A DNA stretch of 64,000 bases from positions 1-64,000 of the forward strand of contig DYFK01000012.1 in the NCBI GenBank assembly GCA_020725265.1, written 5' to 3'. The notes under the pieces are model-generated. The model made no database searches and was not told the origin of the DNA. It saw only the letters and a list, made by a program, of their open reading frames with translations. The position numbers and the translations under genes are program-made. Source of the stretch: Hydrogenophilus sp. (lineage in GTDB: Bacteria; Pseudomonadota; Gammaproteobacteria; Burkholderiales; Thiobacillaceae). Each line of letters starts with the position of its first letter. Position 1 is the first letter of the stretch. This document shows, one piece after another, positions 1-64,000 of this stretch.

Positions 1-376
1 GGGCGCGCACGGCCTTGAAGCCGAACACGTTGCCGACCAGGGAGGTGAACACGTTGACCACGGAGCCTTCCTCGAACAGGTCGATCGGGTAGGCGATGAA
101 GGCGTAGAAGCAGGTATCGTCGCCGGGCACGTCCTCGATGTGATAGGCGCGACCCTTGTAGTAGTCGAGGTCGGTCAGCAGGTCGGTCCAGACCGTGGTC
201 CAGGTGCCGGTGGAAGACTCGGCGGCCACGGCGGCGGCGGCTTCTTCACGATCCACGCCGGGCTGGGGGGTGATCTTGAAAACGGCCAGGATGTCGGTAT
301 CCAGGGGGGTGTACTCGGGCATCCAGTAGGTCTGGCGGTATTCCTTCACGCCAGCGTTATAGGTTTTCACAGCCAT
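1..376 (-). CDS. cbbL: RuBisCO form I large subunit, N-terminal part
   Basis: Partial gene running off the left edge; about 125 N-terminal residues are visible. RuBisCO carboxylates ribulose-1,5-bisphosphate in the Calvin cycle in the cytosol. The start [18 protein letters not shown] and the stretch [14 protein letters not shown], which belongs to the N-terminal catalytic region of form I enzymes, are diagnostic. The ATG is preceded by AAGGAG. It diverges from cbbR, the usual arrangement for a CbbR-controlled cbb operon. The form IA assignment rests only on the resemblance of this N-terminus. The rest of the operon, including cbbS, lies outside the window. Confidence 0.96.
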
Positions 377-478
377 GTATCGCTCCTTGCAAGGATGTTG
401 GGTCGGTCCTACGGATCCAGAGCCTGCCGATCCGAAGTGGACTGAATCTTGGCGTCGTCCAGGCATAAATAACAGTCA

Positions 479-512
479 CTATTTTCTATAAAGACGATAG
501 ATTTTTTACTAT
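479..512. promoter_or_regulatory. Probable CbbR operator, cbbL-cbbR intergenic region
   Basis: The AT-rich centre of the 216-bp divergent region carries four spaced half-sites: CTAT at 479 and 486, ATAG at 497 and CTAT at 509. The pair at 486-500 forms CTAT-N7-ATAG, which fits the T-N11-A rule for LysR-type regulators. The AT-rich block contrasts with GC-rich flanks. Binding by CbbR is inferred from position. No convincing -35/-10 pair was assigned. Confidence 0.55.
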
Positions 513-592
513 GATCAATTCCGGATCGATTCCGCGCCGGGACCACCGGCAAGCCGCTTCCGCTCCGATTTTTCCCCGATATCGAGCCACTC

Positions 593-1591
593 ATGCGTCA
601 TCACACCACCTTCCGCCAACTGGAAATCTTCGAGTCCATTGCCCGCCTGGGCAGTTTCACCCGCGCCTCCGAGGAGCTGTATCTGACCCAGCCCACCGTT
701 TCCATGCAGATGAAGAAGCTCGCCGATCTCGTCGGCGCGCCGCTGGTGGAGCAGGTCGGCAAGAAAGTGATGCTCACCGAGGACGGCCGGGAACTGGCCC
801 AGGCCAGCCGGGAGATCTTCGCCATCCTCGACCGCTTCACCATGTCGGTGGCGCAGCGGCGCGGGCTGGAAAAGGGCAAGCTGAAACTGATGGCCATCAC
901 CACCGCCTCGTATTTCGCGCCCCGGCTGCTGGGGGATTTCGCCAAGGAACACCCGGGAATCGAGGTCAGCCTGCGGGTCACCAACAAGGAACAGGTGCTG
1001 GCGAGCATGGCCGACAATCTGGACGACCTCTACCTGCTGGGTACGCCGCCGGAGGAAATCGACGTGGTCGCCACGCCGATCATGGACAACCCCATCGTCG
1101 TGCTCGCCGCGCCTGACCACCCCTTGGCCAGGGAGTCGCGGCTGCCGCTGGAACGCCTGGCCCGGGAACCCTGGATCATGCGCGAGGCGGGTTCCGGCAC
1201 GCGCAAGGCGATCGAACGGCTGTTCCATGAACACCGGCTGGAAATCCAGCCGCGTCTGGAACTGGGCAGCAACGAGGCGATCAAGCAGGCCATCCTGGCC
1301 GGACTCGGTGTTTCGGCGCTGTCCTGCCATGTGCTGACCCTGCACCAGCCCGACCAGTTCGCGGTGCTCGACGTCGAGGGCTTTCCCATCCAGCGGCACT
1401 GGTACGCGGTATACCCGGCCGGGCGGCGGATTTCCGTGGTGGCGCGCGCCTTTCTCGATTACCTGCTTGCCCAGCCCGGCGGCGCGGCCTGCGCGCCGGC
1501 CTCGACTTCAGCCTCGACTTTCGCCTCGACCACGACGGATTGCGGCGGCGGCTGCGGGCGACGCGCGGGCGGACCCGCGATCGCGCGATAA
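593..1591 (+). CDS. cbbR: LysR-type regulator of the Calvin cycle operon (CbbR)
   Basis: Transcriptional activator of cbb genes that senses metabolites of the Calvin cycle. Residues 1-60 form the LysR winged HTH (TFRQLEIFESIARLGSFTRA, then LYLTQPTVSMQMKKL), followed by the periplasmic-binding-like effector domain. It is divergent from cbbL with the probable operator between them. At 332 residues it is slightly longer than usual because of a low-complexity Ala/Ser/Thr and Gly/Arg tail from about residue 300. A 12-base unit repeated three times (about 1499-1534) codes for part of this tail, so the last 30 residues are unlikely to be conserved. Identity rests on fold plus position. Confidence 0.92.
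   Translation: MRHHTTFRQLEIFESIARLGSFTRASEELYLTQPTVSMQMKKLADLVGAPLVEQVGKKVMLTEDGRELAQASREIFAILDRFTMSVAQRRGLEKGKLKLMAITTASYFAPRLLGDFAKEHPGIEVSLRVTNKEQVLASMADNLDDLYLLGTPPEEIDVVATPIMDNPIVVLAAPDHPLARESRLPLERLAREPWIMREAGSGTRKAIERLFHEHRLEIQPRLELGSNEAIKQAILAGLGVSALSCHVLTLHQPDQFAVLDVEGFPIQRHWYAVYPAGRRISVVARAFLDYLLAQPGGAACAPASTSASTFASTTTDCGGGCGRRAGGPAIAR
1499..1534 (+). repeat. Three-copy 12-base tandem repeat in the cbbR 3' end
   Basis: The unit GCCTCGACTTCA recurs three times with small changes and encodes an AST-rich peptide. It lies after the effector domain, in a low-complexity C-terminal extension. Confidence 0.7.
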
Positions 1592-1620
1592 TCGGACGTC
1601 GCCCCCTTTCATCGCGCGCC

Positions 1621-2592
1621 ATGAATCCCGACCTGCAAGCCGCCATCGATCGCCAGCGCCAGATCCTCAAGGGCTGGCTCGGCTCTTCCCTGGAAATCCT
1701 GGCCGATGCCTGCCGGGCCGTTTGGCCCGGGCGCGCGGCGCTGGAAGACTGTCTGGCGCAGGGCCTGGTCGAGCTGCCTTATTGCAAATATCTGTACGTG
1801 CTCGACGCCGACGCGCGTCAGATCACCGCCAACATCACGCGCGCCGGACGGCTGGACGAGCATTTCGGCCGCGACCGCGCCGACCGCCCCTATCTGGCCG
1901 AGGCACTCGCCGGCAGCCGGTTTTCGCTGTCCGACGCCTACATCAGCCGCAACGCGCGGCGCCCGTCGCTGACCGCGACGCACCGCATCGAGGATGCCTC
2001 CGGAGTCCTGCTGGGCTATCTCGGCGCCGACTTCGACCTGCGCGAACTGCCGACCACGCAGGCGCTGTATCCGCGGCAGGACCACTGGATGCAGTTGCGC
2101 GGCGATCCGGCCATCCGTTCAGGGTTGTTCCAGCAGGAACGCGCGACCAGCCCGATGGACGAGCGCATCGACGAAGTCCTGGCCCTGCTCGAGGAATTGA
2201 TCACGGTGCGCGGCGTGTTCCACGGCAAGCTGCATTTTTCCAGCTCGCGCGCGACGTTATGGCTGTCCGACGATCCCTATCGCTACCGCATCCATGGCAT
2301 CGCCGACCTGACCGACGCCGATCTGTGCATGGCCTATCCGCGCCGCCCGTATCCCGAACAGGCGACATTGCCGGCCGAGGCGGTGGCGCCGATACTCGCC
2401 TGCTTTCGGGAATTGCGCTTCATGGACGAAACCCTGTACCTACGCTCGGGCTCGCTGAACATCTTCAACGGCCTGATCGGCCTCAATTTTTCCTGCGACG
2501 GATCGCACTACATGCCGTGGCGGGAGTTTCTCGACAAGAATCTCGGCTTCTGGCTGGGCAGCGCGTCGGCATCGCGCCCGGCCTGTGGCTGA
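1621..2592 (+). CDS. PDC-sensor-like soluble protein of unknown role
   Basis: A 323-residue protein. Residues about 55-150 look like a PDC/Cache sensor core: a YLYVLDADARQITANI strand, then an RDRADRPYLAEAL segment, then SLSDAYISRNARRP and LLGYLGADFDL. PDC domains normally sit in the periplasm between two membrane helices, but here there is no signal peptide or membrane segment, so the protein appears cytosolic and stands alone. The C-terminal half (GVFHGKLHFSS to NLGFWLG) is not recognised. It follows cbbR by 29 bases on the same strand and may be co-transcribed. The ATG at 1621 is chosen over upstream in-frame codons because those lie inside cbbR. Confidence 0.7.
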   Translation: MNPDLQAAIDRQRQILKGWLGSSLEILADACRAVWPGRAALEDCLAQGLVELPYCKYLYVLDADARQITANITRAGRLDEHFGRDRADRPYLAEALAGSRFSLSDAYISRNARRPSLTATHRIEDASGVLLGYLGADFDLRELPTTQALYPRQDHWMQLRGDPAIRSGLFQQERATSPMDERIDEVLALLEELITVRGVFHGKLHFSSSRATLWLSDDPYRYRIHGIADLTDADLCMAYPRRPYPEQATLPAEAVAPILACFRELRFMDETLYLRSGSLNIFNGLIGLNFSCDGSHYMPWREFLDKNLGFWLGSASASRPACG

Positions 2593-2601
2593 CCAGCCCG
2601 G

Positions 2602-3966
2602 TCATTTCAGGTCGAAACGCGCCATCAGGTCGTACAGCGTCGGCCTGCTGACGCCGAGCAACTCGGCGGCCTGGGCGATGTTGTGGTTGCAGCGCGCCAG
2701 CGCGCGCACCACCGCCTGACGCTCGGCGGCCTCGCGCACCTGGCGCAGGTTCAGGTGTTCGGGCGTTTCGTCGCCGTTGCCGGTGGCGCCCTCGATACCG
2801 AGATCCTCGGCATTGACCTGGGCGCCATCGGCCATGATCACCGCGCGCTTGATGGTGTTTTCCATTTCCCGGACGTTGCCCGGCCAGGCATGCGCCTCGA
2901 TCAGCGCGATCGCGTCCGGCGCGAAGCCACGCAGAGGGCGCCCCTGGCTCTGGGCGAAACGCTCCAGGAAGGCATGCGCGAGCAGCGAACGATCGCCCAG
3001 GCGTTCACGCAGCGGCGGGATGCGCACGCTGATCTCGGACAGGCGGTAGAACAGATCCTCGCGGAACAGGCCGGCCTTGATCCGCTCGGCCAGATTCTGA
3101 TGGGTGGCGGCGACCACGCGCACGTTGACCGGAATCTCGCCGCGCCCGCCCAGGCGCTCGATCACCCGCTCCTGCAGGAAACGCAGCAGTTTGGCCTGGA
3201 GTGGCATCGGCAGATCGCCGATTTCATCAAGGAACAGGGTGCCGTTGTTGGCGTACTCGATCTTGCCGATGGTCTGCTTGGCGGCACCGGTGAAGGCGCC
3301 CTTCTCGTAACCGAACAGCTCGGATTCGAGCAGGTTCTCCGGGATCGCCGCGCAGTTGATGGCGACGAAGCGCTCCTTCACGCGCGGTGACAGCTCATGC
3401 AGGCCACGCGCCAGCACTTCCTTGCCGGTGCCGGATTCACCAAGCAGCAGCACGGAAACGTCGCTCGGCGCGACCTTCTCGATGGTGCGGCAGACCTTGA
3501 GCATGTCCGGATCGTTGGTGACCAGCCCCTGCAACGGCTCGGCGCGCCGACGCGCGGACAACTGGCGGTTTTCCTGTTCCAGCTCGTGCACCCGGAATGC
3601 CCGGGCGATCACCAGCTTGAGGATCTGTTCCTCGAACGGCTTATGGTAGAAATCGAAGGCGCCCATGCCGATGGCCTTGATGGCGTTGGCGCGGTCCTGG
3701 TTGCCGGTGACGACGACGATCTTCGTCGCCGGGCTGAGCTGGAGAATCTGCTGGAGCGTGGCCAGCCCCTCGGTGGCGCCATCCGGATCAGGCGGCAGGC
3801 CGAGGTCGAGCAACACCACCGCCGGCTCGAAACGCCGCACCATGCCGAGCGCGGACTCGCGATCCCCGGCGATCAGCACTTCATATTCATCCAGGCTCCA
3901 CTTGATCTGCTTTTGCAGACCGACATCGTCTTCGACCAGCAGGATTTTCGGCGTTTTCTCGCTCAT
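2602..3966 (-). CDS. prsR: PEP-CTERM-box sigma-54 response regulator PrsR
   Basis: NtrC-class regulator of 454 residues that activates sigma-54 promoters of PEP-CTERM/exopolysaccharide genes. An N-terminal receiver (KILLVEDDVGLQKQ, phospho-acceptor in VVLLDLGLPPDPDG) precedes an AAA+ domain with Walker A GESGTGKEVL, sigma-54 contact loop GAFTGA, Walker B TLFLDEIGDLP, and a C-terminal Fis-type HTH (IAQAAELLGVSRPTLYDLM). The ATG at 3966 overlaps the stop of prsK (ATGA), which fits translational coupling with the cognate kinase. It meets the PDC-like gene tail to tail 9 bases away. Confidence 0.93.
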   Translation of the reverse strand: MSEKTPKILLVEDDVGLQKQIKWSLDEYEVLIAGDRESALGMVRRFEPAVVLLDLGLPPDPDGATEGLATLQQILQLSPATKIVVVTGNQDRANAIKAIGMGAFDFYHKPFEEQILKLVIARAFRVHELEQENRQLSARRRAEPLQGLVTNDPDMLKVCRTIEKVAPSDVSVLLLGESGTGKEVLARGLHELSPRVKERFVAINCAAIPENLLESELFGYEKGAFTGAAKQTIGKIEYANNGTLFLDEIGDLPMPLQAKLLRFLQERVIERLGGRGEIPVNVRVVAATHQNLAERIKAGLFREDLFYRLSEISVRIPPLRERLGDRSLLAHAFLERFAQSQGRPLRGFAPDAIALIEAHAWPGNVREMENTIKRAVIMADGAQVNAEDLGIEGATGNGDETPEHLNLRQVREAAERQAVVRALARCNHNIAQAAELLGVSRPTLYDLMARFDLK

Positions 3967-6032
3967 GTTTTTTCCGCTTCCTGTATCAACGGCAAACGAA
4001 CGGTGAACCGGGTTCCCTGGCCCGGCCGGCTGGCGACCTGGATGTCGCCTCCCAGTTCCTGCACGTACTCCTTGCACTCGTAGGCACCGATGCCCATGCC
4101 CGTGCCCTTGGTCGAGGCGAACGGGCGGAACAGGCGCTCGCGGATGAAATCCGCGTCCATGCCGACCCCGGTATCGGCCACCGTCACCACGGCGGTGGCC
4201 GGTCGGGTGGAATCGTCGCGGGCCAGTGTAACACTCACCTTTCCGGTGTACGGCGTCGCCTCGATGGCGTTCTGCACCAGATGGCCGAGCACCCGGGCGA
4301 GCTTCTCGCGGTCGGCGCGCGCGCGCGCGCGGTCGGTCTCGACATGCAGTTCCGGCTTCAGGCTGAAGGCGCTCTTGGCGCGCATCACCTCGTCGAGCAA
4401 CGCGACCAGTTCGACGCCATCGTCATCGCCGGCGCCATCTCCGCCCTTGTCATCGCCGAGCTTCACCAGCATGCGGTTCATGCGCGCCACCGAGCTTTCG
4501 ATGGTGGCCAGCATGTCCTCCTGGAATTCCGGTTTGTGCTTGTGCTTTTGCGCGTTGGCCAGCAGCAGCGACAACTGCGCGACCAGGTTCTTGATGTCAT
4601 GCACCACGAACGCGGCGGCCCGGTTGAACGACTCGAACTGGCGCGCCACCGTCAGCGCCTCGGCGGCCTGGGCCTGGGCCAGATGGGCGGCGGCCTGGCG
4701 GGCGGCGGTCTTGAGCAGATCGTTGACCTCCCAGTCCATGCCCGGCTGGCTGAACGATTCCGCGAGCACCACGAAGCCGAGCAGACGCTCATGCCAGAGC
4801 AACGGCACCACCAGCCAGGCACGCGGGTTTTCGAGCAGCCAGTCGGGCAGCCCGCTTTCCCTCAACAACTCCGGTTGTTCCTGGCAATCATCGAGATCGA
4901 GCACCCATTGGCGTCGCTCCAGGAACACTGGCAACGGATGGCCGACTTCAAGCACGCCGTCCAGCTCGCCGAAATTCCAGTGCGCCGTCCGGCGGAATGC
5001 CCCACCGCCTTCCTGCTTCAGCCAGAGCGCGGCGGCCGGACTGTCGACCAGGCGCGCCATGGCCTGAAGGCTGCGGTCGTAGACCTGGGCCCCCGGCTCG
5101 CCCTCGGTCAGCATCGACGTGAAACGCAGCCATTCCTCGCGGTAGTCGTAGCGATAGCGGAAGAAATGCTTGGCCAGATACACCCGCAGCTTGGCGCGCG
5201 CGCTGCCGGAAAACACCACCAGCAACAGCAGCAGGGCGGCACCGAACAGGAACACGGTCTGCAGGATGGCGCCCCATTCGCCACCGGCCAGACGGATGTA
5301 ATAGCCGGCGGCGGCCATCAGCATCAGGTAAACACCAGTACCGATCAGGGCGGCGCTGTGAAAGGCCATGCGGTGGGAAATCGCCAGGCGCATGTCGGTG
5401 CTGGCGCGGCGCCGCAACGAGATCCACAACAACGGCACCAACAGGGCGTTGATCGCGCCGCGCGCCACCCAGGCATCCTCCGAGAATGCCGCGAACAGCA
5501 TGGCCTCGGAATACAGGTAGAAATCGAAGACGAAGATGCCCGCCAGCGCCAGGCACATGAACTTGATGCTCCAGCGCGCCTGGACGCTGGAGTTTCGATA
5601 GAACTGCTCGACCAGAACCATGCCGGCGACCGCGAACAGGGTCGGAAAAACCGCGCCGGCCAGGTACACCAGCATGCCGGCCGGATGGATCAGGCTGGCG
5701 ATCTGGGCCAGCGCCGCCAGCCCGGCCAGAACGCGCAAGCCGCGTCCGAGCGGCCGCGCGATGGCCGCGCCGTGTTCGGCCAGCAGGGGCTGGAGGTTGC
5801 GCCACAGGAACCAGAGCCAGACCAGATCGCGCCCGAGCTCGGCCACCATCGCCAGTTGGTGGCCGGAGCGCAGTACCGGCGTCAGCGCCAGGATGCCGGC
5901 CCACAACGCGCTGGCGGCCGCCGGCACCGCCAGGCCGGGCACCCCCGGGGGGCCGTCGCGCCCACGCGCCGCCAACGCGAGCACGGCGAAGGCCAGCGCG
6001 GCGATGCCATAGGCCAGGGCCGCCGCGGTCAC
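3963..6032 (-). CDS. prsK: PEP-CTERM system histidine kinase PrsK
   Basis: Membrane sensor kinase of 689 residues and partner of PrsR. The N-terminal half holds a series of hydrophobic helices (VTAAALAYGIAALAFAVLAL onward, roughly eight to ten segments). A GAF-like domain follows at about 310-460. The kinase core has the H-box VVHDIKNLVAQLSLL and the ATPase motifs NAIEA, DTGVGMD and TKGTGMGIG. The start is GTG at 6032, one codon after the glycosyltransferase stop at 6035, because longer reading starts inside that gene. The gene ends in an ATGA overlap with prsR. Confidence 0.92.
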   Translation of the reverse strand: MTAAALAYGIAALAFAVLALAARGRDGPPGVPGLAVPAAASALWAGILALTPVLRSGHQLAMVAELGRDLVWLWFLWRNLQPLLAEHGAAIARPLGRGLRVLAGLAALAQIASLIHPAGMLVYLAGAVFPTLFAVAGMVLVEQFYRNSSVQARWSIKFMCLALAGIFVFDFYLYSEAMLFAAFSEDAWVARGAINALLVPLLWISLRRRASTDMRLAISHRMAFHSAALIGTGVYLMLMAAAGYYIRLAGGEWGAILQTVFLFGAALLLLLVVFSGSARAKLRVYLAKHFFRYRYDYREEWLRFTSMLTEGEPGAQVYDRSLQAMARLVDSPAAALWLKQEGGGAFRRTAHWNFGELDGVLEVGHPLPVFLERRQWVLDLDDCQEQPELLRESGLPDWLLENPRAWLVVPLLWHERLLGFVVLAESFSQPGMDWEVNDLLKTAARQAAAHLAQAQAAEALTVARQFESFNRAAAFVVHDIKNLVAQLSLLLANAQKHKHKPEFQEDMLATIESSVARMNRMLVKLGDDKGGDGAGDDDGVELVALLDEVMRAKSAFSLKPELHVETDRARARADREKLARVLGHLVQNAIEATPYTGKVSVTLARDDSTRPATAVVTVADTGVGMDADFIRERLFRPFASTKGTGMGIGAYECKEYVQELGGDIQVASRPGQGTRFTVRLPLIQEAEKT

Positions 6033-6034
6033 GG

Positions 6035-7417
6035 TCAGCGCACCCCTTTGCCCAACACCACGACCTGCGCGGTCTGCATCAGGATCATCAAGTCCAGGAA
6101 AAGGCTGTGATTCTTGACGTAATACAGATCGTACTGGAGCTTGTTCATGGCGTCCTCGACGCTGGCGCCATAGGGAAACTTCACCTGCGCCCAACCAGTG
6201 ATGCCGGGCTTCACGCTGTGCCGGGCGTGGTAATAGGGAATCTGGGCGGCCAGGTCATCGACGAAGACCGGCCGCTCCGGACGCGGCCCGACGAAGCTCA
6301 TATGACCGAGGAAGACGTTGAGGATCTGCGGCAGTTCGTCGATGCGGGTACGGCGGATGAAACGGCCGATCCGGGTGGTCCGGTCATCGTTCTTGCGCGC
6401 CCAGACGGCGCCGTCCTTCTCCGCGTCGGTGCGCATGCTGCGGAACTTGTAGATGGTGAACGGCTTGCCGAACTCGCCGACGCGCACCTGCGTGTAGAAC
6501 ACCGGTCCCCGGCTCTCCAGCCGGATCAGCACGGCGGTGGTCAGCATGATCGGCGCGCAGGCGAGCAGGAAGACACCGCTGACCATCAGGTCGAACAGCC
6601 GCTTGACCACGTCGCGCCCGGATCCCTGGCCGAATCCCTCGGAAAAGATCATCCAGCTCGCGTTCACCGATTCGAGCGGAAGGATGCCGGTCTGCCTCTC
6701 GAAGAAGGCCGGCAGGTCCAGGATATGCAGGCCGCGCAGCTTGCATTCGAGCAGGTCGGCCATCGGCAGGCCACCGCCACGACGTTCGCGGATCGCCACC
6801 ACGATTTCCTCGACCCGGTAGCGCATCGCCGTTTCATACAGGGTTTCACCCGCCTCCAGAAGGCGGTCGTGGGGCACGTAACTATGGCTACCCTCCAGCG
6901 GCAGGTAACCGACGATATCGAGGCCCTGGGCATCGCCGGCGGCGAAGATTTCCTCGATTTTGGCCGCTCGGCTGCCGGTGCCCAGCACCATCACCCGTTT
7001 CTTGAACAGGTCGGTCTTGCCCCACTCCATGAACAGCAGGCGGATCAGGACCGAAAACAGCGCGGCCATCAGCAAGCCGACCGGCAATGACGGGCCGACC
7101 GCGATCAGCGGCGCCAGAAACTGACCACCCAGCCAAAGCAGCGCGGCAGCCAGCGCGAAGGCACCGAACAGGCGGATCAGCAGGCTGCGCAGACCCTTGG
7201 TCCACTCCCAGTCATACAGGCCGAACATCGAATTGAGGAGCGCCAGCACGGCCGCGAAAAACCAGTGCCGGTAGACCAGATCCTCAGGAGCGGGGCGCGG
7301 GGCGCCGTAGCCGTAGCGCTCGGTGACGAAATCACTGACGTAATAGAAGACGACCAGTTCGGCGAGCGTGAGCAGCAGCATGCTCACCGGAATGTAATGG
7401 CGGAAAAAACGGATCAT
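6035..7417 (-). CDS. XrtA/PEP-CTERM system glycosyltransferase
   Basis: Polyprenyl-phosphate sugar transferase of 460 residues, likely adding the first sugar to undecaprenyl phosphate for the exopolysaccharide that accompanies PEP-CTERM proteins. Four N-terminal membrane helices are followed by a nucleotide-binding-like middle (KRVMVLGTGSRAAKIEE), a fifth hydrophobic segment (VVKRLFDLMVSGVFLLACAP) and the bacterial sugar transferase domain (FYTQVRVGEFGKPFTIYKFR, RTRIDELPQI, MSFVGPRPERP, KPGITGWAQV). It heads the three-gene operon with prsK and prsR. The XrtA exosortase itself is not in this window. Confidence 0.92.
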   Translation of the reverse strand: MIRFFRHYIPVSMLLLTLAELVVFYYVSDFVTERYGYGAPRPAPEDLVYRHWFFAAVLALLNSMFGLYDWEWTKGLRSLLIRLFGAFALAAALLWLGGQFLAPLIAVGPSLPVGLLMAALFSVLIRLLFMEWGKTDLFKKRVMVLGTGSRAAKIEEIFAAGDAQGLDIVGYLPLEGSHSYVPHDRLLEAGETLYETAMRYRVEEIVVAIRERRGGGLPMADLLECKLRGLHILDLPAFFERQTGILPLESVNASWMIFSEGFGQGSGRDVVKRLFDLMVSGVFLLACAPIMLTTAVLIRLESRGPVFYTQVRVGEFGKPFTIYKFRSMRTDAEKDGAVWARKNDDRTTRIGRFIRRTRIDELPQILNVFLGHMSFVGPRPERPVFVDDLAAQIPYYHARHSVKPGITGWAQVKFPYGASVEDAMNKLQYDLYYVKNHSLFLDLMILMQTAQVVVLGKGVR

Positions 7418-7453
7418 GGAACCGGCCTGTTCGGATTTATTGGAGTCAATGTG

Positions 7454-7471
7454 TGGCGCCCTCCGGCGCCA
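7454..7471 (-). promoter_or_regulatory. Hairpin in the leader of the XrtA glycosyltransferase gene
   Basis: Perfect 7-bp stem TGGCGCC/GGCGCCA with a 4-base loop, about 37 bases before the glycosyltransferase ATG. No T-run follows on the minus strand, so it is not a clear terminator for the upstream gene. It could be a leader structure. The 89-bp gap holds nothing else recognisable. Confidence 0.35.
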
Positions 7472-7506
7472 GGGTTCAATGGTAAACGTGGTTGACGGCG
7501 CACCTT

Positions 7507-8073
7507 CTACCCATCCTCCCGCAACAGCCGCTCCAGTTGCCGGACATTCAGCCGTGGACGCGCGCCGGACTGGCCGCGATGGCCCTCGCCCGGCGACAGG
7601 CGCACCAGCACGTCGGCCGGCTCCGAATAGATCAGATAGGCCATGTGACCGGCCCGATCCTGGATCTTGAATTCGATCGTCTCGTTGAGCAGGTATTGCT
7701 CGAATTCCTTGCTCGATTCGGCGTGGATTTCCAGCTCGATCAGGCTGTGTTCCGATACCGCGCCACTGGCGGCGGCACCGGTCAGGCGCGGCTCGAAGCG
7801 TTCGAACACGCGCATGACCGCGAGCGCCTGAGCACGCAACGCGGCCAGCAAGACCACCTGTTCCTCGGGCTCGTACAGGGATTGCCGTTCGATCACGGCG
7901 GCATCGACCTCCTCGTTGCTGGGCAGGTTGTGTCCCTCCGGCAACCCGAGCTGACGGGCCGCCTTGCGTTTGGCCAGCGCGTAATCGTGGATGCCGTGCT
8001 CGGCGATGAAATGGGCGGCGAGGTCGGCGATGCGCGCGCGAATCTGGGAAGAGCGGCCATCGCGCGCGGACAT
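7507..8073 (-). CDS. Conserved-looking protein of unknown function
   Basis: A 188-residue soluble protein without signal peptide or membrane segment. The N-terminal 60 residues are helical and basic (IRARIADLAAHFIAEHGIHD, then ALAKRKAARQLGLPEG). The second half has beta-rich character (SLIELEIHAESSKEFEQYLL, then FKIQDRAGHMAYLIYSE). I do not recognise the family. The ATG at 8073 lies one base after the mrcA stop, so it is almost certainly translated with PBP1A, suggesting a role linked to peptidoglycan synthesis or merely shared expression. Confidence 0.8.
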   Translation of the reverse strand: MSARDGRSSQIRARIADLAAHFIAEHGIHDYALAKRKAARQLGLPEGHNLPSNEEVDAAVIERQSLYEPEEQVVLLAALRAQALAVMRVFERFEPRLTGAAASGAVSEHSLIELEIHAESSKEFEQYLLNETIEFKIQDRAGHMAYLIYSEPADVLVRLSPGEGHRGQSGARPRLNVRQLERLLREDG

Positions 8074-8074
8074 G

Positions 8075-10390
8075 TCAATGGTCCGCGGCGACGGGAGCCG
8101 GGATCGGCGGCTCCACGGGCTCGGCCGGAGTTCCGACCGGGTCGAGCGCGCCCGGCTCGAACTCCTGGAAAAACACCTCGGCGGCCCCCTCCTCGCCAGC
8201 GACGGTGGCGCCGGTGGCCAGGTCGATGCGGTGCACGGTCACGCCCTCCGGAACCGGCAACGGTGCTTCCGGCGCATCACGCAACACCTTGCCCATGTAG
8301 TGGACCCAGATCGGCAGCGCGGTACCGCCACCGGTCTCGCCGCTCCCCAGGGGACGCGGCCGGTCGTAGCCCATCCAGGCCACGGCCACGCGGGTCGCCT
8401 GGTAGCCGGCGAACCAGGCATCGTGATGGTCGTTGGTGGTACCGGTCTTGCCGGCCAGATCGCCGCGCCCGAGCTTGAGCGCGGCGGTGGCGGTGCCGCG
8501 GCGGATGACATCCCGCAACAGAGTGGTGGTCACGAACGCATTGCGCGGGTCGAGCACGCGCGTGCTTGGCGGCGGCGCGAAATTCTCCAGAACCCGGCCA
8601 TCCTTGTCGGTCACCTTGAGCAGATGCCAGGGGGTGACCAGATTGCCACCGTTGGCGAATACCGCGTATCCGGCCGCCAGCGACAAGGGGGTCACCTCGC
8701 CGGCACCGAGCGCCATGGTCGGATAGGGCGGTATCCGACGCATGTCGAAACCGAACCTGGCGACATGCTGGTGCGCCACATCGACACCGATCGCTTGCAA
8801 AACCCGGATCGATACCAGGTTTTTCGACTTCGCCAGCGCCGCCCTCAAGGTCATCGGCCCTTCCATGGTTCCGTCGTAGTTTTTCGGGGTCCAGGCCGTG
8901 CCGCCGGTTTCCTCGGCGCCGATCTCGATCGGAGCGTCATCGAACACCGTCGCCGGTGTGATGCCTCGCTCCAGCGCGGCCGAGTAGATGAATGGCTTGA
9001 AACTGGAGCCAGCCTGACGCCAGGCCTGGGTGACATGATTGAATTGGTTGCGGGAAAAATCGAACCCGCCGACCATGGCACGGACCGCGCCATCGACCGG
9101 ATCGAGCGCGATGAAGGCAGCCTCCACCTGCGGCAGGTAGGTGAGCTGCCAGGGCTGATCCGGGCCGACGCGCGCCACGCGGATGACGCTACCGACTACC
9201 AGACGCTTGTCCGCCGCCATGCGCGTATCCAGGAAACGCTGGGCAAACCGGATTTCGGTGGGCCCCAGCTCGATATCCTCGCCGTTGCGCAGACGCGCGC
9301 GGATGCGCTGCTTGTCAATCGCCAGCACCACCGCCGGCTGCATGCCACCGGCATCCTCGCGCTCCAGCAACGCCGACTCCAGCGCTTTGTCGGCGGCTTC
9401 CGGCTGTTGCGGCAGCTTGATCCGCGCCTCCGGCCCGGCGTACCCACGCCGACGCTGGAAGGCCAGCACACCGAGCCGCACCCCCTCCAGGGCCGCGCGC
9501 TGGTCGGTCAGGCGCAGCGTGGTATAGACCTTGAGGCCGCTGACATAGATGGAATCACCATATTTCTGATACATGCGCTGACGCACCAGCTCGGCCAGAT
9601 AGGCCGCCTCGCCCTCGAAACTCTGGGTGGAACGCTTGATCGACAGACGCTTGTCGCGCGCCGCCTCATACTCGGCGTCGGAGATGTAGCCCAGCGTCTT
9701 CATGCGCCCGAGCACATACAGCTGGCGTGATTTCGCGCGCGTTGGGTTGACCACCGGATTGTAGGCGGAAGGCGCCTTGGGCAGACCCGCCAGCATCGCC
9801 GCCTCGGCAAGATCGATCCGGGCCAGCGGTTTGCCAAAATAAATCTGGGCGGCGGCGGCGAAACCATAGGCGCGCTGACCCAGGAAAATATGGTTGATAT
9901 AAATTTCCAGAATTTCGTCCTTGCTCAACGCATGTTCGATCTTGACCGCCAGCAAGGCCTCGTTGAGCTTGCGCGTGAAGGTCTTTTCCGAACTCAGGAA
10001 GAAATTGCGGGCCACTTGCATGGTGATCGTGGAAGCCCCCTCCTTGGCGCCACCAGCGGTCAGGTTGGCGAGCGCGGCGCGTAGCACGCCCAGGGTATCG
10101 ACACCGCCATGCTGGTAAAACCGTTCGTCCTCGGCCGCCAGAATGGCCTGGCGCAGATGTCCGGGCGTGTCCTTCAGGCGAACCACCGCGCGTCGTTCCT
10201 CGCCAAACTCGCCGATCAGCGCCCCCTCCTCGGTAAAAATCCGCAAGGGTTGTTTCGGGCGATAATCGGTCAGCGCTTCCAGACTTGGCAGGTTCGGGTA
10301 AATCATCGCCGCCGCCAGGGCAACGACGGCGGTGATGGCCACCGCGAGACCAAGCACGAGCGCGATCAGGTAATACCACCAACGGGACAT
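8075..10390 (-). CDS. mrcA: Penicillin-binding protein 1A
   Basis: Bifunctional peptidoglycan glycosyltransferase/transpeptidase of 771 residues anchored in the inner membrane by one N-terminal helix (WWYYLIALVLGLAVAITAVV). The GT51 domain shows AILAAEDERFYQHGGVD, with the catalytic Glu, and GASTITMQVARNFFL. The transpeptidase domain carries SSFKPF (catalytic Ser), SKN and KTGT. Between them is an OB-like insert (about 310-420), as in gammaproteobacterial and betaproteobacterial PBP1A. It is divergent from pilM, the common ponA-pilM arrangement. Confidence 0.96.
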   Translation of the reverse strand: MSRWWYYLIALVLGLAVAITAVVALAAAMIYPNLPSLEALTDYRPKQPLRIFTEEGALIGEFGEERRAVVRLKDTPGHLRQAILAAEDERFYQHGGVDTLGVLRAALANLTAGGAKEGASTITMQVARNFFLSSEKTFTRKLNEALLAVKIEHALSKDEILEIYINHIFLGQRAYGFAAAAQIYFGKPLARIDLAEAAMLAGLPKAPSAYNPVVNPTRAKSRQLYVLGRMKTLGYISDAEYEAARDKRLSIKRSTQSFEGEAAYLAELVRQRMYQKYGDSIYVSGLKVYTTLRLTDQRAALEGVRLGVLAFQRRRGYAGPEARIKLPQQPEAADKALESALLEREDAGGMQPAVVLAIDKQRIRARLRNGEDIELGPTEIRFAQRFLDTRMAADKRLVVGSVIRVARVGPDQPWQLTYLPQVEAAFIALDPVDGAVRAMVGGFDFSRNQFNHVTQAWRQAGSSFKPFIYSAALERGITPATVFDDAPIEIGAEETGGTAWTPKNYDGTMEGPMTLRAALAKSKNLVSIRVLQAIGVDVAHQHVARFGFDMRRIPPYPTMALGAGEVTPLSLAAGYAVFANGGNLVTPWHLLKVTDKDGRVLENFAPPPSTRVLDPRNAFVTTTLLRDVIRRGTATAALKLGRGDLAGKTGTTNDHHDAWFAGYQATRVAVAWMGYDRPRPLGSGETGGGTALPIWVHYMGKVLRDAPEAPLPVPEGVTVHRIDLATGATVAGEEGAAEVFFQEFEPGALDPVGTPAEPVEPPIPAPVAADH

Positions 10391-10513
10391 TTCAGGTCTT
10401 TTCCGGGACGAGTGGTTCAGGTAAAAAAGTTGTATAGATTAATAAGTTGTTGCTAGGATTTAATCCACATTATTAAATAATCGCCTGAAGCTGGCGTGCG
10501 GAAGGGGAACTAC
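10391..10513. promoter_or_regulatory. AT-rich divergent promoter region between mrcA and pilM
   Basis: This 123-bp stretch is markedly AT-rich in its centre (about 10415-10480), unlike its surroundings. A weak candidate for pilM is TTGTTG at about 10446, 18 bases, then TATTAA. No operator was recognised. The ribosome binding site GAAGGGGA at 10501-10508 belongs to pilM. Confidence 0.35.
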
Positions 10514-11590
10514 TTGAAATTCGCGCTTTTTGGCCAAGGTTCGCGTCCCATGATCGGCGTCGATGTTAGCTCATCGGCGGTCAAGATGCTTGAACTGGCG
10601 GACGGCGGCAACGGCATGCGCCGGGTCGAGCGCTATGCCATGGCGCCCCTTCCCAAGGATGCCGTGCTCGACGGCACCATCGCCAAGGCGGACGTGGTCG
10701 AAGCCGCCATGCGCCAGGCCTGGAAATCATTGGGCAGCCGTACCCGTGAAATCGCCATGGCGCTACCGACCTCCTCGGCGATCACCAAGAAGATCCTGCT
10801 GGCGGGCGCCGCCACCGAAGCCGAGATCGACACCCAGGTCACCGCCGAAGCCAACCAGATCGCCTCGTTCCCGATCGGGGACGTCAGCCTCGACTACCAG
10901 ATCCTCGGCCCCAACGAGAAGAACCCCAACGAGAACGACGCCCTGCTGGTGCTGGCGCGTCGTGAACGCGTCGACGAACGCGTCGCGCTGGCGGAAAGCG
11001 TCGGCCTCAAGGCGGTCATCATGGATGTGGACAGCTTCGCCACCTTGACCGCCTACGAGCAGATGGCCTTCCAGTTGCCGGACAACGGCAAGGGGCAGAC
11101 GGTGGCGATCGTCGACATCGGCGCCAACAACACGCACGTCAACATCCTGCACGACAACCAGACCGTATATCAGCGCGAACACGCGCTTGGCGGTCAGGCC
11201 CTGACCGGCGAAATCAGCCGGCGCTTCGACCTGCCCACCGAGGAAGCCGAGGAAGCCAAGCGCAAGGGCCTGTTGCCGGACAGCTACGAAGCCGAGGTTC
11301 TGCAACCCTTCCTCGACTCGGTAGCCCAGGAAATCGCGCGCGCGATCCAGCTGTTCTTCTCGGCGACCTCGTTCCAGCGCGTCGACCACATTCTGCTCGC
11401 GGGTGGCTGCGCCGCCATACCCGGACTCGACGACGTGGTGCATGGCCGCATGCAGACCAGCACCATGATCGCCAACCCCTTCGCGAAAATGGCAGTCTCC
11501 AGCCACATCAAGGCTCGCCAGCTGGCGATCGACGCGCCAGCGTTGTTCGTGGCTTGCGGTCTTGCCCTACGCAGGTTCGACCCGGCATGA
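10514..11590 (+). CDS. pilM: Type IV pilus assembly protein PilM
   Basis: Actin-like cytoplasmic ATPase of the pilus alignment complex that binds the N-terminus of PilN. Signature stretches are IGVDVSSSAVKMLEL, VAIVDIGANNTHVNIL and ILLAGGCAAIPGL. The start is TTG at 10514, 5 bases after a strong GAAGGGGA ribosome site; an alternative GTG at 10496 lies upstream of that site and would add six residues. That gives 358 residues, normal for PilM. It is the first gene of pilMNOPQ and ends in an ATGA overlap with pilN. Confidence 0.95.
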   Translation: MKFALFGQGSRPMIGVDVSSSAVKMLELADGGNGMRRVERYAMAPLPKDAVLDGTIAKADVVEAAMRQAWKSLGSRTREIAMALPTSSAITKKILLAGAATEAEIDTQVTAEANQIASFPIGDVSLDYQILGPNEKNPNENDALLVLARRERVDERVALAESVGLKAVIMDVDSFATLTAYEQMAFQLPDNGKGQTVAIVDIGANNTHVNILHDNQTVYQREHALGGQALTGEISRRFDLPTEEAEEAKRKGLLPDSYEAEVLQPFLDSVAQEIARAIQLFFSATSFQRVDHILLAGGCAAIPGLDDVVHGRMQTSTMIANPFAKMAVSSHIKARQLAIDAPALFVACGLALRRFDPA

Positions 11591-12171
11591 CACCCATCCG
11601 CATCAACCTCCTCCCCCACCGCGAAATGCGGCGGGCGCGCCAGCAGCGCCTGTTCGCCCTGCTCGCCGTCGCCACGGTGGTCGCCGCCGTCGCCATCGTC
11701 GCGGCCGGCCACATGGTCCTGATGGGCCAGAAAGCCAACCAGGACGAACGCAACGCGCTGTTGCAACAGGAGATCGTCAAGCTCGACGCCCAGATCGCGG
11801 AAATCCGCGAACTCCGGGAGAAAACCCAGGATCTGCTGGCGCGCAAGGATGTCGTCGAATCCCTGCAATCGAATCGCGGCGAAGCGGTCCGGCTGTTCGA
11901 CGAACTGGTGCACCGGATTCCGGACGGGCTCTACCTGAAGAGCGTCAAGCAGACCGGCGACCAGATCGCGCTGAGCGGCTATGCCCAGTCCAGCGCGCGC
12001 GTCTCCTCGTTCATGCGCGCGCTCAACGACGCCGACCTGTTCGCCGAACCGGTACTGGTCGAAGTCAAGGCCGCCCGGGTCGGGCCGCTGCGCGTCAACG
12101 AATTCGCGCTCAACGTCAAGATCGAGCGGCGCTCCGAAGAAGACGCCGACACGGCCAAGGCGGGAGGCTGA
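11587..12171 (+). CDS. pilN: Type IV pilus assembly protein PilN
   Basis: Inner-membrane protein of 194 residues in the PilMNOP alignment complex. It begins with the conserved INLLPHRE motif at residues 5-12 that binds PilM. One membrane helix follows (about 20-42, LFALLAVATVVAAVAIVAAG), then a periplasmic coiled coil (QDERNALLQQEIVKLDAQIA) and a ferredoxin-like domain. The ATG overlaps the pilM stop. Confidence 0.95.
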   Translation: MTPIRINLLPHREMRRARQQRLFALLAVATVVAAVAIVAAGHMVLMGQKANQDERNALLQQEIVKLDAQIAEIRELREKTQDLLARKDVVESLQSNRGEAVRLFDELVHRIPDGLYLKSVKQTGDQIALSGYAQSSARVSSFMRALNDADLFAEPVLVEVKAARVGPLRVNEFALNVKIERRSEEDADTAKAGG

Positions 12172-12176
12172 TCATC

Positions 12177-12800
12177 ATGAACCTGTCCGACCTCAACAAT
12201 CTCGACATCAAGGACATCGTCACCGCGCCGGCGCCGGTGCGCGCCATCGCCCTGGCCATCCTGTTCGTCGCCCTGATCGGCGCCGGCTGGTATCTGGTCT
12301 GGGCGGACGCGATGACCGAACTGGAAGCCGCCGAACAGCAGGAACTGACCCTGCGCGAGAGTTACGCCAGCAAGAAAGGGCAGGTCGTCCATTACGATGC
12401 CTACAAGCGCCGCCTGGGCGAGATCGAGCAATCCCTGGCCGCCATGCTGCGGCAATTGCCGGACCGCTCGCAGATGGATGCGTTGCTGACCGACATCAAC
12501 CAGGCTGGCGTCGGTCGTGGCCTCGAATTCGAGCTGTTCCGGCCGGGAAATGAAAGCATGGCCGACTTCTACGCCAACCTGCCGGTCGCCATCAAGGTGA
12601 TCGGCGCCTACCACGACATGGGCGCCTTCGTCAGCGACCTCGCCAAACTGCCTCGCATCGTCACCCTGCACGATGTCGCGCTACAGCCGGACAAGGACGG
12701 CAAACTGCTCATGGACGCGCGCATCCAGACCTATCGCTACCTGGATGAAAACGAGATCGCCGCGCTCAAGCGGCAGAAGAAGGAAGCGGCGAACAAATGA
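12177..12800 (+). CDS. pilO: Type IV pilus assembly protein PilO
   Basis: Inner-membrane protein of 207 residues that dimerises with PilN in the periplasm. The order is short cytosolic N-terminus, one membrane helix (about 21-42, APVRAIALAILFVALIGAGW), coiled coil, then the periplasmic PilO core (LPDRSQMDALLTDINQAGVG). It starts 5 bases after pilN and overlaps pilP by ATGA. Confidence 0.95.
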   Translation: MNLSDLNNLDIKDIVTAPAPVRAIALAILFVALIGAGWYLVWADAMTELEAAEQQELTLRESYASKKGQVVHYDAYKRRLGEIEQSLAAMLRQLPDRSQMDALLTDINQAGVGRGLEFELFRPGNESMADFYANLPVAIKVIGAYHDMGAFVSDLAKLPRIVTLHDVALQPDKDGKLLMDARIQTYRYLDENEIAALKRQKKEAANK

Positions 12801-13312
12801 AACCGGCAACCGTACCCGCCAGGCTCGCCATGATTGGCTGCGCGATCGCGCTGGCCGGTTGCGGCGGCCAGGACCACGCCGACCTGCGTGCCTTCATGGA
12901 CCAGGCCGGCACCGGTGGTCAGCAGCAACTGGAACCCCTGCCCCCCGTGAAGCCGGCCGAAACCATCGAATACAACCCTGGTGAGCTACCCGACCCGTTC
13001 AAGGCGCGCAGCCTCAAATCGAGCAAGGGCGGCGGCCTCCAGCCCGATCTCAGTCGTCCGAAAGGGCCTCTCGAGCAACACCCGCTCGAAAGCCTGCGCA
13101 TGGTCGGCACGATCATCAAGGATGGCCAGAAGTACGCATTGATCGGCACGCCGGAAGGCAGTCTTTATCGTGTCCGGAACGGCGACTACATCGGCCAGAA
13201 TTTCGGCATGATCGTTGCCATCAGCGATACCGGCATTGAAATCAGGGAAACCATTCAGGACGGTGTGGGCGACTGGATCGAGAACCAGGCCAGCCTGGCC
13301 CTTAAGGAGTAA
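12797..13312 (+). CDS. pilP: Type IV pilus lipoprotein PilP
   Basis: Inner-membrane lipoprotein of 171 residues linking PilNO to the PilQ secretin. A lipoprotein signal ends at the lipobox LAGC (Cys near residue 18). The C-terminal beta domain is visible in LESLRMVGTIIKDGQKYALI and YRVRNGDYIGQNFGMI. Translationally coupled to pilO and followed by pilQ after 3 bases. Confidence 0.95.
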   Translation: MKPATVPARLAMIGCAIALAGCGGQDHADLRAFMDQAGTGGQQQLEPLPPVKPAETIEYNPGELPDPFKARSLKSSKGGGLQPDLSRPKGPLEQHPLESLRMVGTIIKDGQKYALIGTPEGSLYRVRNGDYIGQNFGMIVAISDTGIEIRETIQDGVGDWIENQASLALKE

Positions 13313-13315
13313 ACA

Positions 13316-15583
13316 ATGAAACCGATGCGATCCAACCCCGCCAGGTCGACGCACTGGCCGCGCCTGCTGGTGGCCTGTCTCGCCGCGGCCAATCTCGTCG
13401 CCCTGCCGGCCACGACCGCCCTGGCCGCCAATGTGCTCAACGCGGTCAGCGTCACCGCCGGGCAAAACAACAGCCAGGTGATCAAGATCGCCCTCAAGGA
13501 CGCCCTCGCCGGTGATCCGGTCTCCTTCACCACCAGCAACCCGCATCGTCTGGTGCTGGACTTCGCCGATACCAGCCCCAGCACCGGCCGCGTCCAGGAA
13601 ACCCTCAACAGCGGTCTCGTCAGGAATTACCAGATCGTGCCCGCCGGCGCCCGCACCCGCGTCGTCTTCAACCTCAACGCGCCCGCCAGCCACCAGATCC
13701 GGCGCGAGAAGAACCACCTCCTGATCGTGCTCGAAGGCGCCGCCAGCACGCCTTCGGCCGGCGGCGACATCCTGTCCGCGCCGGTCCGTTTCGCCGAGGA
13801 AGGCACGCCGCGCCCGCACGACATCCGTGGCATCGACTTCCGGCGCGGACGCAATGGCGAAAGCAATATCGTCGTCAACCTTTCCGATCCCGGCGTTGGC
13901 ATCGACATTCAGCAGAAGGGCCGGACCATCCAGGTCGATTTCCTCAACACCGCCCTGCCCACCAAGTTGCAACGCCGGCTCGATGTCGGCGACTTCGGCA
14001 CCCCGGCGCAGTTGATCGAGACCTGGGAACAGGGCAAGCACACGCGCATGGTGATCACCCCCAGGGGCAAGTGGGATTACGCGGCGCACCAGACCGGCAG
14101 CCAGTTCGTCATGGAAGTGCGCTCGCTCGACGACCCGCGCGCCGCGCCCTCCGACAAACCGCAATACAGCGGCGAGAAACTCACCCTCAACTTCCAGAAT
14201 GTCGAGGTTCGCGCCGTCCTCCAGGTCATCGCCGACTTCACCGGCCTCAACATCATCGCCAGCGACACCGTCAGCGGCAACGTCACCCTGCGCCTCAAGG
14301 ACGTACCCTGGGACCAGGCGCTCGACATCATCATGCGCGCCAAGGGCCTGGACAAGCGCACTTCCGGCAACGTCATCTGGGTAGCGCCGCGCGACGAACT
14401 CGCCGCCAAGGAGCGCATGGAACTGGAGGCGAAGAAGACCATCGCCGAACTGGAACCCCTGCATACCCGCACCTACCGGCTCAACTACATCAAGGCCAGC
14501 GATGCCATGATCGTGCTGGCCGGTCTGCCCCGGACTGGGAACACCAATAGCTCCTCGGAGGATGCGACCTGCTCGCCCAGTTCCACCGGCATCACCGCCG
14601 CGGACACCACCGGTGGTTCCAATACCGGTCTGCAATCGATCATGCAGAGCGCGTCCGGCCAGCAGACCACCACCACGCAAAATCCCAACCGGGTGCTTTC
14701 GATCCGCGGCGGCAGCTCGTTCGATCTGACCACCAACACCCTGATCGTCACCGACACCATCGAACGCCACGCCGCCGTCGAGGAAGTCCTCAAGAACGTC
14801 GACGTACCCGCCAAGCAGGTCATGATCGAGGCGCGCATCGTCGTCGCCGACGATACCTTCGGCCGCGACCTCGGCGCCCGGCTTGGTTTCGCCGGCAGCG
14901 GAAAATCCGGCGAGACCGGCCTGGGCGTCGGCGACTACGCCGGTTCCGCGACCAACGCCACCGTCGGCCTGCCCGCCGGCGCGCCCAACCCCAACGTCAA
15001 CCTCGGCCTGGCCAATCCGGCCGGCCAGCTTGGCTTCACGGTGTTCAACGCCTCCACCGCCGCCATCCTGAGCCTGGAATTGCAGGCGCTGGAACAGGAC
15101 AAGCGCGGCAAGATCGTGTCCAACCCGCGCGTGGTGACCACCAACCTGCGCCCCGCCGTCATCCTGCAAGGCGAGCAGATTCCGGTCATCACCCCCGGCA
15201 CCGCCAACAGCCCTCCGACCACCACGTTCAAGGATGCCCTGCTGTGCCTGCTGGTCAGCCCGCAGGTGCTCAACAACGACGATGTCATCCTCGACGTCGA
15301 GGTGACCAAGGACGCCAAGGGCGCGAGCTACGGCGACAACGTCGCCATCAACGCCAAGCGCATCAAGACCCAGATCCGGGTCGGCAATGGCGAAACCGCG
15401 ATCCTGGGCGGCATCTTCGAGCAGGCCGAACGCAACGACACCGAGAAAGTCCCCTTCCTCGGCGACGTTCCGGTTCTGGGCCATCTGTTCAAGAAAACCC
15501 AGAAATCCGACCTCAAGAGCGAACTGCTGATCTTCCTGACGCCGCGCATCCTGCTGGACCCGGCCAATCTGGAACGCAAGTGA
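13316..15583 (+). CDS. pilQ: Type IV pilus secretin PilQ
   Basis: Outer-membrane secretin of 755 residues that forms the pilus exit pore. A signal peptide (residues 1-38) is followed by AMIN domains (about 45-260), an STN/N0 domain (FQNVEVRAVLQVIADFTGLN), a KH-like N1 domain and the secretin core (VSNPRVVTTNLRPAVILQGE, C-terminal PFLGDVPVLGHLFKKT). A Ser/Thr/Gly/Gln-rich insertion of about 50 residues (about 405-460) separates two parts of the N1 domain region; similar inserts occur in other PilQ proteins. Last gene of the pil operon proper. Confidence 0.95.
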   Translation: MKPMRSNPARSTHWPRLLVACLAAANLVALPATTALAANVLNAVSVTAGQNNSQVIKIALKDALAGDPVSFTTSNPHRLVLDFADTSPSTGRVQETLNSGLVRNYQIVPAGARTRVVFNLNAPASHQIRREKNHLLIVLEGAASTPSAGGDILSAPVRFAEEGTPRPHDIRGIDFRRGRNGESNIVVNLSDPGVGIDIQQKGRTIQVDFLNTALPTKLQRRLDVGDFGTPAQLIETWEQGKHTRMVITPRGKWDYAAHQTGSQFVMEVRSLDDPRAAPSDKPQYSGEKLTLNFQNVEVRAVLQVIADFTGLNIIASDTVSGNVTLRLKDVPWDQALDIIMRAKGLDKRTSGNVIWVAPRDELAAKERMELEAKKTIAELEPLHTRTYRLNYIKASDAMIVLAGLPRTGNTNSSSEDATCSPSSTGITAADTTGGSNTGLQSIMQSASGQQTTTTQNPNRVLSIRGGSSFDLTTNTLIVTDTIERHAAVEEVLKNVDVPAKQVMIEARIVVADDTFGRDLGARLGFAGSGKSGETGLGVGDYAGSATNATVGLPAGAPNPNVNLGLANPAGQLGFTVFNASTAAILSLELQALEQDKRGKIVSNPRVVTTNLRPAVILQGEQIPVITPGTANSPPTTTFKDALLCLLVSPQVLNNDDVILDVEVTKDAKGASYGDNVAINAKRIKTQIRVGNGETAILGGIFEQAERNDTEKVPFLGDVPVLGHLFKKTQKSDLKSELLIFLTPRILLDPANLERK

Positions 15584-15642
15584 CCGCCGAACCGCAACGC
15601 CACGCATCCGCATACCTCAGTACCCTCAGGAGACACCCAGAT

Positions 15643-17421
15643 ATGTTGAAAGCCCTCTTTCGATCCACCGTCGCGGCGGGTCTGATCGGCCTGCTGGCCG
15701 GTTGTGGCGGCGGTGGCGCCGGCAGTTCGCCGACCTACAGCATCACGGTTTACGGGGAACGGGACCGGACCGAACTGCCACTCAATCTGACGCTCGATGG
15801 TCCCCAGATCGGTGGCCGCTATACCGTCACGCTGTACGTCAAAGCCGAGGACACCGCCGGCCGGCCGATTCCCGGTGGAGAGGACATCTTCGGCTGCAAC
15901 GTCGAGGGTGGTCTGGATACCGGCGCGCTCTACTATCTGGACGGCGACCCGGAGCATGAAACCACGGAAACCATCGACGGCGTCGAATACACCTTCCCCA
16001 ACGCCTACCGGTCGATCACGCTGGATGCCAATTCCGGTGGCAACTCCTTCCATTTCCATGCCGGGGATGTCGCCGGCAACGTCACCATCCGCTGCACGGT
16101 CACCGATCCAGGCGGCGTCCAGCGCAGCGCCACCTACAGCCTCCGGGTCGGCGGCAACCCCAGCGGCAAGGCCTCCCAGGTCATTTTCGATCGTGGCACG
16201 ACCAGCGACTACAGCTATCTGTACGCGCAGAACCTGAACGGCCCGACCCAGATGGTGATCCAGGCACGCATCATCGATGAGGCCGGCCAGGGTGTGCCCA
16301 ACCCCGCCGCCGGCGTCAACAACCTGCAACTGCGCATCGTGCCCGACGCCAGCAGCACGGCCGAGGATCTGGCCACGTTGCGCGGCGTCAACGGCAACGG
16401 CCAGATGGTGTCCGGCTCGACCATCCAGGTCGCCAGCATCAACGGCCAGGCTCAGTTCACGCTGGTCAGCGGCTACACCGCCGGCACCATCCTGCTGGAA
16501 GCGGTGTCCGACCGCGCCGACAACAACGTCGGCAACGGCGTCAGCGAGGCGGTCACCAATTACGCCGCCGTGCAGGTGGTCACCGAAGCGCCCACCCAGG
16601 CGCCCACGCAGGCACCGCTGGAAATCACGACCTCGACACTGCCGGGCGCGACCCAAAGCGTGCAGTACGGCTATGCCCTGCAAGCCACCGGCGGTTCCGC
16701 GCCCTATGTCTGGAGCCTGGTGACCAACACGCTGCCGCTCGGCCTGTCGATGTCGAACAGTGGTGTCATCACCGGCACGCCATACGGCGACAGCTCGGGC
16801 ACCTTCAACTTCGTCGCCCAAGTGCGAGATGCCCAGAACACCGTGCTACAGAAGAACTTCGCCATCGCCTACACGGCGGTCCAGCAACCGAGCACTTCGC
16901 CACCCACGGTGTTCAGCGGCAACCTGGCCACCGGCACGGTCGGCTCGCCGTACACCACGGTGCTGACCGCCAACGGTGGCGAGGCGCCGTACTCCTGGAG
17001 CGTGGTGCAGAGCACCCTGCCGCCGGGCCTGACCTCAACCACCACCGGCGTGATCAGCGGCACGCCGACCGCGCACGGCACCTACACCGTGGCCATGACG
17101 GTGACCGGCGCCAACGGCCTGTCGAGCACCACGTCGCGGCAGTTGACGATAAACCCGGCCGGCAACACCCTGGCGATCCTGACGCTGTCGCTGCCGGGTG
17201 CCACGGTTGGCTCGCCCTACGCCGCCCAGCTCAACGCGGTGGGTGGCACGCCAGCGTCCTACGCCTGGAGCGCATCGCAATTGCCGACCGGGTTGACCAT
17301 CAACGCCACCACCGGCGTGATCTCCGGTACGCCGACCGGCGCCGGCACCTTCACGTTCACGGTGACGGTGACGGGCGGAGGCACCGCCAACCGGGATTAC
17401 ACCCTGACCATCGCGCCGTAA
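15643..17421 (+). CDS. Ig-domain (He_PIG-like) surface lipoprotein
   Basis: A 592-residue lipoprotein: signal and lipobox LLAGC near residue 20, then a Gly-rich linker. A non-repeated N-terminal part (about 30-320) of beta character follows. Next comes a short APTQAPTQAP linker and three tandem putative Ig domains (about 327-415, 420-500 and 505-592), each with the pattern GxPY, LPxGL and GVIxGTP. It lies 59 bases after pilQ with its own AGGAG ribosome site, so it may be co-transcribed with the pilus genes. The usual downstream aroK/aroB are absent. An adhesin or matrix-binding role is inference. Confidence 0.8.
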   Translation: MLKALFRSTVAAGLIGLLAGCGGGGAGSSPTYSITVYGERDRTELPLNLTLDGPQIGGRYTVTLYVKAEDTAGRPIPGGEDIFGCNVEGGLDTGALYYLDGDPEHETTETIDGVEYTFPNAYRSITLDANSGGNSFHFHAGDVAGNVTIRCTVTDPGGVQRSATYSLRVGGNPSGKASQVIFDRGTTSDYSYLYAQNLNGPTQMVIQARIIDEAGQGVPNPAAGVNNLQLRIVPDASSTAEDLATLRGVNGNGQMVSGSTIQVASINGQAQFTLVSGYTAGTILLEAVSDRADNNVGNGVSEAVTNYAAVQVVTEAPTQAPTQAPLEITTSTLPGATQSVQYGYALQATGGSAPYVWSLVTNTLPLGLSMSNSGVITGTPYGDSSGTFNFVAQVRDAQNTVLQKNFAIAYTAVQQPSTSPPTVFSGNLATGTVGSPYTTVLTANGGEAPYSWSVVQSTLPPGLTSTTTGVISGTPTAHGTYTVAMTVTGANGLSSTTSRQLTINPAGNTLAILTLSLPGATVGSPYAAQLNAVGGTPASYAWSASQLPTGLTINATTGVISGTPTGAGTFTFTVTVTGGGTANRDYTLTIAP

Positions 17422-17460
17422 GCCCGACCCGGTCCGCCATCCGGCGGGCCGGCCGCTCGA

Positions 17461-17494
17461 AAAAAAACCGCCACGCATGCGTGGCGGTTTTTTT
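17461..17494. terminator. Bidirectional intrinsic terminator
   Basis: Perfect 34-base palindrome: A7, then CCGCCACGC, AT centre, then the complement GCGTGGCGG and T7. It serves the plus-strand Ig lipoprotein gene and the converging minus-strand SEC-C operon. The remaining bases up to 17617 hold no gene that I can support. Confidence 0.93.
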
Positions 17495-17617
17495 CATGCA
17501 TTCAAACCGTGAATGGGTGGCCCGATGAAATCACGACTCCGGAAGTACAGGTTCCGGATGCCGGCATGCGCGGGTAGGAGGGCGCCGACGTTCAGCGCGG
17601 ATCCGCCCGGGCGAACA

Positions 17618-18322
17618 TCAATGCATGGTCTCCGGCTTGCCGCAGCACTGCTTGTACTTGCGTCCGCTGCCACACGGACAGGGATCGTTGCGGCCGACCT
17701 TGACGCCCTCGCGCCGCCAGGGCGCGCGCTCGGCCTTGCGGTAGGGCAGCCAGAAGTCGCGGACACCAAGCACGCAGGTACCGAGCATGTCGGCGAACTC
17801 CCGTTCGCGGCCGAGCTGACGAGCGCGTTCCGCCTCGACCTCCGGATCGTCGACGCCAAACAGGATCATCGGCGTCAGGAAGGCGCCGGGGCCGCTGTCG
17901 TCTCCGGTCATCAATGGCCGCCAGGCTTCGTGGTCCAGTTCCACCGCGGTCATGAAGCCCGTGCACCAGGCTTCCAGGATGGGCGTCTCCACGCCATCGC
18001 GGTCATGGAGATACAACAAGGGATCGAATTGGTCGGTTCCCTCGGCCAGATCGTGGATGCGGTCGTTGTACAGGCGCATGACCAGGCCGATGACGCGCCC
18101 GGCCTGGGCGTCGTCGGCGAAGCGCATCGGCTCTTCATCGGTCTCGCCCCAGACCGCCGGCAGCCAGTCGCTCGGCATCAGGGTGTTGGGGCCGATCGCC
18201 AGGGCGCTGAGGAAGCCGTCGAGCATGGAGAGATCCATGCGTGCCTCGGGCAACTGGTCACTGTTCAGGAAGGCTTCGAGTTCGTCGAGCTCGGCGTCGC
18301 TGAGCGGCTGGTCCAAATTCAT
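17618..18322 (-). CDS. UPF0149/YecA family protein with C-terminal SEC-C motif
   Basis: A 234-residue cytosolic protein. The N-terminal 180 residues match the UPF0149 helical fold ([13 protein letters not shown], then [15 protein letters not shown] and [16 protein letters not shown]). The C-terminus is a SEC-C zinc motif, [20 protein letters not shown], as at the SecA C-terminus. The start at 18322 has AAGGA 7 bases upstream; an ATG at 18337 overlapping the upstream stop is less likely. The family may act on translation, ribosomes or protein quality control; the exact role is unknown. Confidence 0.88.
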
Positions 18323-18333
18323 GGCATTTCCTT

Positions 18334-19518
18334 TCATAACCGCGCGCGAATCAGGCCGGCGATCTCGCCGTCGGTGAGCACGACGGGGTTGGTCTTCATG
18401 CTGGAACCGCGACTGTTGGCGACCACCCGTTCGACATCTACCTCGGTGACACCGTAAGCGCCCAGAAGCGGCAACTCGAGCCGGCGGGTCCAGTCGTCGA
18501 GCAGGTCGAGCAGGGCGGCATGCGCCACGTCGTCCTCCAGGTGGCGACCGGTCAGCAGCCGGCCTGCGTCGGCGTAGCGGCGCAGGGCTGGTGATTCCGG
18601 AGCGCGCGCGCGCAGCACGGCCAGGTTGACGCGGGTCGCCTCGGCGACCAGGGTGCCACAGGCGACGCCATGCGGGATCGGGAAGAAGGCGCCGAGCGGC
18701 GCCGCCAGGCCATGCACCGAGCCGAGGCCGACGTGGGCCAGGGTGATGCCGGACAGCAGCGCGGCCTGAGCCATGGCGGCACGCTGCGCGGCCGGGTCGC
18801 CGCGGCCTTCGTACCAGGCCGGCAACGCGTCGCGGACATGTTCGAGGCCGGCGCGCGCGAGCGCGTCGGTGAACGGATTGGCGCGCGTCGACACCCATGA
18901 TTCCAGCAATTGGGTGAACGCATCCATGCCGTTGGCGGCGAGCACCGGTCGCGGGCAGGTGGCGAGCAGGTCGGGGTCGATCAGCGCCAGTTCGGCGACC
19001 AGGCGTTCGTCGCGGAAGGATTTCTTGAAGCCGTCCGGCCCATGCCGGGACAACACCGCGTTGCGTGTCGCCTCGGAGCCGGTGCCGGCGGTGGTGGGCA
19101 CGGCGATGAATGGCGTGGCCGGTCCACGGTAGGGCAGTTCCGGGCCGACACCTTCCAGATGATCCATCACCGAATTGCCCGGCCGGAGCAGGCCGGCGAT
19201 GGCCTTGGCGGCATCCAGCGCGCTGCCGCCGCCGATGCCGACCACGCAGTCGATGCCGGCGCCGGCGTGTTCGCGCACGGCGTCGTCCACCAGTTCCGGC
19301 GACGGCTCGCCGGCGACCCGGAGCAGACGCCAGTCGATGCCGGCGGCGCGCAGGGCCTCGGCCAGCGGCGGCCAGTTCGGCCCGTCGAGGAACGAGGCGC
19401 CGCCGGTGACGATCAGCGCGCGCGGGCCATAAACGCGTATCCGCTCCGGCAGCAGGGCGATCCGTCCGGTGCCGAATTCGACGCGCGGCAGGCGGCCGAG
19501 GCCGTAGGCGAAGCTCAT
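18334..19518 (-). CDS. Iron-containing alcohol dehydrogenase
   Basis: Group III Fe-dependent dehydrogenase of 394 residues. The NAD-binding region shows [18 protein letters not shown] (about 93-110). The metal-ligand region contains [20 protein letters not shown] with two His ligands. [20 protein letters not shown] is typical of the family. Substrate is unknown. Its ATG overlaps the stop of the upstream ferredoxin-type reductase, so the two are translationally coupled, and a functional pair delivering or removing reducing equivalents is possible. Confidence 0.9.
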
Positions 19519-20531
19519 GGCCGGGGCGACTGGAAATCGAAGGAGTCGGCGAAGAAGGCGTCGGCCGGCAGGCCACGCGCGGCGAAGTCGCGGCGCGCCG
19601 CCTCGATCATGGCCGGCGCGCCGCAGGCATAGACCTCATGGCCCGACAGGTCGGCGTGATCCGCCAGCACCGCCTCATGCACCAGACCGGCGCGCCCGCT
19701 CCAGCCGTCCTCCGGACGGGCGGCGGAGAGCACCGGGATGAAGCGGAAATGCGCGTGCCGGTCCTGCCATTGTCGGGGCAGCTCGGCCTGGTACAGATCG
19801 GCGGCGGCGCGCGCGCCCCAGTACAGCGTGAAATCGCGTTTCACCTCGTGGCGGAAGGCGTGCGCGAGCATGCTCCGGATCGGCGCGAACCCGGTACCGC
19901 CGGCGACCAGGATGGCCGGCTTGTCCGACTCGCGCAGGAAGAAGCTGCCGTAAGGGCCGGAAATGCGCAGGATGTCCTTGACCTTCATGGCGCCGAACAC
20001 GTGATCGGTGAAGCGGCCGCCGGGCACGTGGCGCACGTGCAGCTCCAGCAGGGCATCCTCCTCCGGCGAGTTGGCCAAAGAGAAGCTGCGCCGGGCGCCA
20101 TCCTTGAGCAGGAAGTCGATGTACTGGCCCGCCAGGAACTGCAAACGCTCGTTGGATGGCAGCTTGAGCCAGAGCGCCATGACGTCATCGGCCAGGCGTT
20201 CCATGCGCTCGACCCGGCAGGGCAGGGTCTTGATCGGGATGTCCTTGGCGGCGCCGACTTCCTTGACCTCGATGGTCAGGTCGCTGACGGCCTTGGCGCA
20301 GCAGAACAGGGCAAGGCCGGCGAGCTTGTCCTCGCGCGTCAGCGCGCCCTCCTGGAAGACGCCGTAATCGACTTCGCCGGCCAGCACCTTGCCCTTGCAG
20401 GCGCCACAGGCGCCATTACGGCAGCCGTAGGGTAGCGAAAAGCCGGCGTCGAGCGCCGCCGCGAGCAGGGTTTCGCCCGGCTTGACGGTAAACTGGTGGC
20501 CGCTGGGTTGTATCGTGACCTGGTAAGACAT
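19515..20531 (-). CDS. 2Fe-2S/FAD/NAD reductase, CDP-6-deoxy-glucoseen reductase type
   Basis: Electron-transfer protein of 338 residues. An N-terminal plant-type 2Fe-2S domain has [14 protein letters not shown], with the fourth Cys in FCCAKA. An FAD-binding domain with RSFSLANSP follows, then an NAD-binding domain with [14 protein letters not shown]. The architecture matches phenol hydroxylase reductases and AscD/E3-type reductases, so the sugar-reductase name is only a family label. The ATG at 20531 was chosen because the family begins [11 protein letters not shown]. First gene of the three-gene minus-strand operon; divergent from the epimerase 30 bases away. Confidence 0.85.
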
Positions 20532-20561
20532 CTGACTCGATCCTCTAGAAACTGCGAACGT

Positions 20562-21452
20562 ATGCGAATTCTCATCGTCGGCTGCGGCGACGTCGGCCTG
20601 CGCGCGGCGCGCCTGCTGGCCGGGCGCGCCACCCTTTACGCGCTGACCCGCGACCCGGCCCGCCACGCCGAGCTGCGTGCCGCCGGCATCCGTCCGATCA
20701 CCGGCGATCTGGACACGCGCGCCAGCCTGAAACGGCTGGCCGGCCTCGCCGACCGGGTGCTGCATTTCGCGCCGCCGCCCACCGAGGGCACGCGCGATCC
20801 GCGTACCCGGGCGCTGCTGGCCGCGCTCGGCCGGCGGCGACGGCGCGGCAGTCTAGCGCGCCGCCCCGATCCCGGCAAAACCCTGGTCTACATCAGCACC
20901 AGCGGCGTCTACGGCGATTGCGGCGGCGCCCTGGTGCCGGAAACCCGGCCGGCGCGACCCGACAGCGCGCGCGCCCGGCGCCGGGTCGACGCGGAAACGC
21001 GCCTGCGCGCCTGGGGCCGGCGCGGCCATCGCGTCGCCATCCTGCGCGCGCCCGGCATCTACGCGCAAGACCGCATGCCGGCGGAACGGGTGCGCAAGGG
21101 ACTGCCGGCGATCCTGGCCGAGGACGACGTGTACACCAACCACATCCACGCCGACGATCTCGCCCGTCTGGCGCGCACCGCGCTGTTTCTGGGCCGGCCC
21201 AACCGGGTCTACAACGCGGTCGACGACAGCGGCCTGAAGATGGGCGACTGGTTCGACGTGGTCGCCGACCATCTCGGCCTGACGCGCCCACCCCGGCTGC
21301 CGCGCGCCGAGGTGATCGCGGCGGTGACGCCGGCAATGCGCGGCTTCCTGTCGGAATCGCGCCGGCTGCTCAACCGGCGCGCGAAACGCGAGCTGCGCTT
21401 CCGGCTGGCCTACCCGGAGGTCAGGGCCGGTCTGCGCGGGCCGGAAGCCTGA
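20562..21452 (+). CDS. SDR/NAD-dependent epimerase-like protein (YeeZ type)
   Basis: A 296-residue Rossmann protein: GCGDVGLRAARLLAG at the N-terminus binds the dinucleotide, and YISTSGVYGDCGG holds the Ser/Tyr region. Later NHIHADDLARL and VYNAVDDSGLKMGDW are typical of extended SDR proteins. Substrate is unknown. It is unusually rich in Arg and Ala. Its 3' end overlaps the converging lipoprotein gene by 32 bases. Confidence 0.82.
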   Translation: MRILIVGCGDVGLRAARLLAGRATLYALTRDPARHAELRAAGIRPITGDLDTRASLKRLAGLADRVLHFAPPPTEGTRDPRTRALLAALGRRRRRGSLARRPDPGKTLVYISTSGVYGDCGGALVPETRPARPDSARARRRVDAETRLRAWGRRGHRVAILRAPGIYAQDRMPAERVRKGLPAILAEDDVYTNHIHADDLARLARTALFLGRPNRVYNAVDDSGLKMGDWFDVVADHLGLTRPPRLPRAEVIAAVTPAMRGFLSESRRLLNRRAKRELRFRLAYPEVRAGLRGPEA

Positions 21453-22071
21453 GCGCCAGCCAGGCGGCGACGTCGTCGAGCAGCCGACCGCCGGCGCTGC
21501 CCAGGCCGGCGGCGGCGCCGGCGGCGTCATGGCTGGCGGCCGGCGCCGTGGCGACGAACACCTGGCGGCCGATCAGGCTGGCATCGGCGCGCCGCACCAG
21601 CTCCACCTCCAGCTCGACGCGAACCTGACCCGGTGCCTGGCCGGCATCGTGGCGGAAATCGAGCAGTCGGCTGTTGAGCAGGTAGTCGCCGCGCACCCCG
21701 CTGTCGAGGTCGGCCACCGCCTGGAACAGGCCGGCGCGCTCGATGCGCCGGCGCAGCTCGCGGCCGAGCGTGTCGGCCGGCGGTTCGCTCCAGCGCGCGT
21801 ATTGATATTGCGCCAGGGTGCCCGGCGCCCGGCTGAACAGCAGCGACGCGCCGGCGAGCAGGGCGCCGGCCGGGCGCGGCCGGTCGAGCAACAGCGTCGC
21901 CGGAAGCGGCTGACCGACACTGGCTGGCGTCGACGCGGCCGGCACTTCCAGGCTGTGATGAACGACTGGCTGCGACCGGCCACCGAGAACGCCACAACCG
22001 GCCAGACTGACCAGCAGGCCGGCGAGGACAAGCAAACGGTAACGCGCGCGCGCTGACTGGATCATGTTCAT
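21421..22071 (-). CDS. ABC transport auxiliary lipoprotein (PqiC/DUF330-like)
   Basis: A 216-residue lipoprotein with lipobox SLAGC near residue 26. The body has VVHHSLEVP, ASLLFSRAPGTLAQYQYARW and LNSRLLDFRHD, the pattern of the ABC-type auxiliary lipoproteins that accompany MCE proteins. Last gene of the Mla-like operon, overlapping mlaD by ATGA. It likely acts at the outer membrane in phospholipid transport. Confidence 0.85.
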   Translation of the reverse strand: MNMIQSARARYRLLVLAGLLVSLAGCGVLGGRSQPVVHHSLEVPAASTPASVGQPLPATLLLDRPRPAGALLAGASLLFSRAPGTLAQYQYARWSEPPADTLGRELRRRIERAGLFQAVADLDSGVRGDYLLNSRLLDFRHDAGQAPGQVRVELEVELVRRADASLIGRQVFVATAPAASHDAAGAAAGLGSAGGRLLDDVAAWLALRLPARADRP

Positions 22072-23039
22072 TCTCCCGGTCCCAGTTCGGCCTTGTGCGG
22101 GCCGTGCAGCAGGCGGCCGGGGTCGGCGAACTCGCGACCGCTGGCCTGGAGGGTATCGCTCGCCGCGCGCAACGCGCGCGCGGCGGACTGGACTTCCTGG
22201 GTGCCCAGGTCAACGCTCAGGCGCAGGTCCATGCGCATCGCCTCGAAACCCTGATCGATCGTTTTCAGCGTCGCCCGCGTCTCGCGCAGGGTCGTGCCGG
22301 CATCGTCGGCGAGCGCGTCCAGGCGGGCGCCGGTCCGAGCCAATACCTGGCCGCCCTCGCGCGCCAGCGGCGCCAGCTCGCCGCTCAGGGCATCGACCCG
22401 CTCGGCGGCGGCGCGCGTGGCGTCCAGGGTCGCGGCCAGGCGCGGCGTCAGCGCGCGGGCATCGGCGCGCAGTTCGCCGCTGAGCGCCGCCAGGTTGTCG
22501 AGCGAAACCGCCAACGCCCGCTGGTTGTCGTCGGACAGCAGGGTGTTGACGCGGCCAAGCGCTTCCTGGGTGGCGCTGCCAATGCCTTCCAGATTGCGCT
22601 GGAAGCGGGCCATGTCGGGCACGCCCTCGTCGATCTGCGGATATTCCTCACCCTCCGGCACGTAGGTGAGCGGCGTGCCGCCCTTCCAGACGTTGTCGAT
22701 GTCGATGGCGGCCAAGCCGGTGACCAGATTGCGGCTGACCACCGCCTCGGCGCCTTCCAGCACCGGCGCGCGCGCGTCCAGCTCCAGCACCACGCGCACG
22801 GTCTTGGCCTGGTTGGGCTGGATCACGTAATCGAGCACCTTGCCGACCTTGATGCCCTGCATGCGCACATCGCTGTTGATCTGCAGGCCTTCCAGCGACT
22901 GGTTCTTGAAATAGACCACATAGCGCTGGCTGGCGTGGCCACCGCCCCCGCCCCCCAGCCAGTAGAGCCCCACCGCCAGCACGGCGGCCAGCGCCAGCAT
23001 GGCGGCGCCCACCCAGACGTAGCGGGTATCGGATTCCAT
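22068..23039 (-). CDS. MCE/MlaD-family lipid transport protein
   Basis: A 323-residue periplasmic substrate-binding component anchored by one N-terminal helix (VWVGAAMLALAAVLAVGLYW). The MCE domain (about 40-120) shows YVVYFKNQSLEGLQINSDVR and the VKVGKVLDY-type strand. A long helical C-terminal part (about 150-320) with heptad-like repeats suggests a tube or coiled coil. It starts one base inside the ATPase stop (TAATG). Single MCE domain, as in MlaD, but longer than E. coli MlaD (about 180 residues). Confidence 0.9.
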   Translation of the reverse strand: MESDTRYVWVGAAMLALAAVLAVGLYWLGGGGGGHASQRYVVYFKNQSLEGLQINSDVRMQGIKVGKVLDYVIQPNQAKTVRVVLELDARAPVLEGAEAVVSRNLVTGLAAIDIDNVWKGGTPLTYVPEGEEYPQIDEGVPDMARFQRNLEGIGSATQEALGRVNTLLSDDNQRALAVSLDNLAALSGELRADARALTPRLAATLDATRAAAERVDALSGELAPLAREGGQVLARTGARLDALADDAGTTLRETRATLKTIDQGFEAMRMDLRLSVDLGTQEVQSAARALRAASDTLQASGREFADPGRLLHGPHKAELGPGE

Positions 23040-23797
23040 TACGTTCTCCCTCCCGAATGCGCGGCGAAATAGGATTGGATCCAGGGATGATCGAGCGCCG
23101 AGACCGATGCCACCGGACCGTCGGCGATGACCTCGCCGGCATATAGCACGATGACCCGGTCGACCATGCCCCACAGGCTGTCGAGATCGTGGGTGGCGAT
23201 CAGCGCGGTCAGCCCCAGGCTGTCGCAGAGCACGCGCAACAGATGGTCGAATTCGCGCGCGCTGATCGGGTCGAGCCCGGACGTCGGCTCGTCCAGAAAC
23301 AACAACTCCGGCTCCAGCGCCAGCGCCCGCGCCAGCGCCGCGCGTTTCTTCATGCCGCCGGACAGCTCGCTCGGCCGCTTGTGCGCGGCCTCCATGGGCA
23401 GGCCGGCCAGACGGATCTTCATGGTCACCACCTCGTCGCGCAGCCGGGGCGGCAGCTCGGCATGCTCGCGCAGCGGCACGGCGACGTTCTCGGCCACGGT
23501 CAGCGACGAGAACAGCGCGCCCTCCTGGAACAGCACGCCGTAGCGGGCGCGGATCTCGCCGAGACGGCGCGCCGGCAACGCCCAGACATCCTCGCCGAAC
23601 AGACGCAGATGGCCGCCGCTCGGCCGATGCAGGCCGATGCACTCGCGCAGCAGCACGCTCTTGCCGGTACCGCTGGCGCCGATCAGCGCGACCACCTCGC
23701 CGGGGCGGATCGAGAAACTGACGCCCCGGTGCAGCCAGTGGCCACCCAGGCGGGTGCGCACGCGGTCGGCGACCAGGATGGCGCCCGCGTCGGTCAT
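23039..23797 (-). CDS. ABC transporter ATPase, MlaF type
   Basis: A 252-residue cytosolic ATPase with Walker A LIGASGTGKSVLL, signature LSGGMKKRAALARAL and Walker B ELLFLDEPTSGLDP. The signature with GGMKKR is typical of MlaF. It drives lipid movement through the MlaE-type permease encoded just upstream, to whose gene it is joined by a 4-base overlap. Confidence 0.93.
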   Translation of the reverse strand: MTDAGAILVADRVRTRLGGHWLHRGVSFSIRPGEVVALIGASGTGKSVLLRECIGLHRPSGGHLRLFGEDVWALPARRLGEIRARYGVLFQEGALFSSLTVAENVAVPLREHAELPPRLRDEVVTMKIRLAGLPMEAAHKRPSELSGGMKKRAALARALALEPELLFLDEPTSGLDPISAREFDHLLRVLCDSLGLTALIATHDLDSLWGMVDRVIVLYAGEVIADGPVASVSALDHPWIQSYFAAHSGGRT

Positions 23798-24912
23798 TGC
23801 GGATTCTCCGGATGCAGTACCGCGAACAGCGCGTTGATCAGGATCACCGCCACCAGGCTCTGCACCACGGTGGCGGTGGTCCGGGCGCCGACGCTACGGG
23901 CGTCGCGGCTGACCGCGAAACCGTTGCGGCAGGCGATGAAGGCAATGGCGGCCGCGAACACCGGCGCCTTGCTCAGGCCGAACAGCACGGTATTGACCGG
24001 CAACACCGCGCGCAAGCGGTCGAAAAAGGTGTAGTACCCGACGTCGAGCTGGCTGGCCGCCACCAGCGCGGCGCCGAGGATGCCCATGACGTCGCCGACG
24101 AAGGTCAGCAGCGGCAGCGCGATGACGATGGCGATCAGGCGCGGCAGCACCAGCACCTGGATCGGTGACAGGCCGAGCGTGGCGATGGCGTCGATTTCCT
24201 CGGTCACCTTCATGGCGCCGATCTGAGCGGTGAAGGCGGCGCCGGAACGGCCGGCGACCAGGATGGCGGTGAGCAGCGGCGACAGCTCGCGGGCGACGGC
24301 CAGACCGATGCCATCGACCACGAAGATGTTGGCGCCGAATTTCTGGACCTGGATGCCGAGCAGGAAAGCGAACACGATGCCAACCAGGAAGGTCATCAGC
24401 ATGATGATCGGCAACGCGCCCAGGCCCACCGCGCGCACCTGGGTGACCAGTTCGCGATGCCGCAGCCGGCGCGGATGCCGGATCAGCTCGCCGCCGGCCT
24501 CGACCAGCCGGCCGAGGAATTCGACGTGGGCGAGCAGGCCGGTTTGCGCCTGGGCGCCGAGCCGGCCCAGCCGGGCCAGGACCGGCTCGCGCCGCGACGG
24601 CGGCGGCGCGCGCGCATCGAGACGGTCGGCGATCAGGTGGATCAGGGTCAATTGCGCCGGCGCGAAATGTTCGAGCACCACCTCCGGCCAGACCACGCCC
24701 ATCGCTCGCAGACGGTTGACCAGGATCATCACGCCGGTACCGTCCAGACGCTCGACCGCCGCCGCGTCCAGATGCACGCGCTGACCGTCGGGCAGGGGCA
24801 GGTCGGCGAACAGCGCGTCGACCTCGACCAGATGGCCGATGCACCAGCAGCCGCGCAACCTGAGCAGGTAGCGGCCGGCATCCGCCTCGCGGGTCAGGCC
24901 GGGCGGCATCAT
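23794..24912 (-). CDS. MlaE-type permease with N-terminal STAS domain
   Basis: A 372-residue inner-membrane permease. Residues about 1-110 form a STAS-like domain (DALFADLPLPDGQRVHLDAA, VERLDGTGVMILVNRL), fusing in one chain what MlaB and MlaE supply separately in E. coli. The permease part shows GLGALPIIMLMTFLVGIVFA and LLTAILVAGRSGAAFTAQIG, with GAMKVTEEIDAIATLGLSP. It starts in an ATGA overlap with mpl and heads the permease-ATPase-MCE-lipoprotein operon. Confidence 0.92.
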   Translation of the reverse strand: MMPPGLTREADAGRYLLRLRGCWCIGHLVEVDALFADLPLPDGQRVHLDAAAVERLDGTGVMILVNRLRAMGVVWPEVVLEHFAPAQLTLIHLIADRLDARAPPPSRREPVLARLGRLGAQAQTGLLAHVEFLGRLVEAGGELIRHPRRLRHRELVTQVRAVGLGALPIIMLMTFLVGIVFAFLLGIQVQKFGANIFVVDGIGLAVARELSPLLTAILVAGRSGAAFTAQIGAMKVTEEIDAIATLGLSPIQVLVLPRLIAIVIALPLLTFVGDVMGILGAALVAASQLDVGYYTFFDRLRAVLPVNTVLFGLSKAPVFAAAIAFIACRNGFAVSRDARSVGARTTATVVQSLVAVILINALFAVLHPENPQ

Positions 24913-26297
24913 GACGGTGGCGCCACCCCGCCGCGCAGGCGGGCCAGCAGGCGCTCATGCAAACCGCCGAAAGCGCCGTTGGACATGATCAGGACATGAT
25001 CGCCGGCCCGGCATTCGCCGGCGATGGCGTCGATCAGCGCATCCAGGTCGGCGCGCGTGGTGGCCTTGTCGCCGAGTGGCGCGAGCGCGCCGGCGACGTC
25101 CCAGTCGATCCCGCCGGCATGGCAGAACACCCGGTCGGCCTCGGCCAGACTGGCCGCCAGCGCATCCTTCATGACGCCCAGCTTCATGGTGTTCGAACGC
25201 GGTTCCAGCACCGCCAGGATGCGCGCCGGCGCGCTGGCGCCAAGTTTCTCGCGCAGACCGGCGACGGTGGTGGCGATGGCGGTGGGATGGTGGGCGAAGT
25301 CATCGTAGACAACGATCTCTCCGCCATCGGTGGCGACCCGGCCACGCTCTTCCATGCGCCGGCGGACGTTGACGAAACGGCCGAGCGCGGCCATGGCCGC
25401 GTGCGGCGGCACGCCGACGTGACGCGCGGCAGCGATGGCGGCCAGCGCGTTGGCGCGGTTGTGCTCGCCGAGCAGCGACCAGTCGACGCGGCCGAGCCGC
25501 TCGCCGTCGAGCAGAACCTCGAAGCCGCCGGCGTCGGCATCGCCCACCCGCCAGCCATGGCCGGGTCCGGCGAAATACTCGACCCCGCTCCAGCAGCCGC
25601 GGCCGAGCACGCGCAGGATATTGACGTCGCCGCCGTTGGCGAGAATCCGGCCGTTGCCCGGCACGGTACGCACCAGATGATGGAATTGCGTTTCGATCGC
25701 CGCCAGATCGGGAAAGATGTCGGCATGATCGAATTCCAGATTATTCAGGATCGCGGTCCGCGGCCGGTAATGCACGAACTTGGAACGCTTGTCGAAGAAG
25801 GCGGTGTCGTACTCGTCCGCCTCGATCACGAAGAACGGACTGTCGGTCAGGCGCGCGGATACGCCGAAATTCATCGGCACGCCACCGATCAGGTAACCGG
25901 GGTCGAGACCGCAATCCTCCAGGATCCAGGCCAGCATCGACGCGGTCGTGGTCTTGCCGTGGGTGCCGGCCACCGCCAGCACCCATTTGTCGCGCAACAC
26001 GTGCTCGTACAGCCATTGCGGGCCGGACACGTAGGGCAGGCCGCGATCGAGGATTGCCTCCATCAACGGCTGGCGACCACGCGCGACCACGTTGCCGATC
26101 ACGTAGATGTCGGCGGGCGTTTCCAGTTGTTCCACGCCGAAACCCTCGGTCAGACGGATGCCGAGACTTTCCAGCTGGGTGCTCATGGGCGGGTAGACGT
26201 TGGCGTCGCAGCCGCTGACGGCATGGCCCGCCCGCTGGGCGATGGCGGCAATGCCCCCCATGAAGGTGCCGCAGATACCTAATATGTGGATGTGCAT
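24909..26297 (-). CDS. mpl: UDP-MurNAc tripeptide ligase for murein recycling
   Basis: A 462-residue Mur ligase joining recycled L-Ala-gamma-D-Glu-meso-Dap to UDP-N-acetylmuramate in the cytosol. The N-terminal HILGICGTFMGGIAAIAQRA is specific to Mpl. The ATP loop is AGTHGKTTTASMLAWIL, and VYDDFAHHPTAIATT and LEPRSNTMKLG are in the C-terminal domain. It overlaps the Mla-like permease gene by 4 bases, so envelope recycling and lipid transport genes share a transcript. Confidence 0.95.
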   Translation of the reverse strand: MHIHILGICGTFMGGIAAIAQRAGHAVSGCDANVYPPMSTQLESLGIRLTEGFGVEQLETPADIYVIGNVVARGRQPLMEAILDRGLPYVSGPQWLYEHVLRDKWVLAVAGTHGKTTTASMLAWILEDCGLDPGYLIGGVPMNFGVSARLTDSPFFVIEADEYDTAFFDKRSKFVHYRPRTAILNNLEFDHADIFPDLAAIETQFHHLVRTVPGNGRILANGGDVNILRVLGRGCWSGVEYFAGPGHGWRVGDADAGGFEVLLDGERLGRVDWSLLGEHNRANALAAIAAARHVGVPPHAAMAALGRFVNVRRRMEERGRVATDGGEIVVYDDFAHHPTAIATTVAGLREKLGASAPARILAVLEPRSNTMKLGVMKDALAASLAEADRVFCHAGGIDWDVAGALAPLGDKATTRADLDALIDAIAGECRAGDHVLIMSNGAFGGLHERLLARLRGGVAPPS

Positions 26298-26454
26298 GCG
26301 CTGGGAGTCAGGCCACTCGCGGCCGCGTTCAAGGCCGGCCGATTATCCGACGCCTTAAAGAATGTCGCCAGTTGACCGATAATCCAGAGCCGACGCCGGG
26401 CGCCAGACGCCCGGCCCCATTCCCCCGTACCTTAACCACGCGCCGCCCGGAACC

Positions 26455-27390
26455 ATGGTTCAGACCCCCAACGTCATCGCGCTCGCGGCCATGCAGCGAC
26501 TCAAGGAAACCGGCGAACCACCGACGCCGGAGAACTACGAGCGCGCCTATTACGCGATTTCCGGATTGCCGGTGCCCGCCAGGCCGGCGCCGGAAGCGCA
26601 AGCGGCCAGCCTCGCCCCGTGCGCGGAACTGATGACGGTGCTGCGTGAACTGTTGCGGGAAGTCACCGACAAGACCGAGCACCTGGCCAAGGATCTCGGT
26701 GAAAAGAACCGCGACCTGGCCGACAACGTCGACGGCCTGCGCGGCAGTCGCGACAAGAGCGAAATTCTGCGCCTGCTCGCCGCCGTGGTCAGCCAGGCCA
26801 GCGGCATCCAGTCGACCGTGGAAGCCAGCCACCACGATCTGGTGGAAACCCGGCAGGCGCTCGTGGCGATGCAGGAGGAACTGGCGGAAACCCGGCAATT
26901 GCTGAACGAGGACGCGCTTACCGGCGCCCTCAACCGGCGCGGGCTCGACCAGACCCTGGTGCGCGAAATCGCGCGCGCTCAGCGCAACGGCGGCAAGCTG
27001 ACGCTGGCCATGGCCGACCTCGACCACTTCAAGTCCATCAACGATGAATACGGTCACGAAGCCGGCGACCAGATGCTGGTCCACTTCACCATGCTGATGA
27101 AGTCGGTGATGCGCAAATCCGACGCCCTGGTCCGTTTCGGTGGCGAGGAATTCACCCTGATCCTGCCGGAAACCGACTCGCGCGGCGCCATCTTCGTGCT
27201 CGGCCGCCTGCAACAACTGATGGCCTCGACACCGCTGGTCTACGAAGGCCGGCGCATCCAGGCCACCTTCAGCGCCGGTGTCGCCACCCTGCGCGCGGAC
27301 GAAAACGGCCACGCCCTGTTGCGTCGCGCCGACGAAGCGCTGTACGGCGCCAAGGACAGCGGCCGCAACATCATCCGCGTCGCGCCCTGA
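26455..27390 (+). CDS. Diguanylate cyclase (GGDEF)
   Basis: A 311-residue cytosolic enzyme making cyclic di-GMP from two GTP. The N-terminal half is helical with coiled-coil character (about 50-150), including KETGEPPTPENYERAYYAIS. The C-terminal GGDEF domain has the active-site GGEEF, the metal site DLDHFKSINDEYGH, and an intact RxxD inhibitory site (RKSD) five residues before it. No membrane segment. Its stop overlaps the rsmB start (TGATG). Confidence 0.92.
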   Translation: MVQTPNVIALAAMQRLKETGEPPTPENYERAYYAISGLPVPARPAPEAQAASLAPCAELMTVLRELLREVTDKTEHLAKDLGEKNRDLADNVDGLRGSRDKSEILRLLAAVVSQASGIQSTVEASHHDLVETRQALVAMQEELAETRQLLNEDALTGALNRRGLDQTLVREIARAQRNGGKLTLAMADLDHFKSINDEYGHEAGDQMLVHFTMLMKSVMRKSDALVRFGGEEFTLILPETDSRGAIFVLGRLQQLMASTPLVYEGRRIQATFSAGVATLRADENGHALLRRADEALYGAKDSGRNIIRVAP

Positions 27391-28703
27391 TGTCGGGTCG
27401 AGCGCCAGCGGTCGCGATCGCCTCCGCGCGCCGGATCGCCGCCGATCTGGTCAACGCCGTGCTCATCGACGGGCGCGGACTGACCCAGGCCCTGACCCGC
27501 TCGCGCGCCGATCATGCCGACCCGCGCGCGCTGGCGGCCGCCCAGAGTCTGGCCTACGGCACCCTGCGCGAGGCCGGTCGGCTGCGCCATTTCCTTGCCA
27601 GCCTGACCGGCAAGCCGCCGGAACCGGCCGAGCTGACCGGCCATCTGCTGGTCGGCCTGCACGAACTGGATGCCGGACTCAGCCCGGACTACGCGGCGGT
27701 CAACGAAACCGTCGCCGCCGCCGCCAACCGGTTCCCGTTCGCGCGCGGCTTCGTCAACGCCGTGCTGCGCAACTTCCAGCGTCGGCGCGCGGCGCTTGAC
27801 CAGAATCTGCCGGAACAGGCGCGCTGGAATTTCCCGGGCTGGTGGCTGGCGCGACTGCGCGCCGAATATCCGGACGACTGGCGGAGCATTGTCGAAATCC
27901 AGAACCAGCCGCCGCCGATGACCCTGCGCGTCAACCAACGCCGGAGTTCGCTCGACGACTACCGTGCCGAACTGCGAAACGCCGGCCTCGACCACGGGAT
28001 CGGCGGCGACTGGTGGCCAAGCACGGGGCCGCTCCCGGCCCTGATCCTGGCGCGGCCGCTGCCGGTCGCCGATCTGCCCGGTTTCGCCGACGGCCGCGTC
28101 TCGGTGCAGGATCTCGGCGCCCAGGCGGCCGTGCCGCTGCTCGAAGCCGGCAACGGCATGCGCGTGCTCGACGCCTGCGCGGCGCCCGGCGGCAAGACCG
28201 GCCACCTGCTGGAACTGGCCGACCTCGACCTGACCGCGCTCGACCGCGATGAAATCCGTCTGCGCCGGGTGCGCGACAATCTCGACCGCCTCGGTCTCGC
28301 CGGCGCCCGGCTGATCGCCGCCGACGCTGGCGCGCCGGCGACCTGGTGGGATGGCCGACCGTTCGACCGCATCCTGCTCGACGCGCCCTGCACCGCTTCC
28401 GGCGTCGTCCGCCGGCACCCGGACGGCAAGTGGCTCAAGCTTGCGGACGATGCGCAACAACTGGCCGGGCAACAATCCCGCCTGCTGGAAGCGTTATGGC
28501 CGCTGCTGAAGCCGGGTGGCAGAATGCTTTACGCTACCTGTAGTCTGTTCCGCGCGGAAAATGCCGGTCAGATCCAGGCTTTTCTCTCCCGACACCCCGA
28601 CGCCCGCCGCGAACCGATCCACCTCCCCGGGATGCGCGAAGGCCAATGGCTGCCCGGCCCGGACATGGATGGCTTCTTTTATGCCCGCCTGCTCAAGACG
28701 TGA
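27390..28703 (+). CDS. rsmB: 16S rRNA (cytosine-967-C5)-methyltransferase
   Basis: A 437-residue SAM-dependent RNA methyltransferase. A NusB-like RNA-binding domain occupies about 1-145. The catalytic domain has SAM motif DACAAPGGKTGHLLEL, motif IV LLDAPCTASGVVRRHPD with the helper Cys, and motif VI YATCSLF with the catalytic Cys. It overlaps the DUF4390 gene by 23 bases. The rsmB-DUF4390-ntrY-ntrX order is typical of Betaproteobacteria. Confidence 0.95.
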   Translation: MSGRAPAVAIASARRIAADLVNAVLIDGRGLTQALTRSRADHADPRALAAAQSLAYGTLREAGRLRHFLASLTGKPPEPAELTGHLLVGLHELDAGLSPDYAAVNETVAAAANRFPFARGFVNAVLRNFQRRRAALDQNLPEQARWNFPGWWLARLRAEYPDDWRSIVEIQNQPPPMTLRVNQRRSSLDDYRAELRNAGLDHGIGGDWWPSTGPLPALILARPLPVADLPGFADGRVSVQDLGAQAAVPLLEAGNGMRVLDACAAPGGKTGHLLELADLDLTALDRDEIRLRRVRDNLDRLGLAGARLIAADAGAPATWWDGRPFDRILLDAPCTASGVVRRHPDGKWLKLADDAQQLAGQQSRLLEALWPLLKPGGRMLYATCSLFRAENAGQIQAFLSRHPDARREPIHLPGMREGQWLPGPDMDGFFYARLLKT

Positions 28704-29250
28704 CTTCCTGCGCGCCGCCACCGCCCTGGCGGTGCTGGCTTGCGCGCCGGCCGCGCGGGCGGCGGAGGGCATCGTCCCCGGCAACCTCGATGTCGTCCAG
28801 AAAGGCGAGTTCTTCCAGATCTCCGGCGGTTTCACCATCGAGCTTTCGGAAACCCTGGAAAAGGCGCTCACGCGCGGCGTGCAGCTGACCTTCGTGCAGG
28901 CGGTGGAGGCGGAACGGCTGCGCGACTACTGGCTGTCGGAAAGCCTGGTCGCGCTGGAACGGCCGGTCCGCCTGTCCTACAACGCCCTGTTGCGCCAGTA
29001 TTACGTCAGCCTGGCCGGCGTTTCCTCCAGCCACGACGGCCTTGCCGAGGCGCTGCGCGCGGTCGGTGACCTGCGCGACTGGAGCGTGCTCAACGTCCGT
29101 CAGATGAAAAAGAAGTCGAGCTACCGCGCCTATGTCCGCATGTACCTGGACATCGCCCAACTGCCGAAGCCGCTCCAGGTCAACGCGCTGGCCTCGTCGG
29201 CGCGCTGGCAGCTCGATTCGGGCTGGCGGGAACTCCCGTTCAAGTACTGA
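28681..29250 (+). CDS. DUF4390 secreted protein
   Basis: A 189-residue exported protein. The N-terminus MPACSRRDFLRAATALAVLA has a twin-arginine-like RRDFL motif and a hydrophobic stretch ending in AARA. The body shows LSETLEKALTRGVQLTFVQA and VSLAGVSSSHDGLAEALRAV, as in DUF4390 proteins found upstream of ntrY homologues. The function is unknown; conserved linkage suggests a role connected with the kinase downstream. The ATG at 28681 lies inside the rsmB end. Confidence 0.85.
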   Translation: MPACSRRDFLRAATALAVLACAPAARAAEGIVPGNLDVVQKGEFFQISGGFTIELSETLEKALTRGVQLTFVQAVEAERLRDYWLSESLVALERPVRLSYNALLRQYYVSLAGVSSSHDGLAEALRAVGDLRDWSVLNVRQMKKKSSYRAYVRMYLDIAQLPKPLQVNALASSARWQLDSGWRELPFKY

Positions 29251-29263
29251 ACGGCGCCGCGCG

Positions 29264-31396
29264 ATGATCTATCTGGTCGCCGCCAGCCTGCTGCTCGGGT
29301 CCGCCCTGATCGTGCTGCTGGTGGCGGCCGCCGACAACACCGCGTTCCTGGCCGAATACCTGTCGTCGCTGTTGCTGATGACCCTGGCCGGCGCGCTCGG
29401 TCTGGTCGTGCTGATCGGCTACCAGGCCAGCGTGCTGCTGCGCCGCATCCGCGCTGGCGTGTTCGGCGCCAAGCTGACCGCGCGCATGTTCGTGATCATC
29501 AGCCTGATGGCGCTGGTACCGGGCATCGTCGTCTACGGCGTTTCCGTCCAGTTCCTGGTGCGCTCGATCGAATCCTGGTTCGACGTGCGCATGGAAACCG
29601 CGCTGGAAGGCGGCCTCGCGCTCGGCCGCTCGGCGCTCGAGCATGTGCAGCGCGACGTCGTCCGCAAGGCCGAGGCGATGGCCGCCGATCTGGCCGACCT
29701 GCCCGCGCTGTTGCAACCGGACCGGCTCGACGAGCTGCGGGAAAAGAATGGCCTGCAGGAAGCCAGCCTGCTCGACGGTGGTGGCCGGCTGATCGGTTTC
29801 GCATCGGCCAGCCGCGCCAACCTGCTGCCCGCCGCGCCCGATCAGGGCGCGCTCTGGCAGGCGCGCCAGGGCCAGCCCTGGTCGCGCCTGGAAGCGACCG
29901 AGGATGGCGGCATCAAGGTGCATGTGGTGGCCCCGGTCAGCCTGATTGCCCTCAACGAGCGCCTGCGCCTGCTCCAGGTGATCCAGCCAATCCCCAGCCA
30001 GTTGGCGCAGGACGCGCTCCAGGTCGAGAACGCCCGCCAGAGTTATCAGGAACTGCTGCTGTCCCGACTCGGGCTCAAGCGCCTGTACGGCATCTCCCTG
30101 ACCCTGGCGCTGACCCTGGCGCTGTTCTCGGCGCTCAGTCTGGCTTTCGTCATTTCCGAGCGCATGGCCGCGCCGCTGCGCGCGCTGGCGCGCGGCACCC
30201 GGGCGGTGGCGCGTGGCGATTTCACCCAGGTGCACGCGGTTTCCAGCCGGGACGAACTGGGCATGCTCACCCATTCGTTCAACCGCATGACCCGGCAACT
30301 GGCCGACGCCCGCGTCGCCGCCAACGAAAGCCGCGACAAGCTGCTGGAAGCCAACGCCTACCTGGAAGGCGTGCTGGCCAGCGTCACCGCTGGCGTGGTC
30401 ACGCTCGAACACGACCTGCGCGTGCGCCTGGCCAATCCGGCCGTGCTCGATCTGCTCGGCCTCGACCGCGCCGACGCCGAGGGACGGCCGCTCGCCGGAT
30501 GGGGTGGAGCGGACACCGGCCTGCGTCAATTCGCCGAAACCATGGCCCGGCATTTCCAGGAGTCGCCGGTCCGACCCTGGCACCAGCAGGTGGAACTGGA
30601 CACCGCCCACGGCACCCGCATCCTGCTGGCGCGCGGCACGCCGCTATCGGCGGCGCCGAAGCCGGATTACGTGCTGGTGCTCGACGACGTCACCCAGCTC
30701 ATCCGCGCCCAGCGCGACGCCGCCTGGGGCGAGGCGGCGCGCCGGATGGCGCACGAGATCAAGAACCCGCTGACGCCGATCCAGCTCTCCGCCGAACGCC
30801 TGGAGGCGCGGCTGTCGGACCGGCTCGACCCGGCCAGCCGGGAAACCCTGAGCCGGGCGACGGCGACCATCGTCGGCCAGGTGGCGACCCTGAAAGGCCT
30901 GGTCGACGCCTTCGCCCAATATGCCCGGCTGCCGTCGCCGCGCATCGAGCGGGTCGACCTCAACGCGTTGATCCGCGAGGTGCTCGGCCTGTACGAGGCG
31001 AACGCGCCCATCGAACTCGACCTGGCGCCGGAACTGCCGCCGGTCGCCGGCGACCCGGCCCTGCTCGGGCAGGTGCTGGTCAATCTGGTCAAGAACGCCC
31101 AGGAAGCCCTGTCCGAAACCGCCGAACCGCGCATCCGTGTCGCTTCCGCGCGCGAAGGCGAGCGCATCGTCCTGACCGTGGAGGACAATGGCGCCGGTTT
31201 CCCGGAAGAACTGAAGGGGCGCATGTTCGAACCCTATGCCACCACCAAGCCCAAGGGCACCGGCCTGGGCTTGCCGGTGGTGAAGAAGATCATCGAAGAG
31301 CACCATGGCGACATCGAGGTGCGGAATCTCGCGAGCGGCGGCGCCCATATCGGCGTATCCCTGCCCGCACTGGCTTTGGAGGTGAGCAATGCCTGA
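29264..31396 (+). CDS. NtrY-like sensor histidine kinase
   Basis: Membrane kinase of 710 residues. Two N-terminal helices (about 1-22 and 38-60) and a third near 85-105 are followed by a periplasmic region, a further helix (LTLALTLALFSALSLAFVIS), HAMP (ERMAAPLRALARGTRAVARG), a PAS domain and the kinase core with H-box MAHEIKNPLTPIQLS, NAQEA, DNGAGFPEE and GTGLGLPVVKK. Overlaps the response regulator gene by 8 bases. The start at 29264 follows the DUF4390 stop by 13 bases. Confidence 0.92.
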   Translation: MIYLVAASLLLGSALIVLLVAAADNTAFLAEYLSSLLLMTLAGALGLVVLIGYQASVLLRRIRAGVFGAKLTARMFVIISLMALVPGIVVYGVSVQFLVRSIESWFDVRMETALEGGLALGRSALEHVQRDVVRKAEAMAADLADLPALLQPDRLDELREKNGLQEASLLDGGGRLIGFASASRANLLPAAPDQGALWQARQGQPWSRLEATEDGGIKVHVVAPVSLIALNERLRLLQVIQPIPSQLAQDALQVENARQSYQELLLSRLGLKRLYGISLTLALTLALFSALSLAFVISERMAAPLRALARGTRAVARGDFTQVHAVSSRDELGMLTHSFNRMTRQLADARVAANESRDKLLEANAYLEGVLASVTAGVVTLEHDLRVRLANPAVLDLLGLDRADAEGRPLAGWGGADTGLRQFAETMARHFQESPVRPWHQQVELDTAHGTRILLARGTPLSAAPKPDYVLVLDDVTQLIRAQRDAAWGEAARRMAHEIKNPLTPIQLSAERLEARLSDRLDPASRETLSRATATIVGQVATLKGLVDAFAQYARLPSPRIERVDLNALIREVLGLYEANAPIELDLAPELPPVAGDPALLGQVLVNLVKNAQEALSETAEPRIRVASAREGERIVLTVEDNGAGFPEELKGRMFEPYATTKPKGTGLGLPVVKKIIEEHHGDIEVRNLASGGAHIGVSLPALALEVSNA

Positions 31397-32651
31397 AATA
31401 CTGGTGGTGGACGACGAACCCGGCATCCGCGAGTTGATGCGGGAAATCCTCGAGGAAGAGGGCTTCGAGGTGCGCATGGCCGAGCATGGCGCGGCCGCGC
31501 GCGCGGCGCTCGACGACAAGGTGCCGGACCTGGTCCTGCTCGACATCTGGATGCCCGACGTCGATGGCGTCAGCCTGCTCAAGGAATGGAAGACGCAGGG
31601 GCGGCTGACCATGCCGGTGGTGATGATGTCCGGCCACGGCACCGTCCATACCGCGGTCGAGGCGACCCGGCTGGGCGCCTTCGACTACCTGGAAAAGCCG
31701 GTGTCCTACAAGCAGTTGCTGGATACCGTGCGCAAGGCCCTGGAAACCCGGCGACCGCGGCCGATCACTTCCGGCAGCCTGGGAGCGCTGGGCCAGGGCG
31801 AGGCGATCCGCCGCCTGACCCAGCGGCTCAACCTCGCCGCCAGCGCCGGCCTGCCGCTGTTGCTGCTGACCCGGCCCGGCATCGGCGAGGAAATCGTCGC
31901 CCGCTTCATGACGCCGCCGGACGGCCCGTTCCTGCGCGTCGACGAACCCGGCCAGCTCGCCGACCGACCGACCGACCTGCTCGCGCGCGCCAAGAATGGT
32001 CTGGTCTACGTCCCCGATCTGGTCGCGCTGTCGACCATGCAGCAACGCGGCCTGGCGCTGCTGATCGCGCGCCGCGCGGAATTCGGCGCGCGCGTGGTCG
32101 CCGCCAGCCAGCAGCCGCTCGCGCACCTGCTCGCCGATGGCCGCGTACTCCAGGATCTGCACGACCAGCTCGCCCACGCGGTGGTCGAACTGCCGACCCT
32201 GGCCGAGCGGCGCGAGGACATTCCAGCGCTGGCCACGCGCTTGCTGGAAGACGCCTGCGCGCGTCTGCTGGTGCCGCCCCGGCCGTTGAGCGAGGGCGCG
32301 CTCGCCGCCCTGTGCGCGCATGACTGGCCCGGCAACCTGGCCGAGCTGGAGGCGGTGGTCGGGCGCCTGGCCCTGGAAACCGGCGAGGGCGCCATCGAAA
32401 CCGCGGTGGTGACCGCCATGCTCGGCCGCGAGGAGGCCGAAACCGGGCGGACCGGCGTCGACCTGATGCTGCACCTGCCGCTCAAGGACGCCCGCGAGGC
32501 GTTCGAACGCGCCTATCTGGAAGCGCTGCTGACCGAATGCGGCTGGGCCATGAGCAAGACCGCCGAACGCGCCGGCCTGGACCGCACCAACCTGTATCGC
32601 AAGGTCAAGCAACTCGGCATCGAGGCGCCCGGCCGCGACAGGGAATCATGA
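31389..32651 (+). CDS. NtrX-like response regulator with degenerate AAA+ domain
   Basis: A 420-residue regulator. The receiver is intact (EILVVDDEPGIRELMRE, acceptor in LVLLDIWMPDVDG). The central region aligns in order with NtrC-type AAA+ domains but the key motifs are lost: the Walker A slot reads LLTRPGIGEEIV, no GAFTGA loop is present, and the Walker B slot reads GLVYVPDLVAL. The C-terminal Fis-type HTH is intact (MSKTAERAGLDRTNLYRKVK). It therefore probably cannot hydrolyse ATP or open sigma-54 promoters and may act as a simple DNA-binding regulator. NtrX of Neisseria is known to lack GAFTGA too. Confidence 0.88.
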   Translation: MPEILVVDDEPGIRELMREILEEEGFEVRMAEHGAAARAALDDKVPDLVLLDIWMPDVDGVSLLKEWKTQGRLTMPVVMMSGHGTVHTAVEATRLGAFDYLEKPVSYKQLLDTVRKALETRRPRPITSGSLGALGQGEAIRRLTQRLNLAASAGLPLLLLTRPGIGEEIVARFMTPPDGPFLRVDEPGQLADRPTDLLARAKNGLVYVPDLVALSTMQQRGLALLIARRAEFGARVVAASQQPLAHLLADGRVLQDLHDQLAHAVVELPTLAERREDIPALATRLLEDACARLLVPPRPLSEGALAALCAHDWPGNLAELEAVVGRLALETGEGAIETAVVTAMLGREEAETGRTGVDLMLHLPLKDAREAFERAYLEALLTECGWAMSKTAERAGLDRTNLYRKVKQLGIEAPGRDRES

Positions 32652-34021
32652 AGATCATCGTGCTCGGAGCCGGCCAGGTCGGCTCCAACCTGGCCGAGCA
32701 TCTGGTGCGCGAGGGCAACGACCTGACCGTCGTCGACATCGACGCCGACAAGCTCGCCGCGCTACAGGACCGTTTCGACCTGCGCACGGTGTGCGGCCAG
32801 GCCTCGCATCCCTCGATCCTCAAGCAGGCCGGCGCCGATGACGCCGACATGCTGGTGGCGGTGACCCTCAACGACGAAACCAACATCGTCGCCTGCAAGC
32901 TGGCCGGCACGCTGTTCAACATTCCGACCAAGATCGCCCGCATCCGCGCGATCGATTACATGAAGCATCCGCTGCTGTTCGAGGCGGAGCATTTCGGCGT
33001 CGACCACGTCATCGCGCCGGAGCAGGAAATCACCGACTACCTGCGCAAGCTGATCGATTACCCGGAAGCGCTCCAGGTGGTCGACTTCGGCGGTGGCCGC
33101 GCCCGTCTGGTGGCGATGAAGGCACGCGCCGGCGGTCCCCTGGTCGGCCATGAACTGCGCGACCTGCAAAAACACCTGCCCGGCCTGGACGCGCGCGTCG
33201 CCGCCATCTTCCGGCGCGACCGCACCATCGTCCCCGAGGGTCGCACGGTGATCCAGGACAGCGACGAGATCTTCTTCATCGCCGCCACCGAGAACATCCG
33301 CGCGGTCATGAAGGAAATGCGTCGGGGCGACAAGAGCGTGCGCCGGGTCATGATCGCCGGCGGCGGCAACATCGGCCAGCGCCTGGCGCGCAGCCTGGAA
33401 TCCGATTACGAGGTCAAGCTGATCGACCGCAACAAGAAGAACACCGAACGCCTGGCGCGCACCCTGAACAGCACGCTGGTGCTGACCGGCGACGCCACCG
33501 ACGAGGATCTGCTGTTGCAGGAGAACATCGAGGACATGGACGTGTTCTGCGCGCTGACCAACGACGACGAGGACAACATCATGTCCGCCCTGCTGGCCAA
33601 GCGCCTGGGCGCCAGGAAAGTCGTCGCCCTGATCAACCGCGCCACCTACGTCGACCTGTTGCAGGGCGGCGAGATCGACATCGCGCTGTCGCCGGCGCAG
33701 GCCACCATCGGCCCGCTGCTCACCCACATCCGTCGTGGCGACATGGCCGTGGTGCACAGCCTGCGCCGGGGCGCGGCCGAGGCGCTGGAAGCGGTGGTGC
33801 ACGGCGACGCCCGCGCCTCCAAGCTGGTCGGCCGGCGCATCGAGCAGATCGAGTTGCCCGAGGGCGTCAGCATCGGCGCCATCCTGCGCGGCGACAAGGT
33901 CACCATCGCCCATCACGACTCGATCATCGAGTCCGGCGATCACCTGATCCTGTTCGTACCCAACAAACGCATGATTCCCAAGGTCGAGAAGCTGTTCCAG
34001 GTCGGACTCGGGTTCTTCTGA
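32648..34021 (+). CDS. trkA: Trk potassium uptake regulatory protein TrkA
   Basis: A 457-residue cytosolic gating protein with two RCK-N/RCK-C pairs. The first nucleotide-binding site is VLGAGQVGSNLAEHL, the second AGGGNIGQRLARSLES. It binds NAD(H) and controls the TrkH channel, encoded next with a one-base overlap (TGATG). It begins in an ATGA overlap with the NtrX-like gene. Confidence 0.95.
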   Translation: MKIIVLGAGQVGSNLAEHLVREGNDLTVVDIDADKLAALQDRFDLRTVCGQASHPSILKQAGADDADMLVAVTLNDETNIVACKLAGTLFNIPTKIARIRAIDYMKHPLLFEAEHFGVDHVIAPEQEITDYLRKLIDYPEALQVVDFGGGRARLVAMKARAGGPLVGHELRDLQKHLPGLDARVAAIFRRDRTIVPEGRTVIQDSDEIFFIAATENIRAVMKEMRRGDKSVRRVMIAGGGNIGQRLARSLESDYEVKLIDRNKKNTERLARTLNSTLVLTGDATDEDLLLQENIEDMDVFCALTNDDEDNIMSALLAKRLGARKVVALINRATYVDLLQGGEIDIALSPAQATIGPLLTHIRRGDMAVVHSLRRGAAEALEAVVHGDARASKLVGRRIEQIELPEGVSIGAILRGDKVTIAHHDSIIESGDHLILFVPNKRMIPKVEKLFQVGLGFF

Positions 34022-35481
34022 TGCTGCGTCGCGTTTTCCCGCTCCTGCACGTGCTGGGCATGATCATCGCCGTGTTCGGCCTGTCCATGCTGGTGCCGCT
34101 GGCCCTGTCCGAATTCACCCGCGACGGCGCCGAGCGCGCCTACGACCATGCCGCGCTGATCACCATCGGCGCCGGTCTGGTCATGTGGCTGGCGGGCCGG
34201 CGCTGGAAACGCGAGCTGAAGATGCGCGACGGCATCCTGCTGGTGGTGCTGACCTGGACGCTGCTGCCCGGCTTCGCGGCGTTGCCGCTGTTGTTCCACC
34301 TGCCCGACCTGGTCGTCGCCGACGCCTATTTCGAGGCCATGTCGGGGCTGACCGCGACCGGAGCCACCGTCCTGTCCGGACTCGACGACCTGCCCAACTC
34401 GATCAACCTCTGGCGCGCGCAACTGCACTGGATCGGCGGCCTCGGCATCATCGTGCTGGTGGTCGCCATCCTGCCGCTGCTCGGTGTCGGCGGCCGCCAG
34501 ATGTTCAAGGCGGAAACGCCGACGCCGATGAAGGATCAGAAACTGACGCCGCGCGTGGCGGAAACCGCCAAGGGCCTGTGGGTGGTCTACATCGGGCTGA
34601 CCATCCTCTGCATCGGCGTGCTCTGGGCGCTCGGCATGTCGTTCTTCGACGCCGTCGTGCATGCCTTCTCGGTGATGGGCCTGGGTGGCTTTTCCTCGCA
34701 CGACGCCAGCCTGGGCTACTTCGATTCCGTGGCCATCGAAGTCGCCGTCGGCATCTTCGCCCTGATCGCCGGCATCAACTTCGCCACCCATTTCGCCGCG
34801 CTGCGCGGCCGCAGCCTGCTGTCCTACCGGCACGATCCGGAAATCCGCTGGTTCTTCGGCTTCGTGCTGCTCAGCGGCCTGGCGCTGGCGGTATTGCTGT
34901 GGGCGCGCGATTTCTACCTGGATTTTCCGAGCGCGTTGCGCTACGCCGTGTTCAACACCATCTCGGTCGCCACCACGCTCGGCTTCTCCACCACCGACTA
35001 CGGCCAGTGGCCGTTCTTCGCCGGGCTGTGGATGATGTTCCTGTGCAGCTTCTCGACCAGCGCCGGCTCCACCGGCGGCGGCATCAAGATGATGCGCGCC
35101 ATGCTGCTGTACAAGCAGGTGTACCGGGAACTCCAGAAACTGATCCACCCCAACGCCCAGATCCCGATGCGGCTGGGCGAGGCCATCGTGCCCAACAAGA
35201 TCGTCTACGCGGTGCTGGCGTTCATGTTCATCTACGTCGCCTCGATCGTGTCGCTGTCGTTCGTGCTCTCGTTCACCGGCCTCGACGTGCTCACCGCCTT
35301 CTCGGCGGTGGTCGCCTGCATCAACAACACCGGCCCCGGCCTCGGCCAGGTCGGCCCGGCCAGCACCTACGCGGTGCTGTCCGATTTCCAGACCTGGGTA
35401 CTGAGCTTCGCCATGCTGCTCGGCCGCCTGGAACTGTTCACCCTGCTGGTGGTGCTGACGCCGGCATTCTGGCGCAAGTGA
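34021..35481 (+). CDS. trkH: Trk potassium uptake channel TrkH
   Basis: A 486-residue inner-membrane K+ channel protein. Four pore repeats are visible, including MSGLTATGATVLSGL, AFSVMGLGGFSSHDASLGYF, NTISVATTLGFSTTDY and ACINNTGPGLGQVGP, each with the conserved selectivity Gly. The stretch MMFLCSFSTSAGSTGGGIKM is also characteristic of the family. Coupled to trkA. Confidence 0.95.
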   Translation: MLRRVFPLLHVLGMIIAVFGLSMLVPLALSEFTRDGAERAYDHAALITIGAGLVMWLAGRRWKRELKMRDGILLVVLTWTLLPGFAALPLLFHLPDLVVADAYFEAMSGLTATGATVLSGLDDLPNSINLWRAQLHWIGGLGIIVLVVAILPLLGVGGRQMFKAETPTPMKDQKLTPRVAETAKGLWVVYIGLTILCIGVLWALGMSFFDAVVHAFSVMGLGGFSSHDASLGYFDSVAIEVAVGIFALIAGINFATHFAALRGRSLLSYRHDPEIRWFFGFVLLSGLALAVLLWARDFYLDFPSALRYAVFNTISVATTLGFSTTDYGQWPFFAGLWMMFLCSFSTSAGSTGGGIKMMRAMLLYKQVYRELQKLIHPNAQIPMRLGEAIVPNKIVYAVLAFMFIYVASIVSLSFVLSFTGLDVLTAFSAVVACINNTGPGLGQVGPASTYAVLSDFQTWVLSFAMLLGRLELFTLLVVLTPAFWRK

Positions 35482-35495
35482 CCCCCGCATGGCGG

Positions 35496-35521
35496 CACGC
35501 GCCGGCACACGCCGGCGCGTG
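35496..35521 (+). terminator. GC-rich hairpin after trkH
   Basis: Perfect 11-bp stem CACGCGCCGGC/GCCGGCGCGTG with loop ACAC, 15 bases after the trkH stop. No T-run follows, so it may be a Rho-assisted terminator or an mRNA 3' end stabiliser. The rest of the gap to 35646 contains no gene that I can support. Confidence 0.5.
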
Positions 35522-35646
35522 ATCGACGCCACCACCAGCTCCCCCGCTCCGCGTTGCAAAAGACAGCCGGCCCGATCAACCAGGCCGGCGGAATTGCATT
35601 TTTCACCGGACAAAAAACGGTTCGCGATCGTAACCATATGATTAAC

Positions 35647-35678
35647 AAGCAGAATGCATGGTGGCATGCATTCTGCTT
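35647..35678 (+). other. Perfect 14-bp hairpin upstream of the TusA-YeeE operon
   Basis: Stem AAGCAGAATGCATG with its exact complement and loop GTGG. It lies in an AT-richer stretch, 32 bases before the first tusA-like start and directly before a second hairpin. No T-run follows. It could be a dyad operator or an mRNA leader element. Confidence 0.6.
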
Positions 35679-35682
35679 ATGA

Positions 35683-35704
35683 CTCTCCGTCGCTTGGCGG
35701 AGAG
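35683..35704 (+). promoter_or_regulatory. Hairpin sequestering the ribosome binding site of the TusA gene
   Basis: Stem CTCTCCGTC/GGCGGAGAG (9 pairs including one G-U) with loop GCTT. The ribosome binding site GGAGAG (35699-35704) lies wholly within the 3' arm, 5 bases before the ATG at 35710. Such folding would hinder translation unless opened, pointing to leader-level control. That control is inference. Confidence 0.55.
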
Positions 35705-35709
35705 CAAGG

Positions 35710-36036
35710 ATGCAAGCCACCGGCTGGTTTGGCCGATTTCGAGACCGGCGCAGCGGACTGCCCGGGCCGATGCTGCGCGACATCGACGTACCCGGCATCG
35801 GCCGGCTGACGCTGGCGCGCACGGTGGATTGCCTCGGCGCGATGTGCCCGCGTCCGCAACTGCTGACCATGAAGGTACTGGGCGAGGTCCGCGCGGGCGA
35901 CATCATCGAAGTGATCTCGGACAACCCGACCGCGGTCGAGGGTTTTCCGGCGTTGGCGATGGCGCTGAATTGCGCGCATCTGGGCACGGTGCGGGAAACC
36001 GGCCACTGGCGCATGTATCTGCGCAAGAGTCCGTGA
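35710..36036 (+). CDS. TusA-family sulfur carrier, N-terminally extended
   Basis: A 108-residue SirA/TusA-like protein. The core (about 35-108) has DCLGAMCPRPQLLTMKVLG, with the CPxP Cys that carries persulfide, and DIIEVISDNPTAVEGFPALA. About 30 extra N-terminal residues (MQATGWFGRFRDRR...) precede the core; an internal ATG at 35770 is an alternative start, but the GGAGAG site favours 35710. First gene of an operon with a YeeE-type transporter. It probably passes sulfur (or selenium) from the transporter to cytosolic acceptors. Confidence 0.87.
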   Translation: MQATGWFGRFRDRRSGLPGPMLRDIDVPGIGRLTLARTVDCLGAMCPRPQLLTMKVLGEVRAGDIIEVISDNPTAVEGFPALAMALNCAHLGTVRETGHWRMYLRKSP

Positions 36037-36081
36037 ACAAGGGCGGCCCGGGGCGGCCGTCGGTCTGACAAGGAGAAGAGA

Positions 36082-37539
36082 GTGAACATGGCGTCCGCGA
36101 GTGCCTCCACGGCCACGCATTGGCTATTCCGCAAGAGCAGTCTTCAGTCGATGGGCGTGCTGCTGTTCGTCATCATCGGTTCGTTATGGGCGCTGTCCGT
36201 CGACACGCGCTTCGTCTACATGCTGGTCTACGTCTGGTTCGGCCTGGCCTATGGCCTGCTGCTCCAGTATGGACGCTTCTGCATGGCCTCGGCGGTGCGC
36301 GACCTGTTCGCGGTCAAGGTGCCACGCATGGCGGTCGGCATGATGATCGCGGTGGCGCTGTACGCGGTGGTCGCCGCCATCGTCACGCTCAGCGGTTTCA
36401 GCACCTTCCATCCCAACGCCATGGGCTGGCACATCGTCATCGGTGGCGCCATCTTCGGTTTCGGCATCGTCTTCACCGGCGGTTGCGCGTCCGGCTCGCT
36501 GTACAAGGCCGGCGAGGGCAACATGAACTCGATGCTGGTGATCCTGGCGATCTCGTTCTCGCAAGCCATCGTGGTCACCGCCACCGGCTGGTGGGACAGC
36601 CTGGTGCCGCAATCCTGGCTGGATTCCGCCGCCGCCAAGGCCGCCGACATGCCGGAGGAGCTGACCATCACCAAGGGCTGGTTCGACATCTTCACCGCCG
36701 GCTACATCTGGGATCTCAAGGGCCACACCACCGCCGAAATCTTCGGCATGGCGGAAACCGCCACCGGCATCGTCGTGCTCAACACCTTCCTGACCGCGAT
36801 CCTGCCGGTCGGCCTGATCCTGATCGCGCTGTACGCCTTCTATTACCGCAAGGGCCACCTGCGCCGCGCCGGTCTGACCGCGCCGAGCCTGAGCGACGAA
36901 CTGGCCGGCATGTGGGCGATGTGCACGTCCTCCAAGAACACCGCGCTGGCCGGCATCGGCCTGGGCATCCTGGCCGGCCTGCACATGTACGTGACCGGCG
37001 TGCTGCGCGATCACTACGGCATCTTCAACTTCGGCGAACTGCTGGTGGCGATGGGCTACAACAACGGCCTGTCGATCCAGGAAACCGTGTTCGACCCCGG
37101 CTACTGGTACATCACCACCCAGGAAGCCCAGTGGGGCGGCTGGGTGATGCAGCAGGTCGGCATCGAGAACATGGACAGCATTTTCTTCGGCCTCGACAAC
37201 GGCCTGCCCAACCCGCTGCTGAACGCGCCCGGCTTCATGTCCATCGGCATCATCCTCGGCGCCGCCGTGATGGCCCTGGCCCGGCGCGAGTTCAAGTGGA
37301 AGCTGCCGAGTTGGGAAACCGCGTTCTTCGCCATCGTCGGCGGCACCCTGATGGGCATCGGCGCCCGCATCGGCATGGGCTGCAACATCGGCGCCTTCTT
37401 CGCCACCGTCACCAACGGCGACCCCAGCGGCTGGGTATTCCTGGTCGGCATGGTGATCGGCGCCTGGATCGGCGTGAAGGCCTTCACTTGGTGGATGGAA
37501 TGGAGCGCCTCCCGCAACAGTTCGGAGTGCGGCCTCTGA
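36082..37539 (+). CDS. YeeE/YedE-family thiosulfate-type (or selenium-linked) transporter
   Basis: A 485-residue inner-membrane protein with about 10-12 hydrophobic segments. Conserved Cys motifs of the family are all present: LQYGRFCMASAVRD, FTGGCASGSLYKAGEGN and GMGCNIGAFFATVTNGDPSG. In characterised YeeE proteins these Cys relay thiosulfate inward, while YedE relatives are linked to selenium metabolism. The start is GTG at 36082, 6 bases after AGGAG; an ATG at 36088 is too far from it. Flanked on both sides by TusA-like genes, the expected partners. Confidence 0.9.
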   Translation: MNMASASASTATHWLFRKSSLQSMGVLLFVIIGSLWALSVDTRFVYMLVYVWFGLAYGLLLQYGRFCMASAVRDLFAVKVPRMAVGMMIAVALYAVVAAIVTLSGFSTFHPNAMGWHIVIGGAIFGFGIVFTGGCASGSLYKAGEGNMNSMLVILAISFSQAIVVTATGWWDSLVPQSWLDSAAAKAADMPEELTITKGWFDIFTAGYIWDLKGHTTAEIFGMAETATGIVVLNTFLTAILPVGLILIALYAFYYRKGHLRRAGLTAPSLSDELAGMWAMCTSSKNTALAGIGLGILAGLHMYVTGVLRDHYGIFNFGELLVAMGYNNGLSIQETVFDPGYWYITTQEAQWGGWVMQQVGIENMDSIFFGLDNGLPNPLLNAPGFMSIGIILGAAVMALARREFKWKLPSWETAFFAIVGGTLMGIGARIGMGCNIGAFFATVTNGDPSGWVFLVGMVIGAWIGVKAFTWWMEWSASRNSSECGL

Positions 37540-37589
37540 CGGCGCATCCGAGCCACTCAACTTTCGACAATCGACAAGGAGAAAACACG

Positions 37590-37841
37590 ATGGCCATGAG
37601 CTTCAACAAGATCGCGGACTGCGAATGGAAGCTGGACGTGTGCGGCTATACCTGCCCGCACCCGCAGATGTACACCAAGAAGGCCCTGCAGAAGCTGGAA
37701 AGCGGCGACGTGCTGACGCTGGTGTTCGACAACCCCTCCTCGGGTGAATCGATCCTCGCCATGTGCGATGCCGAGGGCAACGACCTGATCGAGCGCACCG
37801 AGAACGGCGGCTCCTTCATCTGGAAAATCCGGAAGGCCTGA
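37590..37841 (+). CDS. TusA-family sulfur carrier
   Basis: An 83-residue single-domain SirA/TusA protein with LDVCGYTCPHPQMYTKKAL (CPxP Cys plus a second Cys four residues earlier) and VLTLVFDNPSSGESILAMC. Strong AAGGAG site. It follows the YeeE-type transporter and precedes DsrE-like genes. Likely accepts persulfide from the transporter or from the DsrE-like partner. Confidence 0.92.
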   Translation: MAMSFNKIADCEWKLDVCGYTCPHPQMYTKKALQKLESGDVLTLVFDNPSSGESILAMCDAEGNDLIERTENGGSFIWKIRKA

Positions 37842-37844
37842 GTC

Positions 37845-38156
37845 ATGCGACTGGGCATCGTCATCACCGACGAGGGCTATCTGCCCACCGCCAACGGCCT
37901 GCTCGACGCGGCCGGCGCGCGTGGCTGGGACACCCTCTGCTTTCTCACCGACACCGGCGTCAACCTGCTCGCCGATGCCGGTTTCGTGGCGCGCGCCAAG
38001 GCGCGGCCGAACAGCGTGTCCCTGTGCGAACACAGCGCCGAGCGCTACGCCGAGGGACGTTTCGATCTGAACGGCCTGGCCGACGTGGTCATCGTCGGCG
38101 GCCAGTACCAGGATGCCGAACTCGTGCGCAAGTGCGACCAGGTTCTGGTCTTCTGA
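37845..38156 (+). CDS. DsrE-like protein
   Basis: A 103-residue protein with the DsrE/DsrF-type alternating strand-helix pattern: LGIVITDEGYLPTANGLLDA, DTLCFLTDTGVNLLAD, a central SVSLCEHSAERYA whose Cys sits where DsrE proteins carry the active Cys, and DVVIVGGQYQDAELVRKCDQ. It likely exchanges persulfide with TusA. It starts 3 bases after the second tusA-like gene. Confidence 0.8.
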   Translation: MRLGIVITDEGYLPTANGLLDAAGARGWDTLCFLTDTGVNLLADAGFVARAKARPNSVSLCEHSAERYAEGRFDLNGLADVVIVGGQYQDAELVRKCDQVLVF

Positions 38157-38165
38157 GGGCACGAC

Positions 38166-38426
38166 ATGGCCGATCAAAAACGCATTCTGATGGTGGCCGT
38201 GCAAAAGCCGGTCGAAGCCCTGCGCATGGCCAGCGGTCTGACCCTGCTCGACGACGCCGTGTCCATCGCCGCCTGGGGCCGGTTGCCGGAAGGCGCCGAA
38301 GCCGCCGAGCAGATGGAAGCCCTGGAATTCGCCGAGGTGCCGGTCGCCGAGCTCGACCCCGCCGCCGACGCGCTGGCCGCCCTGGCCAGCCGGATCATCG
38401 ACAGTGACGTGGTGTATTGCGTATGA
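38166..38426 (+). CDS. Small DsrE/DsrF-like protein
   Basis: An 86-residue protein of strand-helix pattern (RILMVAVQKPVEALRMASGL, TLLDDAVSIAAWGRL) ending in DSDVVYCV, with its only Cys next to the C-terminus. It could be a TusC/DsrF-like subunit; the assignment is weak. The terminal Cys resembles the swinging-arm position of DsrC-type carriers, but the sequence is not DsrC. ATGA overlap with the next gene. Confidence 0.65.
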   Translation: MADQKRILMVAVQKPVEALRMASGLTLLDDAVSIAAWGRLPEGAEAAEQMEALEFAEVPVAELDPAADALAALASRIIDSDVVYCV

Positions 38427-38608
38427 GCACGAACAAACAGGTATTGCTGATCGAAACCGGCCCCACCCCGGCCATGCCGGGTCTGGCCGATGCCCTGCGC
38501 GCGGCCGGCGCGCGGGTGATGGAGTTGAATCTGGACGACCACGGCGCGCTGCTGGACGCCCTGGAACAAGGCTGGATGCCGGTGGTGCTGAAGGCACCGA
38601 CGGCCTGA
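38423..38608 (+). CDS. Very small DsrH/TusB-like protein
   Basis: A 61-residue protein (KQVLLIETGPTPAMPGLADA, then LRAAGARVMELNLDD) without Cys. Position after two DsrE-fold candidates suggests a reduced DsrH/TusB-type subunit, but similarity is too slight to be sure. Start overlaps the previous stop (ATGA), supporting real translation. Last gene of the TusA-YeeE operon. Confidence 0.6.
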   Translation: MSTNKQVLLIETGPTPAMPGLADALRAAGARVMELNLDDHGALLDALEQGWMPVVLKAPTA

Positions 38609-38619
38609 CAGCGTTTTGC

Positions 38620-38638
38620 CCGCGGCCACGTGCCGCGG
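38620..38638 (+). terminator. Hairpin at the end of the TusA-YeeE operon
   Basis: Stem CCGCGGC/GCCGCGG with loop CACGT, 12 bases after the last small gene. There is no T-run, so terminator function is uncertain. Confidence 0.4.
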
Positions 38639-38712
38639 TGGAGGTTGCGCATGACCGCGACCGTCGGCGATGCCGATGGCCGTGGCGGGCCAGCCACTAT
38701 GGGAGCGCCGGT

Positions 38713-38726
38713 TTCCCGATCGGGAA
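38713..38726. promoter_or_regulatory. Perfect 14-bp palindrome upstream of the rhodanese lipoprotein gene
   Basis: TTCCCGATCGGGAA is fully self-complementary and lies 37 bases before the extH start, close to where a promoter would be. The symmetry suggests a dimeric regulator site. No sigma-54 match was found in this gap. Confidence 0.45.
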
Positions 38727-38763
38727 GAACGGCGCGGGCTTGAGATTGGATGGAGGATTTTCG

Positions 38764-40254
38764 ATGAACATGCGCATCAACAAGGGCCTGACCGGCTTGA
38801 CCGTTCTGGCCATGGCCATGGGCCTGCACGGCTGCGGCGGCGGCGGCGAGGACAAGAGCTCGACGGCCAGCCAGATCGTGGTGAACACGCCAGCGATGCT
38901 GGCCCAGGTATCCGCCGATGACTACAACCAGAACGTCAACGGCCTGATCACGGCCGCGACGTTGAAGCGCTGGAAGGACGACTGGACCAACCAGCGACCC
39001 GCCGGCATCACCGGCAAGCTGGTCATCATCCAGGTCACCGCCGGACCGGCTGGCGCCGAATACATCAAGCCGAACGGCAGCAACGTCTTCACCTACCTGT
39101 CGCCCGGAAGCGAATGGACCCAGGTCCGCACCAACGGCGTCATCGAGACCATTCAGGTGGTGCCGGACGGCGCCCAGATGGATGGCATCTTCAAGAAATA
39201 CAACATCGACCCGACCAAGGACATGATCGTGGTCGCCATGGGTACCGGCAGCACCGGCAACGCCATGGCCCAGGGTCGGGTCTGGTACGCGCTGCGCTAC
39301 TGGGGGGTCGACAAGAAGAACATCGCCATCCTCAACGGCGGCAACCAGTGGCTGAACGGCAACGGCCTGGCGGCCGAGGACTTCCAGGCCGCCGCCAGCA
39401 CCGCGCCCAACAACGGCGTGTTCTCGGTGCGCCAGCTGATGGTCGACAACACCCAGCTCCAGGCCACGGTCGAGGACATGCTGAGAATCCTGCCGTCGTC
39501 CGATGTCAACGTGAAGAACGACGGCATCCTGATCTGGGACGCGCGCAGCCTCGCCCAGTACAGCGCCGGCGAGAAGCTCGAATTCGGCGAGGACACCAAC
39601 ACCGACGTCGCCGGCAACCAGTCCTGCGCCACGGCGTTCTGCGACCCGGTCAACCCGAACAATTACCAACAGTTCTTCCAGAACGGCGGCTCGCGCCAAG
39701 GCCATCCGTGGGGTACCCTGCAACTCCAGTACACCCACATGCTGGATTCCAGCAAGGGCTGGGCCTACCGGCCCAAGGCCGAGCTGGCCGCGCTGCTGGC
39801 GGGCCACACCAACGCCCAGGGCATCGGCTTCGTCGACGGCGGCTACAACCTGGTCGGCGCCGGCAATGCCTACCAGGAAGGCGACACCATTTACGCCTAC
39901 TGCGAGACCACCTTCCGCGCCATGATCACCGGCGTGGTCAGCGCGGTCATCCTGGGCAAGCCGACCCGTTTCTACGATGGCGCCATGGTCGAATGGAACT
40001 CGCTGTCCTATCTGCCCGACCAGAACGGCAACTACCTGCTGCCGGCCGACTCGCCATGGCGCACCGACATCAAGTCGTTCTACCGCCCCGCCGCCAGCAA
40101 CACCCTGGTGGCGCCACGCACCATCACCAACGCCTATGCGACCACGACCAACGCCGCGATCAACGCCGACAAGGCCTACAAGACCGGCGAGACCATCGGC
40201 GGTGGTGGCGGTGGTGGCGGTGGTGGCGCGCCATCCAACCCCTGCGGTGGCTGA
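38764..40254 (+). CDS. extH: Rhodanese-like lipoprotein, ExtH type
   Basis: A 496-residue exported lipoprotein: signal with lipobox GLHGC near residue 24, then GGGG. Two rhodanese-like halves follow. The first (about 60-240) includes DMIVVAMGTGSTGNAMAQGR in the position of a loop without Cys; the second (about 255-440) ends in the active loop IYAYCETTFRAMITGVVSAV with the Cys. The protein ends in a Gly10 run and PSNPCGG. In Geobacter sulfurreducens the rhodanese-like lipoprotein ExtH works with the porin ExtI in selenite uptake; the same pairing occurs here. Start chosen by GGAGG 7 bases upstream. Family name is from memory and was not searched. Confidence 0.8.
   Translation: MNMRINKGLTGLTVLAMAMGLHGCGGGGEDKSSTASQIVVNTPAMLAQVSADDYNQNVNGLITAATLKRWKDDWTNQRPAGITGKLVIIQVTAGPAGAEYIKPNGSNVFTYLSPGSEWTQVRTNGVIETIQVVPDGAQMDGIFKKYNIDPTKDMIVVAMGTGSTGNAMAQGRVWYALRYWGVDKKNIAILNGGNQWLNGNGLAAEDFQAAASTAPNNGVFSVRQLMVDNTQLQATVEDMLRILPSSDVNVKNDGILIWDARSLAQYSAGEKLEFGEDTNTDVAGNQSCATAFCDPVNPNNYQQFFQNGGSRQGHPWGTLQLQYTHMLDSSKGWAYRPKAELAALLAGHTNAQGIGFVDGGYNLVGAGNAYQEGDTIYAYCETTFRAMITGVVSAVILGKPTRFYDGAMVEWNSLSYLPDQNGNYLLPADSPWRTDIKSFYRPAASNTLVAPRTITNAYATTTNAAINADKAYKTGETIGGGGGGGGGGAPSNPCGG
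40198..40230 (+). repeat. GGTGGC-type repeat coding a polyglycine tail
   Basis: Run of GGT/GGC codons giving ten consecutive Gly before the last residues of the rhodanese lipoprotein. Nearly identical 9-base units make it prone to slippage, which would vary tail length. Confidence 0.75.
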
Positions 40255-40288
40255 CGCCGGTCACGTTCTTCTTGTTGCATACTCCTTT

Positions 40289-40315
40289 GGCCCACGAATT
40301 TCGTGGGCCTTTTTT
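40289..40315 (+). terminator. Intrinsic terminator after the rhodanese lipoprotein gene
   Basis: Stem GGCCCACGAA/TTCGTGGGCC followed directly by T6. It separates extH from the downstream cytochrome gene, which then needs its own promoter or read-through. Confidence 0.92.
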
Positions 40316-40369
40316 CTTTTTCCGGGAACCGCCAACCGCCCTTCCCTCCGCTCCGGAAACCGACACGAG

Positions 40370-41611
40370 ATGTTCCCGACCTCCGTCTCCCGCCTGTCGA
40401 CGCGGCCCGCGTGGCTCGCGCTCCTCCTACTGACCGTCCTGCTCGCCACTGGCTGTGGCGACAAGCCGGAACCGGCCATCGAGGCGTTCCTGGCCCGCCA
40501 CTGGGCCGATCCGCTACCGCCCCAGGGCTCGCCGCCGGCAGGCTATTCGGCGCTGGAAGCCTCGCTCGACCCCGACGCCTGCGGCCAGTGCCATACCGAA
40601 CAGCACGCCGGCTGGCGGACCAGCCTGCACAGCCGCGCCATGGGACCCGGCCTGCTCTGGCAACTCAAGCTGATGGACCAGGACCAGGGCAACCGCTGCC
40701 TGCGCTGCCACGCGCCGCTGGCCGAGCAGAAGGCCCTGCTGGCGCTGGAGCACGGCTGGCCGAACGCCCCCACCGAGCCGCCACCCGACTACGTCCCCGC
40801 CGATCTCGGCCATCGCGGCCTGATCTGCGCCGCCTGCCACGTGCGCGAACATCGCCGCTTCGGCCCGCCACCGCGCGGCGAGAACAACCAGGACGGTCCG
40901 CATGGCGGCTTCACCATCGCGCCCGCCTTCCAGGACAGCCGGTTCTGCGCGCATTGCCACCAGTTCCCGGACGACGGGCCGCGCATCGCCGGCAAATTGC
41001 AGGAAAACACCTACCAGGAATGGCTGGCCAGTCCCTATGCCCGCGACGGCGACGGCAAACGCACCTGCCAGGACTGCCACATGCCCGACCGCCGCCACCT
41101 CTGGCGCGGCATTCACGATCCGGAGATGACCCGGAGCGCGATCGAGACCACGCTCGACGTCATCCCGCTCGGCGGCGACCGCTACGAGGCGCGAGCGCGC
41201 GTGCGCAACAGCGGCGCCGGCCATCACTTCCCCACCTACATGGTGCCGAAGGTCGAGCTCCTGTTCAGTCTAGATGGCACCGAGGGCGCCCCCCGCGAAC
41301 TCGGCCGCCATCTGATCGGCTGGCAGGTCGACACCGCGATCACGCGGGAAATCGCCGACACCCGCATCCCCGCCGGCGAAACCCGCGAATTCCGGCAGGC
41401 GTTCAACGCCCCCGTCGGCGGCGACTGGCGGATCGAGCTGGTCCTGCGCGTGATTCCCGGCGAACACTACGAGCGCATCTATCGCGACAGCCTGAGCCGC
41501 GCCGACCGGCTGCCGGCCGAAGCCGTGCCGCTGTTGCGACGCGCGCTCGTCGAAACCGAGGCGGGGCGCTACGAACTGGCGCGACTGGAAGCCGGCCCCG
41601 CGCGGCCCTGA
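40370..41611 (+). CDS. extS: Five-haem c-type cytochrome lipoprotein, probably ExtS type
   Basis: A 413-residue exported lipoprotein with lipobox LLATGC near residue 29. It has five CxxCH haem sites: CGQCH, CLRCH, CAACH, CAHCH and CQDCH, all between about residues 67 and 240. The C-terminal third (RARVRNSGAGHHFPTYMVPK onward) is haem-free and beta-rich. Lipid anchoring next to a porin suggests electron transfer at the outer membrane. Assignment to ExtS rather than another Ext cytochrome rests on lipoprotein plus multihaem architecture and is uncertain. Confidence 0.75.
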   Translation: MFPTSVSRLSTRPAWLALLLLTVLLATGCGDKPEPAIEAFLARHWADPLPPQGSPPAGYSALEASLDPDACGQCHTEQHAGWRTSLHSRAMGPGLLWQLKLMDQDQGNRCLRCHAPLAEQKALLALEHGWPNAPTEPPPDYVPADLGHRGLICAACHVREHRRFGPPPRGENNQDGPHGGFTIAPAFQDSRFCAHCHQFPDDGPRIAGKLQENTYQEWLASPYARDGDGKRTCQDCHMPDRRHLWRGIHDPEMTRSAIETTLDVIPLGGDRYEARARVRNSGAGHHFPTYMVPKVELLFSLDGTEGAPRELGRHLIGWQVDTAITREIADTRIPAGETREFRQAFNAPVGGDWRIELVLRVIPGEHYERIYRDSLSRADRLPAEAVPLLRRALVETEAGRYELARLEAGPARP

Positions 41612-41614
41612 ACG

Positions 41615-41639
41615 ATCGGCGGCCACGCGGGCCGCCGAT
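41615..41639 (+). terminator. Hairpin after the five-haem cytochrome gene
   Basis: Perfect 10-bp stem ATCGGCGGCC/GGCCGCCGAT with a 5-base loop, 3 bases after the stop. No T-run. Together with the sigma-54 promoter downstream it suggests that extJ-M-I form a separate transcript. Confidence 0.5.
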
Positions 41640-41698
41640 TGCAAATTGAAAGATTGCGCTCCGCGATCCCGGTCGTGCAATCCGGAGAAATCCTGGCG

Positions 41699-41714
41699 AA
41701 CGACGCAAGTCGTT
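41699..41714. promoter_or_regulatory. Inverted repeat upstream of the extJ sigma-54 promoter
   Basis: AACGAC-GCAA-GTCGTT, 22 bases before the -24 element. A related palindrome GACGATCGTC sits at 41756-41765. Either could be a binding site of the adjacent sigma-54 activator, though usual enhancers lie further upstream. Confidence 0.4.
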
Positions 41715-41736
41715 GATATACCAAGTCAATACCGGG

Positions 41737-41752
41737 TGGCACGACACGTGCT
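41737..41752 (+). promoter_or_regulatory. Sigma-54 promoter for extJ-extM-extI
   Basis: TGGCACGACACGTGCT matches the -24/-12 consensus (TGGCACG, four bases, then TTGCW) with one mismatch. The GG and GC dinucleotides have the obligatory spacing of 12. Predicted transcription start is about 41762, 30 bases before extJ. A sigma-54 activator gene lies 3.5 kb downstream in the same cluster. Confidence 0.75.
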
Positions 41753-41791
41753 TTAGACGATCGTCGAGTAGACAGAAGCGATCGGTATTCC

Positions 41792-42064
41792 ATGCGATTC
41801 ACCGCTGTTTCCTGGGTGATGGCCCTGACCCTGGCGCTGACGACGGCAAGTGTCGGCGCGGCCGGGCCGGATCAGCCCCGCCTCAAGTTCCGCGCGAAAG
41901 GGCCGGTGTGCTCCTGCGCTTCGGGCATGAGCGAGGCGGATATCAGCAAGGCCTGGGAAGCCCGATTCGCGCAAACCAGGGACGACCGGCCGGAAGCATC
42001 GGACGACCGTCCCGCAACCCGTGACGAGCAGAGGAGAGGGGTAGATGAAACGCAACCAAGGTAA
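41792..42064 (+). CDS. extJ: Small secreted protein with CxC motif, ExtJ-like
   Basis: A 90-residue protein: signal peptide 1-23 (MALTLALTTASVGAA) and a mature part starting AGPDQPRLKFRAKGP. A CSC motif in GPVCSCASGMSEADISKAWE is the only Cys content, followed by a charged, Arg/Asp-rich, probably disordered tail. No haem motif. Position between cytochrome and porin genes matches the small ExtJ protein of Ext clusters. The CxC pair could bind a chalcogen or metal; that is inference. First gene behind the sigma-54 promoter. Confidence 0.65.
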   Translation: MRFTAVSWVMALTLALTTASVGAAGPDQPRLKFRAKGPVCSCASGMSEADISKAWEARFAQTRDDRPEASDDRPATRDEQRRGVDETQPR

Positions 42065-42518
42065 GGGATTCTTCGCAAGGTTCTGGCGCGGCGGCGTCAT
42101 ATTGTCGGTGCTGGCGTTGAGCGCCGTCCTGCTGGCCGGTCTGGCCGGACGGGAGGCCGACGAGCCGGCCGTGGTCGCCGGCTGGGGCGCGGAAGCGACC
42201 TCCGCGCTGGCCGAAGGCGCCAGGTGGCTGTCACCGATCGCGCTGGCCAATGCCTGCGGCCTGGGCGCGTCGAGCTGCTTCAAGTGCCACAACGGCAAGC
42301 GCGCGGCCGCGCCGAACATGGACGCCACGAAATCGCCCTGGCACGCCCAGCACGCCAAGGTGAACAACTCGTGCGTCGGCTGCCACAAGGGCAACCTGCG
42401 GATCATGAAGGAAGACATGGCGCACAAGAACATGCTCGCCAAGCCGCGCGACAACACCGACCAGGTCTGCGCAAGTTGCCACAAGGGCGACCTGAACAAA
42501 GTCCAAGCCGCCTACTAA
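42045..42518 (+). CDS. extM: Three-haem c-type cytochrome, ExtM-like
   Basis: A 157-residue exported protein. A hydrophobic segment (GGVILSVLALSAVLLAGLAG, about 15-35) serves as signal or anchor. Three haem sites follow: CFKCH, CVGCH and CASCH, with further His residues (WHAQHAKVN, DMAHKNML) as possible distal ligands. Strong GAGGAG site; the start lies 20 bases inside extJ. Likely periplasmic electron carrier for the Ext module. Confidence 0.78.
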   Translation: MKRNQGKGFFARFWRGGVILSVLALSAVLLAGLAGREADEPAVVAGWGAEATSALAEGARWLSPIALANACGLGASSCFKCHNGKRAAAPNMDATKSPWHAQHAKVNNSCVGCHKGNLRIMKEDMAHKNMLAKPRDNTDQVCASCHKGDLNKVQAAY

Positions 42519-42540
42519 TCCCCCTCAGGAGCGAACCGAC

Positions 42541-43734
42541 ATGAATCATTCCAAGACCCCGCGCAAAGCCGTCTCCCCGCTCGCCCGCGCCTGCGCCATC
42601 GGCGTGGTCGCCGGCCTGCTGCCGCTGACCGCCACCGCCGGTCCGACCTTCGAGTTCGGCGAGCAAGGCTCGCTGACCATCTCCTACGCCCTGCAGGGCT
42701 GGTTGCAGCAACGCGATTTCACCTCGGCGAACGATTCCGGTTCGTCGACCGACGCCTTCCTGCGCCGCAACCGCCTCACCTTCACCGGCCAGTACAACGA
42801 TTACGTGGGCTTCTATGCCCAGCTCGAAGCTGGCAACGACAGCCGTCTGGGCAACGACAACAAGAGCGTCTACTACCGCGATGCTTACGTCACCCTGGAT
42901 TACCGCGACGACCTGCGTTTCATCGTCGGCCGCTTCAAGAACACCTTCTCGCGCGAGAACCTGGAAGCCTGCCTGGAGCCGCTGACCATGGACCGCGCCG
43001 AGGCGCTCGCCTACACCCCTTGGGGCGGCAGCCGCGACACCGGTCTGGCGGTCTGGGGCAACCTGATGGATGCCAGATTCCAGTACCGGGTGATGATCGC
43101 CGACGGCCGCGAGGGCGACGTGGTCGCCAAGGACAACCCGCGCCTGACCGCGCGTGTCCACTACAGCTTCTGGGAACCGGAATTCAACTACGGCTACCTG
43201 GGCACCTACCTGGGCACCCAGAAGGTGCTGACCATCGGCGCCGCCTACGACAAGCAGGATGGCGTCGCCTACGGCAACTACCCGTCGCGCAGCGACGTCA
43301 AGGACTACAAGGCCTGGACCATCGACGCGTTCATGGAGTATCCGACCGCGAGCGGCGTCTACACGCTGTCCGGCGCTACCTTCAAGTACGACACCGGCGA
43401 TGTCTTCAACCAGACGCCCGATCCGGAAATGGCGGTCAACAGCGACCTCAAGGGCTATTACGTGAAGGCCGGCTACATGCTGCCGGGCAAGGTCGGCAAC
43501 GGCCGCCTGCAATTCTTCGCGCGCCATGAGAAATCCGATTACGGCGCCAAGACCGGCAACGTCGAGTACTACGACCAGACCTGGAACAGCATCGGCGCCA
43601 ACTACTACCTGGACGGCCAGAAGCTGAAGGTCAGCTTCGAATACGCCAAGATCGATTTCGACAACAACCACCCGACCAACCCGGCCTTGCAGGATTACAA
43701 TCAGGCCACGCTGGGCCTCCAGTTGATCTTCTGA
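42541..43734 (+). CDS. extI: Outer-membrane porin, ExtI-like
   Basis: A 397-residue beta-barrel protein with a signal peptide (1-34, ending TATAG). The barrel shows alternating strands such as SLTISYALQGWLQQRDF, RLTFTGQYNDYVGFYAQLEA and LRFIVGRFKNTFSRENLEA. The C-terminus LGLQLIF ends in Phe as required for BAM insertion. The fold resembles phosphate-selective OprO/OprP-type porins. In Geobacter, ExtI is a selenite-uptake porin acting with ExtH. AGGAG site 10 bases upstream; 22 bases after extM. Confidence 0.82.
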   Translation: MNHSKTPRKAVSPLARACAIGVVAGLLPLTATAGPTFEFGEQGSLTISYALQGWLQQRDFTSANDSGSSTDAFLRRNRLTFTGQYNDYVGFYAQLEAGNDSRLGNDNKSVYYRDAYVTLDYRDDLRFIVGRFKNTFSRENLEACLEPLTMDRAEALAYTPWGGSRDTGLAVWGNLMDARFQYRVMIADGREGDVVAKDNPRLTARVHYSFWEPEFNYGYLGTYLGTQKVLTIGAAYDKQDGVAYGNYPSRSDVKDYKAWTIDAFMEYPTASGVYTLSGATFKYDTGDVFNQTPDPEMAVNSDLKGYYVKAGYMLPGKVGNGRLQFFARHEKSDYGAKTGNVEYYDQTWNSIGANYYLDGQKLKVSFEYAKIDFDNNHPTNPALQDYNQATLGLQLIF

Positions 43735-43755
43735 TCGACCGGACAGCCTGCGCGG

Positions 43756-43781
43756 ACGGCCGCCCGGTGACGGGCGGCCGT
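43756..43781 (+). terminator. GC-rich hairpin after the porin gene
   Basis: Perfect 11-bp stem ACGGCCGCCCG/CGGGCGGCCGT with loop GTGA, 21 bases after the extI stop. Only a short T-rich stretch follows. Probably reduces read-through into the kinase gene. Confidence 0.65.
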
Positions 43782-43798
43782 GTCGTTTCCGGGCTTCG

Positions 43799-45279
43799 AT
43801 GAAAGGGATCGCCATCAAAACGCTGAGCATCCAGGGTGCCGCCGCGCAACGCGCGTCCGGCCCGACTTTTCCCGGTCGCCTGATACCGATCGCGATCGCC
43901 CTGCCACTCGGTCTGCTGTACGCCTATTTCGGCCCGCTCTGGCACGAGTCCCGGTTCTTCTGGCTGGCCGGCGCCGCCCTGGTCGGCGTGCTGAGTTATC
44001 TGGCCGCGCGCATGTTCGCCGAACTGGCCGCGCTGCGCCGGCTGGAACAGGGCATCCACAACGCCCGCGAAGGCCTGCTGGAACCGACGCCGGCCGAGCC
44101 CTATGCCTGGACCTGGGTCGGCCGCCTGATTCCGGAATACAACACCACCATCTCGACGCTGAGCCTGATGTTCCAGACCGTCGAGGAATGCCAGGGCCGC
44201 TTCCTCAACGAACGCAACCGCATCAACACCATCCTGCAAAGCCTGCCCGGCGCCCTGCTCAGCCTGGCCGACGACCTGCGCGTGACCATCGCCAACCGCC
44301 AGGCCGACGCGTTGTTCGGCGTCGAGGCCGGCCGGCTGATCGGCGCCAACCTGTTCGAGCTGCTCAACCTCAACGAACGCGACCGCGAGCTGCTGCGCGA
44401 CGCCTTCCTGTACAAGCACGCCATCCGCAACCAGGAAATCGCACTCGACGTCGGCGGCCGCAACCGCTTCTTCTCGCTCAACCTCGCGTTCTACAACGAC
44501 GAGGAAAACGACATGGGCGGCGTGCTTATCCTGCAGGACATCACCGAATACCGGCAGCTCATGGAAAGCGTGGCCACGCGCGAAAAACTGGTGGCCATGG
44601 GCCAGCTCGCCGCCGGCGTCGCCCACGAACTCAACACCCCGCTCGGCAACATCCTCGGCTACGCGCAACTGCTCGACCGCGGCGCCGCCGAACACCCCAA
44701 GCTGGCCGGCTACGCCCGCATCATCGCCGACGAGACCCAGCGCTGCTCGCGCGTGGTCCAGGATCTGCTCGACTACGCGCGCAAGGACAAGTGCAGCGGC
44801 GAGACCTGCGATCTCAACCAGCTCGCCCAGGAGCTGATCGAGACCTTCATCAACTGTCGGCTCAAGCGCTACCGCATCGAGGTCGCCCTGGAGCTGTGCC
44901 CGCAACGCCTGGTGGTCGAGGGCGGCTGCGGCCAGCTCGACATCGTGTTGACCAACCTGCTGATCAACGCCATCGACGCGCTCGACAAGACACCGTCGCC
45001 GCGCATCGTCGTGCGCACCTGGAAGGAAGACGCCTATGCCGCCATCGGCATCGCCGACAACGGCCCGGGCGTGCCGGCCGACATCCGCAACCGCCTGTTC
45101 GATCCATTCTTCTCGACCAAGGAAGTCGGCCAGGGCTCCGGCCTCGGCCTGTCGATCAGCCAGGCCATCGTCGCCAAGCGCGGCGGCTTCATCGCCTACG
45201 ACGCCGACTACGGCCAGGGCGCGCGTTTCGTCATCAAACTGCCGGCGGTGGACCTGGAACGCGCCACCCCGACCGCGTC

Positions 45280-45283
<4 letters not shown>
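43799..45283 (+). CDS. PAS-containing membrane sensor histidine kinase
   Basis: A 494-residue kinase. Two closely spaced N-terminal helices (IPIAIALPLGLLYAYFG and FFWLAGAALVGVLSYLAARM) leave almost no periplasmic loop, so the signal is sensed in the membrane or cytosol. A PAS domain (about 145-255, NTILQSLPGALLSLADDLRV) is followed by the kinase core with H-box VAHELNTPLGNILGYAQLLD, N-box NLLINAIDALD, DNGPGVPAD and GQGSGLGLSISQAI. It is coupled by ATGA to the sigma-54 regulator and follows the ext genes, so it probably controls them. Confidence 0.9.
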
Positions 45284-46689
<1,406 letters not shown>

Positions 46690-46728
46690 GCCGGGCGCCG
46701 GGCGATCGAACACGTTGGCGATCCGGCC

Positions 46729-48852
46729 TCAGACCGCGGTCAGGCGCGCGTAATCGAGGATGAACCACTTGTCGCCGACCTTGGGGAAGCTGACCTTGAT
46801 CTCGGTTTCCGGACCCTGGCCCTGGTAGGCGGCGACCACGCCCTCGCCGTATTTCGGGTGGCTGACCCGGCCGCCGATCCGGTAGGGCTGGCTGGCGGCG
46901 CGCGCCGGCGCCTGGTAATGCGGGCTGGGCGCCGGCGCGACGGCCGGCCGGGCGACGCGGATCGATAGCGAGCGCACCAGATCGGCCGGGATTTCCTCCA
47001 GGAAGCGCGAGGGCAGGCCGTAGCGGGTCTGGCCGTGCAGCATGCGCATCTGCGCGTGGCTGAGGGTCAGATGGCGGCGGGCGCGGGTGATGGCCACGTA
47101 CATCAGGCGCCGCTCTTCTTCCAGGCCGTCGGTCTCGGTCAGGCTGTTTTCGTGCGGGAACAGGCCTTCTTCCAGGCCGGTGATGAACACGCAGTGGAAC
47201 TCCAGGCCCTTGGCGGCATGCACGGTCATCAACTGGACCGCGTCCTCGCCGGCGCCGGCGGCGTGTTCGCCGGCTTCCAGGGCGGCGTGGGCGAGGAAGG
47301 CTTCCAGGCTCTGGTCGTCGCTTTCGGCGGCGAAGCCGGCGGCGGCGTTGGCGAGTTCGTTCAGGTTGTCGACACGGTCCTCGCCATCCTTGTCGTCCCG
47401 GTAGTGGGCGATCAGGCCGGAGCCGGCGACCACATGCTCGACGATTTCCGCCAGCGACAGGCCGGCGCGACCGGCGCGCAGACCCTCGATCAGGGTGACG
47501 AAGCCGGCGAACTTCCTGCCGGCCTTGCACGCCGCCGCCCACAAACTGACGCCGGCGGCGCGGGCATCGGCGTCCAGGCTTTCCAGACCGCGCGCGCCGA
47601 TGCCGCGCGCCGGGAAATTGACCACGCGCAGGAAGGCGTTGTCGTCGTCGGGGTTGGCGACCAGGCGCAGATAGGCGAGCGCGTGCTTGATCTCGGCGCG
47701 TTCGAAAAAGCGCAGGCCGCCGTATACGCGGTAGGGAATCCCGGCCGAGAACAGCGCGTGTTCGATGCCGCGCGACTGGGCATTGGCGCGATAGAGCACG
47801 GCCATGTCGACGTAGGCCTCGCCGTCGCGCCGGTGCGTCTGGATTTCCTCGACCAGGAAGCGTGCCTCCTCGCCATCGTCGAGGGCCTGGAAGTGCCGGA
47901 TCGGCTCGCCCCGGCCGACATCGGTCCACAGATCCTTGCCGAGCCGCTCGCGGTTGTGGCTGATCACCGCGTTGGCGGCGTCGAGGATGGTGGATACCGA
48001 GCGGTAGTTGCGGGTCAGCTTGATCGGCGCGGCGATGTCGAATTCCCGCATCAGCAGGCGCATGTTGTCGACGTTGGCGCCACGGAAGGCGTAGATCGAC
48101 TGGTCGTCGTCACCGACCGCGAACAGCGCGCTGTCCGGCCCCTTGAGCAGCTTCAGCCATTGGTATTGCAGGCGGCTGGTGTCCTGGAACTCGTCGACCA
48201 GGATGTGCCGGAAACGTTGCTGGTAATGCTCGCGCAGCAGCGCGTTGCGTGACAGCAGTTCATGGGCGCGCAACAACAGCTCGGCGAAATCGACCGCGCC
48301 CTCGCGCCGGATCTGGGCGTCGTATTCGGCGTAGTACTCGGTCAGTCGCCGGCTGTAGGGATCCCAGGCTTCGACCTGATCGGCGCGCAGGCCGGCATCC
48401 TTGCTCTGGTTGATGAAGCTTTGCAGTTTGCGCGGGTCGTATTTCTCGGTATCGACATTGAGCGCCTTGAGCACGCGCTTGATCGCCGAGAGCTGGTCGG
48501 AGGCATCCAGGATGGTGAACAGCGCGGGCAGGCCGGCCTCGCGATGATGGGTGCGCAGCAGCCGGTTGCAGAGACCGTGGAAGGTGCCCACCCACATGCC
48601 GCGGGTGTTGATCGGCAGCATCGCCGACAGGCGCGTGAGCATCTCCTTCGCCGCCTTGTTGGTGAAGGTGACCGCCAGTACGCCGGCGGGCGAGACCTGG
48701 CCGGTCTGGATCAGCCAGGCGATGCGCGTGGTCAGCACGCGCGTCTTGCCCGAGCCAGCGCCGGCCAGCACCAGCGCGGAAGCGGGCGTGGTGACGGCGG
48801 TGAGCTGATCCGAATTGAGCGTGTCCAGCAGGGGCGAGGGTGGCATCGACAT
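46729..48852 (-). CDS. uvrD: UvrD/Rep-family DNA helicase
   Basis: A 707-residue superfamily 1A helicase for nucleotide excision and mismatch repair. Walker A is LAGAGSGKTRVLTTR, followed by the usual LAVTFTNKAAKEM. Walker B is VDEFQDTSRLQ, motif III VGDDDQSIYAFRGA and motif VI VAITRARRHLTLSHA. The C-terminal tail (GGRVSHPKYGEGVV) is the Tudor-like UvrD domain that contacts RNA polymerase. ATG at 48852 or 48846 are both possible. Confidence 0.94.
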   Translation of the reverse strand: MSMPPSPLLDTLNSDQLTAVTTPASALVLAGAGSGKTRVLTTRIAWLIQTGQVSPAGVLAVTFTNKAAKEMLTRLSAMLPINTRGMWVGTFHGLCNRLLRTHHREAGLPALFTILDASDQLSAIKRVLKALNVDTEKYDPRKLQSFINQSKDAGLRADQVEAWDPYSRRLTEYYAEYDAQIRREGAVDFAELLLRAHELLSRNALLREHYQQRFRHILVDEFQDTSRLQYQWLKLLKGPDSALFAVGDDDQSIYAFRGANVDNMRLLMREFDIAAPIKLTRNYRSVSTILDAANAVISHNRERLGKDLWTDVGRGEPIRHFQALDDGEEARFLVEEIQTHRRDGEAYVDMAVLYRANAQSRGIEHALFSAGIPYRVYGGLRFFERAEIKHALAYLRLVANPDDDNAFLRVVNFPARGIGARGLESLDADARAAGVSLWAAACKAGRKFAGFVTLIEGLRAGRAGLSLAEIVEHVVAGSGLIAHYRDDKDGEDRVDNLNELANAAAGFAAESDDQSLEAFLAHAALEAGEHAAGAGEDAVQLMTVHAAKGLEFHCVFITGLEEGLFPHENSLTETDGLEEERRLMYVAITRARRHLTLSHAQMRMLHGQTRYGLPSRFLEEIPADLVRSLSIRVARPAVAPAPSPHYQAPARAASQPYRIGGRVSHPKYGEGVVAAYQGQGPETEIKVSFPKVGDKWFILDYARLTAV

Positions 48853-48910
48853 GGGGCGGGATTATAGGCGGCGTAAAATCGCGGCCGGTTTCCATTCGGA
48901 AGGTCATCCC

Positions 48911-49174
48911 ATGAGTCAGCAGATCACCATCTTCTATTTCGGCCATCTGGCGGAAATGCTTCATCGCGAAAGCGAAATCCTGTTCCTGCCGCTCACCGTC
49001 AAGGACATCCAGGGCCTGATGCGGCACCTGGCGCGACGTGGCGACCACTGGACCACGGTATTCGAGCAACCGCGGCCAAGCATGCGCATCACCGTCAACA
49101 AGCAGTTCGCCGAGGCCGGCACGCCGGTCAAGGGTGGCGACGAGATCGCCTTCGTCGCCTTCAGCATGGCCTGA
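48911..49174 (+). CDS. MoaD/ThiS-fold protein lacking the C-terminal Gly-Gly
   Basis: An 87-residue ubiquitin-fold protein resembling MoaD: ITIFYFGHLAEMLHRESEIL at the start, then RITVNKQFAEAGTPVKGGDE and IAFVAFSMA at the end. MoaD and ThiS need a terminal GG that is thiocarboxylated; here the chain ends FSMA, and neither other frame restores GG. It therefore probably does not donate sulfur to molybdopterin in the usual way. No other molybdopterin gene is nearby. 10 bases before lnt. Confidence 0.75.
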   Translation: MSQQITIFYFGHLAEMLHRESEILFLPLTVKDIQGLMRHLARRGDHWTTVFEQPRPSMRITVNKQFAEAGTPVKGGDEIAFVAFSMA

Positions 49175-49184
49175 GCCCGCCACC

Positions 49185-50666
49185 ATGTCCCCCGTCCTTC
49201 ACGGCCTGGCCGCCACCGGGCTCGGCGCGCTCGCCGTGGCCGGATACGCGCCACTGGGCTGGTTTCCGCTCGCCATCCTGAGCCTGGCCGGCCTGTTCTG
49301 GCTGGCGCGGGCGACCCGCCCCGGCCGGGCCTTCCTGCTCGGCTGGCTGTACGGCCTGGGCCTGTTCCTGGCCGGGGTGTCGTGGATATTCGTCAGTCTG
49401 TCGACCTACGGCGGCATGCCGGCACCGGTGGCGGTGATCGCCACCCTGCTGTTCTGCGCGTTCATGGCGCTGGCGCCGGCGGCGACATTGGCGCTGGCTT
49501 GCCGGCTGACGGCGCCGGGACCGGCGCGCGCGCTGCTCGCGTTGCCCGGCGCCTGGCTGCTGCTGGAATGGACGCGGGGCTGGATCTTCAGCGGCTTTCC
49601 CTGGCTGGCGCTCGGCTATTCCCAGGCGCCGGACAGCCCGCTGGCCGGTTTCGCGCCGGTGTTCGGGGTGTACGGCGTGTCGCTGGCGGCGGCGTTGCTG
49701 GCCGGCGCGCTCGCCCTGGCCGCCACGCGCGGTTCCGGCCGGCGCTTCGCGGCGATCCTGGTGCTGGCGTTGCCACTGGCCGGCTTCGGGCTCGGCCAGG
49801 TGGCCTGGACCGAACCGGTCGGCGAACCGGTGTCGGTGGCGCTGGTGCAGGGCAACATCGCCCAGGACATGAAATTCCGCCCGGATCGGCTGGAAGCGAC
49901 CCTGCGCTTTTACGCCAACGCCGCGCGCGACAGCGAGGCCCGGTTGGTGGTGCTGCCGGAAACGGCGTTTCCGGTGTTCCGCTCCATGTTGCCGGACGAA
50001 TTCCTCGAATACCTGGCCGAACCGGCGCGCGCGCGCGGCGGCGACGTCGTCTTCGGCCTGGCCGAGGACGAGGGCCCGGAGCGCTACTTCAACAGCGCCA
50101 CCAGCGTCGGCGCCGCGCCGGAAGGCGGCTACCGCAAGCATCATCTGGTGCCGTTCGGCGAGTTCGTGCCCTGGGGCTTCCGCTGGCTGGTGGACATGAT
50201 GTCGATCCCGCTCGGCGACTTCACCGCCGGCGCCGCCGACCAGGGGCCGATCGCGGCGGCCGGCCAGCGGCTGGCGCTCAACATCTGCTATGAGGATGCC
50301 TTCGGCGAGGAACGCGTCGCCGCCGCGCGCGCCGCCACCCTGCTGGTCAACATCAGCAACGACGCCTGGTTCGGCGCCAGCCTGGCGCCCTGGCAGCATC
50401 TCCAGATCGGCGCCATGCGCTCGCTGGAGGCCGGACGCTGGCAACTGCGCGCCAACAACACCGGCATCACCGCGATCCTCGATGAGCGCGGCCGCGTCCG
50501 CGTCAGCCTGGCGCCGTTCGTCACCGGCACGCTGAACGGCCATGCCCAGGGTCGCGACGGCCTGACCCCGTTCCTGCGCTGGGGCAATGCTCCGGCGATC
50601 GTGCTCGCGGCCCTGCTGCTGGCGGTCGCGCGATTTTTTTCATCACGGATTTCGAGCAAACCATGA
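49185..50666 (+). CDS. lnt: Apolipoprotein N-acyltransferase
   Basis: A 493-residue inner-membrane enzyme that N-acylates the lipoprotein Cys. About eight hydrophobic segments, five or six before residue 215, precede the nitrilase-like periplasmic domain with catalytic Glu in LVVLPETAFPVF, Lys in YRKHHLVPFGEFVPWGF and Cys in ALNICYEDAFGE. A final helix follows (AIVLAALLLAVARFF). The ATG at 49185 follows the MoaD-like stop. ATGA overlap with selD. Confidence 0.94.
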   Translation: MSPVLHGLAATGLGALAVAGYAPLGWFPLAILSLAGLFWLARATRPGRAFLLGWLYGLGLFLAGVSWIFVSLSTYGGMPAPVAVIATLLFCAFMALAPAATLALACRLTAPGPARALLALPGAWLLLEWTRGWIFSGFPWLALGYSQAPDSPLAGFAPVFGVYGVSLAAALLAGALALAATRGSGRRFAAILVLALPLAGFGLGQVAWTEPVGEPVSVALVQGNIAQDMKFRPDRLEATLRFYANAARDSEARLVVLPETAFPVFRSMLPDEFLEYLAEPARARGGDVVFGLAEDEGPERYFNSATSVGAAPEGGYRKHHLVPFGEFVPWGFRWLVDMMSIPLGDFTAGAADQGPIAAAGQRLALNICYEDAFGEERVAAARAATLLVNISNDAWFGASLAPWQHLQIGAMRSLEAGRWQLRANNTGITAILDERGRVRVSLAPFVTGTLNGHAQGRDGLTPFLRWGNAPAIVLAALLLAVARFFSSRISSKP

Positions 50667-51712
50667 CCCGACTCACCCATCTTTCCCATGGCGGCGGCTG
50701 CGGCTGCAAGATCGCGCCGGCGGTGCTGGAAAAAATCCTCGCCGACACGCCGTTCGCCAAGGGGCTGAGCAGCGGTTTTCCGGACCTGCTGGTCGGCATC
50801 GAATCATCCGACGATGCCGCTGTCTGGCGCTTGAACGACCACCAGGCGATCGTCGCCACCACCGATTTCTTCATGCCCATCGTCGACGATCCTTACGAAT
50901 TCGGCCGGATCGCCGCGACCAACGCGATTTCCGACGTCTACGCCATGGGTGGTCGCCCGCTGTTCGCGCTGGCGCTGGTCGGCATGCCGGTCGACAAACT
51001 GCCGGCCGAGACCATCCGCGCCATCCTGGCCGGCGGCGAGGCGGCCGCGCGCGCCGCCGGCATGCCGATCGCCGGCGGCCATTCCATCGATTCCCAGGAA
51101 CCGATCTACGGGCTGGTCGCGATCGGCGTGGTCGATCCGGCACGCATCAAGAAGAACAATGGCGGCCGCGCTGGCGACACGCTGATCCTGGGCAAGGGGC
51201 TGGGGGTCGGCATCCATTCGGCGGCGTTGAAGAAGGACGCGCTGCCGGAGGCCGGCTACCGGGCCATGATCGACTCGACCACGCGCCTGAACACCCCTGG
51301 AATCGAACTCGGCGGACTGGACGCGGTGCATGCGATGACCGACGTCACCGGCTTCGGCCTGCTCGGCCATTGCCTGGAACTGGCACGCGGCTCCGGGCTG
51401 ACCGCTCGGCTGGAGTTCAGCCACCTGCCGGTGCTGCCGGACGCGGCGGAACTGGCGCGCGCCGGCTTCGTCACCGGCGCCAGCGGCCGCAACTGGCAAA
51501 GCCATGGCGGCGACGTGGCGCTGTTCGACGGCTGCGCCGACTGGCAGCGCGCCCTGCTCACCGACCCACAGACCAGCGGCGGCCTGCTGGTCACCTGCGC
51601 CGCCGACGCCACCGAAATGGTGCTCGAACTGTTCCGCCGCCACGGGTTCGAGCAGGCCGCCGTGATCGGCTACCTGGAGTCCGGACCGGCGCGGGTCACG
51701 GTGGCGGCCTGA
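50663..51712 (+). CDS. selD: Selenide, water dikinase
   Basis: A 349-residue enzyme making selenophosphate from selenide and ATP. The catalytic loop GGGCGCKIAP at about residues 11-20 has Cys, not Sec, and the essential Lys. Other family stretches: DDAAVWRLNDHQAIVATTDF, NAISDVYAMGGRPLFALALV, AGGHSIDSQEPIYGL and TDPQTSGGLLV. It shows that the cell uses selenium, for selenoproteins or selenouridine tRNA. selA, selB and selU are not in the window. Coupled to lnt. Confidence 0.96.
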   Translation: MTRLTHLSHGGGCGCKIAPAVLEKILADTPFAKGLSSGFPDLLVGIESSDDAAVWRLNDHQAIVATTDFFMPIVDDPYEFGRIAATNAISDVYAMGGRPLFALALVGMPVDKLPAETIRAILAGGEAAARAAGMPIAGGHSIDSQEPIYGLVAIGVVDPARIKKNNGGRAGDTLILGKGLGVGIHSAALKKDALPEAGYRAMIDSTTRLNTPGIELGGLDAVHAMTDVTGFGLLGHCLELARGSGLTARLEFSHLPVLPDAAELARAGFVTGASGRNWQSHGGDVALFDGCADWQRALLTDPQTSGGLLVTCAADATEMVLELFRRHGFEQAAVIGYLESGPARVTVAA

Positions 51713-51733
51713 CGGCGCGGGCCGGCGCCGGAT

Positions 51734-52519
51734 TCAGCCGACGCCGTGGGTGGCGGCGATCCGGCGCAGGGTCGGCACCGCCAGGCCGCCGGCGTCGGCG
51801 TGATGCAGCGCCCGCTTGAGCCGGGCTGGCGCCGAACGCCCGGCGCAAGCATGCGCCGGATCGGCATCGATGGCCTCGACCAGCCCCGCCATCAACGCGG
51901 CGCGGTCATGGCGCTCGCCGGTCAGCCAGTCCTGGACATCGAGCACGTCGGCGGCGACCGCCTCGGCCAGCGGCCGATGCGCGCGCCACAGACCACCGAC
52001 ATCGCCACCGGTTTCCAGACCGGCGATGTTGGTGGCAAGAATGTAGAGATTCTTGCGCACCAGCTCCCAGCGCAAGTCGGCGGCGGCGGTCACGACGCGC
52101 GCCGGCAGGTCGATGGCGGCCAGCGCGGCAACCAGACGTTCCGCCTCGGGGCCGAATACCGGCGACGGCAACAGCGCCTTGGCGTCGGTGCCTTTCTTCT
52201 TCTCGAACCAGACCGAAATCACGGTCGGATCGACGATCCGGTGGGCTTCCCAATCGCGCGGCAGCAGCTCGTTCTGGAGCAGGCCGACACTGTCGCGCCA
52301 AGCCTCCGGCAGGCCGGCCAGCACCGGATGCAGGTCGGCTTCGGCGACCGCGACCATGACCAGATCCGGCTCCGGCCAACGCCGCGCCAGGGTTTCCAGA
52401 TCGTCGTCGCGGTTGACCGGGACGACGACATGGCCGGCGCGCAGCAGGCCCCCGGCGAATACCCGACCGAGCTGGCCGAGGCCGATCATGACGATGATGC
52501 TTCCGTGACCATGGTTCAT
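51734..52519 (-). CDS. Ketopantoate-reductase-like NAD(P)-binding protein
   Basis: A 261-residue protein. The N-terminal Rossmann motif is MIGLGQLGRVFAGGLLRAGH (about 11-30), followed by a dinucleotide-contact DLVMVAVAEADLHPVL. The helical C-terminal half (RWELVRKNLYILATNIAGLE) resembles ApbA/PanE-type dehydrogenases, but the typical active-site Lys-Asn pattern is only partly clear. Substrate unknown. Strong AAGGAGG site 8 bases before the ATG at 52519. Converges on selD with 21 bases between. Confidence 0.7.
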   Translation of the reverse strand: MNHGHGSIIVMIGLGQLGRVFAGGLLRAGHVVVPVNRDDDLETLARRWPEPDLVMVAVAEADLHPVLAGLPEAWRDSVGLLQNELLPRDWEAHRIVDPTVISVWFEKKKGTDAKALLPSPVFGPEAERLVAALAAIDLPARVVTAAADLRWELVRKNLYILATNIAGLETGGDVGGLWRAHRPLAEAVAADVLDVQDWLTGERHDRAALMAGLVEAIDADPAHACAGRSAPARLKRALHHADAGGLAVPTLRRIAATHGVG

Positions 52520-52635
52520 GGCTGACGCCTCCTTGGTTTCCTGTCCGGTGAGTTCGCGATTGTAGGCGGGCCGGCGGCCTTGGGCATGCCCGCCGTCGCG
52601 GTTAATATCGCCGGCTCGCCAACCGGAGACCGACG

Positions 52636-53781
52636 ATGTCCAACCCTGCCGCGCCCGCCATCCCGCCCTTCCAGCCCCCCCGCCGCGCCCTCATGGGGCC
52701 GGGGCCATCCGACGTGCCCGAGCGCATCCTGGCGGCGATGGCGCGGCCGACCATCGGCCACCTCGACCCGGCCTTCACCGACATGATGGAACAGGTGAAG
52801 ACGCTGCTGCGGTACGCTTTCCAGACCGGCAACAAACTGACCTTTCCGGTGTCCGGCCCGGGCTCGGTGGGCATGGAAACCTGCTTCGTCAATCTGGTCG
52901 AGCCGGGTGACCAGGTCATCGTCTGCGTCAACGGCGTGTTCGGTGGCCGCATGGTCGAGAATGTCCGGCGCTGTGGCGGCGTCCCGATCGTGGTCGAGAG
53001 CGCCTGGGGCCGCGCGGTCGATGTCGACCAGGTCGCCACCGCCTTCGCCGCCACGCCGGACGCGAAAATCCTGGCGTTCGTGCATGCCGAAACCTCGACC
53101 GGCGCGCAATCCGACGCCGCCGCGCTGGCGGAAGTCGCTCGCCGCCACGGCGCCTTGACCATCATGGATTGCGTGACCTCGCTGGCCGGCACGCCGGTGC
53201 TGGTCGACGCCTGGGGCATCGACGCCGCCTATTCCGGCAGCCAGAAATGTCTGTCCTGCACGCCCGGTCTGTCACCGGTGACCTTCTCCGAAGCCGCCAT
53301 CGACAAGGTACGCGCGCGCGGGACGCCAGTGCAAAGCTGGTTCATGGACCTGAATCTGGTGCTCGGCTACTGGAGCGGCGAGGGCAAGCGCACCTACCAC
53401 CACACCGCCCCGATCAACCCGCTCTACGGCCTGCACGAAGCGCTGGTGATGCTGGCCGAGGAAGGCATCGAGAACGCCTGGGCGCGCCACCGGGCCATGC
53501 ACGAGGCACTGAAGGATGGTCTGGAAAAGCTCGGCCTGGAGTTCATCGTGCCAGCGGCGGAACGCTTGCCCCAGCTGAATTCCGTGGCCCTGCCCGCCGA
53601 CATCGACGACGCCGCCGCGCGCGCCCGCCTGCTCGCCGAATTCAACCTGGAAATCGGCGCCGGCCTGGGCGCCCTGGCCGGCGGGATCTGGCGGATCGGC
53701 CTGATGGGCGCGTCGGCGCGACCGGAAAACGTCGATGTCTGCCTGAAGGCTTTGGCGGGGGTAATGGGTAGTAGGGAGTAG
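52636..53781 (+). CDS. Serine/alanine-glyoxylate aminotransferase
   Basis: A 381-residue class V PLP enzyme. It opens with LMGPGPSDVPERILAAMARP, typical of glyoxylate aminotransferases. The PLP Lys is in YSGSQKCLSCTPG, and VDAWGIDAAYSG and KRTYHHTAPINPLYGLHEAL complete the pattern. It converts glyoxylate to glycine and probably handles phosphoglycolate salvage after RuBisCO oxygenation, fitting the autotrophic setting. Divergent from the NAD-binding gene. Confidence 0.88.
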   Translation: MSNPAAPAIPPFQPPRRALMGPGPSDVPERILAAMARPTIGHLDPAFTDMMEQVKTLLRYAFQTGNKLTFPVSGPGSVGMETCFVNLVEPGDQVIVCVNGVFGGRMVENVRRCGGVPIVVESAWGRAVDVDQVATAFAATPDAKILAFVHAETSTGAQSDAAALAEVARRHGALTIMDCVTSLAGTPVLVDAWGIDAAYSGSQKCLSCTPGLSPVTFSEAAIDKVRARGTPVQSWFMDLNLVLGYWSGEGKRTYHHTAPINPLYGLHEALVMLAEEGIENAWARHRAMHEALKDGLEKLGLEFIVPAAERLPQLNSVALPADIDDAAARARLLAEFNLEIGAGLGALAGGIWRIGLMGASARPENVDVCLKALAGVMGSRE

Positions 53782-53835
53782 GTAATGGGGAGTGGGAAGA
53801 GCCCTCTACCGACCTTGCCCCACTTCCTACTACCC
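53766..53835. other. Imperfect inverted repeat between converging genes
   Basis: GGGTAGTAGG (53766-53775) pairs with CCTACTACCC (53826-53835), with an inner AGTGGG/CCCACT pair, forming a long imperfect stem that includes the aminotransferase stop. The G/T-rich low-complexity sequence differs from its surroundings. Possible bidirectional terminator without T-run. Confidence 0.4.
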
Positions 53836-53842
53836 CTCCCGG

Positions 53843-54166
53843 TCACCGCTCCAGCAACCCCGTCTTGTCCGGCTTGCCGTTCCATTCGTCGGCGTCGGTC
53901 GGCGCGTCCTTCTTCTCGGTGATGGTCGGCCAGTTTCTCGCCAGTTCGGCGTTGATCGCGATGAACTGGCGCTGGCTTTCCGGCACGTCGTCCTCGGGGA
54001 AGATCGCCTCGGCCGGGCATTCGGCGACGCACAGATTGCAGTCGATGCACTCCTCCGGGTCGATGACCAGGAAATTCGGGCCTTCATGGAAGCAATCCAC
54101 CGGGCAGACCTCGACGCAATCGGTGTATTTGCATTTGATGCAGTTCTCGGTAACAACGTAAGTCAT
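53843..54166 (-). CDS. fdxA: 7Fe-8S ferredoxin FdxA
   Basis: A 107-residue ferredoxin with one 3Fe-4S and one 4Fe-4S cluster. Cys pattern: [20 protein letters not shown] and [19 protein letters not shown]. The acidic C-terminal extension ([20 protein letters not shown]) is typical of this type. The start MTYVVTENC is the family start, so the upstream in-frame region is ignored. Low-potential electron carrier. Confidence 0.96.
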
Positions 54167-54299
54167 CGCTTTTCTCACTATGGGTTTTTCGCTAGGATAG
54201 CGGCGAATTCCGCGCCGGCCAAAAATCAGTCGCCCAGACTCTCGTAGCGCAAGCCTTTCTTCATCACCGCAACCTCCCTTTCCTCCACGAGGATTTCCC

Positions 54300-54626
54300 A
54301 TGAGCGAACACATCCATTACGTCACCGACGACACCTTCGAGCAGGAAGTCCTGCAATCCCCCATGCCCGTGCTGGTGGATTACTGGGCCGATTGGTGCGG
54401 TCCCTGCAAGATGATTTCCCCGATCCTCGACGAGGTGGCGAAGGAATACGCGGGCCGGCTCAAGGTCTGCAAGCTCAACATCGACGAAAACCAGCAGACG
54501 CCACCCAAGTACGGCATCCGCGGCATTCCGACCCTGATGATCTTCAAGAATGGCAACGTCGAGGCCACCAAGGTCGGCGCGCTGTCCAAGTCCCAACTCA
54601 CCGCGTTCGTTGACAGCAACATCTGA
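54300..54626 (+). CDS. trxA: Thioredoxin 1
   Basis: A 108-residue thioredoxin with active site [10 protein letters not shown] and the cis-Pro region [14 protein letters not shown]. Cytosolic disulfide reductase. AGGA site 6 bases before the ATG. The trxA-rho order is common in proteobacteria. Confidence 0.97.
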
Positions 54627-54744
54627 CATCCGATAGTTTCCAACCGTCCGGCGTCCTGCCGGGCGGCATCTCCCCCACCCGTCCTCCCTTTCCCGCAAGC
54701 CGGCTCCGGCTTCATCCCCACTCTTTCTGATTTCCGCGACCGCC

Positions 54745-56004
54745 ATGCATCTTTCCGAACTCAAACAACTGCACGTCAGCCAGCTTCTCGAAATGGCCGA
54801 GGGAATCGGCATCGAGAACGCCAACCGCATGCGCAAGCAGGAGTTGATTTTCGCCATCCTGAAACGCAAGGCGAAGAACGGGGAAAGCATCTTTGGCGAT
54901 GGGGTTCTGGAAATCCTGCCGGACGGCTTCGGTTTCCTGCGCTCGCCGGACACCTCCTACCTGTCCAATCCGGACGATATCTACATCTCGCCCTCGCAGA
55001 TCCGCCGCTTCAACCTGCACAGCGGCGACAGCATCGAGGGTGAAATCCGCACGCCCAAGGACGGCGAACGCTACTTTGCGCTGACCAAGATCGACAAGGC
55101 CAACGGCGGCCCGGTGGAGGCGCTCAAGCACAAGATCCTGTTCGAGAACCTGACGCCGCTGTTCCCCAACCAGGCGTTCAAGCTGGAACGCGACATCAAG
55201 GCCGAGGAAAACATGACCGGCCGCATCATCGACATCGTCGCGCCGATCGGCAAGGGATCGCGTGGCCTGATCGTGGCGCCGCCGAAGACCGGCAAGACGG
55301 TCATGCTCCAGCACATCGCGCACGCCCTCACCGCCAACCATCCCGAAGTGGTGCTGATCGTGCTGCTGATCGACGAGCGCCCCGAGGAAGTCACCGAGAT
55401 GTCACGCACCGTGCGCGGCGAGGTGGTCGCCTCCACCTTCGACGAACCGGCCGCCCGCCACGTCCAGGTCGCCGAGATGGTGATCGCCAAGGCCAAGCGC
55501 CTGGTCGAGCACAAGAAGGACGTGGTCATCCTGCTCGACTCCATCACCCGCCTGGCGCGCGCCTACAACACCGTGCAGCCGACTTCCGGCAAGGTGCTCA
55601 CCGGCGGTGTCGACGCCAACGCCCTGCAGAAGCCCAAGCGCTTCTTCGGCGCCGCCCGCAACATCGAGGAAGGCGGCAGCCTGACCATCCTGGCCACCGC
55701 GCTGATCGACACCGGCAGCCGCATGGACGACGTCATCTACGAGGAATTCAAGGGCACCGGCAACATGGAGATCCACCTCGACCGGCGCATGGCCGAGAAG
55801 CGGGTCTACCCGGCGATCAACGTCAACCGCTCCGGCACCCGCAAGGAAGAACTGCTGATCGATCCGTCCGTCCTGCAGAAGATCTGGGTGCTGCGCAAAC
55901 TGCTTTACCCGATGGACGACATGGAAGCGATGGAATTCCTGTCCGACAAGGTACGCGCGACCAAGAACAACGCCGAGTTCTTCGATTCGATGCGGCGTGG
56001 CTGA
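54745..56004 (+). CDS. rho: Transcription termination factor Rho
   Basis: A 419-residue hexameric RNA helicase. N-terminal helix bundle and cold-shock-like RNA domain ([20 protein letters not shown]), Walker [12 protein letters not shown], Walker [18 protein letters not shown], the Q-loop region [10 protein letters not shown] and the R-loop [18 protein letters not shown]. Normal length for a short Rho without N-terminal insert. Confidence 0.97.
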
Positions 56005-56024
56005 GCCACCTCCCAGGAAAGCCG

Positions 56025-56048
56025 AAGGCCCGCGCAAGCGGGCCTTTT
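56025..56048 (+). terminator. Intrinsic terminator after rho
   Basis: Stem AAGGCCCGC/GCGGGCCTT with loop GCAA and a short T-run, 20 bases after the rho stop. Confidence 0.9.
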
Positions 56049-56073
56049 CGTTGGCGTCGGGTTTGATCGGATT

Positions 56074-56460
56074 TCAGACGGTCCGCCAGGTTTCCAATCG
56101 GTGCATGATCTCCGCTTCCGACGCCGGTAACGGAATCGTCGCGTCAATCCGGAATCGGGTCCGCAGACGGTCCAGCGCATGCTGGTGCGCCGCCTCGTAA
56201 AACACCATGACCCGGATATCGTTCCGCCCCTGCGCCGCCGCCAGCAGCGATTCCAGATTGCTGACGCGATCCCGGAAATCCGGCTGGAAGTAGAAATCCG
56301 CCGCGATTACCGCGGGACGTTCCTTGCGCAGGAAGGCGATCGCCTTGCGCACCGAAAACTCGGTATGGACACGGTAACCGGCCCGTTCGAACCACGGCCG
56401 GGGGTTGGGATGGCCAAGCAGCTCGACCACGGACAACAACAGGGGAGAAGTGTCGGTCAT
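56074..56460 (-). CDS. Small receiver-like protein of unknown function
   Basis: A 128-residue cytosolic protein. The strand-helix rhythm (LLSVVELLGHPNPRPWFERA, FSVRKAIAFLRKERPAVIAA, DFYFQPDFRDRVSNLESLLA, DIRVMVFYEAAHQHALDRLR) resembles a response-regulator fold. The D in IAADFYF is where a phospho-acceptor would sit, but the acidic pocket near the N-terminus is missing, so phosphorylation is doubtful. Not recognised as a named family. Converges with rho. Confidence 0.7.
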   Translation of the reverse strand: MTDTSPLLLSVVELLGHPNPRPWFERAGYRVHTEFSVRKAIAFLRKERPAVIAADFYFQPDFRDRVSNLESLLAAAQGRNDIRVMVFYEAAHQHALDRLRTRFRIDATIPLPASEAEIMHRLETWRTV

Positions 56461-56541
56461 CTCGAATGTCGAAGAGATCACAAGAGAAATCGCGCGAAAC
56501 CCGTCAAGGCAAGCCTGCCAGCCATGTAAGAAATCCCGACG

Positions 56542-56572
56542 CAAAAAACAAAGGGAGCCCCAAGAGGCTCCC
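56542..56572 (-). terminator. Intrinsic terminator of the PEP-CTERM gene
   Basis: On the minus strand the stem GGGAGCC/GGCTCCC (6-base loop) at 56553-56572 is followed by a T-rich tract (TTTGTTTTTT). It lies 21 bases after the PEP-CTERM stop. Nothing else was recognised between 56461 and 56541. Confidence 0.88.
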
Positions 56573-56593
56573 CTGTCCTGTCCGGAACGGAAT

Positions 56594-57487
56594 TCAGGCG
56601 CGGCGACGACGCAACCGCATCATGCCCAACAAGCCGAGGCCCAGCAGGCCAAGCGTCGCCGGTTCCGAGACCGGCGTGTCCGGCGGCGTCTCCGGCTCTT
56701 TCTTGATACCGGTCAGGCTGGCGATCTTGAAATAGTCGTTGCCGGAATTGCAACCCGAGCAACTACCGCCCACGAACGAGTTGTAGGCGCCAATCAGCCA
56801 GTAGCTGGAGGTTAAATCCTCCATGCCGGCGGCATAGGTAATCGCCTTGGCGCCCGTACCGCTGGTGTTGTAATGGCCGATCAGGGTCCAGCCACTCGAC
56901 AGCAGATTGCCGTAGGTGTTGCCGGACAGGCTGGGCGAGCTGGGCTGACCATTGCCGCCGGTATAGGCCAGCACGGTGAAATCGGCGTCGGTCGAAGTCC
57001 AGCCGAAAGACACGTTGGTCAACTGGACATCGGACGAGAATTCAAACAGCACCATGTCGTTGCGCTGATTGTTGTCGATCGCGTGCTCGGGAGAATTGGT
57101 TTCGTTGTAATCGCCATAGCTGCTGTTGGTGCTCGCGTCCCGATTCAGGCTGCCCAAACCACCGCTGTAGTTGGCCAGATAAGCGCTTTCAAGCGTGTAG
57201 CTGCTTTGATTCGTGCTGCTACCCACCTTTTCCCACCTGTTCGCGCTGTTTTCCTTGGTACCACCCGTATTCGACCACGCGCTGGCGGTGACGCTGGGCG
57301 CGTCCGCCTCGCCGCTGCCGGCGCTGGTGCGGGTATTTCCCACGGACATGCTGACATAACCATTGCTATAGCTACTGCCGCTGGTGGTCGACGTCGTCGA
57401 GCCGAGATCCCAGGTAATGGCGCTCGCCGGCATCGCCACGGCCGCGAGCGCGACGGCGAGAAGCGTGTTCCGAGTCGGGTTTTTCAT
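56594..57487 (-). CDS. PEP-CTERM sorted surface protein
   Basis: A 297-residue exported protein: signal peptide 1-24 (LLAVALAAVAMPASA), a Ser/Thr/Gly/Asn-rich body and the C-terminal sorting signal SEPATLGLLGLGLLGMMRLR with an Arg-rich end. The tripeptide is SEP instead of PEP, an accepted variant. The body has a CSGC motif (GGSCSGCNSGND) and repeated YS/SS stretches. Exosortase XrtA should cleave it and attach it to the envelope or exopolysaccharide. Preceded by a sigma-54 promoter. Confidence 0.9.
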   Translation of the reverse strand: MKNPTRNTLLAVALAAVAMPASAITWDLGSTTSTTSGSSYSNGYVSMSVGNTRTSAGSGEADAPSVTASAWSNTGGTKENSANRWEKVGSSTNQSSYTLESAYLANYSGGLGSLNRDASTNSSYGDYNETNSPEHAIDNNQRNDMVLFEFSSDVQLTNVSFGWTSTDADFTVLAYTGGNGQPSSPSLSGNTYGNLLSSGWTLIGHYNTSGTGAKAITYAAGMEDLTSSYWLIGAYNSFVGGSCSGCNSGNDYFKIASLTGIKKEPETPPDTPVSEPATLGLLGLGLLGMMRLRRRRA

Positions 57488-57528
57488 GATTTTCACCGGT
57501 CTGGATGAAATAGTATCGCTATCACTAA

Positions 57529-57544
57529 AGCAATATCCATGCCA
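57529..57544 (-). promoter_or_regulatory. Sigma-54 promoter of the PEP-CTERM gene
   Basis: Minus strand TGGCATGGATATTGCT agrees with TGGCAC-N5-TTGCW and keeps the GG to GC spacing of 12. Predicted transcription start is about 57519, 32 bases before the ATG. An 8-bp inverted repeat TTGTCGGG (57592-57599) with CCCGACAA (57627-57634) lies upstream and could be a PrsR site or, with its T7, part of the prsT terminator. Confidence 0.75.
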
Positions 57545-57651
57545 TTTCCGAAGATCCACGATTTCCACATGGATTCATTGGGTTACAACCATTGTCGGGG
57601 GTTCGTCAGGCTCGACAGTAAAAAAACCCGACAAATCCTCCGACACCATGG

Positions 57652-60477
57652 CTATCCGCCAGCGGCAAGTCGCCGCCGAAGCTGAATGGCTGCCTCACGG
57701 TCCTCGAAAGGCGTGGCGTCGCGCAGCGCGTGGTCGAGCTCGCGCGCGGCTTCCGCGCCACGGCCCGCGCGATGCAGCGCCACCGCCAGGTGATAGCGGA
57801 TTTCCCGATTTTCAGGCAGGCGCAGGCGCGCCTCGCGCAGGTGGCGAAGCGCGCGCTCGATCTGGCCCTGTTCGAGCAGCAGCCAGCCCAGGGTGTCGTT
57901 GACGCTGGCCTCATCGGGTGCCTGCTTGTACGCGCGTTCGGCATAGCCCAGGGCGGTCCTGGCGTCGCCCCGGCGCATCAGCAGGTTGGCCAGATTGTTG
58001 AGCGCGAGCGGATGCTCGCCGTGTTTTTTCAGGTAGGCATCGTAGGTGGCGCGGGCCTGGTCCCGCAGCCCGCGCGCCATCTGGGTCTCCGCCAGCGCCA
58101 GCGCGATCAGGCCATCGTCCGGAAAACGCCCGGACCATTCCTCCAGCATGGCGCCGGCACCATTCAGGTCGCCGGCGGCCCGATGTGCCTGGTACAGGCG
58201 CATGACGCCCTCGGTCGAGCCCTGGAGCCGCAGCGCCGCCCGGTAGGCCTGAATGGCTTCGGTTGCCCGGCCAGCCACCATGGCGACATCGCCGTGCGCG
58301 CGGTTGGCCTGAGCGGAACGCGGTTGCGCGGCGACCAGCTTGCGCGCGCGCGTCATGGCTTGTTCGACCTTGCCCTGACGGGTTTCCAGCTCCGCCATCA
58401 GGCTGTTGGCGGCAATGTCGCCGGGCTCGCGACCGAGTGCCTTGTTGAGGCTGAAGGCCGCGCCTTCGAGGTCGCCCAAACGCAATTGCAGGCTGGCCAC
58501 CTCGGCCAGCCTGGCCAGATCGAACCCGGCGTTGCGACTCATGTTGGTGAACGCGACCCGGGCAATGTCGGTCTTGCCGGCGGCGGCATGGGCGCGGCCG
58601 AAGATCGACAGCACCTGATAGTCGTCCGGATGGCTGCCGCTGATCTGCCGGGCGATTTCCAGCGACTTGTCGACCTCGCCCTGGCCCAGGTAAAGATCGG
58701 CCAGGTGAACCATGGCTGCGACGTTGCGCGGATCGCGCGCGCGGATCAGTTCCAGCCAGCGGATCGCCTCGGCGACGCGGCCCGCGGCTTGCTCGGTGCG
58801 AGCGAGTTCGTAGCGAGCCCGGGCATCGTTGGGCATGGCTTTCAGGATCAGGTTGTAATGCCGACGGGCATCGTCGTGCCGGCCTTCCAACGTGTCCAGC
58901 TTGCCGAGATTGAGGCGGGCGGCGTGAAAACCGGCATCCAGCTTCAGGGCCTGCTCATAGGCGGCGCGCGCGCCCCGGCGATCGTCGGCGCCGGCCCGGG
59001 CGACGCCGAGCAGGTTGTACGCCGCCGGATCGCGCGGTTTGCGCTTGACCAGGGACTCGGCGACACTCACACCCTGACGCGCCTGGCCGCGCTGGATATG
59101 CAGCATGACCAGGGCATTGCCGAGCCGGAAATCGTCCGGCTGGCGGGTGAACGCGCGTTGCAGATGAACGAGCCCTTCGTCGGCCTGGCCAAGGCCGATC
59201 AGACTGTAGCCGAGCGCCGCGGCGATTTCCGGATTCTGGCGGGTGTCGGTGCCAGCTTGTTCGAGCAGGCCGGCGGCCTTGGCGTGCTGGTTCCTGGCCA
59301 TGTAGGCGGCGGCCAGCAGGGTGATGACCCGGGGATCCCGAGGCGAAATCTTGAGCGCGTGTTCCAGCGTCAACGCGGCGGCCTCGGCGTTGCCCTGGGA
59401 GAGAAGGATCGACCCCAGCAGTTTGCGGGCGCCCGGGTGATCGGGAAACTGCTTGATGTAGACATCCAGATAGGAACGGGCCTTCTCCGGCGCGCCCAGG
59501 CCATGATGGGCGAGCGCGCCGAGCATCAGCAACTGGCCGCGTCGCGACAACGCGGCGGGGGGCAGGCCATCGATCAGCTTGGCGGTATCCAGCAGGGCCG
59601 CGCGCGCGCCGCGCCGGTCTCCCTTCTTTTCGAGGTATTGCGCGCGCAGGTAGCCGCCGCGCGGATCATCGGCATGGTCCCGGCGCAGGATCTCCAGTTC
59701 CTTGCCGGCGGCCTCGTCCTGGCCACGGTCGAGCATCAGTCCGACCCGGGCCAGGCGGGCATCGACCAACCTGGGCTGGAACGACAGTGCCTTGGCGTAA
59801 CCCTCCAGCGCCTTTTGCCAGGCGCCGTCGAGATGATCCAGCGAGGCCAGCAGGTTCCAGGCCTTGGCGTCGCGCGGGTCCATGCGCAACGCCAGCTCGG
59901 CGGCCTGACGCGCCGGGCCGAGCTGGCCGCGTTGCAGGTGCAGCATGCCCTCGGCGACATGCACCGGCGCGGTCAGCGGCCCGGCGACACGCGCCGACAG
60001 CAAGGCGCGATCGGCGGCGACCGGATCGCCACGTTCCATCGCCGCGTAGACGCGCAGCAGTTGCACGTTGCGCCGCGTCGCCTCCGGCAAACCGTCGGTG
60101 ACCACCTTTTCCAGCAACTCCTGGAACTTGCCCTGAGCGTAATAGGCTTCGGCCTGCATTTCCGCGATTTCGGAGCGTGCCACGCCCATGCGCGCGGCAT
60201 TGTCCAATGCCGATTCGGCCGCCGCCGGATCGCCTTTGTCCAGATAGGCGCGTGCCAGCAGCACATGCGCGTGCAGCAACCGGGCGTCACTCTGGAGGGC
60301 GTTCTTGAGCTGGATGATGGCGCCGTCGACATCCTTGCGCTCATAGCGGGTCAGCGCGTCTTCGTAATAGCGCGCGGCCTCGACGCCAGCGTGGGCGAAG
60401 GCGCACGCGCCGGAAAGATGGAGGCCAATGGCGAGCAGAAGGCCGATTTTTCGATAGCGTTGCATGGGCGTGCGCAT
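57652..60477 (-). CDS. prsT: XrtA/PEP-CTERM system TPR lipoprotein PrsT
   Basis: A 941-residue exported protein made almost wholly of TPR-like helical pairs (more than 20), for example ARYYEDALTRYERKDVDGAI, LKNALQSDARLLHAHVLLAR and LNNLANLLMRRGDARTALGY. The N-terminal signal (IGLLLAIGLHLSGACAFAHA) has a Cys in LSGAC compatible with lipidation. PrsT proteins accompany exosortase systems and probably scaffold exopolysaccharide export. Start is uncertain: ATG at 60477 or 60465. It is separated from prsK/prsR by 50 kb but lies next to a PEP-CTERM gene. Confidence 0.9.
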   Translation of the reverse strand: MRTPMQRYRKIGLLLAIGLHLSGACAFAHAGVEAARYYEDALTRYERKDVDGAIIQLKNALQSDARLLHAHVLLARAYLDKGDPAAAESALDNAARMGVARSEIAEMQAEAYYAQGKFQELLEKVVTDGLPEATRRNVQLLRVYAAMERGDPVAADRALLSARVAGPLTAPVHVAEGMLHLQRGQLGPARQAAELALRMDPRDAKAWNLLASLDHLDGAWQKALEGYAKALSFQPRLVDARLARVGLMLDRGQDEAAGKELEILRRDHADDPRGGYLRAQYLEKKGDRRGARAALLDTAKLIDGLPPAALSRRGQLLMLGALAHHGLGAPEKARSYLDVYIKQFPDHPGARKLLGSILLSQGNAEAAALTLEHALKISPRDPRVITLLAAAYMARNQHAKAAGLLEQAGTDTRQNPEIAAALGYSLIGLGQADEGLVHLQRAFTRQPDDFRLGNALVMLHIQRGQARQGVSVAESLVKRKPRDPAAYNLLGVARAGADDRRGARAAYEQALKLDAGFHAARLNLGKLDTLEGRHDDARRHYNLILKAMPNDARARYELARTEQAAGRVAEAIRWLELIRARDPRNVAAMVHLADLYLGQGEVDKSLEIARQISGSHPDDYQVLSIFGRAHAAAGKTDIARVAFTNMSRNAGFDLARLAEVASLQLRLGDLEGAAFSLNKALGREPGDIAANSLMAELETRQGKVEQAMTRARKLVAAQPRSAQANRAHGDVAMVAGRATEAIQAYRAALRLQGSTEGVMRLYQAHRAAGDLNGAGAMLEEWSGRFPDDGLIALALAETQMARGLRDQARATYDAYLKKHGEHPLALNNLANLLMRRGDARTALGYAERAYKQAPDEASVNDTLGWLLLEQGQIERALRHLREARLRLPENREIRYHLAVALHRAGRGAEAARELDHALRDATPFEDREAAIQLRRRLAAGG

Positions 60478-60566
60478 CCTGTTGCGTGGCCTTGCATGAT
60501 CGCCAGAGTGCCCCGATGAGGCAACCGAGTACGCGAAAACAGCCGGCCTTCCGCCGACCGCGCGGA

Positions 60567-63230
<2,664 letters not shown>

Positions 63231-63262
63231 GGGGTTCGCCGGGAAAAGGGGATCGGGAGGAG

Positions 63263-63724
63263 TCAGTGCAGGGTCGGCCGCCAGCCGTCCTCGCCGCCGC
63301 GGACGAGGTCTTCCAGCCAGAGGACGTCGCCGGCGCCCTTGAGTTTCCACAGGGCTAGCAGCGCGATCCATTTGACGCGCTCGGCGGAAACTTCGGCGTC
63401 ATCGAGCGCGAGCGCGCGTTCGACGACCCATTCGCGTGCATGCGCGGGCAGCAGGCCGGCACTTTCCAGGTAGGTCAGGAAGCCGCGGCCCTCGGCCGCC
63501 AGGCGACCACATTCGTGTTCGTTGTAGACACGTGTCGCGCGCGATCCCGGCTCGTCGCCATCTACGGCGAGATCGTCGAGCGCCGCCAGCCAGTCGAGCG
63601 CCTCGTCGATCGCCTCGTCCTCGAATCCGGCGGCGGCGAGCTTGCGCGTCAACTGCTCCGGACCGGGAAACCGGTCGGCCAGCAGATAGGTGTCATAAAG
63701 ATAAAGAAGGATGTCGAACATCAT
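63263..63724 (-). CDS. smg: Smg family protein (DUF494)
   Basis: A 153-residue helical cytosolic protein. It starts MMFDILLYLYDTYLLADRF and ends with WIALLALWKLKG, followed by a C-terminal acidic stretch, as in Smg proteins found next to dprA. Exact function unknown. The ATG overlaps the dprA stop (ATGA). Confidence 0.92.
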   Translation of the reverse strand: MMFDILLYLYDTYLLADRFPGPEQLTRKLAAAGFEDEAIDEALDWLAALDDLAVDGDEPGSRATRVYNEHECGRLAAEGRGFLTYLESAGLLPAHAREWVVERALALDDAEVSAERVKWIALLALWKLKGAGDVLWLEDLVRGGEDGWRPTLH

Positions 63725-64000
63725 GGAAACAGTCGTTGATAGAGGCCGCCGGGCAGCTTGGCGATGGCGCCGTCCAGTTCGGCCGCGAGAAGCTTGACCG
63801 AGACCTCCGCCACCGTCAAGCCGAGCTGGCGCGCCAGTTGATCGGGCGCCAGCGGCCCGGTGGCAAGCGCATCAAGCAGGGGATCGGCGGCGGTCGTGGT
63901 GGTGGCCTCGGCGCCAGAACCGACCGTCAGCAGACAACCGAGTTCCTCGAGCACGTCGGCCGCCGATTCGACCAGCTTGGCGCCCTGCTTGATCAGACGA
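63721..64000 (-). CDS. dprA: DNA-processing protein DprA, C-terminal part
   Basis: Partial gene entering from the right edge; about 92 C-terminal residues are visible. LIKQGAKLVESAADVLEEL is the end of the Rossmann-type DprA core, followed by a linker and the winged-helix domain (DPLLDALATGPLAPDQLARQ, then AELDGAIAKLPGGLYQRL). DprA loads RecA on incoming single-stranded DNA in natural transformation, which fits a cell with a type IV pilus machinery. Confidence 0.92.
   Translation of the reverse strand, partial: RLIKQGAKLVESAADVLEELGCLLTVGSGAEATTTTAADPLLDALATGPLAPDQLARQLGLTVAEVSVKLLAAELDGAIAKLPGGLYQRLFP

Follow-up and report, generated by a model that had tools for sequence, protein, structure and literature searches.

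A joined Ext and YTD locus in Hydrogenophilus points to a possible route for sulfur import

How do sulfur-oxidising bacteria take up sulfur? A conserved locus of 13 neighbouring genes in Hydrogenophilus sp. offers a testable answer, with concrete outer-membrane and periplasmic candidates for sulfur uptake in which individual cysteines can be named.

Extent and regulation of the locus

All coordinates are positions in the window, the whole 64,000-nt stretch of contig DYFK01000012.1 (Hydrogenophilus sp., GCA_020725265.1) that was analysed. The original prediction placed five genes in a compact, self-standing Ext-type module of a RuBisCO-bearing organism. Their reading frames were all recovered on the plus strand at 38764-43734, and the window does contain RuBisCO (PF02788, 127.6 bits, 2-466, minus strand, cut by the contig end). 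The same genes occur together and in register in the relatives, so the grouping of the five is not due to chance. However, rather than a compact variant, they form the envelope half of a larger unit of 13 genes (35710-46689, all on the plus strand). The other half, a potential sulfur relay, lies directly upstream and is of the YTD type (yedE-tusA-dsrE-chp1-chp2), for which the name DsrEFH type II was recently introduced (PMC13293266, PMC13047784, PMC12998232); a histidine kinase gene and that of a sigma-54 activator follow downstream. The features are as follows.

35662-35677, plus: sigma-54 (-24/-12) promoter-like site before tusA1, TGGCATGCATTCTGCT (score 27.0)
35710-36036, plus: tusA1, TusA-like sulfur carrier with a CPxP motif (PF01206, 60.3 bits)
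36082-37539, plus: yedE, inner-membrane sulfur/thiosulfate transporter family (PF04143, 159.8 bits)
37590-37841, plus: tusA2, TusA/YeeD-like carrier (PF01206, 66.4 bits)
37845-38156, plus: dsrE-like gene, candidate DsrE type II (predicted fold, Cys61)
38166-38426, plus: chp1, candidate DsrF-like (place and length conserved)
38423-38608, plus: chp2, 61 aa, candidate DsrH-like (position straight after chp1)
38764-40254, plus: ExtH-like two-rhodanese lipoprotein, 496 aa (NF040901, 91.4 bits, cut-off 200)
40370-41611, plus: five-haem c-type cytochrome, ExtKL-like (NF040886, 52.6 bits, cut-off 250)
41737-41752, plus: sigma-54 (-24/-12) promoter-like site before the CxC gene, TGGCACGACACGTGCT (score 29.0)
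41792-42064, plus: small secreted protein with a CxC motif (Cys40, Cys42)
42045-42518, plus: three-haem c-type cytochrome with an N-terminal hydrophobic segment (PF09699, 24.6 bits)
42541-43734, plus: ExtI porin (NF040900, 342.6 bits, cut-off 150)
43799-45283, plus: histidine kinase with a PAS domain and hydrophobic N-terminal segments (PF00512, PF02518, PF08448)
45280-46689, plus: NtrC-type sigma-54 response regulator (PF00158, 229.8 bits; PF00072)

Sigma-54 sites scoring at least 26.5 precede tusA1 in 40 of the 51 full clusters and the CxC gene in 43 of 54, against 0.44 expected in each case. Both marks of a sigma-54/NtrC regulon, upstream -24/-12-like sites and a PF00158 activator within the locus, are thus present, and the kinase and the NtrC-type regulator may turn the locus on through these promoters. 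Most extHIJKL clusters carry a LysR-type regulator (PMC6148476). Each half of the locus is known separately; no description of a joined, sigma-54-regulated Ext and YTD system was found in the literature searched. As a single regulated locus, the genes would form a sulfane-sulfur import line leading from the outside to the cytoplasm and feeding TusA and, where present, Dsr, a reading with a probability of about 0.6. The sigma-54 sites are among the evidence for it.

The envelope proteins and the Geobacter ext cluster

The predicted Ext character is genuine for the porin, an ExtI well above the curated cut-off (342.6 bits against 150; other porins of the host family matched by NF040900 reach at most 124.4 bits), whereas the rhodanese is ExtH-like and the five-haem protein distantly ExtKL-like, both below their cut-offs (91.4 bits against 200 and 52.6 bits against 250). 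NF040901 spans residues 13-436 of the rhodanese lipoprotein and matches all 29 relatives scanned; the best E value of a member, 1.7e-39, suggests that the other relatives also lie below the cut-off, and none of 398 genomes from the phylum has an ExtH above it. NF040886 is matched at E <=1e-3 by 27/27 five-haem relatives. The five haem sites were recovered as predicted (five CxxCH motifs in 59/59 full-length relatives), but the lipoprotein nature of this cytochrome is not general, its lipobox cysteine not being nearly invariant in the relatives. Three CxxCH motifs are found in 64/64 relatives of the three-haem protein, which matches ExtM, ExtS, ExtO and ExtN only weakly (at most 21.5 bits). Cys40 and Cys42 of the CxC protein are invariant in all 29 sequences aligned.

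The Geobacter sulfurreducens extHIJKLMNOPQS cluster likewise combines ExtI with a rhodanese lipoprotein, a five-haem cytochrome and an adjoining small protein (PMC5877670, PMC6148476). However, as anticipated, none of the 13 proteins here exceeds the cut-off of the ExtM-S models (ExtM, ExtN, ExtO, ExtP, ExtQ, ExtS), the ExtH and ExtKL matches are below cut-off and the gene order is different. The five-haem gene here is one open frame that lacks TGA, a selenocysteine-type stop, and the Ext genes are joined to yedE-tusA-dsrE-chp and to the kinase and sigma-54 regulator. Uptake and reduction of selenite and tellurite, the role suggested for Geobacter ext, with TusA and YedE delivering selenium, would accord with the ExtI assignment, the ExtH- and ExtKL-like partners and the best NCBIfam match of YedE, the selenium-linked YedE/FdhT model (151 bits, cut-off 350). 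The published phenotype, impaired selenite and tellurite reduction in a G. sulfurreducens extI mutant (PMC5877670), supports it as well and counts against sulfur import. However, the constant YedE-TusA linkage, the DsrE-like gene in all full loci, the lack of ExtM-S proteins among the 13 and the uninterrupted five-haem frame argue against this function, which is possible but rather improbable, and less likely than sulfur import. Of the elements predicted as cargo (selenium, tellurium or sulfur), the YTD half favours sulfur, and a sulfur import locus would offer a reason for the effect of the ExtI mutation on selenite and tellurite.

The ExtI model (pLDDT 83.2) has 16 long strands, and its best PDB matches are the OprP/OprO phosphate porins (E 1.9e-15). 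The relatives of ExtI carry many invariant arginines, in likeness to these porins; however, the identity is 17%, and the loop at the L3 position of ExtI, which joins long strands five and six, holds a single cysteine, Cys144. Cys144 is invariant in 65/65 relatives, which argues for sulfur import, and no cysteine was seen at this place in related porins. Geobacter ExtI was described as a 21-transmembrane-domain protein (PMC6148476). Since the porin adjoins two multihaem cytochromes, the locus could be an outer-membrane conduit for electrons bound for, or drawn from, extracellular solids, in which the rhodanese lipoprotein stands in for a surface cytochrome. However, the OprP-like model of 16 strands contrasts with the 28 segments predicted for MtrB (PMC5877670), the locus has no large surface cytochrome, and a conduit leaves the pairing with YedE, TusA and DsrE unexplained, making it highly improbable.

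The Pfam rhodanese domain is marginal in the lipoprotein (22.2 bits against a cut-off of 22.2) and confined to its second half, which holds the catalytic-type Cys380. The Gly-rich C-terminal tail ends in NPCGG. The lipobox Cys24, the active Cys380 and the tail Cys494 are present in 56/56 relatives, all of which end in Cys-Gly, Cys-Gly-Gly or Cys-Gly-Gly-Gly, with the NPC motif in 54; none of 23 other rhodaneses inspected ends in Cys-Gly. This conserved tail cysteine also argues for sulfur import. At least 8 Gly/Ser occur among the 20 residues preceding the tail cysteine in only 41 of the 56, including the protein of the window, which counts against sulfur import; the remaining tails are Ala/Pro/Thr-rich or mixed. 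SoxY, an exported sulfur carrier, has its substrate cysteine beside C-terminal glycines (GGCGG; PMC6067878, PMC5336275). The cysteine here also adjoins glycines but sits on a two-domain rhodanese lipoprotein, usually in Asn-Pro-Cys-Gly-Gly. By analogy, and with no claim of homology to SoxY, we infer that the tail may work like the SoxY arm.

The YTD half and its genomic setting

The window holds the full YTD/DsrEFH type II gene set: yedE, tusA, two short conserved genes and a dsrE-like gene coding for an invariant cysteine. Known blocks differ in that here a second tusA precedes, the Ext half follows, and the host is a member of the Pseudomonadota whose genome also contains type I dsrEFH; among type II genomes, just 4.7% are reported to carry oxidative dsrAB (PMC13293266). 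Cys67, Cys135 and Cys434 of YedE are invariant in 57/57 aligned sequences, Cys22 of TusA2 in 60/60 and Cys61 of the DsrE-like protein in 37/37. The DsrE-like protein has no Pfam match. Comparison of its model (pLDDT 90.4) with the PDB by Foldseek gave DsrE-type labels for four of the best five chains (3pnx twice, 2hy5, 2qs7; E 1.5e-3 to 2e-2, none at E <=1e-3) and a hypothetical protein for the fifth (2pd2). The support for a DsrE fold is modest, which counts against sulfur import. The DsrE-like and Chp1 genes are found in 51/51 full loci, and chp2 directly follows chp1 in 29 of 52 (E <=1e-3) and in 6 more at weaker E. No PDB sequence match was found for Chp1; Chp1 is a candidate DsrF-like and Chp2 a candidate DsrH-like protein.

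The two halves are linked across genomes. In all 58 relatives' loci whose contig reaches yedE, it lies within 12 kb of extI, and the 21 of 117 host-family genomes that have ExtI are also those that have the DsrE-like gene. The YTD block is inverted in L114 and L117 and downstream in L118, and seven loci have a compact order; the linkage survives rearrangement. These observations argue for sulfur import. The seven reduced loci keep the rhodanese, CxC protein, both cytochromes, porin, YedE and TusA, and lack the DsrE-like and Chp1 genes (0/7 each) and the regulators. Among the genomes tested, dsrA exceeds the cut-off in 7 of 9 with a full cluster and in 0 of 7 with a reduced one. This tracking of the DsrE-like and Chp1 genes with full loci, and of dsrA, is further evidence for sulfur import, as is the presence of dsrA, type I tusD/dsrE-tusC/dsrF-tusB/dsrH, dsrC and dsrK in the host genome. 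Counting against it, two full-cluster genomes lack dsrA over the cut-off, the host genome has no SoxB over the cut-off, and none of the seven reduced-cluster genomes has dsrA or soxB over the cut-off; the core therefore cannot need Dsr or Sox. Reduced clusters occur in isolates without dsrA and soxB over the cut-off.

The reduced core in records of Solimonas, Hydrocarboniphaga and Cellvibrio fits a route for detoxifying sulfane sulfur or thiosulfate, or for scavenging them as nutrients, that was later recruited by Dsr oxidisers, and YeeE/YeeD homologues import thiosulfate (PMC13047784). However, a dedicated porin and two multihaem cytochromes seem excessive for nutrient uptake, and dsrA accompanies most of the full clusters tested; we consider this origin unlikely. 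Sulfur disproportionation, originally proposed for YTD clusters, accords with the complete gene content and with the greater abundance of Desulfolithobacter YTD proteins during thiosulfate disproportionation (PMC9751629). However, the host has dsrA and type I dsrEFH, as in sulfur oxidisers, the reduced-cluster genomes are without dsrA over the cut-off, and the YTD link has been called poorly supported (PMC13293266), leaving this role very doubtful.

The proposed import line

In the sulfur import reading, the cargo would be sulfane (zero-valent) sulfur, probably polysulfide or another thiol-bound form. Cys380 of the ExtH-like lipoprotein would accept the sulfur, and the tail cysteine would carry it much as SoxY does. 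Sulfur would cross the outer membrane through ExtI, an OprP-like pore that has one cysteine at the place of the constriction loop. Periplasmic redox steps and the electron flow of the line may fall to the CxC protein and the pair of multihaem cytochromes, and YedE would hand sulfur through the inner membrane to TusA. In Dsr-bearing genomes, DsrE type II with Chp1 and Chp2 would then deliver it to DsrC and reverse Dsr. A type II secretion system co-occurs with the cluster and may put ExtH on the surface. The import reading is supported by published in vitro work, in which Cys67 of DsrE type II received sulfur from TusA, and DsrC was loaded by DsrEFH type II (PMC13293266). With the cable-bacterial TusA, DsrEFH-II and DsrC, thiosulfate gave no loading, and the DsrE Cys67Ser variant still transferred sulfur to DsrC, which the authors read as non-specific (PMC13293266); both results count against sulfur import.

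In Desulfurivibrio dismutans, a porin (RS05170), a rhodanese lipoprotein (RS05165) and YeeE (RS05145) are co-localised as in the Hydrogenophilus locus, and such porins were suggested to aid import through the outer membrane (PMC12142623). However, this is a passing remark on one genome, in a passage that mentions neither a cysteine tail nor a regulator nor a survey across genomes. The YeeE next to the porin and lipoprotein was undetected by proteomics (PMC12142623), which counts against sulfur import.

More tentatively, at less than even odds, the locus may encode a dedicated envelope-spanning import machine for extracellular zero-valent sulfur, in which a surface rhodanese with a swinging cysteine arm attacks sulfur outside. 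The sulfur would then cross an ExtI pore gated by its cysteine and reach YedE, TusA and DsrEFH type II by a periplasmic relay that the cytochromes assist. The block would move between genomes, and the Geobacter selenite phenotype would be a by-product of this chemistry.

The extended gene cluster and its distribution

The five genes at 38764-43734, encoding an ExtH-like rhodanese lipoprotein (rhod), a five-haem protein (mhc), a small CxC protein (cxc), a three-haem cytochrome (c3) and a porin (extI), are present as the original prediction described them. It took them for an Ext-type module handling selenium, tellurium or sulfur oxyanions in a RuBisCO-bearing host, and a RuBisCO fragment is indeed found in the window. 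Searches with the Ext family models upheld the porin (ExtI, 342.6 bits against a cut-off of 150), while the rhodanese (ExtH, 91.4 against 200) and the five-haem protein (ExtKL, 52.6 against 250) matched below their cut-offs. In Pfam, the porin belongs to Porin_O_P and the rhodanese domain is only marginal. The unit is larger than five genes, and both the upstream and the downstream genes belong to it.

Features of the window
Within 35710-46689, directly before rhod: tusA1, yedE, tusA2, a DsrE-like gene (103 aa), an 86-aa gene (chp1) and a 61-aa gene (chp2)
38764-43734: rhod, mhc, cxc, c3 and extI
Downstream of extI, to 46689: a histidine kinase with a PAS domain and a sigma-54 activator of the NtrC type
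2-466, minus strand: N-terminus of the RuBisCO large chain, cut by the contig end
593-1591, plus strand: LysR-type regulator divergent from the RuBisCO fragment, a candidate CbbR-like protein by position

A selenoprotein reading of the five-haem gene was ruled out, as the gene is a single open frame without TGA. The upstream genes correspond to the YTD block (yedE-tusA-dsrE-chp1-chp2), a name that reportedly comes from Umezawa et al. 2020. In PMC12998232 and PMC9751629, the YTD cluster consists of the yedE-tusA-dsrE block and two or three short conserved proteins.

ExtI exceeds the cut-off in 21 of the 117 genomes of the host family (Thiobacillaceae), own genome included, in 2/200 genomes of an order sample and in 1/398 of a phylum sample, the last being the own genome. 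The family scores are bimodal (at least 338 bits, or 124.4 bits and below). A separate family search with the DsrE-like protein returned the same 21 genomes; the Fisher p-values for family co-occurrence ignore relatedness. The gene order is unchanged in the 20 other family loci wherever the contig reaches. A named collection of 70 loci, with titles mostly of Beta- and Gammaproteobacteria, was fetched via two ExtI peptides, KNTFSREN and YGYLGTYL; thus, distant ExtI proteins (Geobacter, Desulfobacterota) lie outside the sample and residues near Cys144 of ExtI may look too conserved. Many genomes that contributed the 20 family loci recur in the collection, so the two sets are not independent; their rows are also related.

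In 58/70 loci of the collection, extI has yedE no more than 12 kb away, and the contigs of the remaining 12 start inside the cluster. All 51 non-reduced loci have the DsrE-like and Chp1 genes. Chp2, whose shortness and variability keep it from being demonstrated in every locus, is in place in 29/52 loci at E 1e-3 and more weakly in 6 others. Loci L114 and L117 have the YTD block in inverted, divergent orientation, and in L118 it lies downstream. Seven reduced loci have the order rhod-cxc-c3-extI-yedE-tusA2-mhc, and none of the seven contains dsrE, chp, kinase or regulator genes. In these loci the envelope core, together with YedE and TusA, occurs on its own, without the DsrE-like gene. Their hosts are four Solimonas (three isolates, S. 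flava being one, and a MAG), Hydrocarboniphaga effusa AP103, Cellvibrio mixtus and one Gammaproteobacteria MAG; the isolates are presumably aerobic heterotrophs. The window flanks showed no likeness to those of the other loci in the comparison (43 for the upstream side, 49 for the downstream side), and its trkA/trkH flank adjoins the cluster in none of the 20 family loci or 70 named loci. Such unlike flanks would suit a mobile block. Plasmid carriage was rejected, as the four plasmid records matched were all below 30% identity. Pairwise-distance correlations among genes of the cluster are moderate (extI-yedE 0.56, mhc-rr 0.82, rr being the response regulator) and, having no species-tree control, are not counted as evidence.

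Several loci carry further features. The five-haem gene of L113 and extI of L152 and L153 each appear as two tblastn pieces, possibly owing to frameshifts or assembly errors. The count of five-haem CxxCH motifs covers 59 of 63 loci. L111 has a second ExtH-like rhodanese (L111:491, minus strand, 40% identity), encoded on the opposite strand at a distance of ~2 kb from the cluster. In the gammaproteobacterial loci L103, L108, L109, L111, L122, L127 and L135, the response regulator gene is directly followed by a gene for an extra secreted-looking protein of ~230-265 aa, of which the L127 copy gave no NCBIfam match.

Conserved cysteines and possible surface display

The lipobox Cys24, the active-site Cys380 and a C-terminal cysteine of the rhodanese are each invariant in 56/56 sequences (the window and 55 of 60 loci; loci whose frames are short or truncated were left aside). 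The chain ends in Cys-Gly-Gly in 50 of them, in Cys-Gly in 5 and in Cys-Gly-Gly-Gly in 1, and Asn-Pro precedes the terminal cysteine in 54/56. The ExtH model found 24 other rhodaneses, and none of the 23 readable ones (L170 being excluded for its uncertain reading) has a Cys-Gly end; one of the 23, L162, has a cysteine three residues from its end. According to PMC6067878 and PMC5336275, SoxY bears sulfur on the cysteine of a C-terminal GGCGG motif; the rhodanese has its cysteine beside terminal glycine. The 20 residues before the cysteine include at least 8 Gly/Ser in 41/56 sequences, the window among them, and are of Ala/Pro/Thr type or mixed in 15/56, several close Thiobacillus relatives among these.

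The porin has an invariant cysteine of its own, Cys144 (65/65; the window and 64 of 70 loci), which is the sole cysteine of mature ExtI in the eight sequences looked at. In an alignment of 24 related porins, two of them misread frames, none has a cysteine at this position. The predicted ExtI structure (pLDDT 83.2) has 16 long strands, and its best PDB match is OprP (E 1.9e-15). Cys144 lies in a loop of 31 residues that joins the fifth strand to the sixth, with low model confidence at 141-144; by strand order, the loop would occupy the L3 position.

The type II secretion system (T2SS) of Shewanella puts lipoproteins such as MtrC on the cell surface. A T2SS secretin exceeds the cut-off in 20/21 cluster-bearing family genomes vs. 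16/96 others, whereas within the own genus the association is weak (4/5 with the cluster vs. 7/18 without). Tested by locus, gspD exceeds the cut-off in 18 of 20 cluster-bearing genomes, including 7/7 with reduced clusters; these genomes were hand-picked from the 70 loci, L127 with its T2SS already known, and have no cluster-free gammaproteobacterial controls. In 13 of the 46 loci with room, T2SS genes follow the regulator at a distance of no more than 5 kb. As 12 of these 13 are betaproteobacterial or Thiobacillus-like and one (L127) is gammaproteobacterial, adjacency alone is weak. In 12 loci, gspC, gspD and gspE start within ~0.2 kb of the cluster end (e.g. L085:14205-17197, L100:17063-18550), with gspD and gspE over the cut-off and gspC below it.

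We give a probability of roughly one in three to a surface-displayed rhodanese whose C-terminal cysteine swings as an arm, importing sulfur via ExtI to YedE, TusA and DsrEFH type II, as the YTD block has been renamed. The 15 tails that are not Gly/Ser-rich lowered these odds slightly.

Proposed cytoplasmic relay and regulation

The DsrE-like protein has no Pfam match, and its predicted model (pLDDT 90.4) has no structural match in the PDB that reaches E 1e-3. Of the five top-ranked PDB chains, four are labelled DsrE-type (3pnx, 2hy5, 2qs7; E 1.5e-3 to 2e-2), and the remaining one, 2pd2, carries the label conserved hypothetical. Searching PDB sequences with profiles of DsrE, Chp1 and ExtI yielded no useful match. 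Cys61 of the DsrE-like protein is invariant (37/37) in an alignment of hand-picked sequences; the alignments of Chp1 and the CxC protein, among others, were hand-picked subsets too. YedE has Cys67, Cys135 and Cys434 in 57/57 sequences. PMC13293266 (2026) identifies YTD as DsrEFH type II and reports that, in vitro, TusA loads Cys67 of type II DsrE and the complex loads DsrC; PMC13047784 models the YTD proteins as a DsrEFH-like double trimer.

Within the family, dsrA exceeds the cut-off in 94/117 genomes. The dsr operon of the own genome has dsrA, tusD/dsrE, tusC/dsrF and tusB/dsrH over the cut-off, the last three being type I by family and place. It is accompanied by a DsrC-family protein, DsrK over the cut-off, a DsrM match below it and an NAD(P)-binding protein about as large as DsrL. 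Together with the YTD block, the own genome thus appears to hold both DsrEFH types, and we infer that its dsrAB is oxidative. However, only 4.7% of type II genomes have oxidative dsrAB, according to PMC13293266.

In 16 genomes other than own, hand-picked from the 70 loci, dsrA exceeds the cut-off in 0/7 with reduced vs. 7/9 with full clusters, and soxB in 0/7 vs. 8/9; the own genome, added to the soxB set, has no soxB over the cut-off. The dsrA counts and the distribution of the DsrE-like gene suggest that this gene is retained mainly where Dsr could use it.

Sigma-54-like sites in full clusters precede tusA1 in 40/51, cxc in 43/54 and rhod in 17/52, with 0.44-0.48 expected for each; the controls were shuffled dinucleotide blocks, the site weights were approximate and the threshold of 26.5 was chosen after a first set of scores. 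Of 11 full clusters without a tusA1 site, 9 have one before rhod instead. Reduced clusters have none before cxc (0/6) or rhod (0/7), and in L128, a reduced locus, a site scoring 27.0 falls within the five-haem gene. Counting both strands, the 64 kb of the window contain six sites of at least 26.5, of which two belong to the cluster. A site before rhod was sought there because of a 337-base gap, about half of which chp2 fills, and none was found.

Elsewhere, a second dsrA (500 bits, over the cut-off) lies away from the dsr operon at G000:C25:26223-27482 (L157:12179-13576, minus strand), flanked by frames that by eye resemble NifU/NifS and homocitrate synthase/CysE genes, with no dsrB frame noticed beside it. 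Several family genomes have more than one dsrA over the cut-off.

A possible sulfane-sulfur import line

The simplest account of the cluster is a sulfane-sulfur import line. Sulfur would pass from the ExtH-like carrier through the ExtI pore to a periplasmic redox relay, YedE and TusA, and then, in genomes having them, to DsrE type II and Dsr. The import direction and the sulfur substrate are suggested by the biology of YedE and TusA. Selenite and tellurite are possible substrates by similar chemistry, and Geobacter ExtI affects both according to PMC5877670.

Several observations argue against the import line: reduced clusters do without Dsr and Sox, dsrA stays below the cut-off or is absent in two genomes with the full cluster, and some rhodanese tails are poor in Gly/Ser. 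Published results also count against it, namely that YeeE of D. dismutans was undetected by proteomics (PMC12142623), that thiosulfate loading tests were negative and that a DsrE Cys67Ser variant retained residual transfer (both PMC13293266).

Parts of the arrangement have precedents. PMC12142623 describes one genome in which YeeE is co-localised with a porin and rhodanese lipoproteins, and suggests an outer-membrane import role. In PMC5877670, moderately identical homologues of ExtI are named for Desulfurivibrio, Desulfocapsa, Thiohalobacter and Thioalkalivibrio. No description of the joined cluster, of its sigma-54 control or of the C-terminal cysteine came up in the literature searched, chiefly the main text of freely accessible journal articles. 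Among the phyla studied in PMC12998232, the complete YTD cluster occurs only in Desulfobacterota and Nitrospirota, and type II subtype 1 is already partly (21%) in Pseudomonadota according to PMC13293266.
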